A stretch of DNA of 40,958 nucleotides from IMG/VR virus record IMGVR_UViG_3300035703_000181, positions 1 to 40,958 of that record; one strand, 5' to 3'. Positions 1-40,958 of the stretch are shown in pieces. Position 1 is the first letter of the stretch, and every line of letters starts with the position of its first letter. The notes beneath the pieces are model-generated. The model made no database searches. It saw only the letters and a program-made list of their open reading frames with translations, and was not told where the DNA came from. The translations under genes and the position numbers were made by a program. The stretch is from a virus.

Positions 1-92
1 AGTTCCGACGGTCCTATCTGTGTTTGATTACTGCGGCTACGCGATGAATCTTTATCGCGTAATGCAGTGATCAGCTCTTCTACAATGTCCAT
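1..92 (-). CDS. Partial duplicate: 5' end of the Cas4-like nuclease gene
   Basis: This is the first 30 or so codons of the gene at 39949-40923, read on the minus strand from ATG at 92. It is present twice only because of the 127-bp terminal repeat. Upstream, on the minus strand, lies the ribosome-binding site AAGGAGGA. Once the genome is circularised this fragment and the right-hand copy are one gene. Confidence 0.9.
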   Translation of the reverse strand, partial: MDIVEELITALRDKDSSRSRSNQTQIGPSE

Positions 93-127
93 CTCTTCCT
101 CCTTATGCTCAACGGTACTCCTGCCCA
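1..127. repeat. Left copy of the 127-bp terminal direct repeat
   Basis: The first 127 bases are identical to the last 127 bases (40832-40958). A 127-base identity is what a de Bruijn assembler run at k=127 leaves when it closes a circular or circularly permuted molecule, so this is probably an assembly overlap and not two physical copies. A genuine short terminal repeat cannot be excluded from sequence alone. The repeat carries the 5' end and ribosome-binding site of the Cas4-like nuclease gene, whose full copy lies at 39949-40923. Confidence 0.97.
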
Positions 128-267
128 CTGACAATTACCAAATCCACGATACGCCTCCGGCGTGTCGTTCGGCGGTCTGTGTGTACAATACGAGCGTTAG
201 CGAGTAACCGGAGCCGGAGGGGTAGGAACGGCGCCTGTGCGCCTAGCCGTTCCGTAGGGGAGGTATT
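128..267. promoter_or_regulatory. Divergent structured leader and probable promoter region
   Basis: This non-coding stretch separates the minus-strand replication block (start at 92) from the plus-strand gene at 268. It holds a short hairpin ACGCC-TCC-GGCGT (151-163) and a stronger one, GGAACGGC (225-232) pairing with GCCGTTCC (246-253), just upstream of the GGGGAGG ribosome-binding site of the plus-strand gene. TACAAT at 184-189 could be a plus-strand -10 box, but no convincing -35 box is seen. The GGGGTAGG before the hairpin also occurs in the leader at 30723. Promoter activity is inferred from the divergent layout. Confidence 0.5.
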
Positions 268-441
268 GTGGCCGATCCTGAAATGACCTTTGCCAATGTC
301 CTATGGACAGCCTTTGGCTATAGCCTCCCAGAACCGCCGCTAGTCTTTATTAGAGTGATCAAGCATCTTATGGCAAAGGAAGGCTTTTCCTTAGAGTGGG
401 TCAAATTAGCCCCTGAAAGCCCCTTAGAGCCACTAGAATAA
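268..441 (+). CDS. Small hypothetical protein (57 aa), GTG start
   Basis: A 58-codon frame beginning MADPEMTFANVLWTAFG and ending SPLEPLE, then TAA. The start is GTG at 268, chosen because GGGGAGG lies four bases upstream and nothing better exists in frame. I do not recognise the family; the protein is mildly amphipathic with no clear membrane segment or cysteines. It stands alone on the plus strand between a structured leader and the convergent end of the late operon, so it is probably expressed from its own promoter. The long gap, the strong ribosome-binding site and the absence of internal stops support a real gene. Confidence 0.6.
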   Translation: MADPEMTFANVLWTAFGYSLPEPPLVFIRVIKHLMAKEGFSLEWVKLAPESPLEPLE

Positions 442-504
442 CTGGGTTGATACCCATACCTACCTCGCTACCTTCAACCCGTCAATACCCGTGTTTTCGG
501 GAAA

Positions 505-536
505 TAAAAAAAGAGGGCCACCCTTTCGGGTGGCCC
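505..536 (-). terminator. Rho-independent terminator of the late operon
   Basis: Read on the minus strand, a 9-bp perfect stem GGGCCACCC / GGGTGGCCC (positions 536-515) with a GAAA loop is followed by TC and a run of seven T (512-506). It lies 19 bases past the stop of the last late gene (holin-like, ending at 555), exactly where the late transcript should end. It also protects against read-through into the small plus-strand gene at 268-441. Confidence 0.93.
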
Positions 537-554
537 ATTTCCCTCGCAGGGAAA

Positions 555-746
555 CTATTTGGATCCGCGTCCAAACTCTTTTGCTGTTTTATCTAGCGCC
601 TTGAGCGCCGGTCCTGCTACTGCTGCGACAAATGCCCAACATAAAGTCTTCGGATCTGTCTCCCCTGCCATATAGAGAGCGATAGCAGCGGCTGCTCCAG
701 CTCGTAGGTAGGAGTGGAGCATTTGAATAATCTTTGCTTTAGTCAT
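555..746 (-). CDS. Holin-like small membrane protein
   Basis: A 63-residue protein starting MTKAKIIQMLHSYLRAG. It has an alanine-rich hydrophobic stretch (about residues 17-30) and a second hydrophobic segment (about 36-52), ending in a charged tail DKTAKEFGRGSK. The frame is open further upstream, but ATG at 746 is preferred because it overlaps the end of the peptidase gene by 8 bp (ATGACTAA), as elsewhere in this operon. Two short membrane spans, a charged C-terminus and a place next to a peptidoglycan peptidase fit a class II-type holin that lets the endolysin reach the wall. It is the last gene before the late terminator. The function is inferred from context. Confidence 0.7.
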   Translation of the reverse strand: MTKAKIIQMLHSYLRAGAAAAIALYMAGETDPKTLCWAFVAAVAGPALKALDKTAKEFGRGSK

Positions 747-1191
747 TACGGACTTCTTTCTTTGGTTTCTTTGCGACCCTGGCTTTAATCTTTTCTTTGG
801 CACTGGCTTTGCCGAGCCACGGGAACCAGGGCGAGGTGTCCCTGCCTTTGGTTTCTTTGATACTGATATGGAGGTGATGCGGGTGGGCATAACCGTTATG
901 GTGCCGCTCGCCTTTTTCCGGCGACCAGATCCTGCCTTGGAAGATGAGGTATTTGACACGTGAGTCCTCTTTCAGTTTCTCGAAGATTTCCTTGCAGTCA
1001 ATCCCATTAGCGGGATCGTGAGTCAGATCGCAGGCGAAGCCTGAGTTGTGATCTGAATCAGGGTTCTGCTTGATATGTGCTTTAGATGGGAGCAGCCCAT
1101 CCGATGCTTTCTTCCTCTTCGGCCTCAGTGCTGTTGCTTGTCTGAGAACAGCAATAGCGGCCGGCTGCGCAACGCGAGCTAGTGGAATCAT
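739..1191 (-). CDS. Endolysin, M15-type (D-Ala-D-Ala / L-Ala-D-Glu) peptidase
   Basis: A 150-residue protein with the zinc-peptidase signature of the M15/VanY-like superfamily: SDHNSGFACDLTH (residues 46-58, giving His48 and Asp55) and HPHHLHISI (103-111, His106/His108). This enzyme cuts peptide bonds in peptidoglycan and is the likely endolysin. No signal peptide is seen, so export would need a holin, consistent with the membrane proteins on both sides. The C-terminal 30 residues are very lysine-rich (KIKARVAKKPKKEVRND), possibly a wall- or membrane-binding tail. The start at 1191 overlaps the upstream gene by 4 bp (ATGA). Confidence 0.85.
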   Translation of the reverse strand: MIPLARVAQPAAIAVLRQATALRPKRKKASDGLLPSKAHIKQNPDSDHNSGFACDLTHDPANGIDCKEIFEKLKEDSRVKYLIFQGRIWSPEKGERHHNGYAHPHHLHISIKETKGRDTSPWFPWLGKASAKEKIKARVAKKPKKEVRND

Positions 1192-1385
1192 TTTTTCTCC
1201 AGGAGAATGTCCATAATTTTTTCAACTTGTCGTTCCAATCTCATAACGGAATCTTTTAGACTACTACCACCATTTGGGCGTAATTCGGACAAATAGTGTT
1301 TAACCAACCATTTGATCGCCATACTAAATCCAGTAACGATAGTGATAATAGATACAGTTAAGCCAGCCCAATCAGCAGGAGTCAT
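1188..1385 (-). CDS. Single-span membrane protein, holin- or spanin-like
   Basis: A 65-residue protein beginning MTPADWAGLTVSIITIVTG. It has one membrane helix (about residues 7-27), then KWLVKHYLSELRPNGG and a C-terminal amphipathic helix or coiled coil (about 44-65). This layout recurs in actinobacteriophage lysis modules just before the endolysin. It may be the holin itself, with the protein at 555-746 as antiholin or second holin. Its start overlaps the stop of the large tail protein gene, so translation is probably coupled. Confidence 0.65.
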   Translation of the reverse strand: MTPADWAGLTVSIITIVTGFSMAIKWLVKHYLSELRPNGGSSLKDSVMRLERQVEKIMDILLEKK

Positions 1386-3346
1386 TATACCGTCCTTATA
1401 GTTACGATGAGGACTCCTCCGAAACCGCTGAAGCGCTTATCCGTAGGGGTCACGTTGCGGAAATCCATTTCCTCTATCAGACCAATGAATGTTTCACCGG
1501 TTCTGAAATCTTGTACGCGAACTGTGTCACCAAGATTCTCGATAGACTCCAGTTGTGAGAGCCGATCAAAGGCTCGTCCGTCGTAGCCAACCTCGTTGTT
1601 TAACGAGTCGCTTTCGTGGTCATAGCAGGCCAACGGATATTGGATCAACCGCTGGCGAAGAACTGCTGGCAGTGATTTGAGTTGGTAGCCAGTAAAGAGT
1701 GGCCCCTTAGAACTATCGCTAGAAGATCGGTTTAAGGTGAACTTAAATCCTAAGTACTCGTGGTTGCCCACTGGGTAGGGAACTCCTAGTTCCGATACTC
1801 CTGCTCCTTGAGCATATCCACCGATAGCATATTCCGTACCAGTTTCTCCAATGGATAGCACTTCAAAAGCTCCATTAAGTGTATCCACACGTGGAGTGAT
1901 GAACTTAAAGATCTTATCTTCTAATGTGTTGTATCGGATATATCCTGTCTGAAGATATCCACTGGCAACCTTGGTGGAGTTAGAGGTAATCCATACTCCA
2001 TCGCCAGGGACAGTGAAGAGAACCCTGTCGGTGATTCCAAGGAAATCTGTAGAGAGAGGGATTGCTGTCTCTCCAATAGCATAGACATCCCAAGCGTAAG
2101 GAAAGAGTAGGCTTCCGCTGACGACTGGTTCAGAAAGATCAATGCGGATAAGACCAGACTCTCCATCGACCAAAGTGGTGACGTAGGCAAACTTGTCATC
2201 AAAGGTGACTGCCTTGCAATCGCCAGAGAAGAGCAACGGTCCGTAAGAGATATCTCCGTTGTCACTGACGACACCAATACGGGTTCCGTAGTTGGTGCAG
2301 AGAACTGCGTAGGTTCCAAGGTAGACATCAAAGGCTTGGATGATCTCCCCTTCAGGAAGATCAATCACAACAGTTGGGGCATTGAGCGTAGGGAACCCAA
2401 GAGCATTGGTTGTAGTAACGTCAATCGTAATCTTATAGAGGGAGGAAGAAGCATCAGCGTATCCGCCGACGTAGAACGCTCCTGGTCCTTCTGCTGCGGT
2501 AGTCCAAATCCACGAAGGATTAGGATGGGTATACAACTCGGCAGGTAAACTGTTTCCGCCAGGTGTGGTTGATATATTGGAGTTGAGTTCGTAGACTTTT
2601 CTGTCTACGCAAGCAATAAGTCGTTGCTTGGCATACTTCAATACAACTGTTGTGACAGGTCCGGCAAGATCGTAGATATGTCCATCAGAAGTAGTGCCAA
2701 AGATATTTCCTCTATGGATTCTGGCATTGTCAGCGGCAAAGTATCGAGTGCCATCAGAGGCGAGCGCCTTGAAATCTAAGGTGTGTGGTGAGGTAACAAG
2801 TGTGTAAGTAGTTACTGTTGGAGTATCAGTACTCATCGTTAACTTCTTGAGATCAGGTCCGTCGATAAAGACTGCGGCATTGGTGCCTGTGCTAGCCTGA
2901 TAAGCGCCTATCAACTTAAGGTTGGTATTGGTAGAACTGGAAGCACGTAATGTGCTGTTCAATAGAGTAACTTGTCCTCTGGTCCATACGTCGCAACCCT
3001 TGGACTCTGTGTACTGAAAGCGTAGGCTTTCATCCTGAGCAGGCTCAAAGAACTTGATGCCTTGTCCAAGGTGGAATGATGATTGGCTACGGAACCACCA
3101 GCCAGTCAGTGACTGCTCACCAGCCTCACGGGTCTGGTCATACTGTTGTTTACGGTACTGAGCTGTTACTCGGCGGTAAGGGTTCTCATCGCTATTGACA
3201 AGGAAGAAGGGCGATCCATTGATCGCTATATCGTAAGAGTAATCGTTGAGAGTGTAGAGAGAAGCAGCAGTGTTCGGGTTCGATAGCGAGAAAGCAATCT
3301 CACTATAGTCACCACCTTGGCTGATGTCTGAGCCGTAGGCCATCAT
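1385..3346 (-). CDS. Large tail protein (nozzle/tubular B-like)
   Basis: A 653-residue beta-rich protein, MMAYGSDISQGGDYSEIAF at the N-terminus. The 85-140 region has an RSQSSFHLGQGIKFF-type pattern followed by many short strands resembling a propeller or tubular repeat, and the C-terminus ends in VRVQDFRTGETFIGLIEE and a strand-rich domain. Its size, position between the beta-propeller protein and the lysis genes, and lack of any tape-measure gene fit a podovirus tail nozzle or minor tail protein. Two adjacent ATG codons (3346, 3343) follow AAGGAGA, and either could be the start. I recognise the general phage pattern but no named family. Confidence 0.65.
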   Translation of the reverse strand: MMAYGSDISQGGDYSEIAFSLSNPNTAASLYTLNDYSYDIAINGSPFFLVNSDENPYRRVTAQYRKQQYDQTREAGEQSLTGWWFRSQSSFHLGQGIKFFEPAQDESLRFQYTESKGCDVWTRGQVTLLNSTLRASSSTNTNLKLIGAYQASTGTNAAVFIDGPDLKKLTMSTDTPTVTTYTLVTSPHTLDFKALASDGTRYFAADNARIHRGNIFGTTSDGHIYDLAGPVTTVVLKYAKQRLIACVDRKVYELNSNISTTPGGNSLPAELYTHPNPSWIWTTAAEGPGAFYVGGYADASSSLYKITIDVTTTNALGFPTLNAPTVVIDLPEGEIIQAFDVYLGTYAVLCTNYGTRIGVVSDNGDISYGPLLFSGDCKAVTFDDKFAYVTTLVDGESGLIRIDLSEPVVSGSLLFPYAWDVYAIGETAIPLSTDFLGITDRVLFTVPGDGVWITSNSTKVASGYLQTGYIRYNTLEDKIFKFITPRVDTLNGAFEVLSIGETGTEYAIGGYAQGAGVSELGVPYPVGNHEYLGFKFTLNRSSSDSSKGPLFTGYQLKSLPAVLRQRLIQYPLACYDHESDSLNNEVGYDGRAFDRLSQLESIENLGDTVRVQDFRTGETFIGLIEEMDFRNVTPTDKRFSGFGGVLIVTIRTV

Positions 3347-3431
3347 TCTCCTTGTCAGGGTCTGTAGGATCAGTCCAGTCTTCCCACGAGGGAAGGGACT
3401 CTGTTGTGCAATTACCGGTAAGTAAACTCAT
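3309..3431 (-). CDS. Very small overlapping ORF (40 aa), possible coupling peptide
   Basis: The frame MSLLTGNCTTESLPSWEDW... starts in a TAATG overlap with the stop of the beta-propeller gene and ends 38 bp inside the next gene. The 84-base gap it fills would otherwise be one of the few unfilled gaps in the late block. It may be a real small protein or only a device that carries ribosomes to AAGGAGA in front of the next gene. I see no recognisable domain. Confidence 0.42.
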   Translation of the reverse strand: MSLLTGNCTTESLPSWEDWTDPTDPDKENDGLRLRHQPRW

Positions 3432-4822
3432 TAGTCACGTACTGTTGTTACAAGATCATTAGCGGATTCATTCATTGAAGCAGCGGATGATGTCAATGCC
3501 CCTGCTGCGTCATTCATACTCCCTGAAGCGTCAACCAAGGTTCCTGATGTTACTGTTGTGGTCACAATATTGTAGGTTATGTTAGTTGTTCCTACCTGAT
3601 AGTAGCCACACTTTGTTCCATCGGTAGGCAACTTAGCTGCAATGAAATATGTATCAGATGAAGCGACAGCAAATGGATTAGATATATACATATCGGATCC
3701 AACTATGCTGATAGATCCTGCTCCAAGAGAAACATTATTGACGTTGTTAACGTTAAAGTTTCTTGCCCATTGTTCAGTTCCAGATGAGTTAAACTTCTGG
3801 ATTAATGTTGGCGTTCCCAAACTGCCCACGTTAGAAGCACTTGGAGATATGAGATATATATTATTCGATGAATCTACTGCTAAGGATTTAGAAACAACCT
3901 GGGTATTAGATACTCCGTAAGCATTGTATGTTATTTTCTTTTGCCATTGTAAAGTACCCGAAGAATCATATTTAACCAATGATCCTATAGAAGTTGCACC
4001 ATTGGAGTCATTGTAATAAGTGGCTACGCAGGGTGCGCCAGTACCATCTACAATGATTGTAGAAGACCAGGAATCATAGGACGAGGTAAGTTGACGTTGC
4101 CACTGTAGAGTTCCAGAGGAGTTATATTTAACGATAATAGATTTTCTCTGAACCGAAGGAGAAGTAGCTGTAACCGAATATCCACAGACGTAAACATTTC
4201 CAGACGAATCAACAGTTAATCCCTGGAGTGAATCAGTGTTATTAGAATATACTCTTCTCTGCCAGGTAATTGCGCCGGAGGAGTCTAACTTGACAACGAT
4301 GCCATCATAATTGTTTGTGGTGTTATTGTAGGTTTGTCCTGCTAGGTACAAATTACCCGATGAATCTACCTTGCAGTCGTAGATAATCATCCATACGAAA
4401 GCATCCACTAAACGCTTTTGATACTGGATCGTTCCAGAAGAATTATACTTACTGTATGTTCCTCTTGGCCCATCTCCATAACCGCAGGCATAAACGTTGC
4501 CAGATGAATCCACTGCTACTGCGTAGCCCACTTCACCAGTGGTTCCTAGATCAAGTTTTCTTTGCCAAGCAATTTCACCTGAAGAACTAAATTTTACAAT
4601 ATTCTGAAAGTAATCTGTTCCACTTGGGGTAGCGTTGCTATATCCGCAGTAATAGAGATTTCCACTGGAGTCTGTATCCATAGAATGTTCGATTCCAGAT
4701 ACAGCGTAACCAGATTTTGTAGTCTTGCTGATCCAATATCCATTACCTATCGCGGTATAACCGGCTGAGGTAAAGCCCAAGGCTCTAGCAGAAGCCCCAT
4801 TAAATGATGAGGTAATAGGCAT
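3431..4822 (-). CDS. Beta-propeller (SBBP-type repeat) tail protein
   Basis: 463 residues with at least six repeats of about 50 residues built around VDSSGN(V/L)Y(A/V/L)CG followed by KYNSSGT(L/I)QWQ(R/K). This is the SBBP/NHL-like beta-propeller pattern, so the protein should fold as a propeller on the virion surface, probably a tail fibre or spike that contacts the cell. The N-terminus (about residues 1-40) is the likely attachment part, and the last 60 residues are rich in Ser, Thr and Val. No catalytic motif is seen. The gene sits between a tail-fibre gene and the nozzle-like protein. Confidence 0.75.
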   Translation of the reverse strand: MPITSSFNGASARALGFTSAGYTAIGNGYWISKTTKSGYAVSGIEHSMDTDSSGNLYYCGYSNATPSGTDYFQNIVKFSSSGEIAWQRKLDLGTTGEVGYAVAVDSSGNVYACGYGDGPRGTYSKYNSSGTIQYQKRLVDAFVWMIIYDCKVDSSGNLYLAGQTYNNTTNNYDGIVVKLDSSGAITWQRRVYSNNTDSLQGLTVDSSGNVYVCGYSVTATSPSVQRKSIIVKYNSSGTLQWQRQLTSSYDSWSSTIIVDGTGAPCVATYYNDSNGATSIGSLVKYDSSGTLQWQKKITYNAYGVSNTQVVSKSLAVDSSNNIYLISPSASNVGSLGTPTLIQKFNSSGTEQWARNFNVNNVNNVSLGAGSISIVGSDMYISNPFAVASSDTYFIAAKLPTDGTKCGYYQVGTTNITYNIVTTTVTSGTLVDASGSMNDAAGALTSSAASMNESANDLVTTVRD

Positions 4823-4831
4823 TAGTATCCT

Positions 4832-5647
4832 TTAGACGAATTTAGTTTGGCTGGCAAATACTGTGTAGGTTGGTGTTGCTGCTGTCTTAACAATGTTGTA
4901 GGTATAGACGTCAACAGAGTTGGCGTTACCTCCTGTTGGTGTAAGTCCACCTTGCCACTTAGTAGTGACTCCAGTTGCAGTGCCATCAATGTTCAAAGCT
5001 GACTGATAGTAAGCAGTAGCACCATTGGTTACCTTGAAGGTAACGGTGATGGAATCTCCTACATCGAGCATAGAGGCAAGAGTGGTGGATCCATCTCCAC
5101 GGACATTAAGAGTCCAGTTGCCAGAGGCATTAGTGGTGTAGTAAATATCTGACTGGCTATTAGCATCAAAGTTTACTGTTCCGGTAGCAGCTACAGCGGT
5201 AACAAGAGTTGCTTCCTCTGGAGACTTGATGCGTGGGTTATTGACGATAGGGGCAGTAAGTGTCTTACTGCTAAGGGTTTGCGCTCCTGTTGGGTAAACA
5301 GCAAGATTAGTTTGATCCTCAAAGTGTTGGGCATCTTCACCAGTGAATACGTGGCGGATCGTTGCTCCGGTGGAGTGAGAAACACCTACGCCTGGTGAGG
5401 CTCCGGTGCCAGCTTGACCACGGGTGATGGTGAGAATGTCACCAGATCGAGCAGTGACATAAACAATCTCTTCACTGGAAGTATCAGGATCAATAGCACA
5501 AAGGAAGATATCTCCAGCGGTAAGAGTCAATCCACCAAGAAGAGTGCTACCGGTGCCTGTTGCTACAGTACAACTGCCGACGGTACCATTGATAGAGGAA
5601 GCCAGGGTTGTTTCAAGGCTGATAGTTGAGTATTTTCTTACTGTCAT
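4832..5647 (-). CDS. Tail fibre / virion structural protein
   Basis: 271 residues, rich in Thr, Ser, Gly and Val with a strong beta pattern and almost no charge clusters. An N-terminal domain (about 1-105) contains TLTAGDIFLCAIDPDTSSEE and LTITRGQAGTGA, a motif common in phage tail proteins. A linker TLSSKTLTAPIVNNPRI is followed by a C-terminal beta domain whose last third (TKWQGGLTPTGGNANSVDVY) resembles a widespread phage fibre module. It probably forms part of the adsorption apparatus. No enzyme signature is present. Confidence 0.65.
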   Translation of the reverse strand: MTVRKYSTISLETTLASSINGTVGSCTVATGTGSTLLGGLTLTAGDIFLCAIDPDTSSEEIVYVTARSGDILTITRGQAGTGASPGVGVSHSTGATIRHVFTGEDAQHFEDQTNLAVYPTGAQTLSSKTLTAPIVNNPRIKSPEEATLVTAVAATGTVNFDANSQSDIYYTTNASGNWTLNVRGDGSTTLASMLDVGDSITVTFKVTNGATAYYQSALNIDGTATGVTTKWQGGLTPTGGNANSVDVYTYNIVKTAATPTYTVFASQTKFV

Positions 5648-5653
5648 TGGTTC

Positions 5654-6550
5654 CTACTTCGTGTAGTGGATGCGGATTGGATAGATATCGGATAGCTTGC
5701 GTGACTCTTCATCAAGTCTTTGTTGATAAAGGGCCAAGAGGTAACGTGAGGAAGAGGTTCCTGCGGTAGAAGGAATCTTGCTATTTGCTACATCGGACTC
5801 AGCGCTATCAAGGCTGATACGTCCGGCATCGATAAAGGACATCAAGCGATAGGAAGTCCCGTAGATAATGACATCACGGCTTGACTCAGGTAAACCTGAG
5901 ACGAGGGAGAAGTCATCGGTACTAGAATCTAAAGTATTAGGTTGAGTGGTGTACCACACCTGGACTGTTCGCCCTGGTTGAATGTTGTCGTAGATATTGA
6001 TTGTGGTCTGTGAGTTAAAGGTAGCAACGTTAGCCATTGAATCCATACGCCACTTGTTGATAGGAAGCCATTCTTGCGAGGATCCTGTTGTTTGCCAGGA
6101 GGCATAGAGGATGCTCTCAGCATCATCAGGTAGGGCATAGGTTGTTTGTGATGCGTTAAAAGTAAAGGTAGTACTGGCAACTCCCCAAAGTTTAGGATAG
6201 ACACTGTTGATCGTGTCATTGATCGCCTGCTTGATTACTGTCCGTGGAAAGGTTGGACTTAGAGTAACTTGAGCGTATTGAGCGTGAGGGGCAGGAGAGG
6301 TATTCTGGAATCCACGACCAAAGCCAGGAGCGACATTGAGTGTATTGGTGGACTTGTTGAAGTTATCTACCCAGATGAGTTCATCATCAATCTCTACTAT
6401 ACCTTTAGCAAGATTGGCAGAGGAGCCGATCTGTATCGCTAGAGCTGTAGTATTGATAGCAGTATTAAGATAGGTGATTCGATCTTGGCGCAGGGTATAA
6501 CCTGCTAATGAGGAACGAACCTCATCAATCATATCGCTAAGTGTTGCCAT
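5654..6550 (-). CDS. Head-tail adaptor or tail structural protein
   Basis: 298 residues starting MATLSDMIDEVRSSLAGYT. A helical N-terminus leads into a small beta insertion (about residues 38-95, with WVDNFNKSTNTLNVAPGFGR) and then a region (about 105-298) with FPRTVIKQAINDTINSVYPK. The helix-beta-helix layout resembles gp11/gp4-like adaptors that join portal to nozzle, but the identity is not certain. It overlaps the glycosyltransferase gene by 14 bp and precedes the fibre genes. No membrane or enzymatic features are seen. Confidence 0.55.
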   Translation of the reverse strand: MATLSDMIDEVRSSLAGYTLRQDRITYLNTAINTTALAIQIGSSANLAKGIVEIDDELIWVDNFNKSTNTLNVAPGFGRGFQNTSPAPHAQYAQVTLSPTFPRTVIKQAINDTINSVYPKLWGVASTTFTFNASQTTYALPDDAESILYASWQTTGSSQEWLPINKWRMDSMANVATFNSQTTINIYDNIQPGRTVQVWYTTQPNTLDSSTDDFSLVSGLPESSRDVIIYGTSYRLMSFIDAGRISLDSAESDVANSKIPSTAGTSSSRYLLALYQQRLDEESRKLSDIYPIRIHYTK

Positions 6551-7592
6551 CTATTTTCTCCTGGTAGAACTTCAGGTTCTTCTGAAGTCTCTCGTCGTTG
6601 GGTGATATCTCTACTGCTTTCTTGCCATACTCGGCGGCCATTTCAAAGGATCCGAGATTCCACGCTGCTACTGCTATTAGGTCGTAAGGAGTATGTGTCC
6701 AGGCCCACTCTTCAGAGATGAAGGTGGTGTCCTTTTCGGTATATTCCAGCGACCTCATTGCTACTGCTAGACATTCCTCCCACCGCTTCTGGCGGTGGTA
6801 GTAGTCAGCTAGAGCAAGGAATGATTCTCTGCCTTCTCGTTCTGAGATAGCCAGGAGGAAGTATTCTTCTTCCTTCTCCGGCTCGCATTTGGCGAGCATC
6901 CGGTAGGCAGAACTCTTCTCCGCTGGAAACTCTGACTGATCAATATAGAGTTTGAAGAAGTCGGCGGCCTCTTCCCACTTCTCGTGGTAGTAATACTCAC
7001 GAGCAAGGTAATACTTATGACGGGCATTGCTTGGATCATCCAGAACTGCCATCTCTAGCATCGGCAGGTATTGGCCTCGTGACTTGGATTCATCGGGCAA
7101 GTGTTTAATCGTGATACGACTCTTGCCACGTTTTTCCTCTTCACCATAGTTCATCGGAACTTCGTGGATAGGAAACTTCCATCGGACATTCTTACGGCTA
7201 TGAATTCTAAAGCCATCAAATTCCTGGGCTACTGATCCATCGGGATTAACCTTAGTGATGAATCGATAGTGGGGGCGGTTAACCCCTGCCTTGAAACACT
7301 TTTCTAGTTCCCAACGCCATCCAGGTTCTAGGACTTCATCCAAATCAAGAGCTATGCAGTAATCAATATCTGCTGGAATAAGGGCTAGCGATGCGTTTCT
7401 CGCGTCGTCAAAACGGAATGGATCAACGCTAATCCTGTGAACAATAATGCCCAGAGATTCAGCGATCTCCACCGTTTTGTCTGTTGATCCTGTATCTGCA
7501 ATAAGGAGTACATCAGCGTCAGCTGCTGATTCGGCCCATCGTTTGATGTGTTTTTCTTCATTCTTCGCAATCGAGTATACGGCTACTTTCAT
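6537..7592 (-). CDS. Family 2 glycosyltransferase with C-terminal TPR repeats
   Basis: 351 residues. The N-terminal domain is a GT-A family 2 fold: IAKNEE (residues 8-13), DTGSTDKT (33-40) for nucleotide-sugar binding, and the metal-binding DxD as DLDE (83-86). From about residue 185 it changes to helical repeats, for example ARHKYYLAREYYYHEKWEEA, of TPR type. Related two-part enzymes include SunS-like glycosyltransferases. It lies between a glycine-rich adhesin gene and an adaptor gene in the tail module, so it may decorate a virion protein or modify the host surface. The substrate is unknown. Confidence 0.82.
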   Translation of the reverse strand: MKVAVYSIAKNEEKHIKRWAESAADADVLLIADTGSTDKTVEIAESLGIIVHRISVDPFRFDDARNASLALIPADIDYCIALDLDEVLEPGWRWELEKCFKAGVNRPHYRFITKVNPDGSVAQEFDGFRIHSRKNVRWKFPIHEVPMNYGEEEKRGKSRITIKHLPDESKSRGQYLPMLEMAVLDDPSNARHKYYLAREYYYHEKWEEAADFFKLYIDQSEFPAEKSSAYRMLAKCEPEKEEEYFLLAISEREGRESFLALADYYHRQKRWEECLAVAMRSLEYTEKDTTFISEEWAWTHTPYDLIAVAAWNLGSFEMAAEYGKKAVEISPNDERLQKNLKFYQEKIDGNT

Positions 7593-7604
7593 TCCACTAT
7601 AGTA

Positions 7605-8450
7605 CTATGCCCAATAACTAATGAGGCAATATCCGGAACCGCCAGCGCCGCCGGCGTATGCAGTACCACCGCCACCAGCACCCTCGGCGCCACCACCACC
7701 ACCACCAGTGTTAGCACCTGCCGCAGAACCAGCGGAAAGGTATCCACCACGTCCGGCTCCATTTGAACTATTACCACCTTTATAGTAGTCGACACCACCA
7801 CCGCCACCTGCGCCAAAACCATACAATCCTAAACCACCATTATTTCCAATATCTTGTCCACCTGAAGGTGCAGTATAATGATTTCCAACAACCGGAGCGC
7901 TACCGGCACCGCCACCACCGCCTGCTCCATAATTGTAATCACTACCAGCGCCACCACCTGAGCCACCACTTGAAGTTCCGCCAAGCGCTGAACCTTGGTA
8001 TGAGGAACTGCCTACAGAACCAAAACTTCTGGCATTTGTTCCAGACCTGCCGTTATTTCCAACTCTTGTTACCTGAGTAGCGCTCCCACCACCACCACCG
8101 CCGCCGCCGCCACAGACTAATAAAGAACCAAAAGACGAATCTGAGCCATCGGTTCCTTTGCCACCACTGGTAGAGCCACCAGCGCCTCCGCCACCAATAG
8201 TAATAGTGTAAGAGGTTGATGGAGTAACAGTAAGAAATTGTTTAGTTACTTGACCTCCACCACCTCCACCACCTGCTGGAGAAGAAACGGTAGCACTTTG
8301 CACACCTCCACCTCCACCGCCACCAGCAACAAGAAGTACCTCTACTACAGTAACGTTTGAAGGCACGGTAAAAGTACCGGTGGAGGTAAACTCAGCAAAT
8401 TTCTGTGCCAATGAAGTACTCCCGTTCGCGTTGGTTCTGGCTTTAGTCAT
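7605..8450 (-). CDS. Glycine-rich adhesin-like tail protein, paralogue 3
   Basis: 281 residues. The N-terminal signature EFTSTGTFTVPSNVTVVEV is followed by LLVAGGGGGGG and a long body of Gly tracts with Ser, Ala, Asn and Tyr, ending SGYCLISYWA. It is a paralogue of the proteins at 8748-9575 and 10337-11107. The pattern matches the glycine-rich domain found in phage receptor-binding proteins. Polyglycine-II packing, as in the tip adhesins of T-even-like phages, is a plausible fold for the Gly runs. It probably helps determine host range. Confidence 0.78.
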   Translation of the reverse strand: MTKARTNANGSTSLAQKFAEFTSTGTFTVPSNVTVVEVLLVAGGGGGGGVQSATVSSPAGGGGGGGQVTKQFLTVTPSTSYTITIGGGGAGGSTSGGKGTDGSDSSFGSLLVCGGGGGGGGGSATQVTRVGNNGRSGTNARSFGSVGSSSYQGSALGGTSSGGSGGGAGSDYNYGAGGGGGAGSAPVVGNHYTAPSGGQDIGNNGGLGLYGFGAGGGGGVDYYKGGNSSNGAGRGGYLSAGSAAGANTGGGGGGAEGAGGGGTAYAGGAGGSGYCLISYWA

Positions 8451-8453
8451 TTA

Positions 8454-8732
8454 TTACCCTTCTAGTGCAGGGGTTTCGTTTACTACTTCTCCGTCAATTA
8501 CATTATCTAATACAGGTTCTGGGGATACGAAGAGATCATTAGCCTCGTCGTAGGTATCACCAATACCAGCAAACTTTCCTCGGATGTTGGCGTTGTAGGA
8601 TGTTTGGATCCAGCGTCCACCTAATCCGCAGTCCACTGCAAGGTACTCAGCTCCACGATCTTCGTGTGCATTGTCCACTACAAGGACTCGTAGAACTTTA
8701 TTGTTCTCATCTAACTCAGCAAAATGTGCCAT
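8454..8732 (-). CDS. Small conserved virion-module protein
   Basis: 92 residues beginning MAHFAELDENNKVLRVLVV, with GGRWIQTSYN and GKFAGIGDTYDEANDLF in the middle and an acidic tail. This pattern (MAHFA.LD.NN.V followed by RWIQTSYN) recurs next to tail-fibre genes in many aquatic phages, but its function has not been assigned to my knowledge. It sits between two glycine-rich adhesin paralogues and may be a fibre-tip or chaperone component. It is soluble, with no signal peptide. Confidence 0.68.
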   Translation of the reverse strand: MAHFAELDENNKVLRVLVVDNAHEDRGAEYLAVDCGLGGRWIQTSYNANIRGKFAGIGDTYDEANDLFVSPEPVLDNVIDGEVVNETPALEG

Positions 8733-8747
8733 TGTTTTCCTTTTCTC

Positions 8748-9575
8748 TTATGACCAATATGTAACTAGGCAGTAGCCTGAACCGCCAGCCGCTCCTGCGG
8801 TAGCAACCCCTCCAGATGTAACTCCAGCACCACCACCACCTCCTCCGGTGTTAGCAGTTCCAGTAGTAGGAGAACTGCCATTAGTGCCACCATCACCACC
8901 TCCAGATGAACCTGGAGATTTTCTTTCTGGATATGAACTGTTGGCAAATCCACCTCCGCCTCCACCGCCAAAGCCAAATAAGCCAACACCACCATTAGAA
9001 GCGTTTGTTCCTTCGGCGTAATAATTTGCAGCCGAACTTGCAGAACTTCCTTGAGTTCCTTTTCCTCCAGCCCTTCCAAATTCCACCTGACTGCCTGCAC
9101 CGGTTCCTGTACTAACGCCAGAAGTTCCGCCAGCACCACCTCCACCACTTCCTCTTGCAGAAGCATAATTGGCTGTTCCAGAACCACCACCACATCCGCC
9201 AGAACCACCACTGGCATTAAACGTACCGCCAAAACCTCCGCCTTCAGCAGTAAGGAGTGAGCCAAAAGTACTATTACTTCCTTTTGTTCCACTGGCACCG
9301 CTTGATGCACCGCCGCTACCACCTCCACCAATAGTTACGGTATAAGAAGAGCCAGCAGTAACGGTAAGAGTTTTCCAAAGAACACCTCCACCACCACCGC
9401 CACCACAACCGTAACTCGCAGAGTTGTTGCAGCCACCACCGCCACCTCCACCAGCGACAAGAAACACATCAACGGTAGTGCAGTTTGAAGGAACAGTAAA
9501 AGTTCCCGTAGAAGTGAACTCTTGGACTTTCTGTGTTACGCCACCTCCGGCGGCTACAAGATTAGATACAGCCAT
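8748..9575 (-). CDS. Glycine-rich adhesin-like tail protein, paralogue 2
   Basis: 275 residues with the same layout as its two neighbours: a short N-terminus, VQEFTSTGTFTVPSNCTTV, then FLVAGGGGGGG, a long Gly-rich body and the terminal block GGSGYCLVTYWS. Differences between the paralogues lie mainly in the loops between Gly runs, as expected if those loops contact receptors. The gene overlaps the stop of the previous gene (TAATG-like junction at 9575). Long opposite-frame ORFs here are compositional shadows of the GGN codons. Confidence 0.78.
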   Translation of the reverse strand: MAVSNLVAAGGGVTQKVQEFTSTGTFTVPSNCTTVDVFLVAGGGGGGGCNNSASYGCGGGGGGGVLWKTLTVTAGSSYTVTIGGGGSGGASSGASGTKGSNSTFGSLLTAEGGGFGGTFNASGGSGGCGGGSGTANYASARGSGGGGAGGTSGVSTGTGAGSQVEFGRAGGKGTQGSSASSAANYYAEGTNASNGGVGLFGFGGGGGGGFANSSYPERKSPGSSGGGDGGTNGSSPTTGTANTGGGGGGAGVTSGGVATAGAAGGSGYCLVTYWS

Positions 9576-9904
9576 TAGGACAACTCACTTCCGTATGCAG
9601 AGAAGGACATATTGGCAGATGAAGCATAAACGGTGATCACATCAGTTGCGCCAAGGGTGACACCAATAGTGATAAAGGTTGTGTTGTTCGCAGTAATGGC
9701 AGAATCGTAGGCAATGTATTGTGACGCAGTAAGAGCTGCTCCAGCGGGACGGATCGCAATCCGATAAGTACCAGAGGTTGCTGCTTGATTACAGACGGCA
9801 ATCGTGGATACAACAGTCTGCGTAGCGGCAGGCACCGTATAGAGAGTTGTCGCTGTGGTTGCGGCAGGATTGGATTGTCCGAGGACTTTATAGTTCATTG
9901 CCAT
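9575..9904 (-). CDS. Small tail-fibre-associated beta protein, paralogue 2
   Basis: 109 residues, MAMNYKVLGQSNPAATTATTL, with TLYTVPAATQTVVSTIAV in the first half and a beta-sandwich-like second half. It is clearly related to the protein at 11107-11412, which has TLYTVPASTTTVVTNIVV. Each of the two lies next to a glycine-rich adhesin gene, suggesting that fibre and partner duplicated as a cassette. Such small proteins are common in phage tail modules, but their exact role is unknown; a capping or trimerisation role is possible. Confidence 0.65.
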   Translation of the reverse strand: MAMNYKVLGQSNPAATTATTLYTVPAATQTVVSTIAVCNQAATSGTYRIAIRPAGAALTASQYIAYDSAITANNTTFITIGVTLGATDVITVYASSANMSFSAYGSELS

Positions 9905-10327
9905 TTACATTCCACCTAACATTAGGGTAAAAGCTCTAGTCTGATTGATCAAAGTATCCGTTTCTGCAATCGTATATGTGTTAGCAACATTGAAGGATCC
10001 AAGAACAAGGATCTCCACTACGTCTCCGGAGGCCAAGGCAGCAAGTCCAGTAATAGAAGTACCAGTAGTTGCTGTGTAATCTGCTCCTCCGCCAACAAGG
10101 AGAACACCATTGAGGAATACCTGCTCTTTGCCTGGAGTGTAGGAAAGGGTATTGCCGTTGTAGTCAACGCCGGAAATACTGGTTGCACCAGCGCTTGGGT
10201 AATACAAGTATGTCGTTAACGTTGCAGATCCAGTAGGACCAGTAGGCCCAGTAGGACCGACAGGTCCTTGCTTGCCCACAATGGCCAACTCCCAGGCTGT
10301 GCCATTCCAGTATTTAATCGTTGCCAA
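9905..10327 (-). CDS. Short collagen-like tail-fibre protein
   Basis: 140 residues. MATIKYWNGTAWELAIV at the N-terminus leads into a short Gly-X-Y collagen-like stretch ([13 protein letters not shown], about residues 21-33). A beta domain follows with LSYTPGKEQVFLNGVLLVGG and YTIAETDTLINQ. The YTPGK.QVF.NGVLL block is common in phage fibre proteins. The collagen-like segment probably forms a trimeric stalk. It lies between two adhesin-like cassettes. Confidence 0.7.
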   Translation of the reverse strand: MATIKYWNGTAWELAIVGKQGPVGPTGPTGPTGSATLTTYLYYPSAGATSISGVDYNGNTLSYTPGKEQVFLNGVLLVGGGADYTATTGTSITGLAALASGDVVEILVLGSFNVANTYTIAETDTLINQTRAFTLMLGGM

Positions 10328-10336
10328 AGTTATCTC

Positions 10337-11107
10337 CTATGACCAGTAAACTACGCGACAATAACCGGAACCACCTGAGCCGCCGTTTTGAGTTCCTGAA
10401 AAGGCGACACCACCGCCACCACCGCCAGTATTTGTTAGACCATTTTCAGGAGCCGATACGATGTATGAGTTCCCGCCTCTTCCGCCTCCAGCGCTGGCTG
10501 CGCCACCACTCCAGTTTGCTCCGCCTCCTCCGCCACCGCCATAACCGTTTATTCCAATACCGCCATCGCCACCCATATACTGTCCACTGGTTTGTGAATT
10601 TCCACCGCCACCACCAAAACCTGTAGATAGTCCACCAATATTTGAAGCGGTTGGGGCGCTACCTGAAGTCCACCTGGCTGTTAATCCTGCTCCACCGGCG
10701 CCTCCACCTCCACCGGCTCCGCCACCGCCAGCATAAGCGGCGTTAGCACCACCACCGGTTCCGCCAGCAACTGTTGCTCGCCCACCACCTTTAGCAGTTA
10801 ATAATGCTCCAAATGTAGAATCAGAACCATTACTGCCACTGGACGTACTCCCAGAGCCTCCGCCACCAATAGTGACGGTGTAAGAAGTTCCAGGAGTTAC
10901 TGTTAGTGGAACCCATCTCACTTCTCCTCCACCACCGCCACCACCATTTGTTGACGAGGCAGTTCCCATACCAGAGCCACCTCCAGCAACAAGAAATACT
11001 TCAACAGTGGAGCAATTAGAAGGAGTAACAAAAGTTCCAGTACTGGTAAATTCTTGTGTTTTTTGTGTTACGCCACCGCCAGCAGCAGGAAATACATTAG
11101 AACCCAT
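10337..11107 (-). CDS. Glycine-rich adhesin-like tail protein, paralogue 1
   Basis: 256 residues, the shortest of three paralogues. It starts MGSNVFPAAGGGVTQKTQEF, has the shared TSTGTFVTPSNCSTVEVFLV and GGGSGMG blocks and ends GSGYCRVVYWS. The Gly-rich body is interrupted by aromatic residues and short Ser/Asn loops. Its start overlaps the stop of the small beta protein (TAATG at 11107). It is probably an exchangeable host-recognition module. Confidence 0.76.
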   Translation of the reverse strand: MGSNVFPAAGGGVTQKTQEFTSTGTFVTPSNCSTVEVFLVAGGGSGMGTASSTNGGGGGGGEVRWVPLTVTPGTSYTVTIGGGGSGSTSSGSNGSDSTFGALLTAKGGGRATVAGGTGGGANAAYAGGGGAGGGGGAGGAGLTARWTSGSAPTASNIGGLSTGFGGGGGNSQTSGQYMGGDGGIGINGYGGGGGGGANWSGGAASAGGGRGGNSYIVSAPENGLTNTGGGGGGVAFSGTQNGGSGGSGYCRVVYWS

Positions 11108-11412
11108 TAGGCTATCTCCACTCCGCTAATATGAAAGTTTACGGCAGTATTACTTGCTCCACCTTGAATAGTGTTAGTTGCTACAAGAACTTGCTTAATA
11201 TCAAATGTGGCAATAGAGTTCGCAGCAATAGAAGTGCCAGCGGCAAACTTAGTTCCATTAAGTGCAATATCAAATGTGTAAGCACTGGCACCGGTATTGG
11301 TTACCACAATGTTTGTTACTACAGTTGTTGTAGATGCTGGAACGGTATAAAGCGTTGTTGTTAAAGTAGTGGTAGCAGCACCACGAAATAAATTCTTGCT
11401 GGTTGTAGCCAT
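11107..11412 (-). CDS. Small tail-fibre-associated beta protein, paralogue 1
   Basis: 101 residues, MATTSKNLFRGAATTTL, Thr/Val/Ala-rich with alternating hydrophobic residues typical of a beta sandwich (VVTNIVVTNTGASAYTFDIA). It is related to the protein at 9575-9904. No cysteines, membrane segment or catalytic motif. The position between the collagen-like fibre and a glycine-rich adhesin suggests a structural partner in the fibre complex. Confidence 0.65.
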   Translation of the reverse strand: MATTSKNLFRGAATTTLTTTLYTVPASTTTVVTNIVVTNTGASAYTFDIALNGTKFAAGTSIAANSIATFDIKQVLVATNTIQGGASNTAVNFHISGVEIA

Positions 11413-11429
11413 TAGTTACTACACCTTTC

Positions 11430-12732
<1,303 letters not shown>

Positions 12733-12736
<4 letters not shown>

Positions 12737-13026
12737 GAAGCCACCTCCCGTAGCGCTGCTACGGGATCTAGTCCGGTGGTAGAGGCGAGTTGATTACAGA
12801 CTCCCGCCAGATCTTTCCAATCAGGACGGGTATTGCTGGCAATAAGATTAAGAACTCCGACGGTATCGGTCACTGCTCCTAGAGTCACTGTCCGTGCTGA
12901 AGCCCACGCTCTGGCAGCAGCAGCCTCATCTTTGTAGAGAGTGATCGATGGGTATGAGGCGCCACCATTGGCCAGACGATTGAGTTCGTCAATAAATGTA
13001 GAACCTGCTGTACCGTATGTTGGCAC
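12733..13026 (-). CDS. Hypothetical tail-module protein, GTG start
   Basis: 97 residues, MPTYGTAGSTFIDELNRLAN, mostly helical, with no motif I recognise beyond GLDPVAALREVAS at the C-terminus. The start is GTG at 13026, after GAGGTAAGAG. It overlaps the next gene by 4 bp. It lies just before the fibre genes and could be a connector or a virion component. Confidence 0.6.
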
Positions 13027-13034
13027 CTCTTACC

Positions 13035-13193
13035 TCACTTCTGTCTTGTAGCCCAAGCGTTATCTATTAAATTGGGATATGGTCTTCCAGCGGCCTTAGC
13101 TCGTGCTTTAGCCTTTGCCTTCTGCTCAGGGGTTAGCCCTGTAGATTTCTTCTTAGGATTCTTTGTTTCCCAAAAGGCTTTCTTTGCTTTCAT
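13035..13193 (-). CDS. Small lysine-rich protein (52 aa)
   Basis: A 53-codon frame, MKAKKAFWETKNPKKKS... ending LIDNAWATRQK. The motif AKARAKAAGRPYPNLIDN recurs in small phage proteins of unknown role. The start ATG overlaps the previous stop in an ATGA junction. About one residue in three is Lys or Arg, so it may bind nucleic acid or the capsid interior. It belongs to a run of tiny charged proteins between capsid and tail genes. Confidence 0.68.
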   Translation of the reverse strand: MKAKKAFWETKNPKKKSTGLTPEQKAKAKARAKAAGRPYPNLIDNAWATRQK

Positions 13194-13327
13194 TGAGACA
13201 CTACCTTTCCGGTCTTTGGATCAGTGATGGATTTGATTTTACCATTCTTCTCTAGCCGGACGATCATCCCATCTTTGATGATGGATTTATTAAACCCGTA
13301 GTGATGCTTATATTGACCGGAGGACAT
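13190..13327 (-). CDS. Small basic hypothetical protein (45 aa)
   Basis: Frame MSSGQYKHHYGFNKSIIKD... ending TGKVVSQ. It starts in a TAATG junction with the gene upstream and ends in an ATGA junction with the gene downstream, which strongly suggests a real translated gene despite its size. It has no cysteines or hydrophobic span, and I do not recognise the family. Confidence 0.6.
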   Translation of the reverse strand: MSSGQYKHHYGFNKSIIKDGMIVRLEKNGKIKSITDPKTGKVVSQ

Positions 13328-13494
13328 TAGCCCTTCTTCCTGCGGGTCATTTTCTTTTTCTTGGACTTACCGGCCTCGCTTAAAGCGATTGCCACTGCTT
13401 GCTTACGTGATTTCACTACTGGGCCTTTTTTGCCAGAGTGGAGGGTTCCACGCTTGAACTCTCCCATTACCTTTTCTACTTTGGTCTTTTTCAC
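13327..13494 (-). CDS. Small lysine-rich protein, DUF6496-like
   Basis: 55 residues from GTG at 13494: KKTKVEKVMGEFKRGTLHSG, then VKSRKQAVAIALSEAGKSKK and a lysine-rich tail. The block K.VM.EFK.G.LHSG...SRKQA.AIALSEAG matches, from memory, DUF6496, a small basic family widespread in phages and bacteria. The frame is open upstream, but GTG at 13494 is preferred because it makes a GTGA overlap with the preceding stop. Possible roles are nucleic-acid binding or a packaged internal protein. Confidence 0.72.
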   Translation of the reverse strand: MKKTKVEKVMGEFKRGTLHSGKKGPVVKSRKQAVAIALSEAGKSKKKKMTRRKKG

Positions 13495-13607
13495 TTCTTT
13501 ACCTTTGCTCCTGGAGCGCCCATTGATATAGATTCGTAGGTTCCAAATGCTGCACACTTATCGTATGCGCCAATGTATTCCTCGGACTCGTATTCTTTTT
13601 CTTTCAT
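13491..13607 (-). CDS. Small hypothetical protein (38 aa)
   Basis: Frame MKEKEYESEEYIGAYDKCAA... ending GAPGAKVKK. It starts in a TAATG junction with the acidic protein gene and ends in a GTGA junction with the DUF6496-like gene. It has an acidic N-terminal half and a basic end. No known family; the coupling on both sides is the main support. Confidence 0.58.
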   Translation of the reverse strand: MKEKEYESEEYIGAYDKCAAFGTYESISMGAPGAKVKK

Positions 13608-13870
13608 TAGTATCCCTCCTCTACATCATCGTCATCATCTAGTTCTTCTTCATCTAATTCGTAATCTTCGTCATCTTCAATAATCTCTTCTTCAATGATC
13701 GTGGTTCCAGGGAAATTCCATTCTGGAATCTGGTTAACCACCAGATCAAAGGATTCCTTGCGGGTGAAGCCAGCAGCCTGATAAGCATCCAATAGCTTGT
13801 GGGCCTCACGAGCCATTGCAAGCATTGGTGTTAAAGGCTCGGCCATCAGAATAAAATTCTGTTCTGCCAT
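13607..13870 (-). CDS. Acidic-tailed hypothetical protein (87 aa)
   Basis: MAEQNFILMAEPLTPMLAMA at the N-terminus, with a helical middle (AREAHKLLDAYQAAGFTRKESFDLVV) resembling small phage proteins of unknown function. From residue about 58 it is almost entirely Asp and Glu (EDDEDYELDEEELDDDDD). Such tails can mimic nucleic acid or hold basic partners. Its location among very basic small proteins makes a charge-pairing partner plausible. Confidence 0.62.
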   Translation of the reverse strand: MAEQNFILMAEPLTPMLAMAREAHKLLDAYQAAGFTRKESFDLVVNQIPEWNFPGTTIIEEEIIEDDEDYELDEEELDDDDDVEEGY

Positions 13871-13882
13871 TGGTTTACCTTT

Positions 13883-14161
13883 CTATGAGCACTTGCAATC
13901 CCAGGCCCGTAGAGATTTATTGATACGGGAGTTGGGATCTTTCGCCGTCTTAGCGGAAGTCAGTTTGGATTTCATACCGCACATTCTTGAACAGAATGAC
14001 TTACGGCGTCCTGCGGCTTTCGGAGATTTCTTAGCCTCGGCTTTCTTTACTGGAGGCTTGAGGTTCATCCCTTGCGCTTTAGCACTAGCGCGACCCTTAG
14101 CGTTAAGTCCACCTTTAGGGTTCTTTCCTTCTGCACGTTGCCACGCTGGAGATTTAGCCAT
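13883..14161 (-). CDS. Basic protein with KSPAWQR motif (DUF6321-like)
   Basis: 92 residues, MAKSPAWQRAEGKNPKGGLN, then AKGRASAKAQGMNLKPPVK, a lysine-rich linker and FCSRMCGMKSKL, a block with CxxxC spacing, ending WDCKCS. The N-terminal block matches, from memory, small proteins labelled DUF6321 in aquatic phages, often next to capsid genes. Four cysteines could bind a metal. The gene overlaps its upstream neighbour by 8 bp. Confidence 0.68.
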   Translation of the reverse strand: MAKSPAWQRAEGKNPKGGLNAKGRASAKAQGMNLKPPVKKAEAKKSPKAAGRRKSFCSRMCGMKSKLTSAKTAKDPNSRINKSLRAWDCKCS

Positions 14162-14438
14162 CCTTAAATCCTAACTTTGTTCCGTCGAAGGCTTTGCCTG
14201 ACTCATTAGATAGTTTGACAGCCATATCAATATCAGGCTGTCTGGTAGAACGTGGTTCAATACCTTGTCTTACTGCGTCGTAATACGACTTTAATTCCTT
14301 CTCATCCTTCTTTACAGCGTCTTGGTCATACCCACTTTTAGAAGGGGTGACTCCGCTGAACATAGGCATATTCGATTGTAAGCAATCGGCGTATGTTTCG
14401 TGATCTTGGGTCTTGCAAGCAGAAGTACAATTACTCAT
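14154..14438 (-). CDS. Capsid-proximal hypothetical protein
   Basis: 94 residues, MSNCTSACKTQDHETYADCL. The CTSxCxTQDH.xYxxCL block recurs in proteins near the capsid gene of several actinobacteriophages, usually annotated as hypothetical. Four cysteines fall in the first 20 or so residues, and the remainder is charged and helical. It starts in a TAATG junction with the preceding gene. A role in head completion is a guess from position. Confidence 0.62.
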   Translation of the reverse strand: MSNCTSACKTQDHETYADCLQSNMPMFSGVTPSKSGYDQDAVKKDEKELKSYYDAVRQGIEPRSTRQPDIDMAVKLSNESGKAFDGTKLGFKDG

Positions 14439-14761
14439 TAAATCGGCTCCAGGTAGTCTCCGTATCCAGCATTGGTAAGGATAGTCGCTGTTGCCTGATC
14501 AACGGTGTACGTGTGGCCTCCAAGATAGTAACTGTCTGCATCAGCTAATTGATCTTGGCTTGGTGTTTGAATCTCTGTCACTGTCGTTCCGGTAATCAAA
14601 AGACTATAGCCACGGGGAATGTCAGTGAGAAAAGGATTGATCGTGCCGTCTATTGTTCCACCGGTGATTGGTCTACCGGCAAGACGTGAATAAGCATCAA
14701 AAGTATTTCTTGCTCCCCACGTCTCCCATCGCCAAGGCGTGGTTAGAACATATTGCGTCAT
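14438..14761 (-). CDS. Hypothetical head-completion candidate
   Basis: 107 residues, MTQYVLTTPWRWETWGARNT, Thr-, Gly- and Tyr-rich with several probable strands. A strong ribosome-binding site (AAGGAGATCA) precedes ATG at 14761. It is the first gene after the capsid gene and its hairpin, where head-tail joining or decoration proteins are often found. No family recognised. Confidence 0.6.
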   Translation of the reverse strand: MTQYVLTTPWRWETWGARNTFDAYSRLAGRPITGGTIDGTINPFLTDIPRGYSLLITGTTVTEIQTPSQDQLADADSYYLGGHTYTVDQATATILTNAGYGDYLEPI

Positions 14762-14778
14762 TGATCTCCTTTGAGAGA

Positions 14779-14802
14779 GATGGGCGGGTTTCCCCGCCCA
14801 TC
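14779..14802 (-). terminator. Strong hairpin after the capsid gene (attenuator or mRNA stabiliser)
   Basis: A 10-bp perfect stem, GATGGGCGGG / CCCGCCCATC, with a four-base loop that reads GAAA on the minus strand. It lies 10 bases after the major capsid stop and 18 bases before the next start. There is no T-run, so it may be a partial or Rho-type terminator or a stabiliser of capsid mRNA rather than a full terminator. Either would raise capsid output relative to downstream genes. Confidence 0.75.
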
Positions 14803-14812
14803 TGTCCTACTG

Positions 14813-15742
14813 CTAGTTTGTAGCAGATGCCGTTGTTTCGATACGGTAGATCGCGGCTTGACGGAGAAGGCTCCATCCGCCGAATAGATACCAACCGATG
14901 GTACGGAAACGACGGAGTGCGTCGATTTCTGGACCGATAACGACTGAAGTATCTTGTGCCAAAGCCTCGGCAAGAGCCTCACGGCCTGCAACGACTGCCT
15001 TGTATGCGGTGAATGTTCCGTAGGTAGCGGTTGGGATACGTGGAGTTTCCACAACGTATGCACCTTCGATAACACCGATTGAACCAGCGACGAACGGGGT
15101 ACGCTCGACGTACTGGGTGAGTTGCTGGAATCCGCCGGTACCGGTTTCGGCACGGAGGTCAGCAGCTTGACGTGGGTGGACGTATGCTGCATAGAGTTCG
15201 CCCATACGAGGCACAGCCTTGTTGGTACGAAGCTCAGTGACAACGCCACGGATATCAGCAACAGTCAAGAGGCTGGTTGAGCCAAGGTTTGCTGTGCCAG
15301 TTGCGGTTCCACCGTATGCAACGTTGGTTCCGCCAGTGAGTACTCCAGCAACAACTGCATCGATTGAATCGGCTGCGTTGTAAGCGATGATGTCAGCAAG
15401 AGCTGTATCAACATCGTTGAAGGAGGTGAGGTTGAGCTTCTTAGTCGTGGTGACTGCGGAGCCGTACTCATTAAGGGTTACGGTAACGTTTGTTGGGTTA
15501 CCGAGTGCAATGCTGGAAACGTCAGAAGTCTCAGTCAATGTTGCAGTGGCTTGTGCCAAGTCTGAGTAAATTGAGAAGACCACTGAAGATCCAGGCATAG
15601 CTTGTTCTACCGGCTTCACGTCAGCGAGAGCACGCATTACAGGAATGGAGCGAAGCGCCATTCTTACATACTGATCGTATGCTGTCTGTACTAAGCGGCT
15701 AATCGCAGACGTGCCGGTTAACGAACCGTCAGGTACTGCCAT
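14813..15742 (-). CDS. Major capsid protein, N4-gp56-like
   Basis: 309 residues, MAVPDGSLTGTSAISRLVQT. The blocks PGSSVVFSIYSDLAQATATL, TLNEYGSAVTTTKKLNL, ELYAAYVHPRQAADLR, GSIGVIEGAYVVETPRI and the late YKAVVAGREALAEAL match the N4-gp56 family of HK97-fold major capsid proteins. It assembles the icosahedral shell. The gene follows the scaffold gene, as expected, and is followed by a strong hairpin that probably boosts its expression. Confidence 0.88.
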   Translation of the reverse strand: MAVPDGSLTGTSAISRLVQTAYDQYVRMALRSIPVMRALADVKPVEQAMPGSSVVFSIYSDLAQATATLTETSDVSSIALGNPTNVTVTLNEYGSAVTTTKKLNLTSFNDVDTALADIIAYNAADSIDAVVAGVLTGGTNVAYGGTATGTANLGSTSLLTVADIRGVVTELRTNKAVPRMGELYAAYVHPRQAADLRAETGTGGFQQLTQYVERTPFVAGSIGVIEGAYVVETPRIPTATYGTFTAYKAVVAGREALAEALAQDTSVVIGPEIDALRRFRTIGWYLFGGWSLLRQAAIYRIETTASATN

Positions 15743-15765
15743 TTGTTATGCCTTTCTATTCGAGT

Positions 15766-16236
15766 TTAGAGTCCAGATTCCCGAATGACTGCATCCAATT
15801 CTTCCTTGCTATTCGCATTGAGCAATCGGCGCATTATGTCTTCAGAGTGCGTAGGGGTTAACCCCTGCTCGGCCGTTTGTGTCATTCGCTTATAGTCAGT
15901 GGCGATCTTTGGATCGACATTCGGTGTTACTTGCGGAGTAGCTTCGAAGCCGAACACATCGGCGTAATCGGTGAGCCACTTAGATATTGATTCCTCGGAA
16001 GGATCGATATCCGACGGGATAAAAGCCGCAATCTTTGTATTCACTCCGCGAGAGGCTAGCGTGTCCTTGATCGCTCGTTCTCTTTGTGTTTTCGAGAGAT
16101 TTTCAAACTGCGATTTAAGTTCTGCTAGTTCTTTCTCTTTTTGCTTGTTTGCTTTGCGGAGCTGCTTGACAAGATCATTATTCACCTCTGGGGCTGTATA
16201 ATCATCATCGTCGTCGTCATCCCATTGATTGGACAT
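15766..16236 (-). CDS. Scaffolding protein
   Basis: 156 residues. The N-terminus is extremely acidic (MSNQWDDDDDDDY), followed by a coiled coil (about 20-55, LVKQLRKANKQKEKELAEL). A middle domain contains the IKDTLASRGVNTKIAAFIP motif seen in phage scaffold proteins, and the C-terminus is helical. Position immediately upstream of the capsid gene, small size and coiled coil are all typical of the internal scaffold that guides procapsid assembly and leaves before DNA enters. Confidence 0.82.
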   Translation of the reverse strand: MSNQWDDDDDDDYTAPEVNNDLVKQLRKANKQKEKELAELKSQFENLSKTQRERAIKDTLASRGVNTKIAAFIPSDIDPSEESISKWLTDYADVFGFEATPQVTPNVDPKIATDYKRMTQTAEQGLTPTHSEDIMRRLLNANSKEELDAVIRESGL

Positions 16237-16359
16237 ATTTAGTCCTCTCCCATTTTCTCGTAGTTAGCGATAGCCTCATAGTCGTTCGGGGAAACGGTAT
16301 GGCTCTATCTGCCGGTCTTCTTACACTCTTCGGGGCCGGTCGGTCCGAAGCAGGTCTAG
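16237..16359 (-). promoter_or_regulatory. Structured intergenic region upstream of the scaffold gene
   Basis: A 123-base gap, unusually long for this block. It contains the hairpin CTTCGG (16328-16333) / CCGAAG (16345-16350) and further GC-rich self-complementary segments. The last bases before the scaffold start read GGGAGAGGACTAAAT, supplying a ribosome-binding site. A frame across part of the gap has no usable start codon. An internal promoter or an RNA-processing site for the scaffold-capsid transcript is likely, but no clear -35/-10 pair is seen. Confidence 0.45.
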
Positions 16360-17589
16360 TTAGAAGGCGCCAGCTCTTCCAGTGTTCAAGGCACCGGCGG
16401 TTAAGCCAGACTTTCCTTGAGCAAGCGCTCGTTCGCGGGAGGCAATACGTTTTGCCTTTTCTTCCGCTTGTTGATAGCCAGCAAGTCCAAAGACTAAGTT
16501 CTCTGCTTCCATCTGGCTGAAACCTTGTTCTCCTTGCATTGAGGCTAACTGACGTCCACGCTCTGCTCCGCTTTGAATTGCACGGAATCCTGCTTGCGCT
16601 TCTGCTTCAGTAACGTTAGCCTGGAGAAGTTCTTCTGCACGAGACTCAGTAAGTGGTGCTAATCCTGCTGCGCTCGCCGCAGCACCAACCTTTGCTCGTT
16701 CTACCTTTTGCTTAAGAGCAGGAAGTCCGGTAGTCGTATCCAATAGAGCAGTAACAATGTCATTCGTTGCAAGTGAAGGAAGATAGCTTTTAAGTACTTG
16801 CTGTACTGGAATAGATACCGTTGTCGCAAGTTCTACACGACTTGCTACTTCGGATGGAGATACAGTCTTGGCAATCCAGTTATCCGTAGCAGCCTTGGTA
16901 GCAAGATTGCCATATCCAAGTGCGTTCAGAGTTGATCGGTATTGATTCTCATAAGCCATATACTCGCCTTCGCTATAAGCAGGAAGGCCGTTCTTAATTC
17001 TTTCAAAGTTACCAGCAAATCGCTTGGAGTATGCCTCGTTGTATGGTTTGCCAGTCTTTGGATTGACTGATGTATCGTACTTAACCATATACTCGGCTTT
17101 TGCTGGACCTATTGTTGGATCTTGGCGAAGATCATTAAGTATTTCGCCTACTCCTTCAAGGCCATAAGGCTTCAGAGCATTGATGATAAATTGGAAAGAA
17201 TCCTGGCGTCCAAGATCAACAACATTTTCTCCTGGGACAACTGGCTTTTTATTATTACTTCCCGTGCTATCAGCAGGGGTAGTATCTACTACATCGCCAG
17301 CAAGAGTCGGCACCGATGGAAGATCCATACCCATACCAAAATCCGATGGAGTAGTGATTGGCGCGTTACCATAAAAGGGTGCAGTTGTTGTAAAAGTCTT
17401 TTCAATTTCTTTCGCAGGTATAACATCTTGAGGAAGACCAAAGGATGCCGGAGCTGTTATCTTTGTAGACTCGGCTGCACCAGGCTTACTAACTGTAGTA
17501 GTGGTAGTAGCAGTCTTCTTTGCCTTAGTTTTCTTTACAGGCGCCGAAGGTGTTTGGCCAAATTGTAGATTGCCAGGATCAATAGTCAT
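16360..17589 (-). CDS. Presumed internal virion (ejection) protein, 409 aa
   Basis: The N-terminal 120 residues are low-complexity Thr/Pro/Lys-rich. A helical body follows with FQFIINALKPYGLEGVGEIL and YSEGEYMAYENQYRSTLNAL. Alanine-rich helices lie near the C-terminus (AEELLQANVTEAEAQAGFRA). The pattern resembles the helical core or ejection proteins encoded next to scaffold and capsid genes in podoviruses. It shares the PTIGPAKAEYMVKY-like helical style with the protein at 17591-18724 but is not an obvious paralogue. No catalytic motif recognised. Confidence 0.6.
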   Translation of the reverse strand: MTIDPGNLQFGQTPSAPVKKTKAKKTATTTTTVSKPGAAESTKITAPASFGLPQDVIPAKEIEKTFTTTAPFYGNAPITTPSDFGMGMDLPSVPTLAGDVVDTTPADSTGSNNKKPVVPGENVVDLGRQDSFQFIINALKPYGLEGVGEILNDLRQDPTIGPAKAEYMVKYDTSVNPKTGKPYNEAYSKRFAGNFERIKNGLPAYSEGEYMAYENQYRSTLNALGYGNLATKAATDNWIAKTVSPSEVASRVELATTVSIPVQQVLKSYLPSLATNDIVTALLDTTTGLPALKQKVERAKVGAAASAAGLAPLTESRAEELLQANVTEAEAQAGFRAIQSGAERGRQLASMQGEQGFSQMEAENLVFGLAGYQQAEEKAKRIASRERALAQGKSGLTAGALNTGRAGAF

Positions 17590-17590
17590 C

Positions 17591-18724
17591 TTAACCCGCT
17601 ATCCCGAATGATTTGAAAATACTGTTTACCCAGTTAGCTGCTTCATCATTGGCGTTCTTAGTAAATCGCCAACGTGGATCTTGACGTAATTCTCTTTCGT
17701 AGTTATACAGAGGAAGTAGGCCATCCTTAGTTACCACTTTGGATATTACCTCTTGTCCCTCTTTGCTGTTTAGGCTAAGTTGTGATTCTGGGATCTCTAG
17801 TACTTCAGCCTTTTGTCGAATATATGGGCGAAGGAGTTCCTCTGGTGTAAGACCTTGATCAATATACTGGGCAAGTCCACCGTAGATACCTTTAGAAACG
17901 TTCTTAATCTTTTCCACCTGAGCATCTAAGCCACCAGGAGAAGTAAGGGCAGTTATTGCAGCTTTCTTTACGTCTACCTCTCCCATAGGGATTCCATAGG
18001 CAGCAGAGAATTTACGAATAGCATTGATTCCCTTGATGAACTCACCAGTAAAGTTTTGACCATCTTTGGTTTCTACCTCTACACCACCAGCGGTAGTGAA
18101 TTTACCCACTGCTTTTGCAGCGCGTTTAGCAATGAAGTTATTAAGTAACGCTTCCTTCTGTTCCTTCGAGAATCCTGCGGTCTGTGTAACAATTCCATCG
18201 GCACTTTTGGTGACCATAGGAGCTTTTTTCTGCTCTTTAATCAGTTCATCGTAATAAGCCTTTTGCTCTTCAGGAGTAGCATTGATACCAAGGATCTTAG
18301 TAAAGGCATCGTTAATTTCTGCTGCGGAATCCTCTGGAGTGGTGAGGTAGTACTGCTCTACTGGCTTCTTGCTCTTCGTCTTAGCAAAAGCGCTCTTGCC
18401 TGGAGCAGCGGCTAGGAAGTTCTCTAGAGTGGTTCCCTGAAGTCGTGGATCGCCAGAGCCATTGAGGTTACTAATAAACCGTGAGATCGCTGGTCCAACA
18501 TCCGTGTACTTCTTGATAGGGATGCCGACTCTTTGAAGAGCGCTAACCATACTCTGGAAGGCTTCTGGTTGAGTGACTGCTAAGCCGTCGATGAATCCAG
18601 CAAGTTTCTTTGGATCTGTAGGAGGAGTCTCAGTAACACCGAAACCAAGAGTAACAGTACCAACTTTGGCTTTTCTGGTACCCCCTCTTGGAAATGGAGG
18701 TTTTGGAGGAAGTGGTGCTGTCAT
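17591..18724 (-). CDS. Presumed internal virion protein, 377 aa
   Basis: MTAPLPPKPPFPRGGTRKAK at the N-terminus, then a mainly helical body. INDAFTKILGINATPEEQKA and YYDELIKEQKKAP form an EF-hand-like-length helical pair often seen in phage internal proteins. The C-terminal LRQDPRWRFTKNANDEAANW block is also typical. The gene is coupled through TAATG to the giant gene upstream. Such proteins are ejected with DNA or line the channel in podoviruses; here this is an inference from position and composition. Confidence 0.6.
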   Translation of the reverse strand: MTAPLPPKPPFPRGGTRKAKVGTVTLGFGVTETPPTDPKKLAGFIDGLAVTQPEAFQSMVSALQRVGIPIKKYTDVGPAISRFISNLNGSGDPRLQGTTLENFLAAAPGKSAFAKTKSKKPVEQYYLTTPEDSAAEINDAFTKILGINATPEEQKAYYDELIKEQKKAPMVTKSADGIVTQTAGFSKEQKEALLNNFIAKRAAKAVGKFTTAGGVEVETKDGQNFTGEFIKGINAIRKFSAAYGIPMGEVDVKKAAITALTSPGGLDAQVEKIKNVSKGIYGGLAQYIDQGLTPEELLRPYIRQKAEVLEIPESQLSLNSKEGQEVISKVVTKDGLLPLYNYERELRQDPRWRFTKNANDEAANWVNSIFKSFGIAG

Positions 18725-21700
18725 TATTTGATCACTCCTAGTTTGTCATTTTCTAATACTCGTGAGTAAAGGTTAGCGAACTCTGTGGAATAAATAGAAA
18801 GATCTCTGATATAACCTTTCCAATCTTCTAACAAGTCGACGTTATCAGGATTCTCTATATTAGCAGAACCACCATCACGCTTTCGCTGTTGCAGATCTTC
18901 GACTAGGACCTTACGGGTTTCTAAGAATCCTACGATTGCCTGAGCACCTGGAGTCTTACCATTATCTGCCATCCACTTTTTATCTTGGACGATAGTTTCT
19001 AATCCCTTAACATAGGCTTCTGCTGTTCCAATAACTTTTTGTGGATTGTCAAATGCCTTAGCCCAAACAGGTAGATATTCTTTAAGTTGGGATATGGAAT
19101 CTTCCCATTCGTCGTCAAGACCAGCATCCCTTGAAGCGGCAGTTCCTAGGCCGGAGATCTTTTGTTCAACCAGTTCTATATTGAGGGCTTCTTTGAACTT
19201 TTGGTAATAGGCCCAACCAATCTGAATCTCACGATCTTCAACAACATCGTCAGCAGCGCGAGACTCTGACCAAACAGTCTTTCCACCGGCTCGTAACTTA
19301 CGATCACTGAAATAGTTGGCAGAGTATTCTTCACCACCGCTATCAACAGTTCCGTAGTTTGCTATGAATCCAGCAAGAAGCGGAAGTCTTTGATAGGACT
19401 TATCAAATTGAGAGATAAGATTCTTATACTTCTTGGCGTTCTTTACTGCACCAATAGTCTTTACCACACCAGTTTCAGTACGGGTAGATGGAGCTGTAGC
19501 GATAAGACCTTCGATTCCCCATTTGTCATAAAGAAAGTCAAATACCTTTTCTGGTCCTACGTTTGGATCCTTCAGCGCTCTTACGTACTCATTAACAATA
19601 AACTGCCACTCTGGTTTCAAAGTGATAGCAACAGGTAGCGTTAAGTTTGCCGCAATACGAATTTTATATAATTGATTAGCCGTTTTAATAGCATCATCAT
19701 AAGTTGGTCGAGGTCCTACTTGGCCGTTCTTGCGCCATTCTATTTCGTTAACCTTCATTGCGGTTCCTACGATACTTGCATAGACTTTATTGTCGTCGCC
19801 CTCAACCCGTTGAATGGATTTCTGGAGCCACGCAGGGAAAGCCTGACTTACCGGCTCTTTGACTGATCGACCAAAAGGAAGAATGGAGCGAAGGGTCATA
19901 TCCGCTGCCTTTTCTCCTGCTATTTCTTTAACAAATTTATCGATATTGTCAATCCACTCTGGTTTGCTATTAGCAATAACAGTAGTAGGAATCATTACCG
20001 GAAGACCAAAAGCAGGAGCCAGCGGATTTTCTCCCTGAAGGAAGATATTAAGGCTGTTCTTTGGTATGTAAACGTTATATCCGCCAGGTATTCCAAAGGT
20101 TTTACGTTGCTCTGGACTAAGTGTGAAGAGAAGATAGGCGGGAGTAGATGGACCCACACCAGTAGGCACTTTATTTCCTTCTTCATCCACGACTGTTGCA
20201 ATACGGTTAGGCGAGTTCCAGATCATTGACGCTCTAGCCAGTTTAGATGGGTCCTTCACGAAAGTCTTTCCGTAGAACCATACTGCGTTATATTGAGCAT
20301 TGAAGAATGGAACAACAAAGCGCATAAAGCTGGAAGCACCAGTGTTATTGAAGACACGATAGAGAGTCTTGTTAAGAGTGGTACGTGCAGTATCGTGGGC
20401 AGTACGTTGAGCCTGAAGAATCCAATCCTCACTAGCAATATCTTTACCAGCACGTTCTGCTAGTCGTACCTCTTGACGAAGAGCGTTCTCATATAGTCTT
20501 TGATAGAAAGGCCAAGATACAAGACGATCTTCCGGCATAGTGCCAATAGTATTAATGACGTTACTTGCCATTTTCTGAAGTTTGCGACGGACTGAACCAC
20601 GTCCCACACGTAGACCATTTTCCACAAACTCTTGTCCAGCAAGAAGATCAAGATTTGGTTGATCACGAAGAAGGATTTCGAATTGCTGCGGCGTAAGTTC
20701 TTCCCTAGCAACAAGTTGTCGAACCAGCGGATCGGGAATAGTCTTTTGGATTCGAGAACGAGCCTCTTGAATGTGCAAGAGAACTTCTTTACGGCTTACA
20801 TCAGCATCGATTTCTCGTAGGTAGAACTGACCTTTCTTACTAAGAAGCCATCCTGCAATCTCTTCATCAGATTGGTTAAGTAAGAGGCGCATAGCAAGTT
20901 GGTCGTTGCGATAGATCTGGTTGACAATACGAGACATCTCTTGCCAGTACTGAGGATCCGTCGGAGCAACCTTTACTGGTTCTCCAGTAAACTGTCCTCT
21001 TCTGCCACCTCCAGGCATTTTGCTTCCCTTGAGAGCATTAAATGTGACATATCCATCTTGTTCTGACATCCAGTTAAGAGTCTTAGCTCCCGATGCTTCT
21101 GAACGAATGAGATCAGCATTAGGCCCTTGATATGCTCCAGAGAACTCAATCCTCTTACCAGATGGAGTAATAACTATAAAAGGCTTTTCGCCGGAGCGAA
21201 CGATCTTCAGTTCAGCACGAGCAGCATTGAGCTTCATAGACTTCTCAATAAGACTCATTACTTCTTCATCAATCATATTGATATTCTGAGTGAATGTTCT
21301 CAAGCCAGTCATATATTCTTCGCCAAGAAGTTCAGCAATGTTTTCGTAATTTACATCACGAGACTTCTCGTAAGTAGTAAAGATACGCACATCAGGTGAT
21401 GGCTCTTTGCCTCGGATATTGATTTCTTTTACAGGACCTTTAATATCCCCAAGCATCTGAGCTGGAAAACCTTTACGGGTTTCAAAATCGCCTACTGCTT
21501 TTCTAGGAAGAACACTTCCCTCTAGTTTGTAGTAAACTCCTCCGCCGAAAGCATCAGCGTAAACCAAAGTAACATCTTTAGGAAGGGTAGGAAGAACCTC
21601 TTTTTTAACATAAGCCTTGTATGCCTTGTTAAGGATATCAAGATGTTCTTTGTGATCTTTTCCGAAAAGAAGCCCTTCTTGCTCTTTCATTTTGTACTGA

Positions 21701-24006
21701 AGTTCTAAGAATCTCATAGTGTCTTTTTCTTTCAGTAGGGTTTCTGAAAGAATTGCGCTCTCAACAGTTTCCTTCTCAAGTTTTCTACCAAATACACCGG
21801 TAGCACCAGCATAGTATTGCTTCTCAAGAATCTGATCAAGCATAGAAGCACGTGCGTCCACCATAGCATTTCTTTGGTAGATAAGTTTATTTAATCCACT
21901 ATTAATCTGACGAGGATTACTTATACTAATAGTGCTTGTGGCGTATAACGAAGCTCTTTTGGCTCTCGTTGCAGTATTCTTAGCAAAGTTTGATATAACA
22001 TCATCTGCTTTTACCATACTGTTGAGTATGGTCATAATACGAGTTTGACCTTCAATCGTGTTACGAATTGGATAGCCAAGACGAGTAAGAACGGAAACTT
22101 TGAAGAAGGAGTTAAGCATATCAAAACTCTCTTCAGCGCCAGTCTTAAGTGAAATAACAGTCTTGTTAGAACCAAGGAAATTATCAAAATCCTTAAAGTC
22201 CAACATAGGAACAATGTTAGGCATTTCTGATTTCCAGAAAGCAGAGACTACAATATCTCCATTGTCGTCAATAAAACTTCCACGGCTTTCAAAATCATCA
22301 AGGATCCTTGCTTTCATTTGATCCCAAGCCTTGTACATTTCTTTTGCTTCAGCAGCATCGTACCCGTGACGAGCAGCAATAACATCTACCGCTTGTTCTT
22401 CAATCGCTTTAAGTGCGTTTCTACGTTCCTTGGCACTGGTAGCTGAGATGTAGTCATCAATCATCTTAGTCTTTGTCTCAAGATTGATTGCAGCTTCATC
22501 GGCGCTTGAAGCCAATTTGAAGTCTGGAATAGAGTTAATAATTGCTTTTAATTCTGTGCCAGAGTCTGCTAGTCCTCCACCATCAACACGAACGATTCCC
22601 GAAGGAAGTTTGTTCCAAGCCATAGTGATACTGCTGACCTTTTGACCAAGCCAATTATCCTGGAAAGATTTAGGAAAGAACGTTACATTATGTTCTGCTG
22701 CGGCACCAAGGCCACGTAAACGCTCGATCTGCACACCTATATTGGTACCAAGAATTTCTCGGTTGATACCGGCAGTAAGATTCTGGATAAGGCGATAATC
22801 GCCTACTCGCTCAGTAAGAGCAACACGTAAATTTTCATCACGCTTCATTAAATCATCAAGAACAGATTGCATCTTGACTTTTTCTGCTTCTTTAGCAAGG
22901 ATCTTTTCTGGTACTGAACCTGCTCCCCAGTCTACAGTAGCAAGATCCTTCTGCATATCTGTCAAAATGTTTTGTTGACGAGTAATCTCTTCGGCGGTTG
23001 CTGCTTGATTGACTCGTAGTTTATTCATAGAGGTAGCATCACCAGCAGAAGCCGCGATAATATCTGCTACATCGTCATAGGTATTTGCATTACCGGTAAG
23101 CCGAGCAAGTAGACGAGGATTGGTAGAGTTCTTCACTAAAGGATCAGTAAGTGCCTCAACAGTATTTTTACCAACTAGACGCTCTGCTGCCATACCGATA
23201 GGGGTCTTACGACCCATTGCACCCTCGGTCTTTACATATATACCGTGAGTATCAAGGTCTGCTCGCATCGTAATAACGTCGTCGTAGCTGTTGATTGGGC
23301 GAGTAATCGTCATACGACGCCCTGCTGCTATTGCTTTACCACCAATAACAAGCGGATCTGTGTACCAAGCAACGGTTCCGTCAAGGAATCCAGAAGTTAT
23401 CTTTCCAAATACTTCATCCTCAAATGCCTTTTTACGAGCGATGGGATCTGCAATATTAAAGTTAGGATCTAAAAAGGTAGGAAGTTTAAGGCCTTCCTTT
23501 TTAGCATAATCCGTAATGCCAAATTGATCTAAACCTTCTGAGTAGTAATTACTCATTGCTTGACCTGGGCTTACCTCTTTAGCAAGATTCCAGTTCTTTA
23601 GTAGGTTTAAGCCTTGATTGCTGTAGAAGTCAGCGGCAGTAAGATAGTAGGCCGATAGGGGTTCTGTTACTACAGGACGTAGAGTGGTATATACCTGGTC
23701 TACTAAACCAAAGAGGCTATCTGCTGCCTGAGCAGCTCCGATCTCCTCTGTTGGCTTGAGAAAAGAATCTACAGATTGACGAGCTAACTCTTGTGACTTC
23801 TTGAGGGTTGCTGCGTTCTTTGCCGCAGTTGCCTCATTCATATTAGAGGTTAGCGCTTCGGTATTGACCTGTGGATTAGTCTTCTGGAATCCTACCTGGA
23901 TAGCAGCATTAGTGAGATTCTTTCCTGCCATAGATGGTACAGAAACAATAGCGCCAAGACTGTCACCAATAAAACTTTTTAATCCATCCCAGTACTTGAG
24001 AGCCAT
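18724..24006 (-). CDS. Giant internal virion protein (1,760 aa)
   Basis: By far the largest gene, about 13% of the genome. The protein is mostly helical. MALKYWDGLKSFIGDSLGAI and alanine-rich segments fill the start, a long coiled-coil-like stretch spans about residues 330-420, and a late block (about 1270-1330) reads SFMRFVVPFFNAQYNAVWFY then RASMIWNSPNR. That FVVPFF.AQYNA..FYGK pattern is shared with very large virion proteins of other phages that are thought to be injected with DNA. No polymerase, Walker or lytic-enzyme motif was recognised. Between portal and capsid genes, it fits the T7 gp16 or N4-type ejection role. Confidence 0.68.
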   Translation of the reverse strand: MALKYWDGLKSFIGDSLGAIVSVPSMAGKNLTNAAIQVGFQKTNPQVNTEALTSNMNEATAAKNAATLKKSQELARQSVDSFLKPTEEIGAAQAADSLFGLVDQVYTTLRPVVTEPLSAYYLTAADFYSNQGLNLLKNWNLAKEVSPGQAMSNYYSEGLDQFGITDYAKKEGLKLPTFLDPNFNIADPIARKKAFEDEVFGKITSGFLDGTVAWYTDPLVIGGKAIAAGRRMTITRPINSYDDVITMRADLDTHGIYVKTEGAMGRKTPIGMAAERLVGKNTVEALTDPLVKNSTNPRLLARLTGNANTYDDVADIIAASAGDATSMNKLRVNQAATAEEITRQQNILTDMQKDLATVDWGAGSVPEKILAKEAEKVKMQSVLDDLMKRDENLRVALTERVGDYRLIQNLTAGINREILGTNIGVQIERLRGLGAAAEHNVTFFPKSFQDNWLGQKVSSITMAWNKLPSGIVRVDGGGLADSGTELKAIINSIPDFKLASSADEAAINLETKTKMIDDYISATSAKERRNALKAIEEQAVDVIAARHGYDAAEAKEMYKAWDQMKARILDDFESRGSFIDDNGDIVVSAFWKSEMPNIVPMLDFKDFDNFLGSNKTVISLKTGAEESFDMLNSFFKVSVLTRLGYPIRNTIEGQTRIMTILNSMVKADDVISNFAKNTATRAKRASLYATSTISISNPRQINSGLNKLIYQRNAMVDARASMLDQILEKQYYAGATGVFGRKLEKETVESAILSETLLKEKDTMRFLELQYKMKEQEGLLFGKDHKEHLDILNKAYKAYVKKEVLPTLPKDVTLVYADAFGGGVYYKLEGSVLPRKAVGDFETRKGFPAQMLGDIKGPVKEINIRGKEPSPDVRIFTTYEKSRDVNYENIAELLGEEYMTGLRTFTQNINMIDEEVMSLIEKSMKLNAARAELKIVRSGEKPFIVITPSGKRIEFSGAYQGPNADLIRSEASGAKTLNWMSEQDGYVTFNALKGSKMPGGGRRGQFTGEPVKVAPTDPQYWQEMSRIVNQIYRNDQLAMRLLLNQSDEEIAGWLLSKKGQFYLREIDADVSRKEVLLHIQEARSRIQKTIPDPLVRQLVAREELTPQQFEILLRDQPNLDLLAGQEFVENGLRVGRGSVRRKLQKMASNVINTIGTMPEDRLVSWPFYQRLYENALRQEVRLAERAGKDIASEDWILQAQRTAHDTARTTLNKTLYRVFNNTGASSFMRFVVPFFNAQYNAVWFYGKTFVKDPSKLARASMIWNSPNRIATVVDEEGNKVPTGVGPSTPAYLLFTLSPEQRKTFGIPGGYNVYIPKNSLNIFLQGENPLAPAFGLPVMIPTTVIANSKPEWIDNIDKFVKEIAGEKAADMTLRSILPFGRSVKEPVSQAFPAWLQKSIQRVEGDDNKVYASIVGTAMKVNEIEWRKNGQVGPRPTYDDAIKTANQLYKIRIAANLTLPVAITLKPEWQFIVNEYVRALKDPNVGPEKVFDFLYDKWGIEGLIATAPSTRTETGVVKTIGAVKNAKKYKNLISQFDKSYQRLPLLAGFIANYGTVDSGGEEYSANYFSDRKLRAGGKTVWSESRAADDVVEDREIQIGWAYYQKFKEALNIELVEQKISGLGTAASRDAGLDDEWEDSISQLKEYLPVWAKAFDNPQKVIGTAEAYVKGLETIVQDKKWMADNGKTPGAQAIVGFLETRKVLVEDLQQRKRDGGSANIENPDNVDLLEDWKGYIRDLSIYSTEFANLYSRVLENDKLGVIK

Positions 24007-24008
24007 AG

Positions 24009-24155
24009 TTATACCTCTCTAGTAAGGAATTTAATAAATTCGTCTCGGTCTTCGTTACTTTCCCACGGTACATTGGCAAGGGAAAGGATTATCCCAGGCT
24101 CATCCATACCTAATGACTCTACAAAAGCAGAGACGTTTGCTACAAAATCGTTCAC
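24009..24155 (-). CDS. Small hypothetical protein (48 aa), GTG start
   Basis: Frame MNDFVANVSAFVESLGMDEP... ending DEFIKFLTREV, acidic and helical. The start is GTG at 24155, in a GTGA overlap with the previous stop and five bases after AAGGA. It ends just before the giant virion protein gene and supplies its GAGAGG ribosome-binding site. Family unknown. Confidence 0.62.
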   Translation of the reverse strand: MNDFVANVSAFVESLGMDEPGIILSLANVPWESNEDRDEFIKFLTREV

Positions 24156-24610
24156 TGATTTCCTTGTAAGTAACGTACAAATAATCTAAAGGACTGTGGT
24201 GTATCAGCTTCATCCGCAAAGCGAACGAGTGCTGGCATATACTTATCTACAATGTTATATTCTTGCTGACGAAAATTGGGTAGTGCTTCTGTTCCAGGAC
24301 CTTCACCAAAGGGCATACCTGCCGTGATGGGTTCATCGGGACGTTGAGTTTCTGCATCAAGTGGAACAATCTTACTTTTAATGTCAGCGATCTGTTGCAA
24401 TGGTGATCCAGAGGATCCACCTGTTGCTGATAATGGAGCGCCACCTTGAATAGCAGCAGTTTCCATTCCCTCGCCATAAGCAGAAGATGGGATTTTCATC
24501 TGTGCCTGACGTGTATCTCCAGGGCCACCATCGGTCCTCTTGGAGAATTTACCTGGAGGAGAAAATGATGCTGGCTTATTAGGCTTTTGGTATCCGCCTT
24601 TTCCTGCCAT
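24152..24610 (-). CDS. Hypothetical virion-module protein (152 aa)
   Basis: MAGKGGYQKPNKPASFSPPG at the N-terminus, Gly/Pro/Ser-rich and probably disordered for the first 70 residues. It is followed by a helical C-terminal part, YNIVDKYMPALVRFADEADT then FRLFVRYLQGNQ. It starts in a TAATG overlap after AGGAGG. Its place between portal and ejection proteins suggests a minor head component. No known domain recognised. Confidence 0.6.
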   Translation of the reverse strand: MAGKGGYQKPNKPASFSPPGKFSKRTDGGPGDTRQAQMKIPSSAYGEGMETAAIQGGAPLSATGGSSGSPLQQIADIKSKIVPLDAETQRPDEPITAGMPFGEGPGTEALPNFRQQEYNIVDKYMPALVRFADEADTPQSFRLFVRYLQGNQ

Positions 24611-24801
24611 TATTCCTCCTGTAGTCTTTCTAAATCTTCGTGTAGTTCATCTATTCGATCATTCAGTTCATATTCATAATGCAGGTGAGTATCAAAGAGA
24701 TACACGACCTCTTTGACAAATGCACCTATTGTTGTAATGAGGTTATAGATAAAGATCAATAACGTCATCACAATATGGATGGGGCGTACCGGTTGATTCA
24801 T
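24610..24801 (-). CDS. Membrane-anchored coiled-coil protein (63 aa)
   Basis: One membrane helix (about residues 9-31, IVMTLLIFIYNLITTIGAF), then KEVVYLFDTHLHYEYELNDR and an acidic coiled coil LHEDLERLQEE. The ribosome-binding site GGGAGG sits five bases before ATG at 24801. A membrane protein among head genes is unusual: it could act at the membrane during ejection or lysis, or be a superinfection factor. Function unknown. Confidence 0.6.
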   Translation of the reverse strand: MNQPVRPIHIVMTLLIFIYNLITTIGAFVKEVVYLFDTHLHYEYELNDRIDELHEDLERLQEE

Positions 24802-24836
24802 TCGTACCTCCCAGTACGCCTTGCCATAATCATTAT

Positions 24837-24971
24837 TTAAGCCTTCTTACCTGGTTTTGCTTTTCCGGCATAACCCATTTCGACTTTGCCACCTTTTGGT
24901 TTTGATGTATCCATCGGACCCTTTGTTGGCTGAGCCATTGATGCCTTAGCTACCTTACCTTTTCCCATCAT
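24837..24971 (-). CDS. Small lysine/glycine-rich protein (44 aa)
   Basis: Frame MMGKGKVAKASMAQPTKGPM... ending GYAGKAKPGKKA. AGGAGGTG lies about 10 bases before the first of two ATG codons (24971 and 24968). It is rich in Lys and Gly with no acidic cluster, like the other tiny basic proteins of the late block (13035, 13327, 27107). Probably a nucleic-acid- or capsid-associated peptide. Confidence 0.62.
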   Translation of the reverse strand: MMGKGKVAKASMAQPTKGPMDTSKPKGGKVEMGYAGKAKPGKKA

Positions 24972-24988
24972 ATTTCTTTCACCTCCTG

Positions 24989-26746
24989 CTAGGCTGCGCC
25001 ACCGATGGCGGCGAGTATCTCGTCTATGTTCATTGGGGCTTGACCAGCAGCAGGGGTTGCACCAACCGGTGAAGGAGGGGCCTGCGAGGGCGCGGTGGGA
25101 ACCGCACCTGCTGCTGAGATCTGTTGTTCTGGAGCCATCATCTGCGGCTGTTCTGGTTGTGGCGGAGCAGGAGGCGGAGCAAATGCTTTCTCCACAATAG
25201 TTTCTAATTGAAGACCCTTTTGACGTCCTTGGATTACTTCCGCAATACGCTTGATGACCTCAGAAGGATCTTGTCCTTGAGAAGCAAGAGTAGGAATAGC
25301 CTGTGCATATTGGGCAACAGCCAAACGTAGAGAGTCGCGCATTTCTTCAATATCGATACGCTGCTCTTCTTGAGTAACGTTGACATCGATAGGAAGTTCA
25401 CGACGGGCATAATCACGAGATACGAGTTTGTCACCTCGCATCTGGAGAAGTGCAATGACTGCTCGGTTAGGATCCATACCGGACATAATTCCGTAGCGAA
25501 CATCTACTGCATAGTCGCTCTTGATATCACGGCTAGGAACATACTTGAGCATATAGGGAGTACCATCATCTACTCCACGAATCTCTTTCTGCTGTGATCC
25601 GAATACTTTCTCGTCAGCCTCAAAGCATAGACCAATCAACTCAGCAAAGAGTCGGGCAAATTGTGCTTGAGCTGCTTTGATCTGTGTATCAAATCCTGCT
25701 TGAAGAGCCTGAACACCACGGCCAGTAACGACAGATGCGTCAATGTTACCGCTACGTACTTCTGGGTAACGAGTACCTAGACGTAGTTCACGCTCAAGAA
25801 CGCTTGATTCTGCAAAGACGTTCGGAGGTAATTCCAATGGAACACGGCGGATAGCCTGTGGATTAGCAGAACGCATAATCGCATCAGGACCAAGGGCTAG
25901 TTCCTGTACATCTTGTGGGATAGCAATCGGTGCCTGGATAGACTTTTCCGCTGCCTGGATCTGAAGAACAGCAAAACGTGCGCGAGCAAGTTGTACTGCT
26001 AAGACATCATCAAACTGTCCACGTGCTTCACCATCAAGACTGTAGCGCATTGCTACACGGGCCATACATCTTTTCAGCGGATTCTCGGTTTGTGAAAGAA
26101 CAAGATTCATTCGTGATGGAATCATCATTACATCTTGCTCTGCGTCGTGGTAGCGAACTACCTCGATATACGGAGATCCTGTCTGATATTGGCGCTTGCC
26201 GACAATCTCATTGTAGAACTCTGGGTACATTGAAGCCAAAGACTCTGCATCCATCTGGAGTACTTGGGTAAGAGAGATGCAATTACCGAAGCGATCAATT
26301 TCTGGATAGACGCCAAAAGGATTGAGTAGGCGGATACGAGGATTGTTTGTCTCATAGTCCATCTCTACAATGGATGGCAACATACCGTAGGTATTAAACC
26401 AGTCTGCACCAGAGTACATCTGGAGCTGAAGTTCTGAAGAGGTGACGTAGTAGTTAGCAATACGGGTACGAGTATCAGCGGCTTTACGTTGATTGTCGGA
26501 AACCATATTGGTAGCAGAACAGTTAAAGGAAGGAAGTGGTGCCATTGCCTCAGCGAGATCACGCGCAGCGACATCAATGAAGTTGGCGATAAGAGGCTTG
26601 GGGTACTCCTCAGAGAACATCGAAGGATATACCTTGCCCATATCACCTTGACGTACGGATAGTACATCACGCATACGCTGGTCGCGAGCAGAGTAGCGCG
26701 TAGATAAACGCGATACCTTTGCTGCGATCTCTTTGGCTGTTAACAA
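24989..26746 (-). CDS. Portal protein, TTG start
   Basis: 585 residues. MLTAKEIAAKVSRLSTRYSA leads to YPKPLIANFIDVAARDLAEA and NYYVTSSELQLQMYSGADWF, typical of podovirus-type portals. A stem-like region and long helix (about 345-385, GRGVQALQAGFDTQIKAAQA) follow, with a disordered Pro/Gln-rich tail from about 520. It forms the dodecameric ring through which DNA enters and leaves. The start is TTG at 26746, five bases after AAGGA. Order terminase-portal-ejection-scaffold-capsid agrees. Confidence 0.82.
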   Translation of the reverse strand: MLTAKEIAAKVSRLSTRYSARDQRMRDVLSVRQGDMGKVYPSMFSEEYPKPLIANFIDVAARDLAEAMAPLPSFNCSATNMVSDNQRKAADTRTRIANYYVTSSELQLQMYSGADWFNTYGMLPSIVEMDYETNNPRIRLLNPFGVYPEIDRFGNCISLTQVLQMDAESLASMYPEFYNEIVGKRQYQTGSPYIEVVRYHDAEQDVMMIPSRMNLVLSQTENPLKRCMARVAMRYSLDGEARGQFDDVLAVQLARARFAVLQIQAAEKSIQAPIAIPQDVQELALGPDAIMRSANPQAIRRVPLELPPNVFAESSVLERELRLGTRYPEVRSGNIDASVVTGRGVQALQAGFDTQIKAAQAQFARLFAELIGLCFEADEKVFGSQQKEIRGVDDGTPYMLKYVPSRDIKSDYAVDVRYGIMSGMDPNRAVIALLQMRGDKLVSRDYARRELPIDVNVTQEEQRIDIEEMRDSLRLAVAQYAQAIPTLASQGQDPSEVIKRIAEVIQGRQKGLQLETIVEKAFAPPPAPPQPEQPQMMAPEQQISAAGAVPTAPSQAPPSPVGATPAAGQAPMNIDEILAAIGGAA

Positions 26747-26755
26747 ATTAGTTCC

Positions 26756-27097
26756 TTACTTCCAGTTAGGATTTGCGTCTTTCGGAGTTACCTTCTTGAC
26801 GAACTTCTTCCAGTTAGCAATATCCTTTGTTGGATCCTGCTTGTACTTCTTACCTGCCTTGGCAATAAGGTTGACGTTATCCCACACATCTTTACGGGTT
26901 TCTGCTGTCTCACGAAGGCGTTGGACTTCATCCATATAAGCCTCACGATTTTTAATAGCCATCGCGTCAGAATTAGCGCCCGACTTGTATTGCTTTGGTG
27001 CTGCTTTTGCGGCAGGACCAGTCTTTGGCATTGTAGGCTTTGCTTTACGCATTGACTTCAATGGCCCTCGTGTTTCTCTTTTCTTTGGTGCTGGCAT
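26756..27097 (-). CDS. Basic hypothetical protein (113 aa)
   Basis: MPAPKKRETRGPLKSMRKAK then PKTGPAAKAAPKQYKSG: the first 40 residues are Lys/Pro/Ala-rich and probably disordered. The rest is helical (NREAYMDEVQRLRETAETRK). It lies between terminase and portal. It is too unlike known small terminase subunits to be called one, but a DNA-binding packaging role would fit position and charge. Confidence 0.58.
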   Translation of the reverse strand: MPAPKKRETRGPLKSMRKAKPTMPKTGPAAKAAPKQYKSGANSDAMAIKNREAYMDEVQRLRETAETRKDVWDNVNLIAKAGKKYKQDPTKDIANWKKFVKKVTPKDANPNWK

Positions 27098-27106
27098 AGT
27101 AGTTCC

Positions 27107-27271
27107 TTACCTGTTCTTAATTTTCTTTGGTGGCTTATTCTTTGTTGGCTTGGTATAGCCCATATCAGGAGTCACCACGTCATAATCAGGTGGCGCCTTC
27201 TTACCTTTGGTAGGTGGCTTCTTTCCCTTTTTGAGAAAATCGTCTAAGCCTTTTTTCTTTGGTATTGGCAT
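27107..27271 (-). CDS. Small Lys/Pro-rich protein (54 aa)
   Basis: Frame MPIPKKKGLDDFLKKGKKPP... ending TKNKPPKKIKNR, with AGGAG five bases before ATG at 27271. It fills the gap between terminase and the next gene. The opening MPxPKK is shared with its neighbour at 26756-27097, suggesting a related origin. Highly basic; likely nucleic-acid-binding, but no family is recognised. Confidence 0.65.
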   Translation of the reverse strand: MPIPKKKGLDDFLKKGKKPPTKGKKAPPDYDVVTPDMGYTKPTKNKPPKKIKNR

Positions 27272-27279
27272 TTGTTCTC

Positions 27280-29136
27280 CTAGATGAAGGGTCTTTGTTG
27301 TTCTTCGATAAGTTGGTCGATATTGACCACCATCCTCTTGCGGTGTTCACCGCGGGTGAGGAATGGGTTCTTGAGGTGATGATTGGAATACTGTCCGTGA
27401 TTAAGCACTTCACGTGCTTTAATCTCACAGAACCATAGAGCCATCACCATATCAGTCTTACCCTTCGTCTCAGGTGACCAGGTGATTAACTGTTCAATCA
27501 GAGATTTAATATTCTCTGTTTGATCTGAAGGTAAGTGTATTAAGTTATCGCGATGGTGGCGTCCATCAATCTGCTTTGTTCCAAAGAGCGATGACATACT
27601 TGCCACACCGAATCCTGCATCCCATTTATTACCGCCGGTATGATGCTCACGTAAGTAAACACCACGGGTGGAAAGATGCTGGCGGATTCCTTCATCTTGG
27701 GTAAGGAATTGCTGGAAAGCGTTTTTTTCAATAATCCATTCAGCGGGTTGATAGGCCGCTGTCCAGTCAAAGATAATCTGACGGATCTGCGAGGGAGATG
27801 GGCGTGTAATTTTCAGTGCGTCCACAATATAACGTTTATGTGTTGCTCGATCTATTGCGTAACACACAACTGCTGTATCTCCCACGATAGCGGGGTCCAT
27901 ACCACAGACAGTAATAAATCCGTTGATGTTATGAGGGTGGCCTGGAATACCAGGGGTGAGACGGCCAGACTTTCTCATTCCATCTATCGAGCCACGGACA
28001 CAGACCGGATCAAAGACGGCATTATCGGAGACGTCTTGCTGTTGATAGATCAGCGACCAGGTGGCCGAGTCCATCTGCTGACGTTCGTTATATAAGTTTC
28101 TTCCTGACCAGCGGGGGTAGAACCCCTTCTCATTCTTCTCTGATTCTGGTTGCCCATCAAAGGGTTGATCAGACCAGGGCCACAAAGTCAGCCAATCATC
28201 GGGGCTATCTTTTGCTTCCAGGAGAGCTGGCATCGCCAGATAGGTCCAGGGACTGATACCGCCTGGATACCTCTCTGGGTTCCGTAGTTCTTTATAGAGA
28301 TCTACAGAAGCTACACGGGTACCAATGATGATCAACTTACCCGTCGGATTGAGACGGGATCTGACATCCTGGTTGAGCCACTTGATCTGTCGTTCAAAGT
28401 CATTAGCGTTAGAGAGGGTTACCGCGTCATCGACAATAATCATATCGGCGCGCTTACCGTAAATCTGACCGCCGATACCTACAGCCTCGAGGTTCGGGTC
28501 CTTCTCCGAAGACTCACGTAGCTCGTTACCAAAGGTCACGCGGGTAGTAGTCCAGCTTGCGGTCTTGGAATTGAACCCTACGCCAGCAGCATAGGCTTGC
28601 TGCAATTCTTCGTACATCGGGTGAGTCAGGCGTTGCTTGATGGCGTAGAGAAAGTCACCGGCTAACCGCTGTGTCTGGGAGACAATCAGGATCCGGAAGT
28701 TTGGGTTCTGACAGATGAGGTAGGTGGCGTAGTCAATGGTAATGGTCATCGACTTGGCGTGGTTCGGCGGAATGTTGATCAGTACGCGATTGGCCTGACC
28801 CTCTTCATACTTCATCGACTCGTGAAGCCACGAGGGTTTACGACCCTCGATCACGTCCACCAGATTCATCTGATGCTTGAAAGTCTCGCTCTTGAGGAAT
28901 CGCTTGCGAAATTCCTTGAAGCTGATATCGGTAACGTCGGTGGCCGCGAATGTCTTCTCGCGTAATCCGAGCCGTGTACGATCCACTTTGTCTGCAAAGG
29001 CTTTATCTGTTCGGCGGTAGTACTCGTATGTCTTAATGGACTTACCGGCGGACTTACAGGCCGCCTCTATCGTCAGTCCTTCTGCTACCCCTTTAAGAAT
29101 AATTCTCTTTGCTATATCGGCAGAGTTTTCTGCCAT
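27280..29136 (-). CDS. terL: Terminase large subunit with N-terminal helix-turn-helix
   Basis: 618 residues. A helical segment at about 18-55 (GLTIEAACKSAGKSIKTYEY) looks like the helix-turn-helix of small terminase subunits. The ATPase domain has a Walker A-like IPPNHAKS (122-129) and Walker B MIIVDD (232-237), and the RNase H-like nuclease begins near GMDPAIVGD. It cuts and pumps DNA into the procapsid through the portal. No separate small subunit was found, so the N-terminal helix-turn-helix may replace it. ATG at 29136 follows GGGAGAG; it is the first late gene. Confidence 0.92.
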   Translation of the reverse strand: MAENSADIAKRIILKGVAEGLTIEAACKSAGKSIKTYEYYRRTDKAFADKVDRTRLGLREKTFAATDVTDISFKEFRKRFLKSETFKHQMNLVDVIEGRKPSWLHESMKYEEGQANRVLINIPPNHAKSMTITIDYATYLICQNPNFRILIVSQTQRLAGDFLYAIKQRLTHPMYEELQQAYAAGVGFNSKTASWTTTRVTFGNELRESSEKDPNLEAVGIGGQIYGKRADMIIVDDAVTLSNANDFERQIKWLNQDVRSRLNPTGKLIIIGTRVASVDLYKELRNPERYPGGISPWTYLAMPALLEAKDSPDDWLTLWPWSDQPFDGQPESEKNEKGFYPRWSGRNLYNERQQMDSATWSLIYQQQDVSDNAVFDPVCVRGSIDGMRKSGRLTPGIPGHPHNINGFITVCGMDPAIVGDTAVVCYAIDRATHKRYIVDALKITRPSPSQIRQIIFDWTAAYQPAEWIIEKNAFQQFLTQDEGIRQHLSTRGVYLREHHTGGNKWDAGFGVASMSSLFGTKQIDGRHHRDNLIHLPSDQTENIKSLIEQLITWSPETKGKTDMVMALWFCEIKAREVLNHGQYSNHHLKNPFLTRGEHRKRMVVNIDQLIEEQQRPFI

Positions 29137-29155
29137 AACTCTCCCTACTAAAAAT

Positions 29156-29183
29156 CTATTACACCTACCGAAAGTAATTCCAA
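29156..29183 (-). promoter_or_regulatory. Candidate promoter for the late operon
   Basis: Read on the minus strand, TTGGAA (29183-29178) and TAATAG (29161-29156) are separated by 16 bases and lie about 20 bases before the terminase start. The match to a sigma-70-type promoter is moderate, and the phage's own sigma-like factor may recognise something else. No better candidate is seen close to the gene. Confidence 0.3.
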
Positions 29184-29194
29184 CGGAGGGGACA

Positions 29195-29320
29195 GATAAC
29201 GCCGCGGTTGGGGAAGGCGTTATCAGGGGAGGCGCCTCCTACGCCCTAGGGGGCTGCGGAGGCGTAAGGCCGTAGCAGCCAGGAGGAAGGGGTCTTCAAT
29301 CCCCATCCACTGCTGGGGAT
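29195..29320. other. Cluster of hairpins upstream of terminase
   Basis: Four self-complementary elements in 126 bases: a 9-bp stem GATAACGCC (29195-29203) / GGCGTTATC (29216-29224); the 12-bp palindrome GGAGGCGCCTCC (29228-29239); TACGCC (29240-29245) / GGCGTA (29261-29266); and ATCCCC (29299-29304) / GGGGAT (29315-29320). No T-run follows, so they are not standard terminators. They could be a packaging recognition site, an RNA leader or protein-binding sites. Confidence 0.55.
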
Positions 29321-29387
29321 TTCATCCCCCTACTATATGTAAGGCGGGAAATATAGTGCATTTCCCATTTTTTCCTAAAGTATTTAC

Positions 29388-29409
29388 GAATGTGATGGAA
29401 CTCACATTC
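29388..29409. promoter_or_regulatory. 22-bp inverted repeat, operator-like
   Basis: GAATGTGA (29388-29395) and TCACATTC (29402-29409) are perfect 8-bp arms around the 6-bp spacer TGGAAC. It lies in an AT-rich stretch midway between the divergent terminase and plus-strand blocks. The symmetry suits a dimeric regulator, and no T-run follows. The binding protein is unknown; no classical repressor was found in this genome. Confidence 0.55.
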
Positions 29410-29613
29410 ACTACTGGCTTAAATGGCCGATTCTACCACTTTCACTTTAGCGCAGAAATTTGATCGGGGTATGTAGTAGCTATGCCACGCCAGTTAAAAA
29501 CAGGTGGGTCGATGGCCTATCCCGCCTGGTCTTTTCGGTCAACCCTCTACCTAGCCTAGAAGGTTGCCTCCTGGTCCTGGATGGCCTCCAGAATGGGGCG
29601 GGGAGGAGGTAAA

Positions 29614-29640
29614 GGGGAGGGAATGGGGGAATTAAAGGGG
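29614..29640 (+). other. G-quadruplex-capable tract
   Basis: Four G runs of 4, 3, 5 and 4 bases are separated by loops of 1, 3 and 7 bases, meeting the usual consensus for an intramolecular G-quadruplex on the plus strand. Further G runs lie just upstream (29595-29608). The surrounding 50 bases are almost all purines. It sits in the non-coding region upstream of the plus-strand block. Confidence 0.55.
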
Positions 29641-29658
29641 CGGTTCTAGCATCCCGGC

Positions 29659-29683
29659 AAGCCTGGACCCCTAAGCCTGGACC
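29659..29683. repeat. Pair of 11-bp direct repeats AAGCCTGGACC
   Basis: AAGCCTGGACC occurs at 29659-29669 and again at 29673-29683, followed by more CCTGG-rich sequence up to 29706. Spacing between starts is 14 bases. It may be protein-binding or simply slippage-derived; no gene covers it. Confidence 0.5.
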
Positions 29684-29710
29684 TGGTGGCCTGGCCTCCT
29701 GGACCTCGCA

Positions 29711-29789
29711 CGATTTTAGATCCAGTTCAATGAGCTGGAATCGGCGGGCCTCGATTTTAGATCCTGGAAAGAGCCATCGATTTTAGATC
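29711..29789. repeat. Three copies of CGATTTTAGATC, operator or origin iterons
   Basis: The 12-mer CGATTTTAGATC occurs at 29711-29722, 29752-29763 and 29778-29789, all in the same orientation, with start spacings of 41 and 26 bases. Copies 1 and 3 share a longer match: CGATTTTAGATC, then C or T, then AGTTCA. The repeats stop about 90 bases before the first plus-strand gene. Iterons for a replication initiator, operator sites or a phage-specific promoter element are all possible. Confidence 0.72.
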
Positions 29790-29817
29790 TAGTTCAGCGG
29801 GGCCAGGTAATTGAGAA

Positions 29818-29871
29818 CCACGGCGGAATCTGGAAGAATGAACCCGTGGGGCCGTCCGGCCCTAGATGGAG
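29818..29871 (+). promoter_or_regulatory. Structured leader 1 with AGATGGAG box
   Basis: A stem CCACGG (29818-29823) / CCGTGG (29844-29849) is followed by a GC-rich hairpin GGGCC / GGCCC (29849-29862) and then AGATGGAG at 29864-29871, nine bases before ATG at 29880. The box supplies the GGAG ribosome-binding site. The same order, hairpin then AGATGGAG then start, is seen at 30783, 31234 and 31962. Confidence 0.65.
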
Positions 29872-29879
29872 ATATCAAT

Positions 29880-30527
29880 ATGGAAACTGTAAACGGCCTA
29901 ACGCTTGATGAGGTTCAACTATGCCTTGAATGTAATCGCGAGATGCCTCTCGATTCCGTCGAGGTAGTAGTGCGCTCTGGTTCATTCATCGAGGCAACCT
30001 GTCGAGAGTGTAAAAATAAATTCGATGAACTCTCCCGCGTAAAGTGCGGGAACTGTTCCTGGGATAGTTGGGACTCTCTAACGATTCAGGTAATGAATGA
30101 ATCAGGCGCATCGTGTCCACGATGCCAAGGAGAGGAATTCCTTTTCTTTACGCCAGCAGGCCAGGTAATCAATGGCGAACAGGTAGTGAACTTTCCAGAT
30201 TTAGCGCGTGGAATTCTTTCCTTGTTGGGTGAGGAGGTATCGGTGAACATTGAGCACACAGGAGGAGGAACCGGAACTATTTTTATCTCTGCCGATTCTT
30301 CCGGCCTCAATACTTTCGCCGTAGGGCCTGCCTCCTTATCTACGGGACTCGCGCTCATTGAGGACCTCTGTTGGGGAATCGATGGAGAGGAACCGGTGAG
30401 ATACGCGACGGAAGAATCTAACTATTCACCGGAATCTCTCGCCGTCGCGATAGTTACCGATTTTCTAAAAGTTTCCCCTCGTGGATGGGTAGTCACCTTT
30501 TCTCAGGAGGTACACGATGCTAAATAA
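29880..30527 (+). CDS. Zinc-knuckle hypothetical protein (215 aa)
   Basis: From ATG at 29880 the protein starts METVNGLTLDEVQLCLECNR. Four CxxC pairs occur in the first 90 residues (CLEC, CREC, CGNC, CPRC), which should form two zinc ribbons. The rest has alternating strands and a helix near the end. The frame is open further upstream, but ATG at 29880 is chosen because it follows the AGATGGAG leader box. It is the first gene of the plus-strand block, so it may be early and act on nucleic acid or a host protein. No named family recognised. Confidence 0.68.
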   Translation: METVNGLTLDEVQLCLECNREMPLDSVEVVVRSGSFIEATCRECKNKFDELSRVKCGNCSWDSWDSLTIQVMNESGASCPRCQGEEFLFFTPAGQVINGEQVVNFPDLARGILSLLGEEVSVNIEHTGGGTGTIFISADSSGLNTFAVGPASLSTGLALIEDLCWGIDGEEPVRYATEESNYSPESLAVAIVTDFLKVSPRGWVVTFSQEVHDAK

Positions 30528-30717
30528 TCGCCTCGAATTCACCTCGGTAAAAATTACAGAGGGAGAACTATCTGGCGCGTATCGCGTTAGCGCGTGGCGT
30601 GGGATGGAATATCTAGGGAATGAAACTTTTCTCTACTACACCAAGCGCGAGGCGTTACGTGTAGCGCGAGAGAAAGTTCTCTCCTCCGGTGGCTTGGGAA
30701 TTTATTCTAGGTCCTAG
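30517..30717 (+). CDS. Small basic hypothetical protein (66 aa)
   Basis: MLNNRLEFTSVKITEGELSG, then RVSAWRGMEYLGNETFLYYT and KREALRVAREKVLSSG. It looks like a small alpha/beta fold: several strands followed by a helix. AGGAGG lies six bases before ATG at 30517, which overlaps the upstream gene by 11 bp. Similar small proteins are common in early regions of actinobacteriophages, with unknown roles. Confidence 0.65.
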   Translation: MLNNRLEFTSVKITEGELSGAYRVSAWRGMEYLGNETFLYYTKREALRVAREKVLSSGGLGIYSRS

Positions 30718-30722
30718 TGTTG

Positions 30723-30790
30723 CCTATCCTTCTGGAAGATCTCCGATTCTCCAGAGGGGTAGGGGGTAACTAGGCCCCGATTAGATGGAG
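30723..30790 (+). promoter_or_regulatory. Structured leader 2 with AGATGGAG box
   Basis: A 14-bp stem pairs 30723-30736 with 30750-30763 (outer CCTATCC with GGGTAGG, inner TCTGGA with TCCAGA, two G-T wobbles). An overlapping alternative GGGG...CCCC hairpin forms at 30763-30778. AGATGGAG follows at 30783-30790, ten bases before ATG at 30800. The outer stem arms are shared with leader 3 while the inner stem differs but stays paired, which looks like conserved structure. Confidence 0.75.
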
Positions 30791-30799
30791 GTAATGAAT

Positions 30800-31141
30800 A
30801 TGTGCCAGGAATATTCTGGATGGAAGAACCGCGAAACGTGGGCGATGAATCTATGGCTAGAGAATGACCAGGGACTATATGAATCGGCCCGCGAATATGC
30901 GCGGGAAGAGGTAGAGGGCCACGATGAGGGCAAGGAGATAAATAACTACTACCTAAGTGAGCGCCTCAAGGGGTGGGTGGAGAATGACCTCCTGACTTAT
31001 GAAAATATCAAGGTAAACGAGGAACTCTGGAGAATGTTCTCCGATATCGGTTCCCTCTATCGCGTGGAATGGCGCGAAATCGCCTCCCATCTGCTAGACC
31101 AGGCACTAGAGGAGGCTCTGACGGACAAGGAGGCCGTCTAG
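30800..31141 (+). CDS. Conserved phage protein with SGWKNRETW motif (DUF7249-like)
   Basis: 113 residues from ATG at 30800: MCQEYSGWKNRETWAMNLWL. The xGWxNRETWxxNLWL block is widespread in phage and plasmid proteins (DUF7249-like, from memory) with no assigned role. The rest is helical and acidic (YAREEVEGHDEGKEINNYYL). Two in-frame ATG codons lie upstream (30785, 30794), but 30800 has the best spacing to GGAGG and matches the family's usual N-terminus. It is preceded by leader 2. Confidence 0.75.
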   Translation: MCQEYSGWKNRETWAMNLWLENDQGLYESAREYAREEVEGHDEGKEINNYYLSERLKGWVENDLLTYENIKVNEELWRMFSDIGSLYRVEWREIASHLLDQALEEALTDKEAV

Positions 31142-31169
31142 ATCATAAATTCTTCGGTTCTGGAATCTG

Positions 31170-31241
31170 CCTATCCCTGCCGGTAGTATCTACCGGCAAG
31201 GGTAGGGAGGCGCTAGCCCCCACCGATCAAAGGAGATGGAG
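31170..31241 (+). promoter_or_regulatory. Structured leader 3 with AGATGGAG box
   Basis: A 9-bp perfect inner stem TGCCGGTAG / CTACCGGCA (31178-31186 and 31190-31198, loop TAT) is extended by outer arms CCTA-CCC (31170-31177) and GGGTAGG (31200-31206). The outer arms match those of leader 2. A CTAG-containing GC-rich segment (31208-31220) follows, then AGATGGAG at 31234-31241, two bases before ATG at 31244, with an additional AAGGAG just upstream. Confidence 0.75.
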
Positions 31242-31243
31242 CT

Positions 31244-31456
31244 ATGAATCAGGAACAATTCGCGGCGATGGTTGCCCGCATTGAAAAAATATACGAGGAG
31301 GCCAGTAAAGAGGCGGCGAGGTTGAACGCGCCCTATCTGGAAGAGGAGGACTACGATGAAGAATTCGAGGACACTCTGGACCGGAAATATTTCGACGGCG
31401 CAAGCGATTACGTGGCGATAATACTGGGGATACTACGCGGGAAGGATCAAATCTAA
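31244..31456 (+). CDS. Small acidic helical protein (70 aa)
   Basis: MNQEQFAAMVARIEKIYEEA is a charged helix, followed by EEEDYDEEFEDTLDRKYFDG and a hydrophobic C-terminal helix (YVAIILGILRG). It is highly acidic overall. It starts after leader 3 with a good ribosome-binding site. Small acidic early phage proteins often inhibit host enzymes, but nothing here identifies a target. Family not recognised. Confidence 0.65.
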   Translation: MNQEQFAAMVARIEKIYEEASKEAARLNAPYLEEEDYDEEFEDTLDRKYFDGASDYVAIILGILRGKDQI

Positions 31457-31489
31457 TGAGCAACATTGGGCGAGAATTACTAGGAGGTA

Positions 31490-31723
31490 ATGATGATAAG
31501 TGAGAACTATTTCGATCACTGTGACCCTTGCGGTGAATTGAGCGCGTGTACCTGCTTAGGTTCCCTGGTAGATACCTGGGAGATTAGCGCCTCTGGCCTG
31601 GATGGATGGATGGCCTATCGATATCAATATCGAAAAGGTCCCGCCAATTACTTTGGCTACGCATCGAGCTATCGGGAGGCGATGGATGCCATCGCGGAAT
31701 CGGTTACGGGAGGTGATTTATGA
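31490..31723 (+). CDS. Small cysteine-containing protein (77 aa)
   Basis: MMISENYFDHCDPCGELSAC then TCLGSLVDTWEISASGLDGW. CDPC and the following CTC provide four closely spaced cysteines, suggesting a small metal site. The rest is strand-rich with YRYQYRKGPANYFGYASSYR. AGGAGG precedes ATG at 31490, and a second ATG at 31493 is equally possible. It overlaps the membrane peptide gene by 4 bp. Confidence 0.62.
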   Translation: MMISENYFDHCDPCGELSACTCLGSLVDTWEISASGLDGWMAYRYQYRKGPANYFGYASSYREAMDAIAESVTGGDL

Positions 31724-31869
31724 TCATCGATTATGAATGGGCCGGCCAGGTTCTCGTGAGCTTGATATTCGCCGGAATCACAGGATCGATCCTGGCGGGA
31801 GCCTGGAAACTGGGAGAACGCCTGGTGAGATTCCACCGGCGAGGGATGAGCAGGGTTAGGAGAGGGTGA
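31720..31869 (+). CDS. Small membrane protein (49 aa)
   Basis: MIIDYEWAGQVLVSLIFAGI continuing through TGSILAGAWKLGERLVRF. One membrane helix spans about residues 9-29, followed by a strongly basic C-terminus (HRRGMSRVRRG). The positive-inside rule puts the C-terminus in the cytoplasm. The start overlaps the previous stop (ATGA) and GGAGG lies six bases upstream. It may be an early membrane-acting protein, such as a superinfection-exclusion factor. Confidence 0.62.
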   Translation: MIIDYEWAGQVLVSLIFAGITGSILAGAWKLGERLVRFHRRGMSRVRRG

Positions 31870-31878
31870 GGTTATTCG

Positions 31879-31969
31879 CCAGTGCCGGTGCTAGAAAAGT
31901 ACCGGCTCTGGAGTGTAACCTTATGGTTACCGGCTACCCGATAGGCGGGAGCTGAATTACTAGATGGAG
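31879..31969 (+). promoter_or_regulatory. Structured leader 4 with AGATGGAG box
   Basis: Three consecutive hairpins: CCAG-GCCGGT / ACCGGC-CTGG (31879-31911, one internal mismatch); GTAACC-TTAT-GGTTAC (31915-31930, perfect); and GCT-CCCG / CGGG-AGC (31933-31952). AGATGGAG follows at 31962-31969, six bases before the sliding-clamp ATG at 31976. The total non-coding length is 106 bases. Confidence 0.75.
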
Positions 31970-31975
31970 AAAAGA

Positions 31976-32584
31976 ATGGAAACATCAACGATGGTTAGGG
32001 CGCGGGTAGAAGTAAACGCCAGCGCCGCTCTCGAATTATTCGAGGGAACGATTACCCACGCGGGAACGGATAAATATCTTCCCGTATTGAACGCGGTACA
32101 CCTGACGATGGGCGGTAATGAGCTTACGCTACGGGCTACCGATAGATATCGCCTCATTGAAGGAAAGATAGAAGCATCAGAGAATGTCGAGGGTGAGGCG
32201 CTCATTCCGCTATCTGAGGCCAAGCGAATTATCGCGCTGATCAAATCGAATAAGAATGAGAAGTGCCTGGGGATCGAGATCTTTGGGGCCGGAGTAAGCG
32301 TAAGCCTTGCCGGTAATCTTCTGACGATAGACACTATCGCCGGTAACTTCCCTCCTACGGATCATATTTTCGAGCAGTTCATCAATACCTCCCCCGCTGA
32401 TATTGAGCCGGTGAATGAAATTATGGTGAACCCAAAGTTCTTGGGCGATTACGCGAAACTGGTGGAGAAGAATCAGGGCATCACCTTCACCTTCATCAGT
32501 AAAAAGAAGCCGGTATTGATCGGTATCGCCAGTGATGCGGTGAAGTGGCGAGCAGCTCTAATGCCTATGAAAGTGGTGGAGTAA
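31976..32584 (+). CDS. dnaN: Beta sliding clamp-like protein lacking one domain
   Basis: 202 residues from ATG at 31976. YLPVLNAVHLTMGGNELTLR followed by ATDRYRLIEG, then TIAGNFPPTDHIFEQFI, matches bacterial DnaN domain II. IMVNPKFLGDYAKLVE and RAALMPMKVVE match domain III, including the clamp's usual C-terminal block. Cellular DnaN is about 370 residues with three domains, so domain I is missing. Two-domain protomers would need to trimerise to close a six-domain ring. It presumably tethers a host polymerase, since none is encoded here. ATG at 31964 is possible, but 31976 has the better spacing. Confidence 0.8.
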   Translation: METSTMVRARVEVNASAALELFEGTITHAGTDKYLPVLNAVHLTMGGNELTLRATDRYRLIEGKIEASENVEGEALIPLSEAKRIIALIKSNKNEKCLGIEIFGAGVSVSLAGNLLTIDTIAGNFPPTDHIFEQFINTSPADIEPVNEIMVNPKFLGDYAKLVEKNQGITFTFISKKKPVLIGIASDAVKWRAALMPMKVVE

Positions 32585-32742
32585 TGAATTACGAACTAGA
32601 GGTACAAATGCTGACCTTCGATGGGTGGGAATGTGTATTTACTGCCTCCACTTATGCGGAAGCGAAAGAGATACTGGACGATTATCGCGTGAACGATAGA
32701 GATAATTCCTATCGTATACACAAGGAAAGGGTGAGCGCGTAA
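32584..32742 (+). CDS. Small hypothetical protein (52 aa)
   Basis: MNYELEVQMLTFDGWECVFT then ASTYAEAKEILDDYRVNDRD. It resembles a small beta-beta-alpha-beta fold, common in early phage proteins. The start is in a TAATG overlap with the clamp stop, so translation is coupled. The frame extends upstream inside the clamp gene, but that would be an improbable start. Function unknown. Confidence 0.62.
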   Translation: MNYELEVQMLTFDGWECVFTASTYAEAKEILDDYRVNDRDNSYRIHKERVSA

Positions 32743-32888
32743 TGGGGCCGCAACTAGAGGACGACTACGCACTAGGCAAGGTAGATAACTGCCAGGAGTG
32801 CGGATATTCAGAGCGCTGGTGCGAGTGCGGGATCGATCCCGATAGTGCCTATGATCGAATGATGGAAGAGAGGGCCGAGAATGAGTGA
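32742..32888 (+). CDS. Small zinc-knuckle protein (48 aa)
   Basis: Frame MGPQLEDDYALGKVDNCQEC... with CQEC and CEC inside residues 17-29, then an acidic tail ending MMEERAENE. TAATG overlap at its start and an 8-bp overlap with the next gene at its end support translation. Four cysteines suggest one zinc site. Probably an early regulator or adaptor; family not recognised. Confidence 0.62.
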   Translation: MGPQLEDDYALGKVDNCQECGYSERWCECGIDPDSAYDRMMEERAENE

Positions 32889-33141
32889 GCCTACTGCCTA
32901 CTATCTGTATCAACGCGGCCTTCTACATAAGGAGAACGCGGAAAAGTTACTGGCGAACCCTGGCCTCAATGGGCCAGTACTGGTGAACGAGCTGCTCTCT
33001 ATGGTGAAGTACCTGGAATTAGGAATGGCTAAGCAGCGAAAGGAAAGCGATATTAGTTGTTCCGAGTGTGGGTTCTACGAGTGGGACGCGGATAGTGTTC
33101 CTTTGGAAAATTGTAAGACGTGCGATAGGGAGAGAATATGA
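32881..33141 (+). CDS. Small zinc-ribbon protein (86 aa)
   Basis: MSEPTAYYLYQRGLLHKENA starts a helical N-terminal half. The C-terminal half holds CSECGFYEWDADSVPLENCK then CDRERI: a CxxC...CxxC ribbon. It overlaps both neighbours (8 bp and 4 bp). With 29880-30527, 31490-31723 and 32742-32888 this block encodes at least four small cysteine-rich proteins. Confidence 0.63.
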   Translation: MSEPTAYYLYQRGLLHKENAEKLLANPGLNGPVLVNELLSMVKYLELGMAKQRKESDISCSECGFYEWDADSVPLENCKTCDRERI

Positions 33142-33365
33142 GAGCAATATCTGAATCTATGGTGATCGAGTTTGATCTGGTAGATAGTGGCGGGAATGTC
33201 TGCTTTACTACTTATGACCCTGATGCGATAGTTTGGGAGCGCGCCAAGCGCTCTGGGTCCAGGGTAGTAATGCGGGCCTGGAGCCGACACGAGAATGAAC
33301 CCCCTACCCCTACGATAGATATATCAGCGGTGATCGAACGAGCTATCGCGTACGGGAGGGGCTAA
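33138..33365 (+). CDS. Small hypothetical protein (75 aa)
   Basis: MRAISESMVIEFDLVDSGGN then VCFTTYDPDAIVWERAKRSG and ISAVIERAIAYGRG. Mostly beta with a C-terminal helix. It starts in an ATGA overlap and ends in a TAATG overlap with the tiny membrane peptide gene. Family not recognised. Confidence 0.6.
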   Translation: MRAISESMVIEFDLVDSGGNVCFTTYDPDAIVWERAKRSGSRVVMRAWSRHENEPPTPTIDISAVIERAIAYGRG

Positions 33366-33445
33366 TGGAGATCTATATCCTGACTGCTGCCGTAGTAGGA
33401 GTGAGTTGGATAATCCTAGAGATAGAAGATAAACTGAAGAAGTGA
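33365..33445 (+). CDS. Tiny membrane peptide (26 aa)
   Basis: Frame MEIYILTAAVVGVSWIILEI ending EDKLKK: one membrane helix with a charged end. TAATG overlap at the start and a GTGA overlap with the transglycosylase-like gene at the end suggest it is translated, and coupled to that gene. It may help membrane targeting or be a leader peptide. Confidence 0.5.
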   Translation: MEIYILTAAVVGVSWIILEIEDKLKK

Positions 33446-33885
33446 ATAATAAACGACGGCTAGCGCTGGCGGTCCCCCTAACCCTGGCGCTAGCTTTTTT
33501 ATTGATCCCTCACGGGGAGGAATGGACGGCGCATAAGTTTGATCCGCCTAAGCCGATCCCATCCCCTGCTAAGAAGGAAAGAAAATATGCAACACCCAAG
33601 GAGAGGAAAGAGAATGAACGACTGGCCAAGACCTACGCTAACGCTGCTTATGGGTGGCAAGGATCAGAATGGAAGTGCCTCAAGTCCTTATGGACCGCTG
33701 AAAGTAGGTTTAGTCACCTATCGGACAACCCAAAATCGTCAGCTTTCGGAATTGCTCAACGACTTAGAGAGAAAAGTAAAGACCCTCGAATCCAGATTCT
33801 CCACGGACTTCGGTATATCGCTCACCGATATCGAACCCCTTGCCGTGCCTGGGAAGCGTGGGGACGGCACGGCGGATGGTACTAA
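33442..33885 (+). CDS. Membrane-anchored lytic transglycosylase-like protein
   Basis: 147 residues from GTG at 33442. A basic N-terminus and hydrophobic segment (about residues 7-22, LALAVPLTLALAFLLI) form a signal or anchor sequence. A lysine-rich linker follows, then an SLT-like domain: WTAESRF (Glu87 as the likely catalytic acid), DNPKSSAFGIAQ (95-106) and IQILHGLRYIAHRYRTPCRA ending WGRHGGWY. This family cuts peptidoglycan glycan strands in actinobacterial phages. Its place in the plus-strand block rather than beside the late endolysin is unusual; it could act in wall remodelling or early entry-related functions. Confidence 0.78.
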   Translation: MNNKRRLALAVPLTLALAFLLIPHGEEWTAHKFDPPKPIPSPAKKERKYATPKERKENERLAKTYANAAYGWQGSEWKCLKSLWTAESRFSHLSDNPKSSAFGIAQRLREKSKDPRIQILHGLRYIAHRYRTPCRAWEAWGRHGGWY

Positions 33886-33931
33886 TCCGTGCGCCTAAAT
33901 ATAATTTACCCAGACGAGTATTAGGAGAGTG

Positions 33932-34549
33932 ATGAGTAAACCTACTGTCGTGAGTTTATTTGCTGGTGTGGGTGGCTTTGATCTCGGAGCAGAACGTGCA
34001 GGGTTCGAGGTAATAGGTCAAGTAGAAATAGATAAAAACTGTCAAGAAGTATTACGTCAGCGGTTTCCTAATGCCTTGCTACACGATGACGTAACTACCG
34101 CTGTAGCGTGGGCGAAGGAGAATGATCTTGTCGGAAGAGTTGATGTTGTTTGCGGAGGATTCCCCTGTCAGGACGTCAGCGTCGCTGGCAAGCGAGCTGG
34201 AATTGCAGGGGCAAGAAGTGGATTATTCTGGGAAGCAATACGATTTGCGGAAGAAGTCCAAGCACACACAGTCATCCTGGAGAACGTCCCAGGACTTTTA
34301 TCAAGCAACGATGGTCGCGATTTCGGAGTCGTCATCTCTACTCTGGCCGACGCAGGGTATAGCCACATCGAGTGGCGAATTTTGGATTCGCAATTCTTCG
34401 GAGTTCCCCAACGTCGTCGTCGAGTCTTCATTGTCGGAAGTTCTCGAAATCCAAGTGGATCCCCGATTCTGGTTGAGCGCCAAGGCTTGCGAGGGAATCA
34501 TCGAGAGGGCAAGTCGCAGGGGCAAGAGTCTGCCACCGGAGTTGCATAA
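33932..34549 (+). CDS. C5 cytosine methyltransferase, alpha part (motifs I-VIII)
   Basis: 205 residues. Motif I FAGVGGFDLG (10-19) binds S-adenosylmethionine, GGFPCQDVS (75-83) holds the catalytic Cys79, LENVPG (116-121) is motif VI, and PQRRRRVFIVG (159-169) is motif VIII. The frame ends 36 residues later in the variable region, before the target-recognition domain and motifs IX-X, which are in the next gene. ATG at 33932 has AGGAG four bases upstream. C5 methyltransferases are usually 300-420 residues, so this half needs its partner. It may protect phage DNA from restriction. Confidence 0.85.
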   Translation: MSKPTVVSLFAGVGGFDLGAERAGFEVIGQVEIDKNCQEVLRQRFPNALLHDDVTTAVAWAKENDLVGRVDVVCGGFPCQDVSVAGKRAGIAGARSGLFWEAIRFAEEVQAHTVILENVPGLLSSNDGRDFGVVISTLADAGYSHIEWRILDSQFFGVPQRRRRVFIVGSSRNPSGSPILVERQGLRGNHREGKSQGQESATGVA

Positions 34550-34598
34550 TGCGCTGGTACAGCAAGGCAAGAAGAGCGCAGAACAATCAGGACTTTGA
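34122..34598 (+). CDS. Overprinted ORF inside the methyltransferase genes
   Basis: A 158-codon frame, +1 relative to the alpha gene, crossing the alpha/beta junction. It reads MLFAEDSPVRTSASLASELE, then SSWRTSQDFYQ, WPTQGIATSSGEFW and RFWLSAKACEGIIERASRRG, ending GKKSAEQSGL. The parts RTS.S, SWRTSQ, WP..G and LSxKACxGIxxRAxxRGK match, from memory, phage proteins annotated as hypothetical next to C5 methyltransferases. AAGGAGA precedes ATG at 34122; ATG at 34143 (MLFAEDSPV) may be the true start. It may be a genuine overlapping gene or a conserved shadow of methyltransferase codons. Confidence 0.42.
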   Translation: MILSEELMLFAEDSPVRTSASLASELELQGQEVDYSGKQYDLRKKSKHTQSSWRTSQDFYQATMVAISESSSLLWPTQGIATSSGEFWIRNSSEFPNVVVESSLSEVLEIQVDPRFWLSAKACEGIIERASRRGKSLPPELHNALVQQGKKSAEQSGL

Positions 34599-35052
34599 GA
34601 CGTGGGTAGAAGGAGGAGTGGTTCCTACATTGAACGCCTTTGATAATGGAGATATAAGATCTACCACTATTATCTTTTATGGTAATCGGGTGGATGATAT
34701 ACGCATACAAGGTGATGTGATTAATACTTTACAAGCCAGAATGGGAACCGGAGGAAACAATATGCCGATGATATTACGGCGAAGAGAAGGTAAACCTGGT
34801 GGCGGTAAAGGCCCATTGCTCAGCAATGATCGGTCCCTTGGTCTATCAGGCGTCAATGATCAAACACTATTTACTGACGAGGGAATAGTCAGGCGTCTTA
34901 CGCCAATGGAATGTGAAAGATTACAAGGATTTCCTGACGGGTGGACAGATAGCCAACCGCTAACTCAGCGGTATAAGCAGATGGGTAACGCTGTCACTGT
35001 CCCCGTTGCCGAATGGATATTCCGCAGGGTATCTGATACGATAGATCTGTGA
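34549..35052 (+). CDS. C5 cytosine methyltransferase, beta part (recognition domain, motifs IX-X)
   Basis: 167 residues starting in a TAATG overlap with the alpha gene. The first 110 residues (including VVPTLNAFDNGDIRSTTIIF and INTLQARMGTGG) should contain the target-recognition region. IVRRLTPMECERLQGFPDGW (113-132) is motif IX, and QRYKQMGNAVTVPVAEWIF (140-158) is motif X. Together with alpha the total is 372 residues, normal for a single enzyme. The split between VIII and IX is where two-subunit enzymes such as M.AquI are divided, so the halves probably associate. The sequence specificity is unknown. Confidence 0.83.
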   Translation: MRWYSKARRAQNNQDFETWVEGGVVPTLNAFDNGDIRSTTIIFYGNRVDDIRIQGDVINTLQARMGTGGNNMPMILRRREGKPGGGKGPLLSNDRSLGLSGVNDQTLFTDEGIVRRLTPMECERLQGFPDGWTDSQPLTQRYKQMGNAVTVPVAEWIFRRVSDTIDL

Positions 35053-35069
35053 CGGACTCCATCCCGTCA
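35050..35069. terminator. Weak hairpin between convergent operons
   Basis: TGACGG (35050-35055) pairs with CCGTCA (35064-35069) across an 8-base loop, overlapping the stop codon of the methyltransferase beta gene and lying 37 bases from the stop of the converging FmdB-like gene. There is no T-run. It is the only candidate for a bidirectional terminator between these blocks. Confidence 0.3.
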
Positions 35070-35105
35070 TAAGGGACCTGAGCTACGTCCACGTAAACTG
35101 GCTCA

Positions 35106-35282
35106 CTAATTATCTGTAGAGTAAAAACCAGATCCTCTAAATTGAATACCAGGAGCAGACCATACGCGAGTCATCTGAAGGCCGCAGTTAGTACAGGCAG
35201 GATTAGGTCGATCCTCATCAACACCACGCTCAACTTCTAAATAGTTGGCGCAGAACTCACATCTATACGGATAGATCGGCAA
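35106..35282 (-). CDS. FmdB-type small zinc-ribbon protein, TTG start
   Basis: 58 residues: MPIYPYRCEFCANYLEVERG, then PACTNCGLQMTRVWSAPGIQ and FRGSGFYSTDN. The N-terminal YxYRCxxC, the second CxxC and the terminal GIxFxGSGFYxTD block are diagnostic of the FmdB family of putative regulatory zinc ribbons. The start is TTG at 35282, nine bases after GGAGG, and overlaps the nuclease-like gene by 20 bp. It is the last gene of the replication block. A nucleic-acid-binding role is assumed for the family but not demonstrated here. Confidence 0.8.
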   Translation of the reverse strand: MPIYPYRCEFCANYLEVERGVDEDRPNPACTNCGLQMTRVWSAPGIQFRGSGFYSTDN

Positions 35283-35667
35283 TTTTCGTAGCCTCCGATA
35301 TGCTTAAAAACCCCACAATTTTCCCTATTTTTTGACGGTTTCCAAAATCTGTAGTGGCTGGCATAAGGCGTTCTTCCCACTGTGGCACCGGTAATTTAAG
35401 AAGAGAAAATCCAAAGATACCTTGTGGTGTGGCATTGATGTACCAAGGTTTGAGCTTTCGATCCTTAGCGTGTAGTAAAAGATTATCCCATTTGATCTTC
35501 TCAATGAGGAGATCGTCGTAGTGCGTTCGACGAGATTTAAGTTCCGCATAGATTCCTGACTCCTCGGAGATGCAGTCAAAGGTATCATAAGTTCCTTCCG
35601 ATTTGACAAGATCCGGCCACTTGTTATCCTTCAGATACTGGAATAGCTCTGTCTCTTCTAAGACCAA
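35263..35667 (-). CDS. PD-(D/E)XK nuclease-like protein, TTG start
   Basis: 134 residues. TYDTFDCISEESGIYAELKS (26-45) has the Asp31 ... Glu42-x-Lys44 spacing of the PD-(D/E)XK fold, preceded by a helix with Glu7. YDDLLIEKIKWDNLL follows as the usual helix after the core. Such enzymes cleave DNA, for example as resolvases or restriction-like nucleases. TTG at 35667 lies seven bases after GGAGGGG, overlapping the sigma-like gene by 10 bp. It converges on the methyltransferase genes, but a link is speculative. Confidence 0.58.
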   Translation of the reverse strand: MVLEETELFQYLKDNKWPDLVKSEGTYDTFDCISEESGIYAELKSRRTHYDDLLIEKIKWDNLLLHAKDRKLKPWYINATPQGIFGFSLLKLPVPQWEERLMPATTDFGNRQKIGKIVGFLSISEATKIADLSV

Positions 35668-36302
35668 GGTGAATCCCCTCCGATGATACGCTGGAGTTTA
35701 CGTAAGGCGTTCTCGCACCAGCGATCAACAGTAGATTTGGTTGTCTCAAACTTCTCTGCCATCTGGACCAGGGTAAGGTTGTCGTAGTAACGGGACTTCA
35801 ATAAGTCCCTGTCCGGCTCTTCCAGGAGTTCATACCCCTTCTTAATATCAATCAGCATAGTCAGAAGGTTTCGCCCCTCAGAGGGAGCGCTAGGGCGCTT
35901 AGGCATACCGTCATCCACCAGTTGCTGAGCTTGCTCTAGGATCACTCCGTCGATAATATGGGTGATAATGTGGGGTAACATCTGTGAGATCGTACTGGTA
36001 TCGAAAAAGAATTCATCAGTAACGGTATAGCCAGACTTGATCGCCTTCTCTTTCCTGGCGTAGCGTTCACATACACGTTTGAGCTGCCACCATAGGCGAC
36101 TCTCAGCGTGTTTACGTTTGTCTTTATCTTCTTCAGCAAGGGCCGCATCAATATCTGGCCGACGTTTAATGATCCACATCCAGGCTTCCTGGAGAAGTTC
36201 ATCTCTTTCAATGAACCGGTGAAAGGATCTGTATACAGAGTTAACGACAACTACCACCCTTTCTTTAATCTCAGGTGGAAAGTCGTACTCAGTCACAATC
36301 AA
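35658..36302 (-). CDS. Sigma-70-like transcription factor
   Basis: 214 residues. RDELLQEAWMWIIKRRPD (about 33-50) resembles sigma region 2, and LTLVQMAEKFETTKSTVDRW (about 176-195) followed by CENALRKLQRIIGG is a helix-turn-helix like region 4. It could redirect host RNA polymerase to phage late promoters, as do other phage sigma-like factors. The start is TTG at 36302 (after AGGAAG) or GTG at 36296, both overlapping the preceding gene. No clear region 3 or anti-sigma partner is seen. Confidence 0.72.
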   Translation of the reverse strand: MIVTEYDFPPEIKERVVVVVNSVYRSFHRFIERDELLQEAWMWIIKRRPDIDAALAEEDKDKRKHAESRLWWQLKRVCERYARKEKAIKSGYTVTDEFFFDTSTISQMLPHIITHIIDGVILEQAQQLVDDGMPKRPSAPSEGRNLLTMLIDIKKGYELLEEPDRDLLKSRYYDNLTLVQMAEKFETTKSTVDRWCENALRKLQRIIGGDSPWS

Positions 36303-36714
36303 TACCAGCTTCCTTGGATTCTGGCAGGAGTGAAAGTAACTTGATACTCAGGAAGTCAATATAGTTGCTAGCATCAGCTAACTCTTCAATCAATTCTCTC
36401 ACCGTATCTTCCATTGAGTAGGACTCAAACCGCTGTCCATTATTAGGTAAGGAGTACTGCTTAGCTCCTACCCCTCTGACTCGACCAGCTCGAAGGGAGG
36501 CAAAAGATTCTATGAAGGATACGAGATCATCTGTGGATACGCCTTTGCGATAGGCAAGGACCGCCGGATGATCAATTAATGGCGTACGGGTGGTATCTCT
36601 ATCCATAGTCTCCCACGCTCCGAATCTATCTCCACTACACGAAACCCTAACCCATTCAAGATAAAGATCACGCTCTCGATTGTCTCTCTGTCCACTAGAG
36701 TCCCAATCGTTCAC
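36289..36714 (-). CDS. MazG-like nucleotide pyrophosphohydrolase candidate
   Basis: 141 residues. The last third, MEDTVRELIEELADASNYID followed by FLSIKLLSLL, has the all-helical ExxE...ExxD pattern of MazG and related NTP pyrophosphohydrolases. The first half (for example HPAVLAYRKGVSTDD) is not recognised. Phage MazG proteins are thought to alter nucleotide or ppGpp pools. The start is GTG at 36714, overlapping the Toprim gene by 20 bp with a weak ribosome-binding site, so the true start could be ATG at 36606. Confidence 0.6.
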   Translation of the reverse strand: MNDWDSSGQRDNRERDLYLEWVRVSCSGDRFGAWETMDRDTTRTPLIDHPAVLAYRKGVSTDDLVSFIESFASLRAGRVRGVGAKQYSLPNNGQRFESYSMEDTVRELIEELADASNYIDFLSIKLLSLLPESKEAGIDCD

Positions 36715-37333
36715 GTACTTTATCCGGTCCCTCCGCTAAGTAATAAGAGTTCACATCCATACCCGCTGGTAACAATACTACCTGAGAATGGCTTACTTCT
36801 TGGGCGACACGCCTTGCAAAATCTTGTCCAGGATTTGATCCATCTTCTTTAACATCGTTGTCACCGACGATGAGAACTTTTTCAAATCCAGAGAAGAGCT
36901 TTCCATAGTGTTTCTTCCAGCTCGATACACCAGGACACCCAACAGCAGGTACATCACAAATTTCCGACAGGACAATGGTATCTAACTCTCCTTCACATAG
37001 AGCAATAATCTGAGATGGCTTATTGATATCGACCACGTTATAGAGGTGACTCTTCTGTCCCGTAGGGGATCCGTACTTTGGTTGTCCATCATCTAAGCGA
37101 CGGAACTTGAAACCTACTGCGTAGCCAGAGGCTACGATATAGGGAATTGATAGCCATCCCTGGTGCATCTCGTGACCAGGATGATTACCAACGACAGTGC
37201 CTAGCCACTTGTTGGCAGCAATGGATTCAGATATCCCACGTTCGCTTAGATACTCCAGAGTTTGATCGTTTATTGCCGATGCGTACTCCAGCGCCCTTTC
37301 CTTCAGAGATTTCAACTGCGGTTCTGTGAGCAT
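36695..37333 (-). CDS. Primase Toprim-domain protein
   Basis: 212 residues. CEGELDTIVLSE (113-124, Glu114) and VLIVGDND (153-160, Asp158/Asp160) are the two conserved Toprim motifs of DnaG-type primases, with SIPYIVASGYAVGFKFRRLD as the usual preceding strands. It lacks the zinc finger, which is in the overlapping gene 37227-37607. The two overlap by 107 bp in different frames, so the primase is split into two proteins or joined by frameshifting. It makes RNA primers for phage replication. Confidence 0.82.
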   Translation of the reverse strand: MLTEPQLKSLKERALEYASAINDQTLEYLSERGISESIAANKWLGTVVGNHPGHEMHQGWLSIPYIVASGYAVGFKFRRLDDGQPKYGSPTGQKSHLYNVVDINKPSQIIALCEGELDTIVLSEICDVPAVGCPGVSSWKKHYGKLFSGFEKVLIVGDNDVKEDGSNPGQDFARRVAQEVSHSQVVLLPAGMDVNSYYLAEGPDKVRERLGL

Positions 37334-37607
37334 CTTTGAATTCCATTCCCTCTTTAATCATTACGATATCGATTGCCGATCCACCCCTCGCGCAAGTGTG
37401 GCAAAAATATAGGTTGTTCACGGTATCTAATACCGCGCTCCTTCGTGAATCAGAGTGAAGGCAGCAACGAACAGCAACGTTACGCCCTTCCCTTATCTCC
37501 CCTCCATAGTATTCAATGATGGGAACTATGGGGATTGAGTCTGATTTAGATGAACCTTTCCGTCGTTCGCGACGTAACCTTTGGTCGTCTTGTGCTGACA
37601 ACAACAA
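37227..37607 (-). CDS. Primase zinc-binding (CHC2) protein, TTG start
   Basis: 126 residues. CCLH (Cys48 and His51) and FCHTCARGGSAIDIV (Cys69, Cys72) form the CHC2 zinc ribbon that recognises template in DnaG primases. The following EGMEFKDAHRTAVEIS is the standard downstream helix. There is no Toprim domain in this frame. Three successive TTG codons lie after AAGGGGGA; the third (37601) has the best spacing, the first (37607) is used here. It overlaps the cysteine-rich gene upstream by 82 bp. Confidence 0.8.
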   Translation of the reverse strand: MLLSAQDDQRLRRERRKGSSKSDSIPIVPIIEYYGGEIREGRNVAVRCCLHSDSRRSAVLDTVNNLYFCHTCARGGSAIDIVMIKEGMEFKDAHRTAVEISEGKGAGVRIGNKRSNSGVSKRTWDI

Positions 37608-37699
37608 TCCCCCTTACACTGTTTATGAAAGTCATTAGCAGTATCCCTGAAGCCATTGCTAAAAGCATTAGCTCCTCTGCAACAAGGATCACAAATCAT
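37526..37699 (-). CDS. Small cysteine-rich protein (57 aa)
   Basis: MICDPCCRGANAFSNGFRDT, then HKQCKGDCCCQHKTTKGYVA. Seven cysteines, including CDPCC and CKGDCCCQH, suggest a compact zinc-binding peptide. ATG at 37699 is chosen from several adjacent ATG codons because GAGGA lies five bases upstream. It overlaps genes on both sides (11 bp and 82 bp). Family not recognised. Confidence 0.58.
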   Translation of the reverse strand: MICDPCCRGANAFSNGFRDTANDFHKQCKGDCCCQHKTTKGYVANDGKVHLNQTQSP

Positions 37700-37799
37700 C
37701 ATCGTCCTCATCTATGTAAAGGTCTGGATGGTATTTCAGGAAGGTGGCGTAGATACCCCACCAACCAAAGTAATTACTTATCCTCAGTATCCTGCCCAC
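37689..37799 (-). CDS. Hidden small acidic protein (36 aa), GTG start
   Basis: Frame MGRILRISNYFGWWGIYATF... ending LYIDEDDDDL. The start is GTG at 37799, five bases after GAGGA, overlapping the preceding gene by 26 bp; the end overlaps the next gene by 11 bp. The aromatic NYFGWWGIYA core and the acidic tail look protein-like, and the gap would otherwise be one of few in this operon. Short length limits confidence. Confidence 0.48.
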   Translation of the reverse strand: MGRILRISNYFGWWGIYATFLKYHPDLYIDEDDDDL

Positions 37800-38142
37800 T
37801 ACTATCCTCTGTATCGCTACTAGGATCCGTAGCAGTTGCTTCTTGATCTTGGTCATTCTCCTCCTTCGGTGCTACTCCTGACATCGTATCGGTACTGGTG
37901 ATGACACCCTCTGGTACTGGCATTTCGTTCTCCTTATCTGTTTCAAAATGAGAAACAATTTCTATTCCGGTTGATTCTTCATCAAGAGTTATTGGTGTGA
38001 ATCTAAAGTGTACTGCTTGACCATCCCATTCAGGATGACGACATAATGAACTAAAGGCCATACCAGCAAGGACTCTCTTCCAATCATTTCCCATTGCCTC
38101 AATAGTTTTTTGGTCAATGATTGAGGAGTTGCCGTATCTCAT
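37774..38142 (-). CDS. Hypothetical protein with acidic disordered tail (122 aa)
   Basis: From ATG at 38142: MRYGNSSIIDQKTIEAMGND, then KRVLAGMAFSSLCRHPEWDG and QAVHFRFTPITLDEEST. The last 40 residues (EENDQDQEATATDPSSDTED and on) are low-complexity and acidic, like tails of DNA-binding accessory proteins or single-stranded DNA-binding proteins. ATG at 38142 is preferred over the upstream ATG because it makes an ATGA overlap and has AGGGAG five bases upstream. No named family. Confidence 0.62.
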   Translation of the reverse strand: MRYGNSSIIDQKTIEAMGNDWKRVLAGMAFSSLCRHPEWDGQAVHFRFTPITLDEESTGIEIVSHFETDKENEMPVPEGVITSTDTMSGVAPKEENDQDQEATATDPSSDTEDSSGQDTEDK

Positions 38143-38489
38143 TGCTTCTCCCTCAGCCAGGACTCTAAATCCTGTATGACCCACGACTTATCTATCCCGT
38201 GGTTGCGTCTCTTTACTACAACGAAGGCAGGAGGAACTTCCCCAATCCCTCTTGCCTTCGCATAGTTCTTCGCCTCCGTGATGGCTTCATCCCAGAACGC
38301 AGGCAAATCCATTTTCTTTCGGTTCTTTAATTCCAAAATATAATTCTTGCCAGCGATCATAATCACTAGATCGCCTTCATCTTTAGCGCCAGCTTTGGTC
38401 AGGCGCTCAGCGGAATGTCCTCGATCTCGGAACCATTTCATTACTGCTGTTTCAAAGAGAGAACCTTTGCGGCCATTCTTATTAACCAC
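38139..38489 (-). CDS. Holliday-junction-resolvase-like PD-(D/E)XK nuclease, GTG start
   Basis: 116 residues. RKGSLFETAVMKWFRDRGH (7-25, Glu13) followed by AGAKDEGDLVIMIAGKNYIL and ELKNRKK gives the E...D40...Glu53-x-Lys55 pattern of the archaeal-type Hjc/phage resolvase group of PD-(D/E)XK enzymes. It probably resolves branched DNA before packaging. GTG at 38489 is preferred: AGGAG lies seven bases upstream and the GTGGTTAA overlap with the ATPase stop is typical of this genome. The longer frame from 38546 would overlap the ATPase gene heavily. Confidence 0.76.
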   Translation of the reverse strand: MVNKNGRKGSLFETAVMKWFRDRGHSAERLTKAGAKDEGDLVIMIAGKNYILELKNRKKMDLPAFWDEAITEAKNYAKARGIGEVPPAFVVVKRRNHGIDKSWVIQDLESWLREKQ

Positions 38490-39321
38490 GTCGCAACTCC
38501 TGTATCGCTGAGTGTCTATAGGCCCTGCCTTGGGCATCCTGGTCACCTATCTGACAGGTAGCATAGTCAACAAATAGCGTAACGTAATCTGATCCATCTG
38601 CACTGTGGGGACCAAAGCGATTCTTCACTGGTGCTACAGTCAACGAGGAGTCCAGCGGATCGTATCCCAAAGTAACTATCAGACTGGGGAGCTGAGAAAT
38701 CTTTCCGTGGATTGCCCGTCGAGGAGGAGGCAATGAGTTCTTGCCATACTCAGATTGTTCTGAAGTGTGATGAAGTACCAATACGCAGGCTTCCGTTAGA
38801 CGAGCAAGGTGATGGAACTCAGTCATAATAGCCCGCAGTCCACTCCACTCGTTCTCTGTTTCAGCAACGACATTCGATAGGTTGTCAACGACAATGAGTT
38901 GGGGAGGCAGTCCATTGAGTTCAATATATGCCTTAACCTCCAACTCAATGTCATCTATCGAAGGGGAGGGATCAAAGACCCATTTGATATGAGAGATCCT
39001 GTCTATCTGGTGATTATAGAAACCACTCTGAAGAGCAAGATTATTCTCTACCATCAGCTGTGTGTGTTGTGTGAGGTGCGCTGCTGTTCGCATCGCAACG
39101 GTTGAGATATCGGTATCGGCAGAGAAAAATAAGGTGGGAACATTCGCTCTAATCGCATAGACCAGAGCGAACATAGACTTACCGGCATTAGGTTGCGCTG
39201 CAACCATACACACCTGCCCACGACGGAACTTAATCTGCTTGCCGGATAGCGCCCGCCATACATCAGGCAGTGGCTCAGCTCGCATCTGAGTACCACGCCA
39301 CGCCCTCTGTAGATCAAGCAA
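38482..39321 (-). CDS. RecA/DnaB-like ATPase (AAA_25 type), TTG start
   Basis: 279 residues from TTG at 39321. Walker A AAQPNAGKS (41-49) and Walker B LIVVDN (142-147) lie in a RecA-like core. VLVLHHTSEQSEYG with the paired His resembles the DnaB/KaiC group. It may be the replicative helicase or a recombinase or helicase loader. No separate DnaB-like gene is seen, so helicase is the best guess. GGAGGA lies eight bases before the TTG, which overlaps the WhiB stop; the frame is open to 39447 but would then overlap WhiB by 134 bp. Confidence 0.76.
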   Translation of the reverse strand: MLDLQRAWRGTQMRAEPLPDVWRALSGKQIKFRRGQVCMVAAQPNAGKSMFALVYAIRANVPTLFFSADTDISTVAMRTAAHLTQHTQLMVENNLALQSGFYNHQIDRISHIKWVFDPSPSIDDIELEVKAYIELNGLPPQLIVVDNLSNVVAETENEWSGLRAIMTEFHHLARLTEACVLVLHHTSEQSEYGKNSLPPPRRAIHGKISQLPSLIVTLGYDPLDSSLTVAPVKNRFGPHSADGSDYVTLFVDYATCQIGDQDAQGRAYRHSAIQELRRG

Positions 39322-39592
39322 AGCGGTGATCCTCCAATGACTCGAAAGGTATTTTATGATTCTTCCTATAGATCCGGCGTTCACGTTCTGTTGAACCGCC
39401 CCAGATCCCGTGTGCCTCGTGCCGTACTGCCCACTCAAAACAATCAATCTTGAACGGACAATCAGCGCAAAGGGCTTTCAGTGTACGAATAGCAAGTGGG
39501 TGGTACCCCATATTGCCATAAGCATCTGGATAAAATGCTTCTACTCCAACCTCTCTACAAGGTGGGTCTACAAATTCCCAAGGTCGAAGCAT
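39314..39592 (-). CDS. whiB: WhiB-family transcriptional regulator
   Basis: 92 residues. Cys12 and the C42-x2-C45-x5-C51 set are the four ligands of the [4Fe-4S] cluster, GIWGGSTERERR (62-73) is the signature turn and basic segment, and a short linker completes the domain. WhiB proteins bind the sigma factor region 4 of RNA polymerase in Actinobacteria, and phage copies (for example WhiBTM4) can down-regulate host whiB genes. Here it probably redirects host transcription. It lies next to the ATPase gene in the replication block. Confidence 0.92.
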   Translation of the reverse strand: MLRPWEFVDPPCREVGVEAFYPDAYGNMGYHPLAIRTLKALCADCPFKIDCFEWAVRHEAHGIWGGSTERERRIYRKNHKIPFESLEDHRFA

Positions 39593-39599
39593 CTATACA

Positions 39600-39962
39600 T
39601 CACAGATACTTTGCTTTGCATTTGTCTGGCGCACCTTTAGGTGCGGCACACATATACCCCTTCCAAGGACCGTTGTTTCCTACTCCAGATTTGAAGACCA
39701 TCTCACCGTGCTTGCAGGTGTAACCTCCTGAAGCAGCAGGTGCCGCGGTTGATGCAACAGCTGCAACTGGTGATGCAACTTCCATTAGTTTCGCTACTCC
39801 GTTGAGTGACTGCGAAACACTAGAGATCAAGGATGCTAGATCCTGGACCGTCACTAGATGAGTCTCTAGCTCTTGCTGGTTATCAGCATAGATATTAATG
39901 AGATCTCCGTTGGACAACTTAAAGTTGACCTGGAGTTTGGTATTGGGATTACTCGATGGCAT
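39600..39962 (-). CDS. Zinc-ribbon protein in the replication block (120 aa)
   Basis: MPSSNPNTKLQVNFKLSNGD leads a small beta domain (about 1-35), then a helix (VTVQDLASLISSVSQSLNGV), an Ala/Val/Ser-rich linker and a C-terminal ribbon, YTCKHGEMVFKSGVGNNGPW then YMCAAPKGAPDKCKAKYL. CKHG...CAAPK...CKAKYL suggests a zinc-bound, nucleic-acid-binding end. ATG at 39962 is used because AAGGAGA lies upstream; another ATG lies at 39977. A role as ssDNA-binding or recombination partner of the adjacent nuclease is possible. Confidence 0.68.
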   Translation of the reverse strand: MPSSNPNTKLQVNFKLSNGDLINIYADNQQELETHLVTVQDLASLISSVSQSLNGVAKLMEVASPVAAVASTAAPAASGGYTCKHGEMVFKSGVGNNGPWKGYMCAAPKGAPDKCKAKYL

Positions 39963-40923
39963 TGGCCTCTCCTTCATTTTCAGTACGCTTAACTTCTAAG
40001 CGTAAGCTCTCTTTACCTACTTTGTAAGGGACAAACCCTAATAGTTTTTCTACTTCAGTGGAATCTACAGTTCGTCGACCTGCAATCGGTGTCCAGTTAA
40101 TCTGGATACCTGTGTCGGTAATCCCTGTATGACCTTCCAGCGTAGATTTTATTGCTTCTTTACGATCTGTCAAATCTTTGATAGCTCGATCAATTTGCAG
40201 GTATTCCAAAGCGTTCGCACTAACAGTAAATTCCTTAATTGCTGGAACGATTGGACCCATATATTTTTTTAGACCACTACAACCCATCTCACCGGATGCG
40301 TCGTAATAGTTACAGTAGAACCGGCAGTAACTATATTCTTCCTTTTCAGGAGCTGGAGGGGTAGAAGATTCTCTGATCTGCTTTAACCAATCCAATGCTT
40401 CTAGAGCAATACTTTCATCGTAAGGCTCCTCGTGCATAATTACATCACGTTCATCACCGTCGCGACAAATCGCCACGAGTGCAACTTTATCCACAGGTTT
40501 TCCCCCGCCGTGGATCATTAAGTAACCATAGACTTGCACCTGCCAGCGCTGTTGTTTCGATGGGAAGTAACCAGCAGTCTTAGCCTTGATAGTTTTCCAG
40601 TCGACAATCATCTTTTCTTCTGGCACGTAGCAATCTACGTGTGCCTTCATATCGCCGTGAGATACCTCTTGCTCCAGCAAGAACTTCTCGCCGTTGGGAT
40701 CTACTCGGCGGAGTGATGCTTCAATCTCGGCGTGAATCGCCGTCCCCATAATTGCTGCCAACTTGAGGCCGTCTTCATTCGTCGGTGGTTGAGCATTTAT
40801 GCGATACCACACTTTTCTACTACATCCGCCGAGTTCCGACGGTCCTATCTGTGTTTGATTACTGCGGCTACGCGATGAATCTTTATCGCGTAATGCAGTG
40901 ATCAGCTCTTCTACAATGTCCAT
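39949..40923 (-). CDS. Cas4/RecB-like Fe-S PD-(D/E)XK exonuclease
   Basis: 324 residues. GTAIHAEIEASL (60-71, His64), HVDCYVPEEKMIVDWKTIK (95-113, Asp97, Asp108, Lys110) and QRWQVQVYGYLM (125-136) form the PD-(D/E)XK exonuclease core. Cys34 near the N-terminus and Cys200, Cys204 and Cys215 in the C-terminal part match the four-cysteine [4Fe-4S] arrangement of Cas4 and AddB-type nucleases. It probably trims DNA ends in phage recombination or replication. It is the first gene of the block; ATG at 40923 follows AAGGAGGA. The 5' end is duplicated at 1-92. Confidence 0.85.
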   Translation of the reverse strand: MDIVEELITALRDKDSSRSRSNQTQIGPSELGGCSRKVWYRINAQPPTNEDGLKLAAIMGTAIHAEIEASLRRVDPNGEKFLLEQEVSHGDMKAHVDCYVPEEKMIVDWKTIKAKTAGYFPSKQQRWQVQVYGYLMIHGGGKPVDKVALVAICRDGDERDVIMHEEPYDESIALEALDWLKQIRESSTPPAPEKEEYSYCRFYCNYYDASGEMGCSGLKKYMGPIVPAIKEFTVSANALEYLQIDRAIKDLTDRKEAIKSTLEGHTGITDTGIQINWTPIAGRRTVDSTEVEKLLGFVPYKVGKESLRLEVKRTENEGEANAIE

Positions 40924-40958
40924 CTCTTCCTCCTTATGCTCAACGGTACTCCTGCCCA
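40832..40958. repeat. Right copy of the 127-bp terminal direct repeat
   Basis: Exact copy of bases 1-127. Joining the ends at this repeat gives a circle of about 40,831 bases and puts the Cas4-like nuclease gene immediately next to the divergent leader at 128-267. Confidence 0.97.

Follow-up and report, generated by a model that had tools for sequence, protein, structure and literature searches.

The window, the whole 40,958-nucleotide stretch analysed here, carries on its plus strand a small gene (66 aa, 30517..30717), a DUF7249 gene (113 aa, 30800..31141), a gene for a small acidic protein (70 aa, 31244..31456) and a DNA polymerase III sliding-clamp-like gene (202 aa, 31976..32584). A first-pass annotation had described four hairpin leaders with a shared 8-mer, AGATGGAG, in front of plus-strand genes of this region. 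Folding confirms strong hairpins 5′ of the named starts, the 8-mer does lie at 29864, 30783, 31234 and 31962, and the local folds of leaders 2 and 3 are among the strongest of the whole window. In these two leaders, as had been noted, outer arms GCCTATCC...GGGTAGG enclose unrelated, fully paired inner stems (2 matches, against 0.00 in shuffled sequence).

Leaders 2, 3 and 4 each contain, on the plus strand, a member of one RNA family built from helices P1, P2 and P3. Element 1 (leader 2; 30713..30778), which was identified by the descriptor scan and belongs to covariation alignment A1 and covariance model R1, lies 5′ of the DUF7249 gene. It parses into P1 (CCTAGT/ACTAGG), the joiner GTTGC, a P2 hairpin (CTATCC...GGGTAG) and P3 (GGGG/CCCC), the P3 loop containing the P1 3′ strand and the P1 5′ strand containing the UAG stop of the 66-aa gene (TAG, 30715-30717). 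Element 2 (leader 3; 31160..31221), a match of R1 whose parse was set by hand, begins 18 nt past the upstream stop and precedes the acidic-protein gene. Specifically, it comprises P1 (CTGG/CTAG), the joiner AATCTGC, P2 (CTATCC...GGGTAG, the arms enclosing the inner stem TGCCGGTAG/CTACCGGCA) and P3 (GGAGG/CCCCC, one mismatch). R1 matches both, element 1 at 30712-30780 (18.5 bits, E=0.008) and element 2 at 31158-31225 (19.0 bits, E=0.005), each being a member of the R1 training set. Element 3 (leader 4; 31866..31929), upstream of the sliding clamp gene and likewise parsed by hand, is of a divergent class and was not detected by R1. It has P1 (GTGAG/CTTAT) overlapping the upstream stop TGA, the joiner GTTATT, P2 (CGCCAG...CTGGAGTG) and P3 (TAAC/GTTA), and it shares its shape with L030_3402 and CCTTATGGTTAC with that locus, L030.

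Leader 1 (29818..29871, plus strand) forms the hairpins CCACGG/CCGTGG and GGGCCG/CGGCCC, folds that do not yield a P1/P2/P3 parse; it probably represents the early operon's 5′ leader. The proposal that the four leaders are of one kind thus stands for leaders 2, 3 and 4 and falls for leader 1. The 8-mer fares differently. The window holds 6 copies against 1.95 expected, two further ones lying at 19486 and 21160, and the word contains GGAG, a Shine-Dalgarno (SD) core. The copy at 30783..30790 (plus strand) includes the SD of the gene at 30800 and lies outside the RNA element, and the likely SD of leader 3 is AAAGGAG, immediately 5′ of AGATGGAG. Among about 2,500 start regions of relatives, outside the window, the 8-mer occurs in only 3, and we rejected it as a shared structural start box: it is a coincidence around ribosome-binding sites.

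The family order is the P1 5′ strand, a joiner of 5-8 nt, a long variable hairpin P2 and, directly after it across a zero-nucleotide junction, a hairpin P3 whose loop carries the P1 3′ strand. Beyond the first-pass annotation, the anchor is the upstream stop codon and not the start, and P3, with the 3′ outer arm in its loop, belongs to the structure. The stop codon lies in or at P1, generally in its 5′ strand, and is UAG in 87/110 copies versus 23% among all called stops. The element ends about 26 nt from the next start, and the SD lies mostly outside the fold, about 10-25 nt past P3. Stop-codon readthrough was set aside on anatomy alone, since each downstream gene is equipped with an SD and a start of its own.

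All three helices covary. For P1 and P2 in alignment A1, paired cells amount to 90.0% versus 70.8% shuffled and covariation to 0.605 versus 0.216 shuffled (0/500), and both-sided changes occur at all 6 pairs of P1. P3 was assessed by setting own against foreign downstream sequence, because the MAFFT alignment of the P3 arms lost register; without selection for P3, pairing was 73% in own sequence, 26% in foreign and 25% in shuffled sequence. Within P2, covarying pairs flank a conserved core (5′-UAU/5′-GUR) that includes a U.G pair: pair 2 is A-U in 63/78 copies and pair 3 is U.G in 59/78. No nearly invariant nucleotide lies outside P2, which would be unusual for a small ribozyme and speaks against one.

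The first 10 pairs of P2 contain 167 G.U and 8 A.C, and this tolerance of G.U and avoidance of A.C on one strand indicates that the structure acts as RNA. The same figures bear on the earlier suggestion of DNA recombination points. Integron attC sites have an R-box with the core consensus GTTRRRY. An attC-like single-strand hairpin mobilising small genes would account for an imperfect hairpin with conserved outer arms, unpaired centre and variable tip, of which small genes of diverse kinds each carry one copy at their 3′ end, overlapping the stop codon. Against such a cassette site stand the RNA-like pairing, the one-strand preference, the P1 3′ arms (CACTAG, CTAA and others), which do not match the attC core, and the covariation of P3, which falls outside any attC plan; the idea is largely refuted and we regard it as highly improbable.

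The family recurs among relatives, hundreds of which were gathered through the terminase; a search via the sliding clamp among viral contigs returned none. In 163 distinct early regions, 151 copies lie on the gene strand versus 18 on the opposite strand. The first 80 loci gave 54 sense and 5 antisense copies, against 0 and 1 in the rest (524 kb), and dinucleotide shuffles gave 0 matches to the element descriptor. The earlier annotation had claimed a conserved structure dispersed before early genes, with inner stems that vary yet pair, and had named as one refutation a lack of copies in relatives and of excess compensatory change; with copies in relatives and covariation far above shuffles, the claim passes and is strongly supported. 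Chance hairpins around a common ribosome-binding-site word would fit an 8-mer that is not conserved, but they are refuted by the strand and shuffle controls, the covariation and the slot geometry. The hosts of this large virus family are freshwater bacteria, by inference actinobacteria; the terminase was absent from GTDB contigs when these were searched for bacterial or prophage occurrence. Rfam 15 gave no match at the window elements (E up to 5), and no Rfam family matched in 35 loci, in 6 element-rich loci (E up to 10) or in Streptomyces phages, with the caveat that the gathering score also overlooked most true hammerheads in these regions. By these searches the RNA family matches no Rfam family and is undescribed.

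The same architecture is present in six cultured Streptomyces phages (Manuel, Immanuel3, Stella, Zeigle, RosePharie and Abafar), whose elements were located by structure after terminase relatives had been retrieved; a blastn search with one element as query found nothing beyond chance matches among cultured phages. In their early gaps 26/53 have the architecture, versus 0.1 in shuffled sequence and 7 antisense, and the unrelated phage Jace has it in 0/15 gaps. As in the freshwater viruses, P1, joiner, P2 and P3 follow one another, the P1 3′ strand is in the P3 loop, the stop is at P1 and the start comes about 20 nt later. The freshwater covariance model does not recognise these elements (best E=0.71), so that common descent with the freshwater family would be no more than a possibility, and by inspection they retain only part of the P2 core, as U.G or U.U.

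A conserved core inside a stem with covarying flanking pairs could also be read as the place on P2, next to its junction with P3, where a protein of the phage or its host (a translational repressor, an RNA chaperone or an RNase) would bind. The partial core of the Streptomyces elements weighs against that reading, a candidate protein was not identified, and the genes downstream of elements come from many unrelated families, which is odd for one operator; we consider it unlikely. A translational operator, one of the roles first suggested, becomes less likely on the same diversity of genes and on an SD usually outside the fold. A candidate RNase site is a live option.

The same early regions contain type-II hammerhead ribozymes, 30 sense and 0 antisense. 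All 30 extend from the stop codon to about 23 nt 5′ of the next start, the same slots as the pseudoknot elements, a match that is partly trivial because any intercistronic RNA must lie between stop and start. Both kinds occur together in 13 regions. Furthermore, the families F67 (DUF7249), F23, F26 and F32 have a hammerhead in some phages and the pseudoknot fold in others, although examples of this interchange are few (4 downstream, 4 upstream families). For DUF7249 orthologues, a pseudoknot element lies upstream in L020 and L185 and a hammerhead in L057, and in L029, L037 and L077 the genes overlap without an element. Gene junctions are mostly either overlapping (634 with a gap of -8..5, without element) or element-bearing at 60-130 nt; 149 gaps of 60-130 nt fall in no class. 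The two RNAs are distinct: a hammerhead core finder detected true hammerheads elsewhere in the same regions and none at the three window elements, and the CUGANGA/GAAA core strands are absent from the pseudoknot sequences.

Strong G+C-rich hairpins in gaps might suggest intrinsic terminators or attenuators between cistrons. We disfavour these strongly: at least 5 T in the 9 nt past P3 occur in 0/91 copies and at least 6 T past P2 in 4/91, the three window elements have no terminator-like site, and repeats inside one operon would make little sense. For type-II hammerheads around phage genes, a role in cutting phage transcripts down to mRNAs of gene length has been proposed (PMC3088659). Since the fold occupies slots in which sister viruses carry hammerheads, it probably divides one long message. 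We thus read the elements as intercistronic punctuation, and judge it about evenly balanced that a cut at or near the P2/P3 junction would split the early polycistronic mRNA. Comparison establishes the fold, its sense strand, its slot and its recurrence, whereas the cut is a prediction. Each element occupies the space between two cistrons, its P1 5′ strand starting at the stop codon of the upstream gene; P2 is a long hairpin with P3 directly after it, the P3 loop can pair back to the P1 5′ strand, and the next ribosome-binding site stays unpaired 3′ of P3. After a cut at or beside the zero-nucleotide junction, P2 would be left as a protective hairpin at the 3′ end of the upstream mRNA and P3 as a hairpin at the 5′ end of the downstream mRNA, an outcome like that of the type-II hammerheads in the same slots, which cut between stems III and I. 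Intergenic stem-loops that signal cleavage and shield the two resulting ends have been described (PMC10311766). The putative cut could be made by the RNA itself or by a host RNase, to which we give about equal weight. More tentatively, the elements might be small self-cleaving ribozymes of a new class, with no relation to the hammerhead, that cut the P2/P3 junction beside the U.G pair, with actinobacterial phages swapping both kinds freely to give single-gene mRNAs.

P1 and P3 would form either a pseudoknot or mutually alternative helices. The P1 3′ and P3 3′ strands are separated by 0-1 nt in 46/91 copies; this spacing speaks against cutting, as the helices may alternate and the element may be a switch. 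In such a bistable RNA, which would act without cleavage, P1+P2, in which the joiner would face the P3 5′ strand within a long imperfect hairpin, would compete with P2+P3; the ribosome ending the upstream gene would cover P1 and the joiner, P3 would be favoured, and re-initiation would be controlled or translation of the next gene decoupled. The stop codon within P1 fits this, as do joiner and 3′ spacer lengths that are equal in 38/44 copies (r=0.90), partial complementarity between each joiner and the P3 5′ strand of the same copy (62%, against 44% after swapping), and element-free junctions that mostly overlap, i.e. are translationally coupled. On average P1+P2 and P2+P3 also have the same energy (median difference -0.2 kcal/mol, either one lower 50:50), although any two helices of about 5 pairs would be expected to come out alike. 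With the SD usually outside both folds, neither state conceals it, and the hammerheads in the same slot are left unexplained; a switch is possible and, to us, rather doubtful.

A new structured RNA with numerous members across uncultured and cultured phages alike is an uncommon find, and the present family uses the same slots as a known ribozyme. Should the RNA cut itself, the few self-cleaving ribozyme classes of nature would gain another; cutting by a host RNase would show how the mRNA ends of each gene are defined in such phages, and folding only would make the element a stop-codon-anchored switch. The members in cultured Streptomyces phages make the family accessible at the bench, and the early gene borders of such phages harbour a structured-RNA repertoire that is invisible in annotation.

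The SAS/ESAS of cluster K mycobacteriophages, to which the first-pass annotation had likened the leaders, are likewise multi-copy, lie beside gene boundaries of an actinobacteriophage early region and include imperfect inverted repeats; ESAS, however, adjoins start codons and has 17-nt repeats (PMC12699233), whereas the present element begins at a stop codon and has variable covarying stems. The likeness fails in sequence as well, the SAS consensus GGGATAGGAGCCC having 7 matches in total (up to 3 mismatches) versus 9.8 expected, and none at the elements. Integron attC sites, too, lie at the 3′ end of small genes and form imperfect hairpins whose outer parts are conserved and whose tip varies, but the present element has an RNA-type G.U bias and an additional P3 helix and lacks an attC box. 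P1 and P3 resemble H-type pseudoknots of small riboswitches and recoding signals, with a hairpin inserted in loop 1; here, however, downstream genes are unrelated, copies per genome are many, no conserved loop resembles a ligand pocket, and the element follows a stop while the next gene starts independently. The RNase III sites of phage T7 are intercistronic RNase processing sites. Such sites, like the stem-loops of the cip-cel operon (PMC10311766), place several structured sites in one polycistronic mRNA, with stem-loops able to shield both new ends; the present element differs in being anchored on the stop codon and in having a pseudoknot or else helices that alternate. Type-II hammerhead arrays of phages and prophages (Perreault et al. 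2011, PMC3088659) share with it the slot, the phage family and often the genome. Both RNAs have an outer strand followed by two abutting hairpins, and the hammerhead cut lies between its hairpins. In place of a CUGANGA/GAAA core, the conserved part here is the U.G-containing piece of P2, and whereas the hammerhead is a closed three-way junction, the outer strand here base-pairs with the second hairpin's loop.

The 40,958 bases of this IMG/VR virus record have a divergent gene layout around the finding, with the terminase and structural genes running leftwards from 29136 and small genes running rightwards from 29880; from the terminase relatives and a WhiB-like ORF (39314–39592) spotted by eye, we infer an actinobacterial host. 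The first-pass annotation had described dispersed hairpin leaders (leaders 1–4) before the starts at 29880, 30800, 31244 and 31976, with a common 8-mer start box, AGATGGAG. The hairpins are indeed strong, ranking among the window's strongest local folds, and shuffles give zero expected matches to the arms common to leaders 2 and 3. AGATGGAG is present at all four claimed positions and at two further sites in the window, but as a common start box it does not hold up: it contains GGAG, the Shine-Dalgarno core, and outside the window it recurs in 3 of ~2,500 start regions of relatives. Leader 1 does not belong with the other three, which carry a structured RNA element between genes. Elements 1 (leader 2, 30713–30778) and 2 (leader 3, 31160–31221) are typical members, with E-values of 0.008 and 0.005, respectively, under a covariance model whose alignment includes both. 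Element 3 (leader 4, 31866–31929) is a divergent member with the same plan as an element of a relative (L030_3402), with which it has CCTTATGGTTAC in common; elements 2 and 3 were parsed by hand.

Other features of the window lie nearby. Three exact copies of CGATTTTAGATC (29711, 29752 and 29778, region 29711–29789), two of them followed by YAGTTCA, lie just 5′ of the first early gene and are possible promoter or operator repeats. The only terminator-like site of the divergent region is at 29346–29366 (GGGAAATATAGTGCATTTCCC then ATTTTTTCC). At 33442–33540, the coding start of a 147-aa gene contains the inverted repeat GGCTAGCGCTGG...CCTGGCGCTAGC with TTTTTTATT after it, an arrangement resembling a terminator.

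The element comprises, from 5′ to 3′, the P1 5′ strand (frequently CUAGUG or UUAGUGG), a joiner J of 5–8 nt, the long hairpin P2, the P3 5′ strand, usually with zero gap after P2, the P1 3′ strand, 0–11 nt, and the P3 3′ strand, an order that places the P1 3′ strand in the P3 loop. The outer core of P2 is conserved (pair 1 U-A or U.G; pair 2 A-U in 63/78; pair 3 U.G in 59/78), while its inner part varies freely in sequence and keeps its pairing. In 38 of 44 elements, J is as long as the 3′ spacer (r = 0.90); J also shows partial complementarity to the P3 5′ strand of the same element (62% versus 44% when swapped). The 3′ strands of P1 and P3 are 0–1 nt apart in 46 of 91 copies, and P1+P2 and P2+P3 have equal energies on average; both observations argue against a simple pseudoknot, and P1 and P3 may therefore alternate, in which case the element would be a switch.

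The comparison set was drawn from hundreds of IMG/VR contigs matched by the window's terminase protein (~78–88% identity). Early regions upstream of the terminase in the first 80 relatives contain 94 strong hairpins, most with a single plan. At thresholds picked by eye and applied identically to controls, a descriptor of this plan (score of at least 48) matches 62 times on the gene strand, 5 times on the opposite strand and never in dinucleotide shuffles; at score 50, the remaining 524 kb of these contigs give no match on one strand and 1 on the other. Enlarging the set to 208 loci, or 163 distinct regions after removal of near-duplicates, gives 151 sense and 18 antisense matches scoring at least 50, counts that still contain some related sequences, and at least one element in 70 of the 90 regions of 4 kb or longer. 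Many gaps match no class, and some hold other structured RNAs. In one subgroup, a small hairpin, GAGCG-AA-CGCTC, lies 3′ of many elements, just after the second or third (L016, L019, L011, L026 and L028).

Covariation was assessed in a 36-member alignment that includes leaders 2 and 3, with inner P2 trimmed. P1+P2 cells are paired in 90.0% of cases versus 70.8% shuffled, with 103 two-sided changes versus 29.5 and a covariation score of 0.605 versus 0.216, equalled in 0 of 500 shuffles. Every P1 pair has two-sided changes, and the signal disappears with slid partners. For a non-circular test of P3, elements were picked by P1+P2 alone (88 sense, 1 antisense); P3 scores at least 9 with 73% of own downstream sequences, 26% of foreign and 25% of shuffled ones. 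G.U pairs far outnumber A.C mismatches (167 versus 8, a count somewhat biased by the finder's tolerance of G.U), which identifies the gene-strand RNA as the strand that folds. The sense and antisense counts are free of this bias.

The element occupies a defined slot. By crude ORF calls, the upstream stop codon lies within or at P1, mostly at offsets of 0 to +8 nt. Of 110 such stops, 87 are UAG, compared with 23% of called stops overall. Some 26 nt separate the element from the start codon that follows, and the Shine-Dalgarno sequence is usually beyond the fold. Well-supported junctions mostly overlap, 634 having a gap of −8 to 5 and none of these an element, whereas element-bearing gaps are mainly 60–130 nt and precede many unrelated gene families. 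The elements have no U-tracts and no Rfam match, and searches of an open-access library, which leaves out most subscription journals, turned up no description of such an element.

The same slot can hold a type-II hammerhead. Rfam matches one in the relative L004, and a core search of the 163 regions finds 30, none on the opposite strand, nearly all of which run from a stop codon to ~23 nt short of a start; 13 regions have both hammerhead and pseudoknot element. Upstream of four orthologous gene families, F67 (DUF7249; window gene 30800), F23, F26 and F32, lies one or the other, depending on the phage, and in most remaining phages an overlapping gene. Hammerheads are common among these freshwater phages; most fall under the Rfam gathering score, and nearly every one comes straight after a stop. 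Carriers include L004 (CUGAAGA core in one copy), L005, L014, L021, L022, L038, L045, L047, L051, L052, L054, L055, L057 and L070. A second structured family, in the same stop-to-start slots, occurs in L145 (near 1601), L140, L138, L058, L061, L041, L030, L075, L110, L117, L171 and L077, with positions counted along the reverse complement of the sequence upstream of the terminase. Its G+C-rich P1 encloses two hairpins, the first of them small, and a lone A stays unpaired ahead of the P1 3′ strand; AC-N-A comes after P1, often with a further hairpin. Rfam gives no match, and it could be another ribozyme-like element.

Early gaps of Streptomyces phage Manuel (terminase 42% identical) show the element plan. 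Of 53 such gaps in six Streptomyces phages, 26 score at least 50; shuffles predict 0.1, the opposite strand gives 7, and the unrelated Gordonia phage Jace gives 0 of 15. Orthologous gaps show compensatory changes, judged by inspection: GGCT/AGCC and TGCCTA/TAGGTG 3′ of gp81 in Manuel are GTGAGC/GCTCAC and TGCATG/CATGCG in Stella. The freshwater covariance model does not recognize these elements (best E = 0.71), so what they are seen to share with the freshwater ones is architecture and slot. Near the right end of its genome (23526–23634, minus strand), Stella (L257) also has a fragment that Rfam reports as resembling bacterial 16S rRNA (85 bits, model 106–311). An element lies 3′ of an ardA-like gene in Manuel, Stella, Immanuel3 and RosePharie; Agrobacterium tumefaciens ardA also has flanking hammerheads (PMC3088659).

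The element might itself be a ribozyme, a reading that sits poorly with nothing outside P2 being near-invariant. In a type-II hammerhead, the cut falls between two abutting hairpins. P2 and P3 of the element abut too, the conserved core lies next to where they meet, and the outer strand that surrounds them starts at the stop codon. The simplest reading is that the element, like the hammerheads, would serve to separate cistrons, with cleavage at the P2/P3 junction as the probable means. This agrees with the proposal of Perreault et al. (PMC3088659) that phage hammerheads cleave long transcripts into mRNAs spanning one operon or one gene.
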